Source: Periplaneta americana
Lineage: Eukaryota > Arthropoda > Insecta > Blattodea > Blattidae
Assembly (NCBI RefSeq): GCF_040183065.1
Contig: NC_091125.1
Location: 127,430,121 to 127,494,120 of the forward strand
Reading direction: 5' to 3'
DNA: 64,000 bases
A program made the translations under genes and the position numbers. Within the stretch, counting starts at the first letter, position 1; each line of letters starts with the position of its first letter. Below, piece by piece: positions 1-64,000 of the stretch. The notes beneath the pieces were generated by a model. It did no database searches. It saw only the letters and a list, made by a program, of their open reading frames with translations, and was not told the DNA's origin.

Positions 1-91
1 CAAGATGCCTCTTATTTCAATAATTCTATATCATGTTAAATAGTCATTGTCTACACTAAAGTATTATCGTCATCTCTCATTTCTCATCGTA

Positions 92-1102
92 ATGGCGAAC
101 CGACGTGACATGAGACAGCGAGTTATAGCTCTAGTTGAGGCTGGATATGGGGCTAGATCTGCTGGCCGTTTGGTCGGTGTTCCTGGAAGTACAGCCGCGA
201 GATGGGTTCATCGTTACCAAAATTTTGGGGAGGTCGAAAATCGCCCTATTCCTGGGCGTCCGCGGATTTCTTCATTGGAAGAGGATGCTCTTTTATTCGA
301 GACAGTTCGACAGAACCCCTTTCTGACTGCTAACGAAATAAGAGCAGCATCTAACTTTCCCGGCTCTTCACAGACTGTGATCAGCAGGTTGAGGAACCGC
401 GGTATTAGGAGCCGGAGGGCTGCGCAAATGGAAATATTGGGGGAAGCACAAGCTGTCGACCGTCTTGCCTTCGCTACCAATCGAGTGGATTTCGATTGGA
501 GAAATGTAATTTTCTCCGACGAAACAACCATCTCGAGTGATTACGAAGGTCCTGTCCGTGTCTATCGTGAGGATGGTCTCCGACATGATCAGCGCTATGT
601 GCACCGACGTGAAAGATCGGGGCGCTTTAGCATATCGTGTTGGGGGTGGATGTCTTACGATGGACCTGGCGTTATAGAACGCATCGATGGCCGGTTTAAT
701 GCGGAAACTTACGAGCACATTCTGGAAAATATATTCCTTCCCTCCGCCCGAGAACGTTTTCCCGAAGGAACATTGCTGTTCCAGCAGGATAACCATCCCG
801 TGCACTATGCTGCAAGCATTCAAAGATGGTTTCAAAGGAGACCCGAGATCGAAATCATTAATTGGCCTCCGAAGTCACCTGATTTGAATGTCATCGAAAA
901 TTTATGGGCGGAATTGAAAAAGAGAAGGATAGCCACCTATGCCCACCGACGCCCTCGAAATCGAGACGAATTGTGGGATCAAGTTGTTGACACCTGGGAA
1001 GATCTCGCCGGGGATCAGAACTTATTCCACAATCTCGTGACATCCATGCCGGATCGACTTAGAGCTGTAATAGAAGCTGATGGCATGTGGACAAGATTTT
1101 AA
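92..1102 (+). CDS. Tc1/mariner-type transposase, apparently intact
   Basis: A 336-residue ORF runs from the ATG at 92 to a TAA at 1102. The frame is open back to 47, but only a TTG lies there, so I take the ATG that begins MANRRDMRQR. An N-terminal helix-turn-helix region (about residues 1-110, with GRPR near residue 60) precedes a DDE catalytic domain. The first aspartate is in FSDET, the second in QQDNHPVH and the glutamate in SPDLNVIENLW. By my count 35 residues separate the second D from the E (DD35E), against 34 in classical Tc1. These enzymes cut and paste their own element at TA sites. The length is normal and I see no frameshift or stop, which is unusual beside the decayed copies elsewhere. 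The left terminal repeat lies at or beyond the window edge and I could not identify the right one. Confidence 0.93.
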   Translation: MANRRDMRQRVIALVEAGYGARSAGRLVGVPGSTAARWVHRYQNFGEVENRPIPGRPRISSLEEDALLFETVRQNPFLTANEIRAASNFPGSSQTVISRLRNRGIRSRRAAQMEILGEAQAVDRLAFATNRVDFDWRNVIFSDETTISSDYEGPVRVYREDGLRHDQRYVHRRERSGRFSISCWGWMSYDGPGVIERIDGRFNAETYEHILENIFLPSARERFPEGTLLFQQDNHPVHYAASIQRWFQRRPEIEIINWPPKSPDLNVIENLWAELKKRRIATYAHRRPRNRDELWDQVVDTWEDLAGDQNLFHNLVTSMPDRLRAVIEADGMWTRF

Positions 1103-1302
1103 CTTAACAGGTCTCTTTTTGTTTCTTATGATTTTTGTTTGAGGAAGAATACTTTTAACTTCCAAGTAAGATTTATTTTTTTGACGAGGTTCAGCCCACT
1201 TGTAAGACCCAGAAATTGGGCATAAATTATTCCATATTTTTCGACAAATTAGACAGTCGAGGAACTCTGAACAAATTAATTACACCTCAATAAAAAAAAA
1301 GT

Positions 1303-1378
1303 TTTACCTGGGATCGAACACGAGACTTTTCGGTTATACAATGGAACCGGCACGCTACTATATGAGCTACCGAGACAA
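1303..1378 (-). repeat. tRNA-derived SINE head
   Basis: On the minus strand there is an A-box-like GGTAGCTCATATAGTAG and, about 45 nt later, a B-box-like GTGTTCGATCCC. The segment lies next to an A-rich stretch and does not close a canonical acceptor stem. I read it as the head of a SINE rather than a working tRNA gene. Confidence 0.55.
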
Positions 1379-1657
1379 GACAGTGATAGCAGCAGTCCAG
1401 AATGTAGATCCCTTAGCAGGCATTTGCCATTCGGTACAGTGAAGCAATGATATTTTGGGACTCGAGCTATGTTGTGAAATTTGGCAGTCTTCTTCGTGAT
1501 CCTTATTCTGGTCCTTGTCCTTGTTGTGGTCCTTGTAACAATTCTTGTACTATCTGTCATGTTATGTATCCCTACGTCGATATCGAGTGCACCGCGCTGT
1601 AGAACTTTAACTTCCGACGACCAAGAATCGTCTCATTCTTTTTCAGGGTAACTGTAC

Positions 1658-1753
1658 GTATGTATGTATGTATGTATGTATGTATGTATGTATGTATGTA
1701 TGTATGTATGTATGTATGTATGTATGTATGTATGTATGTATGTATGTATGTAT
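1658..1753. repeat. (TATG)n microsatellite
   Basis: About 24 near-perfect copies of the tetranucleotide TATG/GTAT. Confidence 0.97.
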
Positions 1754-2727
1754 ATACTGTAGTTAGTTTAATAGGCTAATATTATAAGCAATTAAATAAA
1801 TTTCACAATTTGACTGATAATTCACCAAATTTGTAACTTAATTTTTCAAAAGTAATTTTATGTTAGAGCCTACTTATAGATTTTAAAGCCTATTACCTGA
1901 ACTTTAAAGCCTATTTTATGCACCTAAAATCACATTTTAACGACCTAAAAATCCGAAGTTTAGTTATGAGTTAAGATCATTAATACAGACGTCAATATCC
2001 TGTTGTCTACGTTCGTTCGTGACGTCTACAAATAACGCAAACAACATCATCGTTTATTTTTCCTTGAGGTTCAAAGTTTGAGAGTTTATTCTTGCGTATT
2101 GCATTTCTTGAATACTACATCTTTCTCAATGGAATGCAATTCCGTAGGCGTTGAATTTCGAGATAGTTAAGTATAAATAATGAATGACATGTTTATCGAC
2201 ATATTTTTATTATGAATTACACAAAGAAACACAGAAACCATCAGAGGCGGAACTGCAGAATTTTATTCCTCAAAATGGTTCGCGTTTCAAGTTCTATATT
2301 TCTACCGAACAAGAACAAACCTGTGGCACTTCCTTCCTCACACACATAGGTAAGAGAAAACTGAGTTCATATAAATTCAGTACTAACAATCAAAGATAAC
2401 ATTTCAGTCACCTAGAATACGAGTAAATTGTTTGAGCACAACACACAAATTTTTGGTTTGGAACGAAAAATTCATTATATCAGTGAAGGCTTCCAAATTT
2501 AGTAACTATTCTGGCAAGAAACCTAGCCTTCACCTGTTATAAAATATTACTAAATTCATTTAGAATTCCTTGAATAATAGTTGGAGCTCTCCTTTCAACC
2601 CGGTAAAGGAAGTAATTATACAGACCACTACTATATAAACGTTTTCGATATTTTGAATACATTATAATAGACTTCTTTTGCAAATATTTAATTACAAATT
2701 TGATACTGACATATTTTTGACATCTCT
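1754..2727. other. No feature recognised
   Basis: AT-rich unique-looking sequence. The open frame at 2184-2399 has no recognisable domain and no coding bias I can defend. Confidence 0.5.
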
Positions 2728-3275
2728 GATTGAGGTTCTGGCTGATATGTAGGTTACATCTATTATCAGATAGTACATCTCACTTGACGATATGTATCGG
2801 AGGAAGAACAATTTAAGATCTAATATTCTACTATAAATGTGCTAAGTGTCAATTTTTCAAATTTCATTTTATTCAATATAAGGGAGGAACATCCATATGA
2901 GAATATTATACTGAATTGTCTCTATCGTGACTCAACTTTACTGTAAGTGGCTCATTCGTGTGCCACAAGACGTTATTATAGATATCTCAACATGCATTTC
3001 GCAGTGTGTTTTTCATCAATATCTCAGAAAGTTGTTTTGGGACTTAGCACATTTTGAATGTCAGGTCTTCAATTGTTTGTATATAGCTAAAGTCTGATTA
3101 GTGTAATGTGCTGCTAGGCAGCGATGTATGCAATGTAGGGGGAAAGGAACTGCCCACCTTACCCCATTATCCCCTGACTTTGTTGCCGCATGAGTGATAC
3201 CTTATTGGTGTCACTTATGAGGTTCAAACGTGTCTTTGAACATTTGACTGAATAACAACACAACAACAACAACAT
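2728..3275 (+). repeat. Dispersed repeat X, long form
   Basis: It starts with GAGGTTCTGGCTGATATG and ends near GACTGAATAACAACAACA. The same two ends recur at 10885-11395 (plus) and 33125-33405 (minus), and the 3' part alone at 10760-10855 (minus) and 56946-57095 (plus). Shared internal blocks include CTCACTTGACGATATGT and GCGATGTATGCAATG. The copy at 33125 lacks about 240 bp of the middle, so long and short forms exist. No coding capacity. The class is unknown to me; it could be a SINE-like or Helitron-like non-autonomous element. Confidence 0.7.
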
Positions 3276-3289
3276 ATTTTTGAATGGGA

Positions 3290-3455
3290 CAAGACAATTT
3301 GATGGTCCAAACGCTAGCGCAATGATCTTAAATCCAGGTTCGATCCCCGGCCAGGTCGTGATGAAATTTGAGTCGGACAAAGCAGATGTTGCAGAGGGTA
3401 TTCGGGTTTGTTCTGTTTCCGTCTATCATTCCATATAACTTTAATTAATAACTTA
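3290..3455 (+). repeat. tRNA-derived SINE, family E
   Basis: A B-box CAGGTTCGATCCCCGG is followed by a body (AAGCAGATGTTGCAGAGGGT ... TCTATCATT) that matches the minus-strand copy at 57985-58195. The A-box half is degraded. Confidence 0.65.
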
Positions 3456-3654
3456 CGTAGAAACAAGTGATAGATTACATATAAATAAAAGATTATTACT
3501 TTGATTTGAATAAAAATCACAATGTAACTCCTCGCACTGTAATACGTAGAGTTCCCTCCTAGTATTTATATTCCACTTAACATCAATTAATCTTTTACAA
3601 CTATATATAAAAACAAATTAAACAAATACCACAACATAATTAAAATTACAGAAA

Positions 3655-4460
<806 letters not shown>

Positions 4461-4819
4461 AAGTACGTAAGGACAGAAAGAATTAAAAGTCTTGTTTCAC
4501 CGGAAAAGGAATGTAGTAGACAAGAGTGAAATGATGCCTCTAAAGCAGCTGTCATCAAAACACTGCACTCTCGGGCTAGCCTCTCTTACCCGCGGACAAG
4601 ACAGTACCCTAGCGTGCATTCGTGGCTGCTGGCGGGTATGCTGTCTCTCTATCCCTTGTGACCGACGGAGCAGAGTTCCTTACCCTCCATGCACTCTACC
4701 CATTTCAGCGAGTGCTGACGACCACTGCTCTAAAGAAATGAAACGTTTTACTGTAGTACCGGAAGGTACACGTTCATTAACAAAGCTTCTAGTTTTTTTT
4801 ATACTTTTTCCCTACTTGG
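4461..4819. other. No feature recognised
   Basis: Contains a 111-codon open frame (4492-4827) with low-complexity composition and no recognisable domain. I do not call it a gene. Confidence 0.4.
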
Positions 4820-5060
4820 TTATTTAATGACGCTGTATCAACTACTAGGTTAACGTCGATATAATTGATTATAGTCAGATGGTATTTGGCGAGTTGTGGC
4901 CGAGGATTCGCCATAGCTTACCTGACATTCGTCTTACGGTTGAAGAAAATATCGAAAAAAAACTACGTAACAGCCCAAGCAGGGACGAATCCTCGTCCAA
5001 GTGCAACTCTGGGTCGGAAGATAAACGCGCTACCGCCTAAGCTACGCCTGTGGCTAGTTT
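4820..5060 (-). repeat. tRNA-derived SINE, family F
   Basis: In reverse complement it matches the plus-strand copy at 30728-30925: head AGCTTAGGCGGTAGCGCG, B-box region with GGACGAGGATTCG, then a body with GGCGAATCCTCGGCCA. It is more diverged than the other copy. Confidence 0.7.
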
Positions 5061-7255
5061 CTGATACTATCATGTCCCAAAACTTGTAACACTCAGCCGA
5101 ACAATCTGTAGTAAAATGTAATGTTCCATCTTAAAATTATGAAAACCAGTATCAAAATTACGCTCCAGGCATTTCAAAGATACACATATACCAGGGGCGG
5201 TTCTACAATAAGAACTTCAGAGCTGCAGAACCGCCATTTAAATGGACCTGAAAAAAATTAAAAATGTTAAACTTGCTTTTATGTAATCTAGTTCATTGTT
5301 TCATTTACTTTTCAAATTCATTCTCCTTCGATTCGAGATTTTACTGTCTGTAGGAGCCTTGAACTGCTCGAGAATTTTAGCTGTAGTGTACTTTTCGGAT
5401 CTGTGATCGGCAGTTCTTGAAGCTCAACATAGGGCAGTCGGCAGCAGAAAACTGGTTTTCTTCACCGAAACGATAAGACTGCACTGGAGCTGCAGCCGAA
5501 GCAGCTCTCTCCGAATATACAAAAGAACCGTCAACACCCTCGTCTCTTTATGACCTGCGTTAGTCTTCTGGACTACTGAATATCATTAGAGTTCCAGTGG
5601 GTTATATTACTGTGGGTGGTGTGATGTGATTAGTCAGTGTGTCTAAGGAAATATTTAAATTAGAAATGAATGAAATAAAAACCTAATCGACCAACCCTTT
5701 TCGAAATTAAAAGAGAAATTGCATGTTAACTCAAGAAATTAGGACGTCCTACACAAAATTTAAATATTGAAATTTCTGGAAATCATGTAGCCTACTAGTC
5801 ATTTTAATACCGAAATGTGTAATGGAAACGATTGGTTTTTTGCTGCGCTTCATGAAAACGCTTTCTGCCCCAACCGCGTATTCTGTTTAGAGAAGAAAAT
5901 ACATGGACAAACACCGGAGTGAAGGATTTAGTTAACTTGACTTAAAAAACTAGAAAATCATATGGGGGCACATCTCCACTACGTGACTAGTTGTACCAGA
6001 TGGGAGAGGTGTAGCGCACGGATGGTTGGAGTACAATTTCGGGTGCACAGTCAACTTCGAGAAGGGGCTGTAATTACACGCGTTATCCGATTTAGATGCA
6101 ATAAACAGCATGCGTTTGCTAAATACACTATTTTTCATGCAGAACTGCCAACCTTTGTAACCGCGGGCCGCTACTGACATATACTGTAATAATTTCAGAA
6201 GATATTTTAAATGTCTTCTGTAAAGATGAGGGCGAGGTGGTGGCAACTTTGGGCACGTCTTGACATTCTGCGAAGTAACCGACTGCCTGTAGATAATATG
6301 AATGTGACTCTTGTCGACCTTGGGAGTTTGGATACTGTTCTGTACGGTATAGTGAACAAGACCAGTTTATCAGCAGCCACGCTCCGCTACGTTACCCCAA
6401 GAGCAGCACTCTGGATTAAAAAAACTGTGAGTACGAACACATGTCACACTTTAAAAACCAAATTAGAGGGGAGTGTTAGTTCGCTGAAGACTGTTATATT
6501 ATGAATTGTATGTGTAAATGATTGAATGGAACACATGGTTTACGCGTCAGTTTTCCGAATGTTGGCTTGTTGCCTTGTTTGCTATTAAGTTAAAATTGGA
6601 TCCATCGCTTCACGCTGTTTTAAAATAGTTTAAATATACTTAACCTTGGCATCTCACGCTTATTTTTTATTTGCCTTCACTTGTCAGGCTAGAACTTAAT
6701 TCACGCGCGCTTTCATAGAAGCTGTACTGTAAAGGAAATTACATAATTTGTGTTTATCCACGTGGAATAACTATTCTTTACTGCAGTCTTTTTATAAAAA
6801 TCACTCTTTCTACTAAAATTTATGAGTAAAATAGTGCTGAGTTAGTTCCCTTCGTACACCTTGCATATAAGGATCTGTAACAGGTTAGGTTTGGTTAGTT
6901 TAGACTTTTGTTATGCCTTGCATGTATGATCAATTCATCTCCACAAAAAAATGCTTTATAAATTCAACTATTTTCACTTCCGAAATCACCGGAACTACCT
7001 CAACGCTAGTATTGTCAAATTTATAAATGACAAGTTTAATTAAAAATTAACATTTATTTGAGGTGACAAAATGTTTACTCAATCTTCGATCTCTCTACGC
7101 TCCACATAAGGTACTGACACCTGATTTTGTGTTGCGTTATTTCATGTTGAAACTGACAGATAGTACAATTTTACAAATATACATGCAGTACATGTGGAAA
7201 AATAAATAAGCAAGTTTTCGTAAGATCGAGAATCAGTGACATTGGTTTGTTCAGG
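5061..7255. other. No gene recognised; isolated hAT-like end
   Basis: AT-rich sequence without a supported gene. At 5193 CAGGGGCGGTTCTAC looks like one terminus of a hAT element, but I found no matching end or 8-bp duplication. The open frames at 5962-6177 and 6211-6504 have no recognisable domains. Confidence 0.4.
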
Positions 7256-7262
7256 CTTTTAG

Positions 7263-7426
7263 CACTGTCTAATATATACAGTCACGAAGCTCAATACGTA
7301 GTAAATATGCATCCATAGGATCGCTACTATCGCCTTATTACAGACAATGCGAAATAGTACCGGCACAGTCTATTGTTCCTAGCACCCTCACAACTCAAGC
7401 TTCGTGACTGTATATACTAGACTGTG
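7263..7426 (+). mobile_element. MITE family M, copy 1
   Basis: Terminal inverted repeats of the form CACAGTCTAGTATATACAGT / ACTGTATATACTAGACTGTG are flanked by the 7-bp direct repeat CTTTTAG at 7256-7262 and 7427-7433. No coding capacity. It shares its interior (TCAATACGTAGTAAATATGC, GACAATGCGAAATAGTACC) with six further copies in this window. Confidence 0.93.
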
Positions 7427-7433
7427 CTTTTAG

Positions 7434-8062
7434 TATGCTTTGGATAGCCTATACGTTTTTTGGTAGATACACAAACAGATTTACCTTGGACCGAAGAAAG
7501 AAGTATTTTCGCGCGCAGTGTAACATAATGATGGTATCACTGGGTTACGTGATGATTTCGTGTGAAAATGTTTCAATCATCGGTCGGATATATAAGGAAC
7601 GAAGGTAGACTATTTGGAGCGGGTTGGGTGGATTCATATGTAGTTTTAGAAGTGATCACATCGTTTCTTTAGAGTGGTCTGCTAAAATTTTGAGGTTATG
7701 TTCAATTATCTCAGTAGGTTTCTTTTTCTCTGTGTTGTGCGCAGAAGATTTGAAGATTTACCAGATTTATAGATGATAATTTTAATTAGAATTTAACATT
7801 TGTTCGAGGTGATCAAATGTTTATAAAGTAAGTCCAACTTAAAGGGAAAACTCTTAACGAAAATTGATGCAGAGTTCGTGTAAGTCGCAGTCACTACGCC
7901 TTTATAAATGGAAGTTGTATCCAATTTGTACTTAAATAATAATCATAGTCCTATGCACGCACAGGAGTTTGAGACAGTAGAGCTGTCACATTTTCTTGAT
8001 ATCGGCAGCAAAATTAAATTACTTGACCACTACACATTGCGCCTTTTACATCCAAGAACACT
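7434..8062. other. No feature recognised
   Basis: AT-rich non-coding sequence. Confidence 0.4.
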
Positions 8063-8345
8063 AGCCGCCAAGGTTGTCAAATGGTAAAGCACTGGACTTA
8101 CAATCCTGTGCCACGGGTTACATCTCCAGTTTATCCCAGATTTACAACTTACGAGTATGTTGGCCAAGTCCGTGGTTCAGATAACAGGGGTCTTCTTCGG
8201 GGGCTCCGGTTCCCTGTAGTATCCAACAAATCATCGTCTCATCTCGTCTCGTCCCGTCCCGTTTTATCACGATTGTAGTGTAGACCAATCTCCTATGGCG
8301 AACTCTGTGCAACGACTCTGTCGTCCCTAAAATTTTCTGGATTGT
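8063..8345 (+). repeat. Probable tRNA-related SINE
   Basis: AAGGTTGTCAAATGGTAAAG followed by CCTGTGCCACGGGTTACATC has the spacing of A and B boxes. A T/C-rich body (TCATCTCGTCTCGTCCCG) and a conserved-looking tail follow. It is the only copy in the window, so the assignment rests on architecture alone. Confidence 0.45.
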
Positions 8346-8559
8346 ATGGCAAGATGAGAATGAAACCTGCCTTCACATGTACTTAACTTCGCATTATCCA
8401 GTCCGTAATCTGTGATTATACAGATAATCCGCATTTTGTTTCAGAAATTACGAGCCAGTAGGCCTGTAGGAAACCTAACGTAAAATGGTGACAATTTTGA
8501 TTAATATTAAGGAAAACCATGGTCAATTAGTGTTGTTGTGATGTACCGAAGTACGTATG

Positions 8560-8698
8560 ATATTTCCGTGCAGGAATTCTGCATTACCATTCGATAAAGG
8601 ATGGGTGAAACGGAGAAAAATTCTCTCCGGCACCAGGACTCGAACCTGGGTTTTTCAGCTCTACTTGCTGACGCTTTATCCACTAAGCCACACCGGAT
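8560..8698 (-). repeat. tRNA-derived SINE, family H
   Basis: On the minus strand an A box (GTGGCTTAGTGGATAAAGCG) and a B box (CAGGTTCGAGTCCTGG) are followed by GGAGAGAATTTTTCTCC. The same head-plus-GAATTTTTCTCC layout recurs in the SINEs at 36327 and 36668, which suggests a related family. Confidence 0.75.
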
Positions 8699-8829
8699 TT
8701 CAGTTTTGATGCCGTATTGAATCAATCAGTTTAAATTCCACCTCTTAGTTTTCGTTTAGTGGCCAACCCTCATGGACTGTGTCACAGATGTGTGACAGTG
8801 GCACAATGTCCAACACACTATGTGCAGAG

Positions 8830-9370
8830 GTGCAGTCATTATGAGTACGATAGATTCGGTATTGCCAGTTGTACGACCCGGGCATTTAAATCACCTGCAA
8901 TGACTAAATAGTCCCTCTTTCCAATTTTGCTAGTGTATTCCTGAAGCTCTTTATAAAATAATTCTGTTTCTTGTCGCTTCCCTTCATTTGGGGCATAGCC
9001 TATACTTTAATTATTATGTTACAGTGTATTCTTCCTGTTTTTATATTTAATGTTACAAATCTATCGTTGATCTACGAATATCCTATAATTCTTGGTTTTG
9101 ATTTCTTCTTAATTAAGATATCTATACCAGATGCTGCATGTGGTTCTTCTCTGCCCCTGAATATATAAAAAAAATAATTATTTATTTCTTCTGTAACTTT
9201 CCCTTTCTTTTTGGTCTCCGATAATACTAATATATCTTTCTCTTCGTCGCTTCATTTATTATTTCTGGCATTTTTCTAGCTAATCCCCTGACGTACCACG
9301 TGGCAATTGTCATATATTCCAATAGCGTTATCCTAGTATGATTGCTTCGATCGGCATCCGTCCTATTCAT
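8830..9370 (-). mobile_element. Decayed LINE endonuclease-domain fragment
   Basis: Minus-strand translation with frameshifts gives MTIATWYVRGLARKMPEI, EATKRKDILVLSETKKK and, further on, CPK / EGKR / LEYTSKIGKRDYLV-like text ending at GDLNA. This is the order of the apurinic-endonuclease domain of a non-LTR retrotransposon, including the aspartate-asparagine pair of GDLNA. Many stops make it a pseudogene. It may belong to the same family as 15795-16195, which carries a C-terminal piece. Confidence 0.65.
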
Positions 9371-9435
9371 CCGTTTAATTTCTTTATGCTCGACCATGCC
9401 GAAATGTAGTAATTATACACCTGGTAGCAGTCCTT

Positions 9436-9560
9436 TAATGCATGTCATTAAAGTACACCTACTCATTAAAGTACAGGTGTTCAGCCAATGACAAGTCAGC
9501 TTTGTACCGTTATAAAACCTCAGCCAATGACAAGTCAGCTTTGTACCGTTATAAAACCGC
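9436..9560 (+). repeat. Short direct repeats
   Basis: CATTAAAGTACA occurs twice, followed by two adjacent copies of a 40-bp unit that starts CAGCCAATGACAAGTCAGCT and ends in CCGTTATAAAACC. Confidence 0.9.
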
Positions 9561-10079
9561 AAGTATAGATTATTCTCGGATATGCAATCGAAAGAGAATT
9601 AGCGAAAAGTCACGGAGGCTGGAAATCCAATACTGTCGCAGAAGGTTATGTTTTGTTACTATAATAATTAGCGTTAATTGTAAATAATATTCAAATAAAT
9701 TCAATTTGTCATCTCATTTTTCAATGTCTAATTTAATTTCAATGTTATATCAAAGTTAATATTTAATTTACTCTGTAGGTTCTTATAGGCCATCAAGGTC
9801 AATGTGGACATCTGTTCCTCTGAAAAAATCAATACTGCGCACATCTCACAATTTACGAGGTATTGCTCAAGGTCAGTTAGATACAAATAAAATGAATAAT
9901 TTCAAGTTAGAAATATGGTAAAGCATAAAATGTCTTATGAAACTCGCCTATAATGGTAATTAAGAAGCTCGTATGAAAATTATGAAACTCGCCTGCGCTC
10001 GTTTCATAAACATCCATACTCGCTTCTTAAATACTATCATTATAGGCTCGTTGCATAATGTACTATTAGTTTTTCGAGT
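9561..10079. other. No feature recognised
   Basis: AT-rich non-coding sequence with imperfect internal repeats of GAAACTCGCCTATAATGG and its complement near 9935-10050. Confidence 0.4.
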
Positions 10080-10410
10080 AACTTGATGCCCCCTGGTTGC
10101 GCTACCAGCGCCACGCAGAGTAAGAATAATGGTGGGGTTGCCACATTAAGGCCTTTCTTCTTGCTTGCCTATGTACTACCCCCTACAGGCAGGGTTGCCT
10201 CTTCCGATTGGTTTACCGAAGAATTTGCCTTGAGGTCTTCACCCGTTTCCTTCGTCAGGGGTCCTCGTTTTACCCCGAGAGACTGGGTCCTTGACAGTAC
10301 TTAGTCACTAACATTAGTGTTCACCCTCGCGACGAGAACGCGACTGCCGAGTTACCCAACTGTGCGTAGTTACGGCCATATTCCCCTTGTACGTTGGGCC
10401 GGGTTAATGA
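10080..10410. other. GC-rich island of unknown nature
   Basis: A sharp rise in G+C within AT-rich surroundings. The open frame 10083-10304 has no recognisable domain. It looks like the end of a mobile element, but I could not assign it. Confidence 0.35.
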
Positions 10411-10617
10411 CCTTGTATAATACCAATTTAATTTATGTTTATGGATGGCTGAATGAATGGCTAGTGGGAAAGAGAATGGTTGAATGGATGAAAAAACCAT
10501 TCAGTGTCTTAATAAATTACGCAATGAGAGAATAAACGAATTGGAAAACAAAAACCTAACACTTCTATTGAATTCATGAATGCAATATTAAATTAATTAA
10601 TGCTTCTAAAATGAATT

Positions 10618-10659
10618 AAAGGTTGGTTGAATTAATTACAATTAATTCAACCAACCTTT
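10618..10659. repeat. Perfect 20-bp-arm hairpin
   Basis: AAAGGTTGGTTGAATTAATT is followed after two bases by its exact reverse complement. Confidence 0.95.
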
Positions 10660-10759
10660 TATTAATAAAATAGTTATTTAATAAATGAATTAGAGAATTG
10701 TTTATAAATTAATGGCATATTTAATTAAACGTAAAATTGATTAATCGATATAGGAAACA

Positions 10760-10855
10760 ATGGATGTTGTTTAGTCAACTGTCCGAAGACAGGTCTGAAC
10801 CTCACAAGTGATACCAATAATGCACCACTTATGAGGCGAACTAAGCCAGGAGATA
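10760..10855 (-). repeat. Repeat X, 3' fragment
   Basis: The reverse complement matches the end of repeat X (ATCACTTGTGAGGTTCAGAC ... GTTGACTAAACAAC). Confidence 0.8.
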
Positions 10856-10884
10856 GAATGAATTAATGAGTGAATAGCCCTCTG

Positions 10885-11395
10885 TTTGAGGTTCTGGCTG
10901 ATATGTACATTTATTATCAGGCAGTACATCTCACTCGACGATATATGTCAGAGAAAAAACAATTCAGTAGTGCTCGGGAAAAGTGGCACCAGTCAAAAAT
11001 GTTAATTTTACAAAAGAAGGAAAAAAAACTGTCTTCACACTGGCTTATGTCGATTTGATTTCCTTCTGTATGAATTATTGTAATGGGAGAAATACTTATG
11101 TCTCTTTTCCCAAGCGAGCAGATGTTCCGTAAGTTGTCAATAAATTATCAAAAAAGGTTTGTGGAAACTGACTTATGCCACTTTTCCCAGCACTGCAGAA
11201 CTGTTTGTACGGTATGCATCTTAATTCTGACTAGTATAATTTATGTAGCTTGTCGGCGATGTATGCAATGGAAGGGGACAGGAACTGGCCAACCTACCCC
11301 ATTATCTCCTGGTCTAGTTGCCTCGTAAGTGGTGCCTTGTTGGTGTCACTTGTGAGATTCAGATCTGTCGTCGAAGAGTTGACTAAACAACAACA
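10885..11395 (+). repeat. Dispersed repeat X, long form
   Basis: It has both ends of the family: GAGGTTCTGGCTGATATG at the left and GTTGACTAAACAACAACAA at the right. It keeps the longer middle segment missing from the copy at 33125. Confidence 0.8.
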
Positions 11396-11742
11396 AAAAT
11401 GAGTGAATTAGTAAATTAATAAGGGAATTAATTATTCAAATGAGCGAATGGCTAAATAAAATAATTTTTGAATGGACGAAAGGACGAATAGATGGCCCAG
11501 TGAACTAATGGAAAAACGAATTAATTGCTAGATGAATAACTTAATGAATGGTTGAATGACCGATCTGATGGAATATAGCCTATATCTCGCGTAGGAATGA
11601 AGTAAGGTACGAATTAATTTGAAAATGAATGATTATGCATTTTAGATGGATCAGGAAGAACCGATGAATGAGTAAATAAATAAGCAAAGGATATCCATCA
11701 GCAACAAATTCTTTAGATTCAGGAATCATAATATGTAAATTC

Positions 11743-11752
11743 ATTATTATTA

Positions 11753-11806
<54 letters not shown>
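11743..11806. repeat. (ATT)n microsatellite
   Basis: About 20 ATT units with one interruption. Confidence 0.97.
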
Positions 11807-11809
<3 letters not shown>

Positions 11810-12589
11810 AATACAAGTGTTCTTTCCAAACGATTGAAAGCAAGTCACGTACCATACACGTCTTATGTTAGATATCAGGAAAAAATTACTATATGCACTC
11901 AATTGTACCATATTTCTTTCGAAATGTAAACTGAGTTATGAAATCTTCCGCGAATACCTGTATCCTCTTCCTTCATCTGTTTATTTAAGATTATAATGTT
12001 CTAAATATGACTTAGCGTGCTCTGCCGTCAGCTAGTCTAGTTGCTACAGATAACGATTCAAGTCGTGGAGTAGAATGTGAAGATCTCTCAGTGGGACAAG
12101 ATAGACTTTTACGTGGACAAAAATCGTAAAATAAACGTCGCTGTTTCAATTAAAAGCAATGTAAAATTATTCTATAATAATCAAGCTGTTAGACTGTACT
12201 CCAATAACATCGCAAAGTTGTGGAATCTACATTGCCAGTCTACTTCCATCCTATCAGGTGAATTTCTCACTCGACTTGAGTGGTTGTGGTTTGTCTTACA
12301 GAAGTGTGTTCTGAATATCTTATAATGGGAAGTAATACTCAAGGTAGGTGTATTTTCACAATCTCCTTTATTGTTCGTACATTTCTACTTTTAACTCCAG
12401 GATTAAAAAAAAATACACGTTACATAATCTACCAAAATTCAGAATTTGCGTTCTATTTCTCTTGAGTTGTAGAAATTTATACGCATTTATGATAGATGGA
12501 AGGTCTTGGGTTCGTGTTTATACAATTTTCATATGTTTCTAGGTACCTTAGCTCATTTAAATAAGAAAAATTGTTTCAGCAGACCAAAT
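11807..12589. other. No feature recognised
   Basis: AT-rich sequence. Several 60-80-codon open frames carry no recognisable domain. Confidence 0.4.
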
Positions 12590-12965
12590 CTTGCTGGACA
12601 AAATACTGTAAATAGACTATTTTATCTCATATCTAACAGACTTTCGAAACTTTGTATAGAAGTTATAGGTGGCATATATTTTTCGTGTAGCAACAATAGT
12701 TGTGCATAGGAGGAACTACCCCTTCATAGGTGCATTTAGACAAAATAGTAACTTCTTTACATATTTTTGTGAAAATGTAAACCTACAGATAGCTTATATG
12801 TTTTGTGTATAAACTTTTATTATGTATGTGTAAAAGTAACTACCCCTTTATAGGGGATGTATTTAGAAAAAAGTTAATAACTTCTCTCATATGTTATAAT
12901 TTTTATGAAACTTTTTACAGATGTTACAGGTAGCACACAAGCGTAGTCAGAGTTTGTAGACAAAA
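12590..12965 (+). repeat. Three diverged tandem units of about 125 bp
   Basis: The landmark AACTACCCCTTYATAGG occurs at about 12713 and 12839. Each unit also carries ATCTCATAT/TTACATAT, GAAACTTT and GATGTTACAGGTAGCA-like segments; the first unit is incomplete. The units differ greatly, so this is an old array. Confidence 0.7.
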
Positions 12966-14231
12966 AATTATTTTAACTCTAAATTCTGTACAATGTTCCA
13001 TAAAAATTTGTCAGCGATGTAGGTAATTTTATGCCATCGAATCGTTAAAAAAATCCATGTCGTTATTACACCGCAGAAATTACTTCTAGACAATAGCATC
13101 TGTTCAGTAGAAAAGTGGATTCCAAACTGGTCTAAGTCCAAATGACAAGTTATAAGAATGACAAAAACTGATAAAATAAATTTGACACCCTTAGACCGTT
13201 TGAAAAAAACTTATGCTGACACTAATTCAAGACCTAGAAGAGTCTGTTAAATAAACTTACACAGTTTATATAGGCTTGAGAAGGATAAATTAAAACTTGA
13301 ATAAAGCAAGTTAAAATCTTAAAAAGGGACTTAGGACACTTTGGAATTCACCTCTTCGATTGCGTAGTAAAGTTTGAGGTTGCAGTTTATGACAATCGCA
13401 GGAATCGTGCGAGGTAGCCTTGACAAGCGCATTCAATGTCTGTAAACATATAGGCGACAGTCTGACGAAAGAGAAATCTTTCCTTCAACACCTACGCTTG
13501 TTGTCAATAATGTTCAAGCATAATTTCAATGTCAACACTGAAATGTGTTCTTCTTATCATCATGTCTTCCATCAGTATCATTCTTCTCAGTAGAAGTAGA
13601 AATATAAATTGAAAGTAAATCAAACTGCGAACAAAAGTACAAAATAAAGAACTGAGTGTTTCAACATTTATTTTCCTTGATACAGAAAATAAGCCCGACT
13701 AAAGTCTTCAGTTGGATTACTGTGCTTCCGCTTCTACAATAATATCACATAGTTTGAGACTAGCTCTGTGTCGGTGTGTTGTATAAGTTGAAACTGTGTC
13801 TATATTTTAAAAATTGATCGAATGTTTTCACCTTGATTAGTTAATGACGTTACTCTGGCTGTTGCCTGCGTGTAGGATTGGCATTACGCCACATTCCTAC
13901 CAGGGCTGATCTCGTGAGCTCCCCATAGTAGTAAGAATGATTTTTGAAGTCCGAATGATCGCGCTCTAGCACATATCGTGATTCAGCTTCATGGTGCAAT
14001 CTCTCAACAAAACACTTCGCAGTTTTCTTTGGACATCCATCTTTTATAATTAATAAAATTATAAGCCAAATTTACGGATTGTTTATGTTTTTATGTTTTG
14101 TTTACCTTGCGTAAGCTAATCATTTTTTCTTTTCCATTTCTCTTTATGCTTATGCTTATCTTTTTTGTGTAAAACTATAGCCCTAGCATACATATGTAAA
14201 ATAGGGCTAACCCCCATTGGAGATACAGTAA
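12966..14231. other. No feature recognised
   Basis: AT-rich non-coding sequence. Confidence 0.4.
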
Positions 14232-14232
14232 C

Positions 14233-14301
<69 letters not shown>
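14232..14301. repeat. (AAT)n microsatellite
   Basis: About 23 uninterrupted AAT units. Confidence 0.98.
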
Positions 14302-14302
<1 letters not shown>

Positions 14303-15794
14303 TTGTAACAATGAAAATTATTCCATTTGTTTGATTTTTACCGTCTCTTGTTTCCTTCAGTGTCTCAAACTTACAAACGAAAACCTTTGAGAGTTTTATT
14401 TTCATCTGGCACCTATATTACATTCCATTCATCCTCTGAAACCTCACCATGACTTTTGGGACACAGTATATATAATGAAAGAAAATGTATATTTATTTTC
14501 TCATTATATAGACTATATATACAGAGTGATGAACCAAAAGTAATGTCATTAATTTTAGAGGGTTATTCTTTGAGATTTTTTAAACAAAAATGTTTAATAC
14601 AATTTCGCTCGTTTTTCTTCCTTTCCGAGATAAAAATTGTTTTATATTAAACATTTCATAGCGAGTTTTTAGCAAGCCATGGATTTAATTCCCAATATAC
14701 TTAGTCAATTCAAGAGAGCAGTGTATTATGATAATAAATCATTTTAAGAATTCTAGTTTTGTCCTTCAAATATGTAGAAATTTGATCCGAACAAATGTAA
14801 CTTTTTAAAATTCCTTTTCAGAACGAAAAGTTAGATTTGTTCTTATAAATTTCTACAGATTTCAGTATTACATTTTTTTTTAATTACAAAGTTGCTCTTT
14901 ACACGGCGGATAACGGTAAAAAGAATCCATTTTTATTAGTGTATTATTTCTTCAGCTTCACGTAGAAAAAACATTGTATGATACACAACAGCTATGCAGT
15001 CTCTTTTGGCTCTCGTGTGATTTGAGGGTCGAAACGTAGACGAACCCAAAAAAAAATGTCCCTTCACTGTCTAGTACTATAACTATTACTTCCATAAAAA
15101 TATTCCTCTTTAAATGCAGGATTTGGCTTGTCTCAAATTTTTCTCCGAAACCCCTTCATTAATTTTAATAAATTTAAATTATGCGTTACTTTTATAAGCT
15201 CTGTGCACATGTTTCCTTTTAAACTATAAACGATATTCAGAGATGAAACAGAAACGTAAGCAATATAGAATCAGAATAGCAGAAAAAGTAATGGTGGGGG
15301 AGGAACTTCCCCGGGAACTACTTCGTCCACCACACATTTTTTTGGACGTGCACGAGACAGAACTACAGTTTTTTTGTGCAAATTCGTTAGTTGGTGAATG
15401 ATGAGCAATGATTATGCAATTAAGCAAAGAATTTTGTTATGCACAAGTTGCCTTCTTCCTCTTCTTCCATGTGTCTGCAGCCAGCTGTGACAAAAAAGGA
15501 AAGAAAATCTAACATCGTTGTATGTGGACGAGAAACGCAACAGTGCTGTTGGAAATTTCTCTGTAGTTCTGAGTCAAGTTAACATTAATTTCAACCGCTG
15601 GGTAAACATATCACGTGTGAAACCAGGTTCCTACCCTTTCTCATGATTCACTGTCGCTACTCTAGTGTATTTCCGTCCGCGACAAAAAAAAAATCTGTAC
15701 AGTCTCATTGCAACAAAAATTCAAATAAGGTAAACGTGCTTTCATAAACTCTAAGAATATTTTCATTCATCAATAGTGTTCTGCCCAAGGGGAG
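14302..15794. other. No feature recognised
   Basis: AT-rich sequence. A 34-codon open frame near 15411-15515 begins MQLSKEFCYAQVAFFLFF and looks like a signal peptide, but it has no credible donor site and I do not call it a gene. Confidence 0.4.
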
Positions 15795-16195
15795 GTCCTT
15801 CACTACAAACCCAACTTTCTCCAATCTTTCCTATTTTCTGCCTTCCCCTTTGTCTCCTCATATGATTCAAATATCTTAATGTCGTCTATCATCTGATATT
15901 TTCTTCTGCCCAGAACTCTTTTCTCGTTCACCATTCCTTTCAGTGCATTCTTCAGTAGGCAGTTTCTTCTCAACCAATTCCTTTTTCTCTTTCTGATCAG
16001 TTTCAGCATCATTCTTTCTTCACCCACTCTTTCCAACACAGCTTCCAGTGACCCAACCAATTCCTTTTTCTCTTCCTAATCAGTTTCAGCATCATTCTTT
16101 CTTCACGCACTCTCTCCACAGCTTCATTTCTTATTCTGTCAATCCACTTCACACATTCCATTCTTCTCTATCCATATTTCAAATGCTTCTATTCG
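15795..16195 (-). mobile_element. LINE 3'-terminal ORF fragment
   Basis: The minus-strand frame contains RIEAFEIW, KWIDRIRNE, VGEERMMLKLIRKRKRNWL, RRNCLLKNAL and YQMIDDIKIFESYEETKGK, then RKDWRKLGL before the stop at 15803. This is the C-terminal end of a non-LTR retrotransposon polyprotein of a second type, distinct from the one at 3655. About 50 bp around 16040-16095 is duplicated in tandem and disrupts the frame. Confidence 0.75.
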
Positions 16196-17255
16196 CTATA
16201 ATTTCTTAATGTAAATAGGAATATATATTTACTAAAGTGTTTGGTTTTCAATCTAGAAACCACATTCTTTTGTTATTGTTATTATTGATGGCGAGGGACA
16301 GAGAAGTAAGATACGAAGATTTAGACCATATTTTCAGTCTACCTAGTCATATGTTATAGTATGTTTGTTTCTCCAGCGAGTTTGTGATGGTTTGACAACT
16401 TTTTGAAAACTGTTCCAATCTCAACTATTGCGCATGATCAGCAATGATCGGTGTAAAGTTAATTTCAAGCCATACCTGTACGAATGTTCATATACAGATA
16501 CGTAAATAAAATTTGGAGCTCCTTTATATATATATAAAACTTATGGACAATCGTGAGAAATTGTTGCCTACATACAGGTGGACTCCCATCAAAACTAGCT
16601 CCAAATTTTAATTCCGTATCTGTACTGTAAAATAATTTATTAAAATATTGAAGATAACCTATAATTAAATTTCAAGGTGTATTTTAATAACCAAATAGGC
16701 TATAGATAAGCATGGAGACATACAATTAATGTTAATGTAAAAAATATGTGTGTACCAGTCCAGCGGGTAAAAATAAAATACAACTATCTTAATCCGCATG
16801 CGTCAATGTGATTTGAGATTTCATTGCGCTTGATCCGCGAATTTTTCTGATCGTCAGGAATTGGGTTGGTGACTGTTTGATATGCTGCAAGAACGCCTAA
16901 CTTTAATCAGCAAGTAGTCAAAGTTTGAACTTATCGTTACACGAAAAGTAAAGTCAATGTTAGGTAACATGTGCTGAAATATACTTAGTGCGTTTCTGTA
17001 GATCTCCATACACCTATTATAAGAAAACGAAAGCTTATATACAACAGATCGGTAGTTATTAATCTTGTCCGCTGCCAGCACTTCTTATATTTCAAAATAT
17101 GCTGCTGTAGGCCTATCTCCCAAAACAGCCGTTGTTTTTTTATATCGTAGGCTAACTAAAATGCATTTGAGTCATATGGAAAGAAAATTCACCTGCATTC
17201 ATTCATTAGGAAACAAAGTAGAACTTGATACCATACTAATCTAATGATTTACAAG
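16196..17255. other. No feature recognised
   Basis: AT-rich non-coding sequence. Confidence 0.4.
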
Positions 17256-17262
17256 ATAATAT

Positions 17263-17682
17263 TCAGTCTGTAATATACAGTCACGAAGCTCAATACGTAG
17301 TAAATATGCATCCATAGATAGTTGCTAACCACTAGGATCGTTAATATCGCTTCATTACAGACAATAGAAAGCTATGGTTTATTTAACGATGCTCGTAACT
17401 GCAGAAGTTATATCAGCGTCGCCGGATGTACCGGAATTTTGTCCCGCAGGAGTTCTTTTACATGCCAGTAAACTACTGACATGAGCCTATCGCATTTGAG
17501 CACACTTAAATCCCATCGACCTGGCCCGGGATCGAACCCGCAACCTTGGGCATAGAAGGCCAGCGCTATACCAACTCGCCAACCAGGTCGACATTACAGA
17601 CAATGCGAAATGGTACCGGCACAGTCTATTGTTCCTAGCACCCTCACAACTCAAGCTTCGTGACTGTATATACTAGACAGTG
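17263..17682 (+). mobile_element. MITE family M, copy 2, interrupted by a SINE
   Basis: The ends carry the family inverted repeats, flanked by ATAATAT at 17256-17262 and 17683-17689. The middle is split by the SINE at 17366-17591; removing it restores the usual MITE of about 180 bp. Confidence 0.93.
17366..17591 (-). repeat. SINE family A nested in the MITE
   Basis: On the minus strand: tRNA-like head with B-box GGGTTCGATCCCGG, then body AAGTGTGCTTAAA, CGGGACAAAATTCCGGTACA and GACGCTGATATAAC, ending in GTTAAATAAA. The 13-bp direct repeat CATTACAGACAAT stands at 17353-17365 and 17592-17604, so the SINE inserted after the MITE. Other copies: 31500, 39340, 44505, 49062. Confidence 0.93.
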
Positions 17683-17699
17683 ATAATATAACCAATTAA

Positions 17700-18293
17700 A
17701 TTTGCTTTCCACACAAATGTATTTGTGGTGCAGATGTCGATTCTTCTGGCCCCCATGTATTAAGTTGCCTCAAAAATTCTGGACGATTTTCCAGACACGT
17801 CATGATTAACATCATTGAAAGAGCCGTAATTTCCGCTGGTTTTCCTACCATCCTAGAACCCAATGGCATAAATCGTTCCGATGGCAAACGTCCAGATGGT
17901 TTAACTGTAACACGATGGTCCAAAGGCAAATCACTTTTATGGGACGCCACTTGTTATAACACCTTCGCTTCTTCTTATTTGCCCAAAACTTCCAAACTCG
18001 CTGGATCAGCTGCTGCATCTGCCTTGACAATTAAACGCAATAAGTATCTCGATCTTCTGGATCGATATAATTTTGTCGTTTTCACCGTAGAATCTATGGA
18101 CCCATGGTGTTCAGAGGCGAAGTTGTTAACTTCTGATACCGGCAAGTATTTATCAGCACTTACCGGTGACTCTCGCCCTACGGCTTTCCTCCGCCAAAGA
18201 ATTAGTATTGCCATTCAACGAAGGAACGCTATAAGTGTTATGGGGACTTTTCCAGAATCTAAATCATTGGAAGAAATATTTTATTTCGTGTAG
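17700..18293 (+). CDS. Orphan restriction-endonuclease-like domain of a retroelement protein, 5' partial
   Basis: The frame is open from 17700 to TAG at 18291-18293 (197 residues), with no stop; the first ATG is only at 17802. The N-terminal part has a zinc-ribbon-like pattern HKCICG...GPHVLSC followed by RFSRH. The centre has RSDGKRPDGLTV, WSKGKSLLWDATC and, later, FTVESMDP. The last part has TAFLRQRISIAIQRRNA and VMGTF. The D-x-K-R-P-D ... W-D-x-T spacing suits a PD-(D/E)XK-type nuclease. From memory, such domains stand C-terminal to reverse transcriptases in repeats of many invertebrates and recall the endonuclease of the R2/CRE-type LINEs; the exact clade is unsure. The reverse transcriptase is absent. 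A MITE insertion abuts the left edge. Confidence 0.7.
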   Translation: MCFPHKCICGADVDSSGPHVLSCLKNSGRFSRHVMINIIERAVISAGFPTILEPNGINRSDGKRPDGLTVTRWSKGKSLLWDATCYNTFASSYLPKTSKLAGSAAASALTIKRNKYLDLLDRYNFVVFTVESMDPWCSEAKLLTSDTGKYLSALTGDSRPTAFLRQRISIAIQRRNAISVMGTFPESKSLEEIFYFV

Positions 18294-19229
18294 AGCTGTA
18301 GACAGTTTTTCGCATCCTTTAGTTCTATTGCTAATTTCTAGTTTGTCCTTTACTCAATTGTTTAATTTAAATTTCAAATTTGAATTAAATTTTATTTTGT
18401 ACAACACAGTTTGATATGTTTTTTTAGATAATATTGTTCTAAATTAAAGCATTAGGTAAAATTGTTAAGTGGGATAAAACAAAAAAAAAATCAATTAGAT
18501 TTTACAAACTGTAAGAATATTTACGGATGAATAATGATAGAGCAGTGGTGACCAATTTTATTTATCTACTCGTCTTCTGTTAATCTAGAATTCTACAGTA
18601 GATTTTAACCACATGATCAAAGTTCTACTATTTCTGAATACCCAGTTTTCGTTAAAGTCGTCACAAATAAGAACGTAAAATTCAACATTTTTGATGTTCG
18701 ATGTATTTTACTACTCCAATAACGTGGGTCCTGTGTTAGTAAACTGAAGGCTAAGAACGTGAGACATCTCCGAGCTTTCAACATTTCGTTCTTTTTTATG
18801 TTGATGTATATGAATCAGAATATAAAACTTGCTCACTGTATTACTCACATATTACAGATAAAGATTTTCAAGATATTCAAGAAAAAAATTGCAACAAATA
18901 CCGTGAATGAATATTATTACGTGACTTATAACCGACATAAATTTGTGTCTAATAGTTCCATTTGTCAATTTGACATTTTATGTTACAGATAGCCCTACCC
19001 TGTGAAGAATTTCTGATTAAGTGCAATTTAAGGAAACTCTCAGGATCAAATGGCTGGCGGTAAGAAATATTTCAAGGTTTTAAACCAAATTTCTCTTTAT
19101 AAAAGAAATATTCAACTTCTCGAAAGAGTGTTATTTAGTTCTATTTGACAATAAATTTGTTTTATAAAAAATTGTTCAAGTTCCACGTCTGACATACAGC
19201 GATGGCTACTATTTTAGAAAATTTCTCAT
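18294..19229. other. No supported gene; candidate orphan exon
   Basis: AT-rich. The stretch 18990-19060 is bounded by a good acceptor (TTTTATGTTACAG) and donor (GGCG/GTAAGA), with one open phase, but it does not join in frame to the exon at 19716, so it is left unassigned. Confidence 0.3.
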
Positions 19230-19408
19230 AACTATACGAATAAAGTAGTGGTGGTGGTGATTTTACATCATGATAGTGATGATAACCTGATGATAGTGTT
19301 GTGCTGTTGGTGGTGACAATGTTATTACTGTTAGTAGTGATGGTGATAATAATGATGATTATAGTAATGGTGATTGTGGAGTTGGTGGTATTGTTGTTAA
19401 AGTTAGTT

Positions 19409-19461
<53 letters not shown>

Positions 19462-19560
19462 AGTCATAGTACTGGAAATGTTGGTAGAGTGATAGTAGTT
19501 GTGGTCGTAATGGTTGTGATGCTGGCAGTGGTCATTGGTTTTCTTTTGCAGAAAAAGATG
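19230..19560. repeat. GTG/GAT-rich low-complexity tract with (GAT)n core
   Basis: The perfect core is (GAT)n at 19413-19461, about 16 units. The flanks are irregular GATGGTGATAATAATGATG-like sequence. Confidence 0.93.
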
Positions 19561-19715
19561 GTGGAACTCTGTGTAGAATATAAAGCGGACTGTGAGATGA
19601 TTACAGTACACGTAAATGTTGTAGACATAGAGAAGAAATTTAAAATTTCCAAATTCTTTTTAATTTCCATAAGTATAGTGATTGTTGTGACAAATAAATT
19701 AATTATTATTTTCAG

Positions 19716-22700
19716 ATAATGGTTACCATGGGAATGGGACAATATGCCCTCGAAGGTATGTATCAGTAATACATTTTTATTTATTTTTCTGAATACAGTG
19801 AAATAAAGCTACTTTTTTTGGATTCTACTTCCCTTAAGAGGAGTGAAAAATACTCCCCCTTTCATAGCAATTAGGAATGTGCATATTGTCTTCTCTGTAG
19901 TATGAATATTGTGAGTCACGCTAACCACATCAGCAAAAGTTCTTTATTATTTTAATTTCTACCACTGTAATAAACAAATGGCTCATTACGCCCAATCGAC
20001 ACAAGTTCCAAACATAACTAAAACGTCTTCTTAAAAAAATTGTTCAGATAAAATTATAAATTTTGGCCACTCGACCGAAATTACGAGGGCCGTAAGAAAA
20101 TAAGTTCGCCAAGGGCCGTAAACAGACACAAAACACAATTTCATTTTAAAAAATTTATTGGGACAGACACAGCAATTGTTGACATACTTTTCAACATATT
20201 CCATACCGGAATTGGGACATTTTTTGTAATATTATGGGGTCCACAGAGAGGTGCAGACGGCTGTCAAACGCTGGTTCCGATCCCAGACGACTGACTTCTA
20301 CGACATAAGGATACAAAAACTAATCCCATGGTATGACAAATGTCTCAATTCCAGTAGGGGATATGTTGACAAATAGCGCAACAATTGTTTATGTGTTTTA
20401 TTAAATTTTTCCACGCAATTGTGCTTTTTTTCTGTAAACGACCTGAGGGAAAATCACTTTCTGGACGACTTCGTAATTGCGGTGCAGTAAACAAAATTTG
20501 TATAAACAGTTCTTTTGACAAATGGTGGAAGAAAAAGAATTAACTCTTTTATCTGCCCCCATCAGAATGTTTGCTTGTTAGCTTTGTTTTGTTTTCTCAT
20601 GTTCACTGAACAGCAGTGTAGGCCTAAGTAGGGTTAGGATGCAGCCATATAAATCTACGCTGTTGCGGTTTGTTTGGAGAATCTAGGTGTAAGTAGGCCT
20701 AGTTTAGTATAAAAAGTGTAAACTATATAAACTTCCAAAATTATATAGGCAGTACATATCTATCTGCTGAACAAAATTTAAAATTTCATTCATTTATTTA
20801 TTTAATTAATTAATTAATTTATTTATTTATTCTGGTGTAATTAAGGCCATCAGGCCTTCTCTTCCACAACACCAGGAATACAAATACAATAATATAGAAA
20901 AACAGAGAAAAAATACAGTATATACAAAATAAAGCTACACAAAAAATAAAGAGAGAGAGAGAGAGAGAGAGAGGAAAAACACTATAAACAAAGTAAAGCC
21001 ACACAAAAATATACACAGGTTGCAGTCACACAAACTTTAAATGAGTGATTAAGTATCATAATTAATTGTATCCTAACTAATTAACTAACATAAACAAGAA
21101 ACTTGCAATTTTAATCTAGATTTAAAAAAAAAAGAAAAAGAAAAAAAACACAAATTAATACCTCTAGCAATACCTAAAAACATTAACTAAGACAAAATTT
21201 TCCAATTTAATTTTGAATTGTGATAAAGTCCGGCAGTCCCTGACGTCATTAGGTAACGAATTCCAGAGGCGTGGTATTTCTACAGTATAGGAAGATGAGG
21301 GATAGAAAGAAGTGCTTGATGTCAGTTTCGAAGAGTTGTAAGAAATTGAAAGCGCGATAACAGATAATTCGGAGTAGAAGTATGCATGATTCTAAACAGA
21401 AGAGACAGTGAATGTATTGTTCTTCGTTTCTTCAGACGCACCCATGAAAGTAACTGGAGGGAAGGTGTTATATGGTCAAATTTACGAGTATTGCAGATGA
21501 ATCGTATGCACACATTATGAACACGTTGTAATCTCTCAGCTAAGAGTGAACTTACATTAGTTAGCAGGGAATCGCAATAATCAAAATGGGGCATTACAAG
21601 TGTCTGAATAAGATTCTTTTTTAGACTAAGTGGTAGAAATTCTTTCATATGGAACAAGGAGTGAAGTTGAGTGTTTAGTGAAATTTAATTATATCTTAAA
21701 ATTTTATTTTTAATTTGTAAGATACCATGTTTTAAAGATTGATAGTAGTTTCATTATTTGTTTAAATTTCGACTGAACGTAAATGACCTTGCACCCAACA
21801 CATACCAATAGACAACAGAGTAACAAACGACTGCTTCAGCGTACATACCGGGCAAAGTAGCCTAAATAACGACTGTCATTTCTCTTTTCCAAAAACGTTA
21901 GACTCACAAAACACTAATCTTTCTGGGAAACCACGACAGTTATAGAAAAACAACATTTGCCTTTTTTCTTCAGTTATTTCGATGCCTTATCACCATATTT
22001 TTTGGCAGTTTATATCGTTTACACTCAGTATATAGTGCATATATTTTAACTTTCCACGCTCGCGGATGCAGAGCGGAAGCTGCTGTGCACAGAGCAGCTG
22101 CACACATGCCAGCGTGGCAAGATAAAATATACACACTGCATTTTTCTATAATTTTAGCATTTTCTGGTTAAAATACCTGTTATTTTTACTACTCCTGGAA
22201 TATGCGATGACAAGGGTAGAAAATTCGGGAAATACTGATATGTGGCTTTGCAAATGAAAGGAGTATCTATTATATTTAGAATGTAATCGTGTAAAATTTT
22301 ATTAAAAAAAATTATTGAAATAAATACTACTTTAACTTAGAAAGCATATTGTGATAATTCAGACTGTCAATGTTATAATACCATATGATACAATATAATA
22401 TTGTGTTATTTATTCAGTCATATGACAAATCAATTTTACAAAAACTAATGACACTTATCCATATATGTAGTCATTATGTTCTATACGATGAAAATTACGA
22501 ACGTTTTCGCCCTTCGGGCATCATCAGGGTCTTTGTATAATATCTTATATCTGGTCTCTGTGGTAAAATACAATGATAATTTAATGAAAATGAACTGTTT
22601 AAAATTAACTTATGATGTGTCTAAAATAGTGTACAGACTTAATATGCGTAAAATTACAAACTGTAACTGCATCGCGATGATACATAAAATTGTGAAACTG

Positions 22701-23575
22701 TTAGTAATGTTCCTCATTTAAACTTCATAATACTGATGTATATATGTCGATCTTGTTTCAATGGTTTGACTTGGACGGTGAATTGCATCTGAAATATATA
22801 TTATAGATATAGTAAAAGAAGAGAAACTACAAACGTGAAAATAATAGTCAAATTAATTGTCAAATGTACTCACGTTTTAAACGTGTGTATTGCACAAGCT
22901 GTTTTGTAATTTTTCATTGCGAATATTCTGTGAAGTGGTATTTATCTGTAATGAAAACTTTAGTATCAAAATATGTAGGCTAAATTTGGAGTATGGAAAT
23001 ATATTAATTATGTGAGTCTGTACACTATTTTAGACATATCATAAGTTAATTTTAAACAGTTCATTTTTATTAATTCATCTTTGTATTTTACCACAGAGAC
23101 CAGATATAAGATATTATACAAAGAGCCTAATGATGCCCGAAGGGCGAAAACGTTCGTAATTTTCATTGTATAGAACATAATGACTACATATATGGATAAG
23201 TGTCATTAGTTTTTGTAAAATTGATTTGCCATATGACTGAATAAATAACACAATATTATATTGTATCATATGGTAATACTATTTTAATTGTCGCGTGGTA
23301 TGTGCAATGCTAAAAACTGTAAGAATCTAATTACAATTTTTTTCAGCTTCACCCATGATCCAATTGATGACGAGCCTTCAATTTCCAGAACATGTACGTT
23401 CGGAGGTTTAGTTACCAGTGCGGATAAAGTAGACTCACCAGCAAAAGAAACAACTTCATTTACACCTGACGGATCTGAAAAATCTAACTCCATTGATAAG
23501 TTGAATAAAGAGGAAGAAGAGAATGTGGATGAACACACAAACGAAGTCGAACGCAGTGAAGAAAACACAGAGTAA
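19716..23575 (+). CDS. Gene C (tentative): last two exons of an unrecognised protein
   Basis: Exon 19716-19755 (40 nt) follows the acceptor AATTATTATTTTCAG and precedes the donor GTATGT. The terminal exon 23347-23575 follows ACAATTTTTTTCAG and ends in TAA. If the first exon enters in phase 1 and leaves in phase 2, as in genes A and B, the joined frame stays open: DNGYHGNGTICPRS, then SFTHDPIDDEPSISRTC and TFGGLVTSADKVDSPAKETT, finishing in an acidic tail (EEEENVDEHTNE). Intron length would be 3.6 kb. I found no first exon with a signal peptide between about 7 kb and 19.7 kb. The C-x-C and W-T-P motifs of genes A/B are absent, so kinship rests only on phases, a tiny middle exon and an SPAKET word shared with protein A. 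It may be an unrelated gene or a chance alignment of splice-like sites. Confidence 0.4.
20759..21665 (-). mobile_element. LINE 3' end with reverse-transcriptase C-terminal remnant
   Basis: Minus-strand frame 21657-21322 reads SLKKNLIQTLVMPHFDYCDSL, ERLQRVHNVCIRFICN, DHITPSLQLLSWVRLKKRR and YLLSRFQFL. This is the tail of a CR1/L2/Jockey-like reverse transcriptase ORF. The 3' UTR contains GAGAAGGCCTGATGGCCTTA and ends in AATAAATAAATAAAT. The same tail recurs at 36125-36180, and upstream parts recur around 35860-35956. A (GA)n run lies at 20949-20972. Confidence 0.8.
22033..22139. repeat. Imperfect inverted repeat of about 107 bp
   Basis: GTGCATATATTTTAACTTTC at the left pairs with the complement of AAGATAAAATATACACACTG at the right. 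A second small palindrome around CTGCTGTGCACAGAGCAG sits at the centre. Possibly a tiny MITE; I saw no clear target duplication. Confidence 0.5.
22376..23280. mobile_element. Palindromic element with about 265-bp arms and hammerhead-like motifs
   Basis: The left arm (22376-22640) and right arm (23015-23280) are near-perfect reverse complements, separated by about 375 bp. Both arms carry ACCATATGATACAATATAAT, TGACACTTATCCATATATG and a core of the form CTGATGATGCCCGAAGGGC followed by GAAAAC: minus strand at 22504-22527, plus strand at 23127-23150 with CTAATGA. The core resembles hammerhead-ribozyme motifs reported in Penelope-like elements. No protein is encoded. The element ends about 65 bp before the terminal exon of tentative gene C. 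Confidence 0.75.
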
Positions 23576-25064
23576 AGCTGTAGCTTCGTCTGAAATTTAA
23601 GCAACTTTTGAAGTGAATAACTTAAGTGAGAGTAATACTAAAATGTGGTTGTTAGGAGATAGTGATGAATTCTTCGGAAAATTGTAAGAAGTATTGTGAA
23701 GAGTATTTCAGTGTTTTCATGTTCATTTCATGTTGATGTAATTTCTCCATAAGAATTTTAGTTTGTAAGTTTGGGAGTGAAAAGTGAAGTTAGATTCCAC
23801 GTTTGTGAATTCAAAAGATATTACTACCCTAGAGTAACAGACATGGTTGTGAGTAAATATCTTATCTTTAATATACTACTTACGACTGAGCGTCACCACT
23901 GCGCGGAAATAGCTATTTATAATCTATCCTAATAATAAACGACATGTCATGCAAAATAATAATAGTTTCGGTTTCTCACTTAAGAACCGTTTTATCATGG
24001 GAAAAATAAGTAGATTAGTTTCCTAATAAATTATGTGGGTACACCGATCAAAGAAACAAAAAAGTGTTGCAAACCGATTAAGCATCATCACAAACCTTAT
24101 GTGAATCGAATAGTGCTGCTTATGATTAGGTTTTCTCCGGAGCTGTTGTTTGCGCGCTTTCAATCGGAGACCTCCGGTTACCTCCGATTGATGTAGCGCA
24201 GGTTGTATATGTGCTGTGGCGCAGACATACACTTTCCGCTGAGCATTCCTTTAATCGGACCAGGTAGTGATTCGAGTCCGCTGGACGTCCGCGTATCTTT
24301 TAAAATAAGTTCTAATTTGTTGTTGTTTAATCTCTCTTTTATGTTAATCTCTCTCTCTTTCTTCGGCTTTTTTTTTAGTGTTGCTTAAAGTTCTACGTTA
24401 GCTGACAGATTTTTTTTTTCTAGTTTTGAAATTCATAGTATATGTGGAAAGCCGTATTAGTTTTATGTCATTGATAAAATTAATAACATTCAATCTAACT
24501 GCAAAACTAACGCAGAAGTAAAGCTTTTCAGTAGTAAATGTAATGTAAACATTTATACTTTAATTCTCCTAGAAACTCTCGTTTAATCGCAAACAGGGTT
24601 TGTCAATTATTATTCTAATCTGTTTAGTTAACGTAAAATATATTAAGGGAGCTTCAGAATGAAACAAAAGAAACGTAGGCTATCAATGGGATAAAGTTTA
24701 CTGTCCAACATAATTTATTCAGATTCTTCACCGGACAGGATTGTAATTATTGTGTTAAAGGGTGTCAGTATTTGAACTGCCTCTTCTAAAACGCATCACT
24801 CCTGCTCTGTAATAAAAATGTAAGTGGAGATCAACTTAAGGATAATTGTAATTATATTATTACCAGATATTTCTTTAGTTTCATTCAGAAATATTTTAAT
24901 CCAAACAGTAAAATATAACTCAAGTTGTCTAAACAGTAAAATATAACTCAAGTCGTCTTGTAAATATTTCATTTGTTTTTTATTGTCTCGAAAGTTACGT
25001 TTTAGAGAAATTTCAAGACTTTTTCATAGACTGTGAGCCTTTGGGAAAAATAGCACTAAAACAA
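23576..25064. other. No gene recognised; one 30-bp tandem duplication
   Basis: AT-rich. At 24903-24957 a unit containing AAACAGTAAAATATAACTCA is present twice in tandem. Confidence 0.5.
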
Positions 25065-25256
25065 TTAAAAAAGAAATCGTATCAAATGTTTTGCGTAATT
25101 GTTTTCATTGTGCGATCGCTTCAAATGGTCTAACAAATTCGAAGTTCCACCACCCTTAGAGTAAATTCGCCCACAAAGTTTACAGTGTGCGACTTTATTA
25201 TTACCTTCAACTAAATTAAAGAATTTCCATGCGACGGATATCCGATTTGGTGCCAT
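25065..25256 (-). mobile_element. BED-type zinc finger, N-terminal fragment of a hAT transposase
   Basis: The 63-residue frame reads SVAWKFFNLVEGNNKVAHC, KLCGRIYSKGGGTSNLLDHL and KRSH. The C-x2-C ... H-x4-H pattern and the aromatic WKFF start are those of a BED finger, the DNA-binding domain at the front of hAT transposases. No catalytic part follows. It is most likely a transposon relic; a domesticated exon is possible but unsupported. Confidence 0.75.
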
Positions 25257-25780
25257 TTTATTCCCCTCACAACTACAGTCAGTCCGTACGCGCCGGTCGT
25301 CCTTGCGCTAACTGTCGCTTCGCTCCGAACCCCCGCAACCCTCAGTATGTCCCCTGTTACACCTACGGTACTATCGGAGATCACCGGTGGAGAGCTTTAT
25401 TCGCAATCTCAGATTCCTCCGCGGTAGTAGTCACTCCGATGAACAGCACTGGAATCGAACATTTCGAAGTCGTGGTTTGCGTTTAGCAATGGTACCAACA
25501 TTCCAAGTGATGCTTCAAGTTATAGTCCTATTAGAATTTACATCAAAGCAGAACTGGCAAAATTTGGTGGTGTCATAATGTTACATTTACTGTAAATATA
25601 GAAGTAATTTTCTTAAGTTGTATAAAAGTAGGCCGGGTCAGTTTTAGTTGTAGCCCTAGTTAGTGGTTAATGACTTTCATTATACTCGTATGTATTTATT
25701 TTTGTCCTATGTAAACGCGATGATCTCTTAACTGCATTTTAGCCCTCTGCGTCACTCATTCTACGCATCATTAATTATTG
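25257..25780. other. No feature recognised
   Basis: The left part (25260-25480) is more GC-rich than its surroundings and may be the 5' region of the hAT relic. No inverted ends found. Confidence 0.35.
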
Positions 25781-25782
25781 TA

Positions 25783-26544
25783 GAGGAGAAGGTGGAAATA
25801 TGGGCTACCATTTTGTTTTCCTCATAATAATGACATATTGATTGGAAATCTTTATTGACATACAAAGTAATTCTTCATATACAATTTTTCCAGTCTTAAA
25901 GGTCAATAGTTGCAATAGATATTTGTATATAATTGTCTTTTGAAAGAAAGACGAACTAGTCCTCTATAGGCAGTGGGGTCTAAATATGGGCTACAACAAA
26001 AATTTGAAAATAAAATTGGAAAAAACAAAGAATCATAAGTAGGAAACTTGTGTCACATCAATGGCAATATTCTGTAACAACGCAAATCACGATAATGAAA
26101 ATACAAGACGTGTTAATGTGCTGGTAATATGAGCTACCTATCCCATATTTGACATATAGCGATAGCCCATATTAGCAGCATCGACTCATGAAGGTTTCTA
26201 AGATTATGTATGGCAATTGTCCTAAATAAATATTACTCTTATGCAATGTGATAGAGCTATTCTTAATCATTGCAACACAACAAGCGTGATTTATAAACAC
26301 GAAATATATTTCTTTCAATAAAATTGAGGCTACATACCTGCAAAAACTTTGAAATTGATAAAAAAAACACAAAGAACACACCATATCCACACCACAAAGG
26401 CAACTGGTTTGTCTCTTTGCGCACGCAGACTGATACGAGATGTATCTACTTTTAGAGCTTTTTCGCTAGTTAACATCACCAAATATAGTAAAAAACGAGG
26501 TAGCCCATATTACTACGCCTAGCCCATATTTTTACCTTCTCCTC
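25783..26544. mobile_element. TA-flanked inverted-terminal element with ATATGGGCTA motifs
   Basis: The left end GAGGAGAAGGTGGAAATATG and the right end (reverse complement GAGGAGAAGGTAAAAATATG) are flanked by TA at 25781-25782 and 26545-26546. The word ATATGGGCTA or its variants recurs inside both ends. At 762 bp with no transposase it looks like a non-autonomous Tc1/mariner-type element. Confidence 0.85.
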
Positions 26545-26546
26545 TA

Positions 26547-27943
26547 TAAATAGTAAATAAAACTAAAAAGAAGGGAGACTGTCCCTAATTTTTAAGATTA
26601 TTTTGACAAACATGTTATTTATTTATTTACCCAATTATTTTATTCTGTCCGGGGATGTATTTCTCTCAAGAGTTGGCAGCTAATTGCAGCTCATAGTCTA
26701 TGGTGCTATAAGGTCAAGTTAACTGCGGTAAGGATTTTAATCGGTTCGTAGGTTAGTAGTTGTTTATGGAGTTGGCTTTGTAATACATTAAATTAAATGC
26801 AGTTTAAACAAATGTTTTGAAAGAGATAAATGCATATTTCACCAATGAACACGGATTACTTGTTTTCATCTTCCCCTGGTCTGCACCGCGGTCATAGTGA
26901 GGAAAGGGGAAATTTTCTTTCATCAGTGTTGAATTTATATGCAGGAAAATTTCTGTTACATTACTCTTACATGACACTGAAATAAGAGTTTGAGGAATTC
27001 CCCTGAAAAGCTACTCTAAAGGAGACATTTTTTTTTATTTCATTGGCTTCTGTAATATGAATATACAGTAATAATTAACATGTTGTTTTATTTACTACCC
27101 ACAAATACTTTCAACAAAAAATTGATGTTTACCTGTACATTCTAACGCACTGCTCTAGCCCCTCCCCCAATTTGTTACCAATTGGAGGAGAGTCCAAGGA
27201 CGCAATATTAGAGAAACGAATTACTTCCTTAGTAATTCGTTCTGGACCACTCGCACGTTATTTCATTTATTGTATTCCTCGGATCTTACATTAACATTGA
27301 AGTTTTAAGATGTAGAACAAGTCATGTTGGTAATTAGTAAAGGGAGAAGGGAGATATGCTTTCTGTAGTAAAGTTGTTTGGAAAATTGCCAGAAATTATT
27401 ATTGATTAAAGTAATGCATTCTACTGAAACCTAAGACATCACGAATTTTATATGTATGTTTGTGAATTTTCTTAGTGCCATTGTAGTCTACGAAGACTCA
27501 AGTTAAATTATATAAAATATAGGTAGCCTAAGCCCAATGCTTTGTAGTGTGAAATATTCCATTTATCTGAAAATATTTTAACATTTTATAAATATAAAAA
27601 ATATATATAAATATCATATGATATAAATTTTATTTATAAATAAATAAGAGTAAAATACGTTTATGGAAAATATAATTGAATCCTATAGATTCAAAATCTC
27701 CTATATCCACTTTCACAAATTAAAGAAATTTGACAGTAACTGGTGGCAAATAGAGGAAATTTTCAATCTAACAGTGACCAATAACAACCCTTTTGCGTTA
27801 ATTTCAGTGGATTTATTTTTTAATTCAAACTATATAAATCATTAGAATTCATTCTTAGCAAGCAATATGTGGGAATAACTCAATTATGAACAAAATTCTC
27901 TTTAGGGGGTTTTGAATCTAAAGGATTCAATTAACTGTTAGCC
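26547..27943. other. No feature recognised
   Basis: AT-rich non-coding sequence. Confidence 0.4.
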
Positions 27944-27945
27944 TA

Positions 27946-28519
27946 TACAGTGTGGAAGTGAAATGAACATGCAGATCTTCAGAGAGAATAACTTATGTTG
28001 TATGTAACAAAAAAGGTTGTAATACCATATTGGTGAAAAGTTCATAGTTTTCTCAGAAAAAAAAGTTTTTCCCAAATATTTAACACCCTCTTATTCTGTA
28101 ACTATTGCGAATATGATTGTGATTTTTGTCCATATCGATAGAATATCTAATAAAGAATCATTTATCCCATATAAAGAATTATTTATTTCAATGATGTGAA
28201 CGGTTTTCGTGTAAATTTAATTTAAAGACCACTAATTTCAAACCACTGAACGATGCGTGCAGTTTGCAATGACGTATCTAGGAAGGGAGGTTCGCGTAGA
28301 AGGAAGACTTAAGTTCGTTGACCTCTTACATCTGTATTACGTGAATAGAGAGGACTGTGTTAGCGGCGATGTTGCCAGACTGTTGAAACTTTCAACTTAA
28401 TTTTCTAATTAACCGTGCATTTAATCACGAAATTTAATTCCTAATGTAGATTTTCTATTCTTTTAAGTGTACCCACTAGTCCCTTTCAATCTGCAGGATT
28501 ATTTCACTTCCATCCTGTA
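27946..28519. mobile_element. TA-flanked inverted-terminal element
   Basis: Left TACAGTGTGGAAGTGAAAT and right (reverse complement) TACAGGATGGAAGTGAAAT are flanked by TA on both sides. The ends stay similar for about 29 bp, to TGCAG. It is 574 bp and non-coding, so probably a MITE of the Tc1/mariner type. Confidence 0.85.
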
Positions 28520-28964
28520 TATTAACATTTTGTTTAACATAGTAGGCCTATATTATTTAATCCGGCATAAATGAATTTCGTAGCGTGGAACTTAAAGTTA
28601 CTTAATTTAGCAAACGGTATGTAATCAAGTTAATATTTATTCTGTTAATCGTAAACTTAAAATATAAATCGGTGAAACTAGCGCATAGTTAGTTGTGCTG
28701 AATTCGGAAGTGAAAATCCGCCATTATTCTATCTTATTACAGATCATTACTGACAACATTACATAACAAAAAATCACCAGCCTTTGTCCAGCGCTTGAAA
28801 ATTCTGCATAGATTCGTATATGCAAGACATAGCGTGAAACTTTCGTAATGTCATCAAAGTTATGTTGGTGTGACTGAGTAGAGAGCTCTAAACACTTTAA
28901 GGTGTATAAGCGTAGTACGAGCAACTAACACAGCGCTAGTTTAGCCTATAAATCGAAGAAACTA

Positions 28965-30265
28965 CATATACAATTGAACTAAGTAGGTAGTCTAATGCTT
29001 GGGGCCACATTGGCTCGTAACATTGTATAGCTATGCTGATTATATTACACTATTCATTATAATCATAAAATGTTAATCACAAATTTTATATTGTAGTTTT
29101 TTTAATTTTAGTAGACCTACTTTTATTCTGAAACTGTTCCATTCCACAGTACCCATATATGTATATCCTGCAACTGCACGATCAAACTGATGTAATACAT
29201 CAAATCTTAGAAAACAGAATCTAACGAGAAAATCATTTTTTATAAAATCTAACACTTTGACATTTTAGCGCTATAGTTTACTGAGAATTTATCATTGATT
29301 AATATATTAAAATAATGCATCGAACTAAAGTATAAGTAATAATGAATTTTAAATGCGTATTTGTAAAGTTTCTAATGACATTGAAGCCCAAACGGATGGA
29401 AGTTAAGTGATACAAAACGTAAAGAAAAACTTTGTGGTTAGTACCACTCCATTAATTAACTGAGAAGTCATATTTATAAAACACTTTAAAGATGTCAGGG
29501 GTGTATTTCTGAACAAAAATGTCCTGGCTCTGGGATTTCGGTATATCAACAGTAGTTTTCATCACCGTGTTCCTCTTCACGACCACCACCACCACCACCA
29601 TTTCCAAAGGAATATTTATGGAATGTCAGACGAAAATGCATGAGTTCGAATCTAGATAAACAGCTGTTAGATCTATGGAATAGACCGCACTATGAAATTT
29701 TAGGAAATTGTTTAAATATGAATAAAATTTAACTTTTTTTATAAATGAAAAGTTCGAAGCCAATATGAAAATAAGAAAACTGCCCTGGCGCCGCCAGACT
29801 TCGAAAAATAATACCTTGGCGCCACCAGGCCCCGACAGGCCTAAAATACACCCCTATAAGTATTGATGTTACTGTGCCTAAGATTGTATGATATTTTAAT
29901 GCTTCAAAAAATAAATATTAAAGCTTGGAACTTTGATATGTGTAAATCGAACTTAAATATAACACAAATCGAAGAAACTGCAGAAAACAAATGGAGTAGC
30001 CTAGAGACACGCCGGGTGCCATATTGGCTGGAAAGTATGTGCTGTATAAGCTGGAGTTATTACACTAGTTATTATAATCAGAAAATATTAAACACAAATG
30101 TTATATTATCCATTTTCTGAATTGTATTACCTTTTCCTTGAAACTGGCCCATTTCACAGCATCTACACGTATTCCTCCAACTGCACGACCAAACCATACT
30201 AATACACACAATGTCTTAGAAAAAACATGTAGCCAGAGAATTTGTTGTAACACATCCAACCCCTA
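28965..30265. repeat. Diverged segmental duplication (28965-29270 and 29965-30265)
   Basis: The two segments align over about 300 bp: AATCGAAGAAACT, ATTGGCT, TTATTATAATCA, GAAACTG.CC.ATT.CACAG and CAACTGCACGA.CAAAC. On the minus strand both translate to a similar short stretch (DRAVAGYTYMGTVEWNSF versus GRAVGGIRVDAVKWASF). They could be a duplicated repeat or decayed exons. Confidence 0.55.
29496..29855. mobile_element. Possible hAT-like MITE between the duplicated segments
   Basis: It starts CAGGGGTGTATTTC and ends with the complement AAAATACACCCCT. The last bases of the right end are changed and I see no 8-bp duplication, so the call is weak. Confidence 0.35.
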
Positions 30266-30727
30266 TGAGTTCGTTCACTGATTCACACTCGAATATGAAC
30301 GTTTTTAATTCTATTTGCATTTAACACGTTTTATACAGGTCCCTCGGTAATTAATTAGATTGATATCAAATTCACTAGAACTGTGCTTAAAGAACAAAGC
30401 TTTCCCACGCGAACTCTACACGAAATAAACTCCCTACTTTCACATTACCACTCGAATTCTTATGTCTCCCTTTCATTATTCTTCCCTACAGATGGTGCTG
30501 CGATCGGCTATTGACATAACCAATTTTTTTTATTGTAAACCAAAATGATTGTAAAGTCACATCAAATAAGAACATTCAGCGTAGTACTCAAAAGCTACGC
30601 TGTTTGATTTCTGTGTAAGTATAAACCCCAATGAAACAAATGCTGAGCTGAGAACCATTCTAGTAATAAAGGATTGTCCTTTTATTATACGTCAGAAGTC
30701 AAATATTATTTATGACAGCAATGCATC
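30266..30727. other. No feature recognised
   Basis: AT-rich non-coding sequence. Confidence 0.4.
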
Positions 30728-30925
30728 CACCTCAGTAGCTCAGTTGGCTCAGATACTTGCCTGCCGATCCGGAATTGTGATCGGGCGTGAGTTCGATTCC
30801 CGCTTCAATTATGTGGTTTGGGTTTTTACGAAATTTTTCCTTACCGTAAGGCGAATGTCAGACCATTTGTGGCGAATCCTCGGCCATATCTCACTATCGC
30901 CAATTCCATCGACGCTAAATAACTA
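30728..30925 (+). repeat. tRNA-derived SINE, family F
   Basis: A box CAGTAGCTCAGTTGGCTCAG and B box TGAGTTCGATTCCCGC precede a body with TACCGTAAGGCGAATGTCAG and GGCGAATCCTCGGCCATAT, ending in GACGCTAAATAAC. The minus-strand relative is at 4820-5060. Confidence 0.88.
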
Positions 30926-31499
30926 AAAAAACTATATCAATGTTTTCATTTTTATATATTGTATATTTGTAGAACTGATTTATTAAATATTTTGTACCAC
31001 ATCTTCATAATAGCAGGCCTTTTTATTATGTATTATAGTGTCTTTCTGGCAGTGAAGTAAATTACTAGAGGTACCCATTTTCGCGAATGGTTTTTTTCAC
31101 GAATTTCTGCTAATTGAGTCAGAAAGTTAAAATTATTATAAGTATGAACAAGACTCGTTCTGTAGACATGTTTCTCCATCACTATTCGTCGCGAATTTTG
31201 CCGTTTTCCTGGTTTTCTTTGCGAATTTGACAATTTTTTGCTTTAAACGTGATTTTTTATAACGACTTTGTCTTTCATGTCAAGTTATGTGGAAAGCTGC
31301 TCAGCTGCGAAAAATGAAAATCTGTGCTTCGCGCATGCGCAATGCTTAGGTTCAGTATACACTAACATAATATGAATAAATGTGTAAATAGCATATTTTG
31401 AAACTAATTTATAATATTATACTTTATTGCATGAATAAAAGTTTACCGAAAAATGAAGTGAGTTCGAAAATTTTTACGAATGCAATAAATAGTATAGTA

Positions 31500-31625
31500 T
31501 TATAAACGTCTTTCCGGTCGGCAGTGGCGCAGTCGGAAAAGTGCTGGCCTTCTGTGTCCGAGGTTGAGGGTTCGATCCCGGCCCAGATCGATGGAATTTA
31601 AGTGTGCTTAAACATATCATATCAA
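31500..31625 (+). repeat. SINE family A, 5' part
   Basis: Head GTGGCGCAGTCGGAAAAGTG and B box GAGGGTTCGATCCCGG, then GGAATTTAAGTGTGCTTAAA. The 3' half is missing. Confidence 0.85.
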
Positions 31626-31801
31626 ATTTATAATGATGTGTAGTTTGAAATCATGGTCTATAAAGAATGAGTTGCTATGGCAGCAAATATTATTGCACTG
31701 TTTATAATATTAAATTATATGATACAAGTTAGAGTACATGTTGTACCGTCATGATAGAATGATGTCATTAGCTCATTACGTTCTAGTTGACATGGTAATA
31801 T

Positions 31802-31983
31802 CACAGTGTAGTATATACAGTCACAAAGCTCAATAAGTAGTAAATATGCAGCCATAGATAGTTGCTAACCACTAGGATCGCAAATATCACCTCATTACAG
31901 ACAATGCGAAATAGTACTGGCACAATCTATTGTTCCTAGCACCCTCACAACTCAAGCTTCGTGACTGCATATATTAGACTGTG
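31802..31983 (+). mobile_element. MITE family M, copy 3
   Basis: Family inverted repeats, with GTAATAT duplicated at 31795-31801 and 31984-31990. Confidence 0.93.
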
Positions 31984-32397
31984 GTAATATCTTGCGTCAC
32001 TAGTGTAATAATGTGGCATATTTTACACGATTTTTACTGACAATAAAAAGACTTTTTATAACGTCGCTGTACATAAAAGTACTTTATTTGTTACAATAAA
32101 GATAATCATAAAGCTGAGAAGTAATACACATATTTTATTTTGTGATATGAGTCAGAGAGGATAGTAGCTACTAGTGGCGGATCCATCCTCATTTGTTTTT
32201 TTATATTTTAGGAAGTCATGTACATTATAGCATTTCTTGAAAGAAATGATCCAGTTATCTGGTATGTCGTTTCTTTATAACCAATAGATAATTTCACCAA
32301 TAACGATGGAGTATTAATTCATAAATGAACTATGCAATTAGTTTTATAATTAATAATGATCTCTTTCTTGTATTACCAGTCGATTTCAATTTATCAC

Positions 32398-32578
32398 CAC
32401 AGTCTAGTAAATACAGTCACGAAGCTTGAGTTGTGAGGGTACTAGGAACAATAGACTGTGCCGGTACTATTTCGCATTGTCTGTAATGAGGTGATATTAG
32501 CGATCCTAGTGGTTAGCAACTATCTATGGATGCATATTCACTACGTATTGAGCTTCGTGGCTGTATATACTAGATATG
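32398..32578 (-). mobile_element. MITE family M, copy 4, inverted
   Basis: Family sequence in reverse orientation. The flanks TTATCAC and GTATCAC match at six of seven positions. The right end has decayed to TAGATATG. Confidence 0.9.
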
Positions 32579-32711
32579 GTATCACTTTATCGGCCTAAGA
32601 TAGCTATGTATATCATATATGTATATGGCTTTTTAAGTTATATTATCTGTCTTATTCAGAACCCAAGTTTGCTATTAGGCCTTCCAAATGGTAGGTACAG
32701 TAATTCAGCCA

Positions 32712-32783
32712 TCAAACAACAACAACAACAATAACAATAATAATAATAATAATAACAATAATAATAATAATAATAATAATAAT
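32712..32783. repeat. (CAA)n/(TAA)n microsatellite
   Basis: About 24 units that grade from CAA to AAT, placed directly before a SINE. Confidence 0.95.
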
Positions 32784-32785
32784 AG

Positions 32786-33020
32786 ATCCACCTCTGTGGA
32801 GTAACGGTTAGCATGTCTGACCGTGAAACTAGCGCGCCCGGGTTCAAATCCAGGTTGGAACAAGTTACCTGGTTGAGGTTTTTCCGAGGTTTTCCCTCAA
32901 ACCATTAAGAGCAAACGCTGGACCCTGGACTCATCCCCCTAGCATTGTCATCTTCGTCTCACTCAGACGCAGATAACCTCAGTACTTAATCATGCGTTGT
33001 AAAATAAACTACTGTATGTA
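32786..33020 (+). repeat. tRNA-derived SINE, family B
   Basis: Head GTGGAGTAACGGTTAGCATG, B box GGGTTCAAATCCAGG, body TTACCTGGTTGAGGTTTTTC and TTTTCCCTCAA, ending in GCGTTGTAAAATAAAC. Copies at 40980 and 54430. Confidence 0.9.
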
Positions 33021-33027
33021 AGTATGT

Positions 33028-33621
33028 ATATATATATATATATATGTATATGAAAAACAATGTTATAAATCCCAGACTTTTATTTGTAATGTGTTTCTGG
33101 ATGTCAAGTGGAAAGTAAACTCACTCACATTGCTGTTTAGTCAACTGTCCAAAGACAATTCTGAACATTACAAGTGATACCAACAAGTCACCACTTACGA
33201 GGCATCTAGGCCAAGAGGTAATGGAGTAGGGTGGCCAGTTCCTTTCCCCCCGCCATGCATACATCACCGATTAGCTACATATTCACTAATCAGACTCCAG
33301 TTCCATACAAACAATTGTTCTTCTTCTGACACATATCGTCAAGTGAGATAATATACTACCTGAATAGATGTACATATCAGCCACAACCTCAATCAGAGGT
33401 AATCACTCACATTAGGAAATAGTAACATGTTGGTGGCTAATCAGGACCAAATTTTCCTACTGCATTTACCAAAAATGCGTTTAATACAAAAACAGAACAT
33501 GTTTTGGTTCGTCCAATCATTATAGAACTATTTACCTTAAATCACTCCTTTCATCAAACGCATAACATACCTGAACCAATGTTCAGAATTACTCCCTTAA
33601 CATTTAGATTCCAGTCGTCTA

Positions 33622-33660
<39 letters not shown>
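33028..33660. repeat. Two (TA)n arrays flanking repeat X
   Basis: Short (TA)n runs at 33028-33050 and 33628-33660, the second of about 16 units. Confidence 0.9.
33125..33405 (-). repeat. Repeat X, short form
   Basis: The reverse complement runs from CTGATATGTACATCTATTCA to GTTGACTAAACAGCA. AAGAAGAACAATTG joins directly to TTTGTATGGAACTGG, so the middle of the long form is absent. Confidence 0.85.
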
Positions 33661-33662
<2 letters not shown>

Positions 33663-34549
33663 ACTTCATTATCTTAAATTTAGAATATTACTATGATGTA
33701 CCGAAGTAGAAGATTTTTTATATATATTTTTTCTTTTTTGCAGATTAGAGGGATGAATTTCTGTTTAACAAAGAAAACACAAACATTAAAAATTATACAC
33801 ATAACAAACACGAAAGTGTATGTTTCTTTACCTAAATGTACCTTGAATAAACAGAATGACGCAAGATAAAAAAAAACTGTCACAACCATATTTGCTTCCA
33901 GCAGTGAGCAGAATAAGGCTCAGTAGAATACTTAAAGCAGATTTCAGATATAAGCTTTCGGGTGAACATTCTATTTTATTTAAGAGCTCTTTGAAACTTC
34001 ATGTGCTACGCATATTTCGTATAGGCCTTCAGGAGAAGAAAACAAATAAGCAGAAAATGTTATAAAAAATAAGTTTAAGAGAAGGTAAGATAATTATGAA
34101 TTAATGACATTCCAAAGCTTCGCACACTCTTGATAATTGATAATATGGTCAGATAATTGTACGGATTAAGTAAAATCGACAGCGGGACAAAATCACACTA
34201 AGAAAACTTGAATATTTCTAACGCAGCTTTGAAGATCAAGTTCTGGTTTTTAGATAAGAAGTCGTGAAGTGATTGGGAGATATGATTGTGCTCAACGAGA
34301 ATGGAGGAAGAAAAAAATGAAAAGATAAAAAAATAGAAAAGTTTTTAACAGTTTCCTTTAATATAGAGTCTTCAAATAGACACTCTCAAAACATGATGAA
34401 CACTTTTTAAATGAAATTCTTGCCTTTTGTTATAAGTTTAATCCCCTGAAAATTCTACTGCATATACAAATGTCTACTCTTTAGTAAATAATTTTAAAAA
34501 GAAAAAAATAATTACTCAAGTTTATGAAAATCAAGCACAAAACCATATG
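33661..34549 (-). other. 3' flank of gene A
   Basis: No gene recognised. Possible minus-strand polyadenylation hexamers are ATTAAA at 34437-34442, about 108 nt past the gene A stop, and AATAAA near 33974-33979. Neither can be confirmed by reading alone. Confidence 0.3.
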
Positions 34550-37500
34550 TTACGTTTTCAATTTAATGAAAAGTTTACCCAAACGCAATTCTTTTATTTG
34601 ACCATCAAAGGTCAAAAGCATGAGATGACTTATTGGTGGCGAAGGATGTATACGTTGACTTGGATCCCGCTTCTCCTGAGTTTTGTGAGGTGACATATTG
34701 ATACAAGGAACACAGATGCAACCGTCACTTCCAATTCTTTCAACTGATCCGTATGATTGATCCAGACACGGAGGGCAGTTACAATCCGTTCCATTACTTT
34801 GCTCTTCCAGTTGTTGTCCAAGTGGTTGAACAATGGGCTTCAAGTTCTCATCACTGCTGCCTAACGACTGAAGTTGAAAATGTAGTTTGTTTGGAAACTG
34901 GGACGCTAAGGTGCAATAACAATCAGCAGCACCACCAACAAAATCACTTTGTTCCCTGAGTAGCTGAAGTTGTTGGGGTGTCCACACTGACAGAGTTGGA
35001 CAGGAACAAGCCGTACTTTGATAATCACTATTAAGAGCATAGCTGTTGTTATCAACTATCTCCTTATTTCGATCGGATGTGCTCAGCTTAACTCTTTCTT
35101 GATCAGAACAGGGGCACTCATACACTGAACTTGAGATGCTTTCAGGTACGAAAACTTCTGAGCATTTGCAAGGTGTATCTGTGACGTCATTATTTGCTAT
35201 TGTTCTTTTTGAAGGAGTTTCTGTAGTATTCGTTTCTTTTGCAGGTGAATAACTGCAATGACAGAAAATAAACACAATAATTTATGTATTTTCTTAGTAA
35301 AACCACAGTCTAGTATATACAGTCACGACGTTCAATACGTAGTAAATATGCATACATTAGATAGTTGCTCACCACTAGGATCGCTAATATCGTCTCATTA
35401 CAGACAATGCAAAATAGTACCTGCACAGTCTATTGTTTCTAGCACCCTCAAAACTCAAGCTTCGTGACTGTATATAGTAGACTGTGGTAAAACTTTATTA
35501 ATCGTTAATAATTTCATTTAAATTTACTGAAATTGAATAAGTTTAAAAAAAAAAGTCTATAGTAACGATTTCAGACAAATTTTCGCAAGGGAAAAGAAAT
35601 GTATAGAAATAATGAAATATAATAATATATTCAATGTAATAATAATTTTATTTTGGCATTATTATTACTCTTTTTCTACGTCTGAAAGCAAACAAGATAA
35701 TGCAAAACATTAAACATTTGAAATTTTTATACCAATAAACAAAGCTTAAGATTTATATTCATATTATTAATCTAAATAGCTAAACGAGAAAGAGCAACTA
35801 ATAATGCAAACAAGAAAAGCAATAATTATAAATGATTAGACAAAAGCATGTATTCGACACATTCAGTAACTTATTAATAATAAATTTCATTAGACAAAAT
35901 ATACGTTTCTAACTTAATTTTGAATTTCGATGACGTCCGGCAACCCCAGATGTTACTAGATAGACAATATTAAAGACATTTTTATTAATTTGTCCTACAG
36001 AATAATATCTGTAATATTGACAATTAATATTTGAGGCGAAAAATTCGTTCCGGAGCCGGGGATCGAACCCGGGTCCTTGGTTCTATGTACCAAGCGCTCT
36101 GACCACTGACCTACACCGAGGGGGCAGAGAAGGCCTGATGGCCTTATCTGTACCAGGTTAAATAAATAAATACTACTACTAATTCAATCCACAACGCCGG
36201 ACCGAACCCTCCTCCTTGAATGTTTCCCTTTTGGCCTGAATCCAAGTTAGGCATATATGTTGACGTTTTATGTCCAAGTCAACTGGCATTATACAAGGGG
36301 CGCACTCAGCTGAGCGAATTATTTGGCCGGTCAGAGCTCTTGGTACGTAGAACCAAGGACCCGGGTTCGATCCCCGGCGCTGGAGCGAATTTTTCTCCTC
36401 AAATATTAATTGTCAATATTACAGATATTATTCTGTAGGACAAATGAATAAAAAATCTTTAATATTCTCATAGCTAGCAGTGCATATTTCTGTACAGATT
36501 ACTGTCCACTTAACTGCGGAATCCCGGCCAAATAATTCACTCAGTTGAGTGCGCTCTTTGTATAATGACAGTTGACTTGAACATAAAACGTCAACATATA
36601 TGCCTAACTTGGAGTCAGTCCAAAAGGGAAACATTCAAGGAGGAGGGTTCGGTCCGTTGCTGTGGATTGAATTCGGCGTAGCTCAGTGGTCAGAGCGCTT
36701 GGTACGTAGAACCAAAGACCAGGGTTCGATCCCCGGCGTCGGAGCGAATTTTTTTCCTCAAATATTAAATATTAATTAGATAGACAATTCGAAAGACGAG
36801 GTAATGATACTGTAATAGTATTAGTAGTTATTAATAGTATATTAGTAACAGTATTAACATAGCTTCTCAAAAATAAGTAAACAGGCAAATTTTCAGCACA
36901 AATCCATAATAAAACAAAATTAGAGGAGACTAAACATTTTCAAGAGTAGTGATAGTAGCGAAGAAATTAAATAAATAGATAGACTATTATAAATAAAAAA
37001 ATTGTCCTAGTTTACTCATTTTTATCTTCGTATTTGTTCAGTTCTGACTTATGATACAAAGCTTCACTCAAGCATGTAAATTATAATTTGCTTTTACAGA
37101 CAAAAGTAACGAATATTAAATTTATTATAAAATACATAAACATTCAGACCAGAAGAAAAAATAATAAGGTTTCGACCTATGATATAAATGAATTAAATAA
37201 AACAGTCATTAGCAATAGACAACTAACTCTAGTCAAAGGACAACGATATTTCAGAAAATTCAAAACAATATAAAGTCCAACTTTAAATTAAATGAGCCAT
37301 AAGGTTGGACTTTGAAGCTGTAGATGATAATGATTACTCACCTGGCTGGATTAAGTAATTTGATTTCTCCTTCTGTAGAAGGCCCATCTGAAAATAAATA
37401 CAAAATATATGTTACAAAAAAAACCTGTGTAACTAATTAATGTAATTTGCTACCATAAGGACTTTATAAGAATTATAGACCAAATATGATCAGATTATAA

Positions 37501-39469
37501 GTGTTCCCATGTTCAAATGTTGTCGGTTGGTTTAAGCAAAAATGTGACTCTGATATTGAATATTTTTCAGCACTTGGCCTGCCTTAAACCTATTTAAAAT
37601 GTATGCATTTCTTAATGTACGTATACGCATATCGTTACACTCAGAAGACATGTACAGTAGTGGCAAAAAAAACCGGACCGACCCTTGTAGCTGATTTCAG
37701 AGCCTTGTTCATTCAGAGTACGATAGACTGGTAACTAAGACTTTCGTGGTTCGAATCCTGCCTGGGAAGGAAACTTTTTTTTTTGTTCCTTATTCAAATT
37801 TATTCCCAATACGTTTCGATTGCAGCGATATTTTACTGCTTAAATAACTTATTATTCCCAGAACATAAATTTTACCAGCAATCGAAACGTATTGGGAATA
37901 AATTTGAATATGGAACAAAAAAAAAGTTTCCTTCCCAGGCAGGATTCGAACCACGAAAGTCTTAGTTACCAGTCTATCGTGCTCTGGAGTGAGCAAGGCT
38001 CTGAAATCAGCTACAAGGGTTGGACCGGTTTTTTTTTTTTGCCACTACTGTACACCTGTGATATTTTTAATCAAAATATTCACACTCTTTTCAACTAGAG
38101 ACATCAAAAATCTTGATTATGTTGACACGTGTAGCCAAGGACTGGGAAAGGTTGGGATTGCACATAAAATTTGTCTTTATCCATGATAAAGAGACCTTAA
38201 ACACACACAATAAATATTCAGCGTGAAGTCAGCAAGTCGTATACACTTAGGATTTCCGCTAATAATTATACAACACCAGCAATCTAGAATGAAATCACAT
38301 GAAACCGTACGGGAAAGAATAGATAACCGAAGCTGCTGTATCTGTTATGGTTTTTAGACTTACAAACACATGACAGTACAAAGATTTATTTCCCCATTTT
38401 CATATGGCTGCCGCCGATGGCTACGCGATCTAAAGCGGCGCTGTCCGAAGACTACTTGGTTCGAATCCCGCTTCGGGTATAGGTGGATCTCCTTGGTTAA
38501 TATTATGGTGTGTCTTTGCAGAGGTTCCGATTCTCAGTGTGTCATTTAAACGGTTCATACCGTTTCGTCCGAACCGGTTGTTAAAATTTCTGAGATTCCC
38601 GGAAACGGTTGTTCATATTTCTCAAATTTTTCTTCCCTCCCCATAAATAAATTGTGAATTACTGCAGGAAAGACGTGCGATATACCCCTGAATTGTTGTT
38701 TTCAATACTTATTTTGTGGATAAACGCCATCTTCTGAAAGCTGAAGTTCCAGTAACCATTAAAGAGGTAAGAAAAAGCATGAAAGCAGTAGCTATGAATT
38801 CTGAAGAAGCAGAAAGAGCATTTATGACCAAATACACAGACAAGTAAATGGAAGTTCTTCCTCGTTGAAAATATCTCTGGTCTGGCAGTGTAGCTAATAG
38901 GAAAATCTCTGGAGCAATGGGATGCAACACCATTAGTGTAATCACAGTCTAGTATATACAGTCGCGAAGCTCAATACCTAGTAAATATGCAAACATTAGA
39001 TAGTTGCTCATCACTAGGATCGCTAATATCGCCTCATTACAGGAAATGCAAAATAGAACCGTCACAGTCTATTGTTTCTAGCACCCTCAAAACTCAAGCT
39101 TCGTGACTGTATATAGCAGACTGTGGTGTAATTATGGTTATGCCGAGGACATCAATATAGCTGCCGACCGTTGCGTCGGGTCAAAAAGAAAGGAAACTCC
39201 GAATATTTGAAACTTTACTTATAGTTATATTCTTTTCTTTAATTTTTTTTTTTTAACATTTGGTAACTTTGATAATAAGCTAGGTACAGATTTGCATGTT
39301 GCATGAATTTATCTTCGTCGTTGACATTAACGCTTTTATGTCTGTAGATTTACTGGCATGTAAAGGAACTCCTACGGGACAAAATTCCGGCACATCCGGC
39401 GACGCTGATATAACCTCTGCAGTTGCGAGCGTCGTTAAATAAAACGTAACATTTAACGCTTTTATTCAC

Positions 39470-39546
<77 letters not shown>

Positions 39547-42500
39547 CATTATTATCATCATCATCATCACCATCATCATCATAGAACCTGTTCTTAAATA
39601 TTTTGAATGATATCACTGCCTACGCTATGCTGTCCACAGGCTAGGCAAGGCTCACATATGTGACATGTCTACTGTGTGTATTCGTATCATCGTTCCTTCC
39701 CCTACAGGTAGTACGTAAGTCATACATACAATAGGAAGAGGTTAAACAAAAACGAAAAAGAGTATGTTTCTGAAAAAGTCTAAATTTTATTACTATTCTG
39801 AAAATATTTTTTTTAATTTAAACTTAAGATTTCGGAAAATTTTATTCGAGTGTATTTATTTTTATTTATTTATTTATTTTTTCAGAAATACCATCTTTAT
39901 AACCAGTAAAAGTTTCATTATCTATTCCGTTTACATTTTCTCATAAAATTTCGGCCAGTGCATGGGAGCGGTGCATACTCATCATTGTGATGAATTTGGG
40001 GAGCCACGTAAGATAGCGGAAATCAGTTATTCTGTTTGGGATCATTGAGCTAACCACACGATACCTCTGTTGCGGTTGGATAATTGTACACTCTGCTGAG
40101 ACCAGCAGATGATTGATCAGTCTTGGCCCTTTGTGGGCTGTCGCGCCATGAATTTAATTTAATTCTGTTAATATATACAGACAACTATGTATGTGTTAAA
40201 TGGATAGAGACAAGGCTGTAGCTTTCCGCCATTATAATTTAATATTATTTTGAAACTGTACTTTATAACTGGAGTAAGAGATGTGAAAGAAAAATTCCTT
40301 AAGTATAAAATAATAATTCCATTGTTTAAACGATTAAATGTACCTGTTATAAAGGGGAGAAAGGGATAAATTGTACGCAGCAGTTAAAGGTATGCACTTC
40401 TACCACAGTCTTGTATATACAGTCGCGAAGCTTGAGATGTGAGGGTACTAGGAACAATAAACTGTGCACGTACTATTTCGCATTGTCTGTGATGAGGCGA
40501 TAGTAGCGATCCTAGTGGTTAGTAACTATGGATGCATGGGATGCATATTTACTACGTACTGAGCTTCGTGTTTGTATATACTAGACTGTGCTTCTACTGT
40601 GGCGCACCTGTGGTCGGAAACAAGTCTGCATTATGGTGCTATCTAGCGGAGTCCGCTACGAGTTGGTTGCATTCGCTTGTTTGAGGTGATCCAAGTAGTT
40701 GTGTTGGTGACCATCAGAATTTTATTATTGTGTTTTGGCGACATTTTGGATAAAGAAGACGCAGAATATATTAAACTTTTCAATATCATTACAATACTAC
40801 TTTAATGTTGTTTCTTGTGTTATTTGCCTAGTAAATCCACAGTAGTTTGTCAAGTTTTCGATTGCTGTAAGGAACTAGGGTTCGTTAAATGATAATGGCG
40901 ACAAGATGGACGATCGTACGCAGTGCACCCAATTCTCCCTTGTTGCTTACGATTACCCCTGCATTATTGAAGATATAGTCCACACCTGTAGAGTAACGGT
41001 TAGCGCGTCTGGCCACGAAACCAGGTGGCCCGGTCGGGGCAAGTTACCTGGTTGAGGTTTTTTCCGGGGTTTTCCCTCAACCCAATACGAGCAAATGCTG
41101 GGTAACTTTCGGTGCTGGACCCCGGACGCATTTCACCGGCATTATAACTTTCATTTCATTCAGATGCTAAATAACCTAGATGTTGATACAGCGTCATAAA
41201 ATAACCCAATAAAATAAAAAATAAAAATATTGAAGATATAGTAATTTAATTTCTTTATTCGACTAATTTATAAAACTTGTAATTCTCATATGCCTCGTCC
41301 GTAACAGAACCACCTCCAAGACTTCATGGACTCAGAAACAGCTAGAAGCAGCAATGGCTGCTCTTAGAAATGGAACAATACGTGAAATGTTCTATCATAG
41401 CAACATATTACTTGATACATTTTCTATGTTATTCAATTTTATAAAATATAAAATCTCAATAAATAGTCATTGTATTACGATTCAAAGTAATGTGTTTGCA
41501 TTTACCCTTCTCTTCCCTAGGTGATTTACTTAACTTTGTACCATCGAACAACTCGTTAATTCTTAACAATTCACCGCCATCTCTCCTAGTCCCGAGGTAG
41601 AAATTTTACAAGAAAATGTCTGACCCCGCCAGGAATCGAACCCATCGAACCCGGGTCGGCTAGTCTGGAGACAGACACGCTACCACAGAGCTAATTTAGA
41701 TTAGATTTTATGTTTTCTTTTGGAATCTATAGACTATGTTCAAAACTTTCAGTTTTTTAATATATCGTACCTTGAAATAATGTGTTTTAGCTAACCCTTC
41801 TACAATCCGCAAAACTCGACATTTTCGTAACTCGACACCTTCTTAGTCCACATTAGGTTAAGTTTGTACCGCTTCTAAAATTAAAATTCTTTAAATCTGT
41901 AGATTAAATCCTAAATAGCATGTCTGTTAAGACTGTTTAGGTGAAGTCTTTTTTGTCCAATAAATTCATTGGTAATGAATTTTGGATGGTTGTTTAAAAT
42001 TTTCTGATAGGTAAGACTGTAATTGTCTATATCTTGTGCAACTGTTGTGATACCAAAATCATGGTAGATACGTATATTTGTTGTTGACGTACCAAGATGT
42101 TGCCAATTGTTCGCAGTGTCTCTGATTGGAATCGCTCCAGTATCTAAATGTTACAATTGCTTGCAGTACCCCAAAGCTGAATTCCGTACATCCAAATAAT
42201 CTCAGAACAATGAATACCTTATTTTTTGTTCAAATTGAAATCACATTAAGCATCTCCTTTGATGTTTATGGTGTTGTTGAACAGGTACTCGTCTCGGAAG
42301 ATATTAATTTTGAGGATCCATGTTTGTTAGTCTTTATTTTCTTGTTTTGATTAATTCTACCACCACTCAAAATATTGAGTGTTTTTTCTAACATCCTATA
42401 TATACACAGCACAGTTATAAAATCTCTGTGGAGTGTTCAGAGAGGTATTCGGAGCACTTGTGCCTCATGCCTGCTGTAGAACATCTCTCGAAAGATGGAG

Positions 42501-42982
42501 TAACTTTATAAGAAGGGACAGAGTACAGGTATACATGCTAAGGTTTATCTTGTCTCAGTAGCAATAAAACCAAGTCCCTTCAAATGAGGGTGAAGATTAT
42601 AGGAAGGTTGTAAATTTTCAGGATTCCTTTCAAAACCTAGTTATTTACAGGCTGCCGGAACTCAGTTTTTTGAAAGACAAGCTCAGTGACGGAACTATAC
42701 AGTACGAAAAGAGATATTTTGTTATTTTATTTTGTGCTACAGAATGTATCAACTAGTCCTTTCCGCCACTGGATGGATGGACGGCACCGCTCCACTCCCT
42801 CCATCACCATAACAACACAGACGAAGTAAGACATATCTCCTTTCTCTCTCTTTTCACAGTGAGACAAGATACATCACACAGCTTTAAGATATCATTAAAT
42901 TGAAAGGAAAGAAGAAGAAGACGAAGAAGGAAATGAAAAGAAAGGAAAAGAGTAGAAGAAGAGAATGGTGATGATTATATTA

Positions 42983-43014
<32 letters not shown>

Positions 43015-43175
43015 GAAAACAATGGGTTAATAAAAGAGGAAAAATAGAGCAACAATAGCAAAAGAAGAAAGACCGTGTGAGAGGATCGTTCTGGTACGTA
43101 CTTACCATTATCAGGTACTGGAATTGCAAACACTGAAGTAAAGCATAGAAGGTACACAAGCATTTTATGCGGCAT
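34550..43175 (-). CDS. Gene A: secreted C-x-C-rich protein, three exons, unrecognised family
   Basis: Exons: 43175-43106 (70 nt), 37387-37342 (46 nt) and 35252-34550 (703 nt). Introns are phase 1 then phase 2, with donors GTAAGT and GTGAGT and acceptors TATTTATTTTCAG and TGTCATTGCAG. The joined frame is open for 272 codons and ends in TAA. Residues 1-17 (MPHKMLVYLLCFTSVFA) form a clear signal peptide. The mature protein has fourteen cysteines, all in pairs or triplets: CKC (67), CPC (85), CSC (121), CYC (150), CNCPPC (196) and CICVPC (217). The block CSCPTLSVWTPQQLQLL (121-137) and the tail DGQIKELRLGK (255-265) are matched in gene B. N-glycosylation sequons lie at 47, 192 and 224. No transmembrane segment follows the signal peptide, so an extracellular protein is inferred. 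The paired cysteines could form disulfides or bind metal; function is unknown. Introns hold three family-M MITEs and several SINEs. The splice model is mine and untested by transcripts. Confidence 0.85.
35304..35486 (+). mobile_element. MITE family M, copy 5, in gene A intron 2
   Basis: Near-perfect inverted ends, with GTAAAAC duplicated at 35297-35303 and 35487-35493. It begins only 51 nt upstream (in gene direction) of the acceptor of gene A exon 3. Confidence 0.95.
35860..36840 (-). mobile_element. LINE 3'-UTR fragment split by a composite insertion
   Basis: The left part, 35860-35968 (AACTTAATTTTGAATTTCGA ... GTCCGGCAACCCC), and the right part, from 36789 (TCGAAAGACGAGGTAATGAT), both align with 21195-21290 of the LINE at 20759-21665. 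The 35969-36776 insertion separates them. Confidence 0.65.
35969..36776. mobile_element. Composite inverted-SINE insertion with 12-bp target duplication
   Basis: TAGATAGACAAT stands at 35957-35968 and 36777-36788. Inside are a minus-strand tRNA-like SINE (35969-36121, B box GGGTTCGATCCCCGG), a LINE tail with GAGAAGGCCTGATGGCCTTA (36119-36180), a 150-bp arm (36181-36330), a truncated plus-strand SINE (36327-36470), the inverted second arm (36524-36673) and a plus-strand SINE (36668-36776). The arms share GAACCCTCCTCCTTGAATGT and GTTGACGTTTTATGT. Confidence 0.85.
37655..38050. mobile_element. Foldback element with a tRNA-like segment in each arm
   Basis: Arms of about 185 bp (37655-37845 and 37865-38050) are near-perfect inverted repeats, with ends CAGTAGTGGCAAAAAA flanked by TA. 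Each arm holds GTGGTTCGAATCCTGCCTGG, a B box, preceded by GACTGGTAACTAAGAC. The ends and TA target resemble Tc1/mariner elements. Located in gene A intron 1. Confidence 0.9.
38410..38480 (+). repeat. tRNA-derived SINE head
   Basis: GATGGCTACGCGATCTAAAG at the left and a perfect B box (TTGGTTCGAATCCCGC) at the right, inside gene A intron 1. The body is not shared with other copies in the window. Confidence 0.6.
38943..39125 (+). mobile_element. MITE family M, copy 6, in gene A intron 1
   Basis: Family inverted repeats, with GTGTAAT at 38936-38942 and 39126-39132. Confidence 0.95.
39340..39445 (+). repeat. SINE family A, 3' part
   Basis: GATTTACTGGCATGTAAAGG, CGGGACAAAATTCCGGCACA, GACGCTGATATAACC and GAGCGTCGTTAAATAAA. 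The tRNA head is lost. Confidence 0.88.
39470..39585. repeat. (AAT)n followed by (CAT)n microsatellite
   Basis: About 24 AAT units, then a shorter ATC/CAT stretch, directly after the SINE. Confidence 0.97.
40404..40590 (-). mobile_element. MITE family M, copy 7, inverted, in gene A intron 1
   Basis: Family inverted repeats, with CTTCTAC at 40397-40403 and 40591-40597. A short GGATGCAT duplication is present inside. Confidence 0.95.
40980..41227 (+). repeat. SINE family B, complete copy
   Basis: Head TAGAGTAACGGTTAGCGCGT, body TTACCTGGTTGAGG and CGGGGTTTTCCCTCAA, tail TAAAATAACCCAATAAAATA. The 15-bp repeat TATTGAAGATATAGT flanks it at 40965-40979 and 41228-41242. The B-box half has been lost or rearranged. 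Confidence 0.92.
41615..41692 (-). repeat. tRNA-like sequence, probable SINE head
   Basis: The minus strand reads TTAGCTCTGTGGTAGCGTGT ... GGGTTCGATTCCTGGCGGGG, with A and B boxes at tRNA spacing but a duplicated GGGTTCGAT and no pairing acceptor arm. Confidence 0.55.
41693..42896. other. Gene A intron 1, nothing further recognised
   Basis: AT-rich; the open frame 42126-42350 has no recognisable domain. Confidence 0.4.
42897..43030. repeat. GAA-rich tract and (GAT)n
   Basis: Purine-rich AAGAAGAAGACGAAGAAGG, then GATGATGATGATG, about 75 nt inside intron 1 from the gene A exon 1 donor. Confidence 0.9.
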
Positions 43176-43198
43176 CTTCCACAAAGTCCTACAGCAGT

Positions 43199-43233
43199 AC
43201 TGAGGCTGTGTAAGTAGGACATTCGTTTAAATA
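43199..43233 (-). promoter_or_regulatory. Core promoter candidate of gene A
   Basis: TATTTAAA (43233-43226) lies 32 nt before the A of the arthropod initiator TCAGT (43203-43199). This would put the transcription start at 43201 and leave a 25-nt leader before the ATG at 43175. Confidence 0.6.
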
Positions 43234-43734
43234 CTGAAGGAACGTGAGGGATGTACACCATCACAGTATTATTTCACGGAAAACAAGTTTCATCTGACCT
43301 CATGAGAAACAGAAAATATGAGCACGGCGACTTGATTGCACACAGAAGATTGAGATTTGTTCTGAAATAACTGTAATGTCGGAAATTAACAATTTCATGT
43401 CGAGCTACTTTATATTTGGAATAAATGAAATGAGATAGAAGCTAGAGGTTATGAGTCCTTGTTAAAAATGTCAAGCCGCAACCTCCATGAGGAGGACAAC
43501 CTTAGTCAGATGACCTCAGACACCCGCCTCCATACCATATATCTATGAAGTTACTTCGTAATTCTTCAATAAAGATAGATTGGAACAAAACTTAGCGAGC
43601 TCAAAAACGGACGACAATGATGGGATAGGTAGATTTTTAGTGGTGATAAAATTATCAACAGTAATCTCACTAGAGGTTTTGATTTATCTAGAGAAAATCA
43701 AAACTCGAGTGGGATTTAATTGACTATTACACGA

Positions 43735-44335
43735 TTATAAGAAAGTATATGAAGATTAGAAGAAATAAAGTACCCTAATACAATAAAATATTAATTGACT
43801 TGCTGAAATTCTATTTCACTAATGTTAGCTTCACCAAAATGTTTGAATGGAGCCGCCCTTTTCAGTTTTACTGTCTATGTTATAAACAAATGACGATCGC
43901 AAAGCATGTTTTATAGTATACCTTATTTTATTTCAAGGAGTGCAGTTCGGTGGCTCCTTTGAACACCGAACTGCACTTCTTGAAATAAAATAAGGTATAC
44001 CGTAAACAATGTAAAGTTTGAAATGTTGGCAAACAAAGAAACAAATGGTAGGAAGGTGATAAAAACAGGAGAAAGTATATAAAGATCACAAGAAATAAAG
44101 TAATCTAATACAATAAAATAGATATTAACTACTTACTAAAATCTCTATTTCACTAATGTTTCCTTCACCAAAATGTTTGAACGGAGCCGCCATTTTCAGT
44201 CGACTATCTATGCGGGAAACAAATTACGATCGCAAAGCATGTTTTATAGTACCGTAAAGAATTTGCAGTTTGAAATGTTGCCAAACAAAGGAACAAATGC
44301 TAGGATAGTGATAAAAACAAACAAATGCTAGAGAA
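43735..44335 (+). repeat. Tandem duplication, units of about 250-320 bp
   Basis: Unit 1 (about 43740-44058) and unit 2 (about 44071-44320) share AGAAATAAAGTA, TCTAATACAATAAAATA, TTTCACTAATGTT, TTCACCAAAATGTTTGAA and GATCGCAAAGCATGTTTTAT. Unit 1 is longer because of a 79-bp hairpin insertion. A short third piece follows. Confidence 0.85.
43919..43997. mobile_element. 79-bp hairpin micro-MITE
   Basis: TACCTTATTTTATTTCAAG with GAGTGCAGTTCGGTG is repeated in inverse orientation after a short loop, with one mismatch. It is flanked by TA (43917-43918 and 43998-43999) and is absent from the same place in the neighbouring duplicate unit (ATAGTACCGTAAA). Confidence 0.9.
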
Positions 44336-44504
44336 GCGATAAAATTGCGCGATAAGCAACCATGATTGGTTGAAAGACGTCCTTTCGTACCGTTTTATTG
44401 GTCGAAAGTAATATGACGTATTAAAAGTGTAATAGTCAATATAAATCTATATACAGGCGACCAAGTAGGCCTACTACTTTTAATACCGACAATGATCTCC
44501 AGAG

Positions 44505-44959
44505 AGTCGGCCTTGGTAGCGCAGTCGGTATTGCGTTCCCTTCTGTGCTCGAAGTTGCGTGTTCGATCCCGGTCCAGGTCGATGGCATTTAAGTGTGCTT
44601 AAATTCGATAGGCTCATGTCAGTAGATTTACTGGCATGTAAAAGAACTCCTGCGGGACAAAATTCCGGCACACCGGCGACGCTGATATAGGGTAAAGTTG
44701 CCTAATTCCGTGATACTCCTAATTCCGTGATACGTTTTTTTCACTGAATTCCACGGGATTGGGTATCTTGCTATGAAGTTCGCCGATATCTCGAAAGTAG
44801 GAGAAAGATGCACTCTTTCGAGAAAAGTGTCTGGCGCTATGGTCGAATGGTAAAGCTTTGACCGACATTCAATTTTAAAAAAGTATCACGGGATTAGGGG
44901 TATCACGGAAATAGGCAACTTTAACCTAACCTCGGCAGTTGCGAGCGTCGTTAAATAAA
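44505..44959 (+). repeat. SINE family A split by a MITE
   Basis: Head TTGGTAGCGCAGTCGGTATT, B box GTGTTCGATCCCGG, AAGTGTGCTTAAA, CGGGACAAAATTCCGGCACA up to GACGCTGATATA. It resumes at 44929 with ACCTCGGCAGTTGCGAGCGT and GTTAAATAAA. Confidence 0.93.
44690..44926. mobile_element. TA-flanked MITE inserted in the SINE
   Basis: Left end GGGTAAAGTTGCCTAATTCC; right end, reverse complement, GGTTAAAGTTGCCTATTTCC. TA is duplicated at 44688-44689 and 44927-44928. It is 237 bp, non-coding, of Tc1/mariner type by target. Confidence 0.92.
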
Positions 44960-45062
44960 TCATGATTTAAAAAAAAATCTCCAGATTACAACGATTATAA
45001 AAAAATTTCTCAGTAAGACTGTATGGAAATTTTTACATACAAAAACAGGCAATGAAAAAATA

Positions 45063-45175
45063 TTATAAGATTTACACCAGGAGATGAAAAGGAATACAAG
45101 GGAAAAAAGGCGAAGGCAAAGAGAACCAAGGGAAGACAAGGAGAACAAGGGGAAGGCAAAGAGAACAAGAGGAAG
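45063..45175. repeat. Purine-rich minisatellite, copy 1
   Basis: Irregular repeats built on GGGAAGACAAGGAGAACAAG and GGCAAAGAGAACAAG, about 1.9 kb upstream of gene A. The same motif runs at 63715-64000. Confidence 0.88.
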
Positions 45176-45923
45176 ACCGCTAGAATTTGTAAGACTTTGA
45201 CTAGATCAGAACCAGCAAAACCTTTATGACAGACGCTTCAACATAAGAGTAAATCTGCTTTCTATCATTTATAATATTTATTTGCAACGTTATGCCAACC
45301 TATGGTTCTATATGAATATTAAGCAGCTGGCTATAAAACTATAGACATAATCTCATTCAGAAATGTAAAAGACGTTGCGTTTCAATGTGGAATGCTCGAA
45401 TGCCAATGGAAACACAATGATGATGAAAGTGTTAATTTTGCAATGCTAACTTTTATCCATTGCTCACTTTGCTACTGTTTTGATTATTTGATTGACATTC
45501 CGATTATCAGAGATATGGTCTCTTCCTACAAGGGTCAATATGCAAAACTGTCCCACGTTTGGTAATGTCCACGTTAAAAAAAATGTCCATTGTTCAAAAG
45601 GTCCTACAGTTATATTTTTCCCGGCCTAGAAGGTCCAACACACTAAAATGGCCTGCGTTTCATAAGGATCACTTTCACAAAATGCCCTTTTTCGGAGAAG
45701 TCAGTATTCAATTACATCAGGTTTTAAATGTCCTACGTGTTAAAAAGGAGCATTTAACTTCAATAAAAAACCAGTAAATTAAAAAAGGAATATAACTTAA
45801 TAAATTAAATTAAATTTAAAAGATACAAAATACAAGATACATTTAGGAAAAATGTGGGCGATTACTATTTTGCTGATAAGAAACCATTCTTATTGCTGCA
45901 TTTCTCTGTAGAAGTTTTTTTTT

Positions 45924-46211
45924 TTAACATACCTGTCTCATAACAGCGCTTGACGGCTGCGTTGGGTTACCTCTTCCTGTTTTTCGTATGTTATTCAGAA
46001 CTTCCCTAATCCGTATCTCTCTGACGTTTGGAGGATGCAAATCGTTTTCTGTAGACCTACCATCTTTCATGACATTACAGTTCTTCCAATCAAAACATCT
46101 CCAATATTTTCTGTCAACTTTTCGGTTGTCTTGATGGTAATGATACAGATTATCGTGATATAATAACATTGTTTTTTTACTATAGATTGGGGCTAGTCTG
46201 ACATTCTCCAT
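45924..46211 (-). CDS. FLYWCH-type zinc-finger fragment, likely transposon-borne
   Basis: A 95-residue frame starts at an ATG (46211). The stretch LLYHDNLYHY, then DRKYWRCFDWKNC, then LHPPNVREI has the order of a FLYWCH domain: aromatic-rich strands, a Y-W-x-C with second cysteine, and a late histidine. FLYWCH fingers are DNA- or protein-binding and often precede MULE transposases. No transposase domain follows, so the element is truncated. The last histidine pair looks degraded (HPP in place of H-N-H-P). Confidence 0.65.
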   Translation of the reverse strand: MENVRLAPIYSKKTMLLYHDNLYHYHQDNRKVDRKYWRCFDWKNCNVMKDGRSTENDLHPPNVREIRIREVLNNIRKTGRGNPTQPSSAVMRQVC

Positions 46212-46442
46212 TTTTTAATTTTACATTCCATAGTTCAATGCTACGGCAACGAAAAACGATTATTATTGAAAATATCCTTAGGTGCGAAGTAATTAAGTGT
46301 GCGGGACATTTAGTAGAAAGACATTTAATGATTTTACCTTTTTTATGTGGGACATTAAGGGTGCTATGCATAGACATTTCGCTAACCCGCGCTCGAGCGT
46401 GCTGAACTAGCTCCGGCTATCGACTGTTACTTGTACAGGATT

Positions 46443-46517
46443 CATATCATATCATATCATATCATATCATATCATATATCATATCATATCATATCATATC
46501 ATATCATATCATATATA
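46443..46517. repeat. (ATATC)n microsatellite, left
   Basis: About 14 pentanucleotide units with one slip. Confidence 0.96.
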
Positions 46518-46519
46518 AT

Positions 46520-46975
46520 ATGATATATTATATTGTATTAATAAAATTCATACATAAAAATCGAAATAATTTTGAATTGTATTCTCATAGTTATGAAACA
46601 AAAGGTATGAATTTTTTAAGGTTGTTTGAACCAAAATACAACACTGTTACAATATTTAATCATAGTAGTAATTTAGGCCCAAGAATATATAACAAATTTA
46701 TATTTAAATATCCTAATCTTGTCAATTCTAATAGTACTATTATTAAATTTAAAAAGTTATGTATGGATTTTATAAAAATTGAAAAATTGTAAATTTAAAT
46801 TTATATACTATAATTGCACAGTAGATATAAGACAAATTGTATTGTATAATTATTAATTTCAATTCAGGAATCCGCCCCTGAGCAAGAGTTCTACTCTTTC
46901 AGGGGCGAGCTAAAATTTTTTCTCTGTATATTATATTTTATGTTACAGTTATTAGCAAAATAATAAATAAATAAA
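46520..46975 (+). mobile_element. LINE 3'-terminal fragment between two pentanucleotide arrays
   Basis: Frame 46520-46792 reads HSYETKGMNFLRLFEPKYN and NLGPRIYNKFIFKYP, ending KFKKLCMDFIK. This is typical of the extreme C-terminus of a LINE reverse-transcriptase protein. In the 3' UTR a hairpin GCCCCTGA / TCAGGGGC (46874-46906) precedes an AATAAATAAATAAAT tail. Confidence 0.7.
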
Positions 46976-46976
46976 T

Positions 46977-47208
46977 ATCATATCATATCATATCATATCA
47001 TATCATATCATATCATATCATATCATATCATATCATATATCATATATCATATATCATATATCATATCATATCATATATCATATATCATATCATATCATAT
47101 ATCATATCATATATCATATCATATATCATATCATATCATATATCATATCATATCATATCATATCATATCATATCATATCATATCATATCATATCATATCA
47201 TATCATAT
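46977..47208. repeat. (ATATC)n microsatellite, right
   Basis: About 45 pentanucleotide units with repeated ATATATC slips, starting directly at the LINE tail. Confidence 0.97.
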
Positions 47209-47500
47209 CGCTAACACTGGTTTATGAATACAATAGTTCGCTGATCATCTACCGAAAGCCAGCGCTAAGAATATGAATGTGGCCCTAAATGTGGAACTTT
47301 TTGACCTATGGACCTTTCAGCTATATGGGACATTTTTGTTGCGGTCCTTTTCATTATGTTGACCCTATTGTGTATGGGACACTAAATGTGGGATTATTTG
47401 GTGTGTGTCCTTCTTGGTTTGACATTACGTTAGTGAGAACATTTTTGATGACCTTTTCTCTTGGAAGCGACATTCTACACCTACACAATTAGGAGTATAT

Positions 47501-48237
47501 GGTGTGTATTTTTCTCATTATTTATTCATCTCCGTGTCCATTAAGAATATTTTCACAATTGCGTTTTCCTACAAAACAAACCAAAAGTGTCATCAAATTT
47601 CTGAAATTTAGATGGCACTGCAAGCTAAACGGTTGACTTGACACGGGAAAGACAACCACCACGAGACTCAGCGCCCTCAAATTACTACGGTGAGCCAGGT
47701 TCCATCTGTGTTCGAGTGTTCAGACCCGAAGGCATCTCTTGTGGATACAAACCGTTCTTATGTATCCACACAAATAGTGTTTACATGTGGACTAATGTCT
47801 GTGGACTTCGTAACCAAGTTTATGATGCAAGAACACAGCCATACAACCGCATAATAATGTCATGGCTTGTGCATAGGTTGGGACCTGCAGATAACTTGTA
47901 CTGGGACGTTTTATCTCTCATATTAAATCATTATTAATTTGTGTATTTACTGACCCTTTCTATCAAAAGAGATGTATTGAAACTAATATTTTCATTTTTA
48001 AGCTCATGCAGTGTTGTCAAATGACTTTCGTTCGAACTAGTAGAATGCGTCTGAGTCTAAAGAAAACATAAAACAATACAACGTGGCCTGCTGTGAAGAA
48101 AATCCAAGTCCCCGAATACCGGTAAGGCATCATGTCACAAACACTTTTAAGTATGAATATTTCTGACAAAGTAAATATTATTCAACCCTTGAAAACGGCA
48201 CAAATATTAAGGACATTGCTGGAGTGAATAAGGTAAT
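47501..48237. other. No gene recognised
   Basis: The open frame 47638-47937 starts at a TTG, has no recognisable domain and no splice support. Confidence 0.4.
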
Positions 48238-49020
<783 letters not shown>

Positions 49021-49061
49021 ATTTATTATTGTATTTTCTTTATACAGTATATATAAAAATG

Positions 49062-49282
49062 TTATGTTTTATCTAACGACGCTCGCAACTGCAGAGGTTA
49101 TATCAGCGTCGCCGGATGTGCCGGAATTTTGTTCCGCAGGAGTTCTTTTACATGTTCTACCTCTACTGACATGAGCCTGTCGCATTTAAGCACACTTAAA
49201 TGCCATCGACCTGGCCCGGGATCGAACCCGCAACCTTGGGCATAGAAGGCCAGCGCTATACCAACTCGCCAACCAGGTCGAC
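49062..49282 (-). repeat. SINE family A, complete copy
   Basis: Reverse complement: TTGGCGAGTTGGTATAGCGC, GGGTTCGATCCCGGGCCAGG, AAGTGTGCTTAAA, GACGCTGATATAACCTCTGC, GAGCGTCGTTAGATAAAAC. Confidence 0.93.
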
Positions 49283-49285
49283 TTA

Positions 49286-49335
<50 letters not shown>
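49286..49335. repeat. (TA)n microsatellite
   Basis: About 24 TA units next to the SINE head. Confidence 0.97.
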
Positions 49336-49336
<1 letters not shown>

Positions 49337-50041
49337 TAGGAAATAAAATTAATTTGTATTAATGTTGTATCAGATTTGGTTTTTATAACGAATTAATAAC
49401 CCTTAAATATCCATTCCCGTATGATCGATTTTTTACTGTTCGTAATATTCCTTGACTTTCTTGTTCTACCTCAGTGGTATTCAATCTTCTTTGCTAGCGT
49501 ACCCCCAAACTGCATTGCAATTATATAAGAATTAAAAAGGGGGACATTTTAGGCACTTAGTAATACTTTTAGCCACTTGATGCGCTGCTGGATGCATGAA
49601 GTAGTTACTCTGCCAAAAACAGGTGGCAGCAAGATAAATTCTACATGAGCGCCTCTAGCATTTGAAACATGAAAAAATCTCGCATTCTAGATAGTGTACA
49701 TCCACGACTGTACTCTGAAGTTCAGACGAAGAGGATGAAGAAGAAGAAGATGGTGATGATGCGGGTGACAAAGATGATGAAGTTAGGAGTTTCTTTAACC
49801 ATAATGACATGTTTAACAAATTCAGTATGAAAACATATTTAATATTTATGACTACGCAGAATATTTGTGGTGACAAGTAGACATTTAAGTTCTTATTTCA
49901 TAATATTTTTACATGATTTGCTTTCCCAATGGAGTACTGAAGTCAGTGAATAATTTTAAGAACGTTAACAAGAAGTAAAAGCATAAAATAAACTGAACTT
50001 ACTCTCTCTCTCTCCTGTGATAAATGGAGCTCGAAGGGCAA
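49336..50041. other. 3' flank of gene B; isolated hAT-like end
   Basis: CAGTGGTATTCAATCTTCTT followed by GCTAGCGTACCCCC at 49472 resembles a hAT terminus. No partner end found. GA-rich tract at 49728-49780. Confidence 0.35.
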
Positions 50042-61889
<11,848 letters not shown>

Positions 61890-61937
61890 CGTGAGAGGCT
61901 TAGGGCAACATTGTTCCGAGTGACCACACGAGGACTG

Positions 61938-61944
61938 TTAAATA
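61938..61944 (-). promoter_or_regulatory. TATA-like element of gene B
   Basis: TATTTAA ends 49 nt before the ATG at 61889, almost the same place as TATTTAAA in gene A (51 nt before its ATG). No convincing initiator at the ideal distance; TCACT at 61923 is somewhat close. Confidence 0.45.
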
Positions 61945-63714
61945 CAGAGGTCGTCATTCGCAAGAAGCAGCCGCATGTTTCAGGGAGAACTTGTTCTAGC
62001 CTGCGCCTGAGGCACCGTAGGTAGGAGGATTCAAACAAAGCTTTTCATCTGCCATCATTCATAACCTTACAATTATCACTAATTTACAATCTGGATTGCC
62101 TCAAAACCCTCGATCTCACTTAAGCAGAATAGGTACCACAGTTCTATGAGTACATTTAAATCTGTTAAATATGAGGTTATTCGTAAGTTAAGATATTTTC
62201 AAAATATTTGACAGTTTTATACAGGGACATCATTTTATTTTTACTAAAGTTTTTAATATTAACCTGGCTATATCTTCGGATTTAAGGTCTAGAACCGGAA
62301 ACACCGCTTGCTCCCCCTTCCAAGACTGGAGTTCGATGATACTTTACTACGTATAGGAGGGAAGAAAAGTAGTTCATCCATTTATGTAAACTAGGAAATA
62401 TCGCAATTTTGAGTTTGATAATTTTCATTAGGTTTTTGTTTAATCAAAATACAGTACCTACTGTATTAACACCTAGTGTTTTTACTCACGAATTGAGCTA
62501 TCCATTCGGACGTATTCATTATGCAGTGTATATTGTACTGTTACAGCACATTAGTGTACACTATAGAGAATGAAGTTAAATGGAAAAATAATCATAATAT
62601 GGATATTTAAACACATTTTTGAAAATGGTGGCCGTTCATTTCCATACAGGCTTCAGTTCTTTTGCGTATATTATCGCACTATAGACTACTGTACCTAATT
62701 CCAATTATCAGTTTCATCCTTCGTACGAGTAACTCATGTTGAAATAATTCTATACCTACTCTATAAAAGAGTACCTTACGTACTGTAAATTTAATTTTCA
62801 CTTCTGTCCGATCAGAAAAGATAAAATTACTCAGAAATGCTATCTACTCTCCGTTCAAGTGGTTTTGTCGCAGGATCGTAGAAAGGGGGGGGGGGGGAAT
62901 CACATAGCAGTTAATTACTTAACGAGACTCTTTTATTTAAGTTATTTTAAACAGTTGTATAACATTACGTAGATGTCCAATAATTCCTAACAGAAATTAA
63001 TGTTTTCAGGAAGGAGCTAAGACAGCCCAGCTGCTGGACATTACAGAGGGGCGAACAGAAGCAGGTAGTGGAAACCGGAATGCGACGTAGGCAAACGGAC
63101 GACAGTACCTGTGCGAAAATATGATTCAATATTGAAAGCTCTTTCGTCACTGGAAAACGCGAAAATATTTCTGGAACGTACTATACTCACTAACTCAGTA
63201 CTGCATACGCGGCCTTGGTTCTGTGTGGAGAACGGTTGGAAGTTTACTAGTAGAGGGGGTGGGAGTGAAGTATATTAAAAAACTCAGGTACAATAAAAAT
63301 GTAAGTAAAAATAAAATGATGTCCCTGTATAAAAAAGATTAGGAATGACTGGAGTGAAGGTAAGACGAGTACCTTGACTTCCTTACCTGAGTTCATGAGT
63401 TACTATGTGAAGCAGGATCACTCTGCAGTACAGGCGTGAACACACAAGATAGTGGTGCTATAGCGAAAGTAACTCGAATGCTTCATGGAGGCCATGGACT
63501 AGAAATCTTACGTCAAAATACGGAGGCGATATCCAATCTTAAAATCGCAACATAACGTCATCAGTTTGAAGAGATATTTCAATAAATGAACATTCAAGTG
63601 AGATTATTCGCAATGTCTGTGGTTGTGAATTATGGTCACATATTTCTACCACTGTTACCATTGTTGCCTCCTGTGATCAACACTAAAAAAAGACAAGTAA
63701 CTTCATAAAATCAT
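61945..63714. other. Upstream region of gene B, nothing recognised
   Basis: AT-rich, one G12 run at 62886-62897. Open frames carry no recognisable domain. Confidence 0.4.
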
Positions 63715-64000
63715 ATAGGAAAGACAAGAGGGAGACAAGGATATAAGGGAAAGACAAGAAGAAAAGCTAGGAGTGGACATGAACAACGAAGTGTTTCAAG
63801 GAGAACAAGGTTAATACAAGGAGATAATACAAGGGTAACAAAATGAGAACAAGGGTAATGTCAGGAGAACAAGGAAAAGGTAAAGAGAACGAGGGAGATA
63901 TAAAAAAACAAGGAGTGGACACGAAGAACATTGCGAAGACAAGGAGAACAAGGGGAAGACAAGGAGAACAAGGGGAAGACGAGGAGAACAAAGGGAAGAC
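63715..64000. repeat. Purine-rich minisatellite, copy 2, runs off the window
   Basis: Repeats of about 18-20 bp built on GGGGAAGACAAGGAGAACAA become more regular towards the window end. The same motif occurs at 45063-45175. Confidence 0.92.

Follow-up and report, generated by a model that had tools for sequence, protein, structure and literature searches.

Two tandem Periplaneta americana genes encoding predicted secreted C-x-C proteins of an unnamed family, and a proposed rule for their disulfides

A 64,000-nucleotide stretch of Periplaneta americana contig NC_091125.1 (the window) carries two neighbouring minus-strand genes, G1 and G2, which make up a real protein family that, as far as our searches reach, has no name. 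What is new is the pair of genes and a checkable rule for their disulfides, the mechanism behind the rule being inferred. Our reading, to which we give a probability of roughly one half, is that G1 and G2 are tandem duplicates encoding secreted, probably N-glycosylated proteins in which each C-x-C motif would clasp a neighbour with as many cysteines. G1 (43175..34550, minus strand, 272 aa) and G2 (61889..50042, minus strand, 195 aa) were each modelled with three exons, as follows.

43106..43175, minus strand: G1 exon 1, 70 nt coding, with the start codon and predicted signal peptide
37342..37387, minus strand: G1 exon 2, 46 nt, the sole strict candidate in the intron and also used by the public protein record P0003
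34550..35252, minus strand: G1 exon 3, 703 nt including the stop codon, with cysteine modules A, B and C and the tail
61826..61889, minus strand: G2 exon 1, 64 nt coding, with the start codon and predicted signal peptide
54209..54260, minus strand: G2 exon 2, 52 nt, the better of two strict candidates and the least certain exon
50042..50513, minus strand: G2 exon 3, 472 nt including the stop codon, with cysteine modules B and C and the tail

Two three-exon minus-strand genes had been put forward in the original prediction, and an independent scan recovered exons that join to spliced frames of 819 nt (G1) and 588 nt (G2), the lengths predicted, free of internal stops. The third exons lie within stop-free runs of 243 codons (G1, 34553..35281) and 174 codons (G2, 50045..50566). 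The window contains 16 such runs of 140 codons or more, among which these rank second and seventh in length; several of the others are simple repeats or transposon frames. Exon 1 of G1 has an ATG in an open frame with A at -3, a hydrophobic leader and a GTAAGT donor, and is absent from the public P0003 model, while exon 1 of G2 has the same structure and phase, again with A at -3 and a GTAAGT donor. The sequence TATTTAA lies 58 nt upstream of the start codon in G1 and 55 nt upstream in G2. Spliced straight onto exon 3, exon 1 would lose the reading frame in either gene; if exon 1 is right, a small exon whose length is 3n+1 nucleotides must therefore lie between them. A search of this interval for internal exons, in which the splice-score cut-offs were fixed and the phase was prescribed, gave one strict candidate in the G1 intron and two in the G2 intron, compared to means of 0.07 and 0.87, respectively, in the same strict scan of 30 simulated introns; looser cut-offs gave four (G1) and three (G2) in the real introns. 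By these counts G1 exon 2 is well supported, whereas G2 exon 2 taken alone is not above chance and is the weakest piece of both models. The models are aided by agreement between the genes, as both have a phase 1 intron followed by a phase 2 intron, a total of 116 nt in exons 1 and 2, and in common the GTAAGT donor, the A at -3, the TATTTAA and a leader before [IT]P[VL]P. The splicing of exon 1 in both genes and of exon 2 in G2 is predicted.

The proteins encoded by the two third exons match each other in BLASTP at E = 3e-14, and the local alignment score of G1 with G2 is 174, compared to a maximum of 61 among 1000 shuffles. This significant similarity, together with the common intron phases, places the two in one family and bears out the earlier claim that they are paralogues. 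All 10 mature cysteines of G2 align to cysteines of G1, and a further cysteine column in the signal peptides brings the shared columns to 11. Identical residues make up 60 of the 194 aligned, the same codon being used in 23 of the 60, and identity by codon position over the 194 aligned codons is 0.448, 0.552 and 0.335 at the first, second and third positions, which on sequence grounds reads as the pattern of conserved coding sequence. The low third-position identity suggests that the duplication is probably old. At the nucleotide level, blastn (E ≤ 1e-3) of 34000..44500 against 49300..64000 returned one dispersed repeat only, of 172 bp at 73%; its copies sit in the introns of both genes (G1, 40975..41144, plus strand; G2, 54427..54590, plus strand). 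G1 and G2 are thus probably old tandem duplicates that have been kept as protein. That either locus, or both, is a decaying and unexpressed copy or a frame open by chance is highly improbable. The 64 kb around them does resemble, over much of its length, repeats and the remains of transposons, but the open frames of the third exons, the codon-position pattern and the conservation between the paralogues all argue against it.

The likeness between G1 and G2 resides mostly in module B, for which none of 1000 plain and none of 1000 cysteine-fixed shuffles reach the observed score, while for the C modules alone the score was reached by 4 of 1000 plain and 102 of 1000 cysteine-fixed shuffles. An internal duplication within G1 was considered but is not claimed, modules 1 and 2 being only weakly alike (their score is reached in 11 of 1000 plain shuffles and in 58 of 1000 with the cysteines fixed). 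The common core, WTPxQ followed by CYC, and the common tail, DGx[IL]KE, which had both been predicted, were found in a six-frame scan of the window at the two loci and nowhere else; one extra WSPTQ at 40713 lacks the remainder of the pattern. When the spliced proteins were searched against the window by tblastn for a third copy, the best match outside the two loci had E = 0.26.

Other features of the window are mostly of repeat or transposon character. A Tc1/mariner-type transposase frame at 44..1102 (plus strand) is unbroken over 352 codons (DDE_3, 1e-18; HTH_Tnp_Tc3_2, 7.2e-10), and a BED zinc finger frame at 25065..25307 (minus strand; 1.8e-13) is probably transposon-derived. Frames at 52708..53585 (plus strand), which resemble a Penelope-like element, contain a weak GIY-YIG match at 53139..53582 (E = 0.0022, below the cut-off). 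Sequences resembling tRNA-Tyr occur at 8625..8697 (minus strand), 36047..36120 (minus strand) and 36672..36745 (plus strand), with Rfam scores of 52.4, 31.4 and 42 bits, respectively; the pair near 36 kb could, at a guess, be SINEs of tRNA origin. At 59459..60162 (plus strand), two frames that overlap, of 141 and 115 codons, have no Pfam match and may, by eye, be pieces of one broken coding sequence. Long simple-repeat arrays at 46967..47227 and 48232..48870 (plus strand) give frames that read SYHIISYHI and YLSIYLSI.

Exon 1 of both genes encodes a hydrophobic N-terminus, called as a leader by eye from the sequence, with the motif xPxP ([IT]P[VL]P) past the likely cleavage site, and both products would be secreted by way of this predicted signal peptide. 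The whole precursors contain 15 (G1) and 14 (G2) cysteines, of which 14 in 255 residues and 10 in 178 residues follow the predicted signal peptide, in agreement with the fourteen and ten previously counted. The mature cysteines of G1 are at positions 67,69 / 85,87 / 121,123 / 150,152 / 196,198,201 / 217,219,222 and those of G2 at 69,71 / 98,100 / 134,136,138 / 153,155,158, which gives motifs of 2, 2, 2, 2, 3 and 3 cysteines in G1 and of 2, 2, 3 and 3 in G2. Nearly all are in i/i+2 doublets, their number is even and CC is absent; a partner at i±2 is present for 12 of 14 cysteines in G1 and 9 of 10 in G2, a level reached by none of 20,000 shuffles for either protein, and the remaining three are the final cysteines of CNCPPC or CICVPC. 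The original prediction had described the arrangement as C-x-C or C-x-C-P-P-C. Its C-x-C part stands, but the longer form is not uniform, since the triplets vary between CNCPPC and CICVPC in G1 and between CNCYC and CNCPPC in G2. Both products carry N-x-S/T sites (four in G1, three in G2) and, as predicted from these sites, are probably glycoproteins.

Searches for known families gave no match at cut-off. Against Pfam-A, the best matches of the G1 exon-3 protein were FIBL-2 (13.3 bits, cut-off 27) and Cys_rich_CWC (12.4 bits, cut-off 24), and the G2 exon-3 protein had none; against NCBIfam, G1 had none and G2 a single 7.1-bit match (cut-off 800); a sequence search of the PDB up to E = 1 returned no match for G1 and two for G2, the best at 0.31. 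As far as these searches reach, we therefore concur with the original prediction that no named family has this pattern, and no paper describing it was found among the titles and abstract openings of the open-licence PMC literature. In the protein database, the G1 exon-3 protein gave 116 candidates, with only P0003, from P. americana itself, at E ≤ 1; the G2 exon-3 protein gave nine candidates among proteins of up to 273 aa, the range covered by that search, and none at E ≤ 0.001; and a two-row profile of G1 and G2 gave 504 candidates, with P0003 again the only one at E ≤ 10. Pattern matches in viral contigs (99) and in prokaryote genome contigs (74) yielded no confirmed relative.

The public record P0003 is a P. 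americana 'uncharacterized protein' of 301 aa (ncbi, uniref) for which no function is named. It is 100% identical to G1 exon 3 over the 233-residue query and agrees with G1 exon 2 and with its junction to exon 3, which is independent support for that part of our model. In order, it consists of about 52 out-of-frame N-terminal residues followed by G1 exon 2 and G1 exon 3, and the first coding piece is given here.

50003..50159, minus strand: first coding piece of P0003, the end of G2 exon 3 plus bases past its stop, read in another frame (accurate to about 2 bases)

P0003 is a chimera of two genes, in which the G2 protein is not contained. Taken at face value it would imply that G1 and G2 are one transcription unit, with a read-through transcript joining G2 exon 3 to G1 exons 2 and 3, and that G1 exon 1 is unreal. 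For this speaks the donor that the record takes, a GTAAGT some 39 nt beyond the stop codon of G2, after which it proceeds through G1 exons 2 and 3, but we regard such a unit as distinctly unlikely. Its first piece would take the last part of G2 exon 3 in a wrong frame, losing the conserved tail; its product would start without a hydrophobic leader, as the N-terminus of P0003 does, yet the rest is a cysteine-rich chain of secreted type; and G1 exon 1 is present, with the structure and phase of G2 exon 1. Because the G2 piece is read out of frame, a prediction error is a likelier origin of the fusion than a read-through transcript. Three annotations of P. americana give 16,750, 21,336 and 29,939 protein-coding genes in the portion of the source available (PMC12774602), and totals that differ in this way fit uneven annotation.

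The state of this record bears on how the searches are to be read. With G1 garbled, and G2 missing despite its evident presence in the DNA, absence from the protein databases is weak evidence. The homologue searches depend on exact words in common, and in the case of the protein database also on the proteins having been annotated. The original prediction had called the family lineage-specific; we found no relative outside P. americana, but searches of this kind do not sustain that claim. With third positions so far diverged between the copies, the family could go back well beyond the species itself, with relatives possibly present elsewhere but unannotated. More generally, for small secreted proteins with several exons, 'no homologue' may mean 'not annotated'.

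Within the chain, the positions of the cysteines are better conserved than their surroundings, with 10 mature cysteine columns common to both proteins compared to 60 of 194 residues identical overall. The spacing inside the shared pairs of motifs is kept (26 residues in G1 and 26 in G2 for one pair, 15 and 14 for the other), while the linker between the pairs varies from 43 residues in G1 to 33 in G2. Chemistry described for designed peptides offers a way to read this layout, as, in the parts of the source available, closure inside a CXC or CPPC motif is unfavourable and such motifs bond to one another instead, and motifs with three cysteines make three bonds between motifs (PMC12509089). By analogy, after signal cleavage just ahead of [IT]P[VL]P, each CxC, CxCxxC or CxCxC motif of G1 and G2 would hardly close on itself and would be bridged by disulfides to the following motif with the same count of cysteines, giving seven disulfides in G1 (2+2, 2+2, 3+3) and five in G2 (2+2, 3+3). 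The clasp between CSC or CTC and CYC would close around a short helix, WTPxQLQxL, and the mature product would consist of two or three small clasps along a flexible, probably glycosylated chain exported by its signal peptide. The pattern and spacing of the cysteines fit pairing from motif to motif, with the bonds themselves predicted. As statistics, the equal-number layout is weak: it arises by chance in 3 of 15 placements of six motifs and 2 of 6 placements of four, and G1 and G2, being related, do not count as independent cases. AlphaFold models of the two sequences are poor (mean pLDDT 37.4 and 50.4), with hints of a helix at TPxQLQxL in both and of a strand pair in the tail; the helix, like the N-glycosylation, is a prediction. 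Foldseek with the G2 model, itself poor, returned no match at E ≤ 0.001.

The same motifs could instead cross-link one molecule to another and so build an insoluble network, for example in eggshell, ootheca or cuticle. In the antibody hinge, CPPC cross-links between chains. Designed peptides point the same way, in that CPPC favours parallel dimeric pairing in the available part of the source (PMC12509089), and the choriogenesis of cockroaches uses proteins without homologues, as far as the consulted sections of two studies describe it (PMC2792769, PMC2683872). The conserved spacing within pairs fits bonds inside one chain better, however, and the word cysteine does not occur in the available text on Brownie, one such choriogenesis protein (PMC2792769), so that we consider a network between molecules rather unlikely. 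The cysteines could also be reduced and bind a metal (zinc or copper); metal-binding geometry was among the things that the original prediction suggested looking for. C-x-C and C-x-C-x-x-C are common spacings of metal ligands, which the motifs match, but metal binding appears improbable to us, as the signal peptide would route the protein through the oxidizing endoplasmic reticulum and the cysteine content (14 of 255 and 10 of 178 residues) is far below that of metallothioneins. A metallothionein is short, intracellular and about one third cysteine; a binder of that kind was rejected for G1 and G2 on account of their hydrophobic leaders and of this low cysteine content.

We thus prefer intramolecular clasps between neighbouring motifs, in a protein that would act outside the cell. 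As a first guess, it would serve as a long-lasting constituent of a gland secretion, of matrix or of eggshell, the tissue being likewise a guess. Eggs and secretions are the first place to look, because cockroach choriogenesis uses proteins without known homologues. A bolder version, which we consider possible but doubtful, is that this is a natural family folding by a grammar of motifs with no conserved core, in which equal-number neighbours pair and the intervening chain is free to diverge. If so, G1 and G2 would be a natural counterpart of the CXC, CPPC and three-cysteine motifs of designed peptides, and a family that public annotation overlooked on account of two very small and remote first exons.

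G1 and G2 add an unnamed family to the secreted proteins of an insect that is both pest and model, expose a specific fault or peculiarity in one public protein entry, in which two genes are fused and one of them is out of frame, and supply a simple, testable rule for their disulfides. Should the clasp rule hold, natural secreted proteins would be tied to the design rules of disulfide-rich peptides. Among natural proteins, the Drosophila salivary glue proteins Sgs7 and Sgs8, which are short and secreted with CxC and CxCxxC motifs around a helical stretch, may be of comparable build. Brownie of Blattella germanica and the other novel choriogenesis sequences, 19 of them from an ovary library, are, in the portions of the papers available, cockroach genes without recognized homologues, as are G1 and G2, and are likened to them by description only (PMC2792769, PMC2683872); Brownie differs in having 112 aa and, besides its signal peptide, a 14-residue tandem repeat, with no cysteine pattern mentioned in the available text (PMC2792769). 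A further comparison is with the designed disulfide-directed multicyclic peptides, which are synthetic, short and not homologous to G1 and G2 but which, as far as the source at hand describes them, share their CXC doublets and three-cysteine motifs (PMC12509089), a likeness of possible mechanism rather than of descent.
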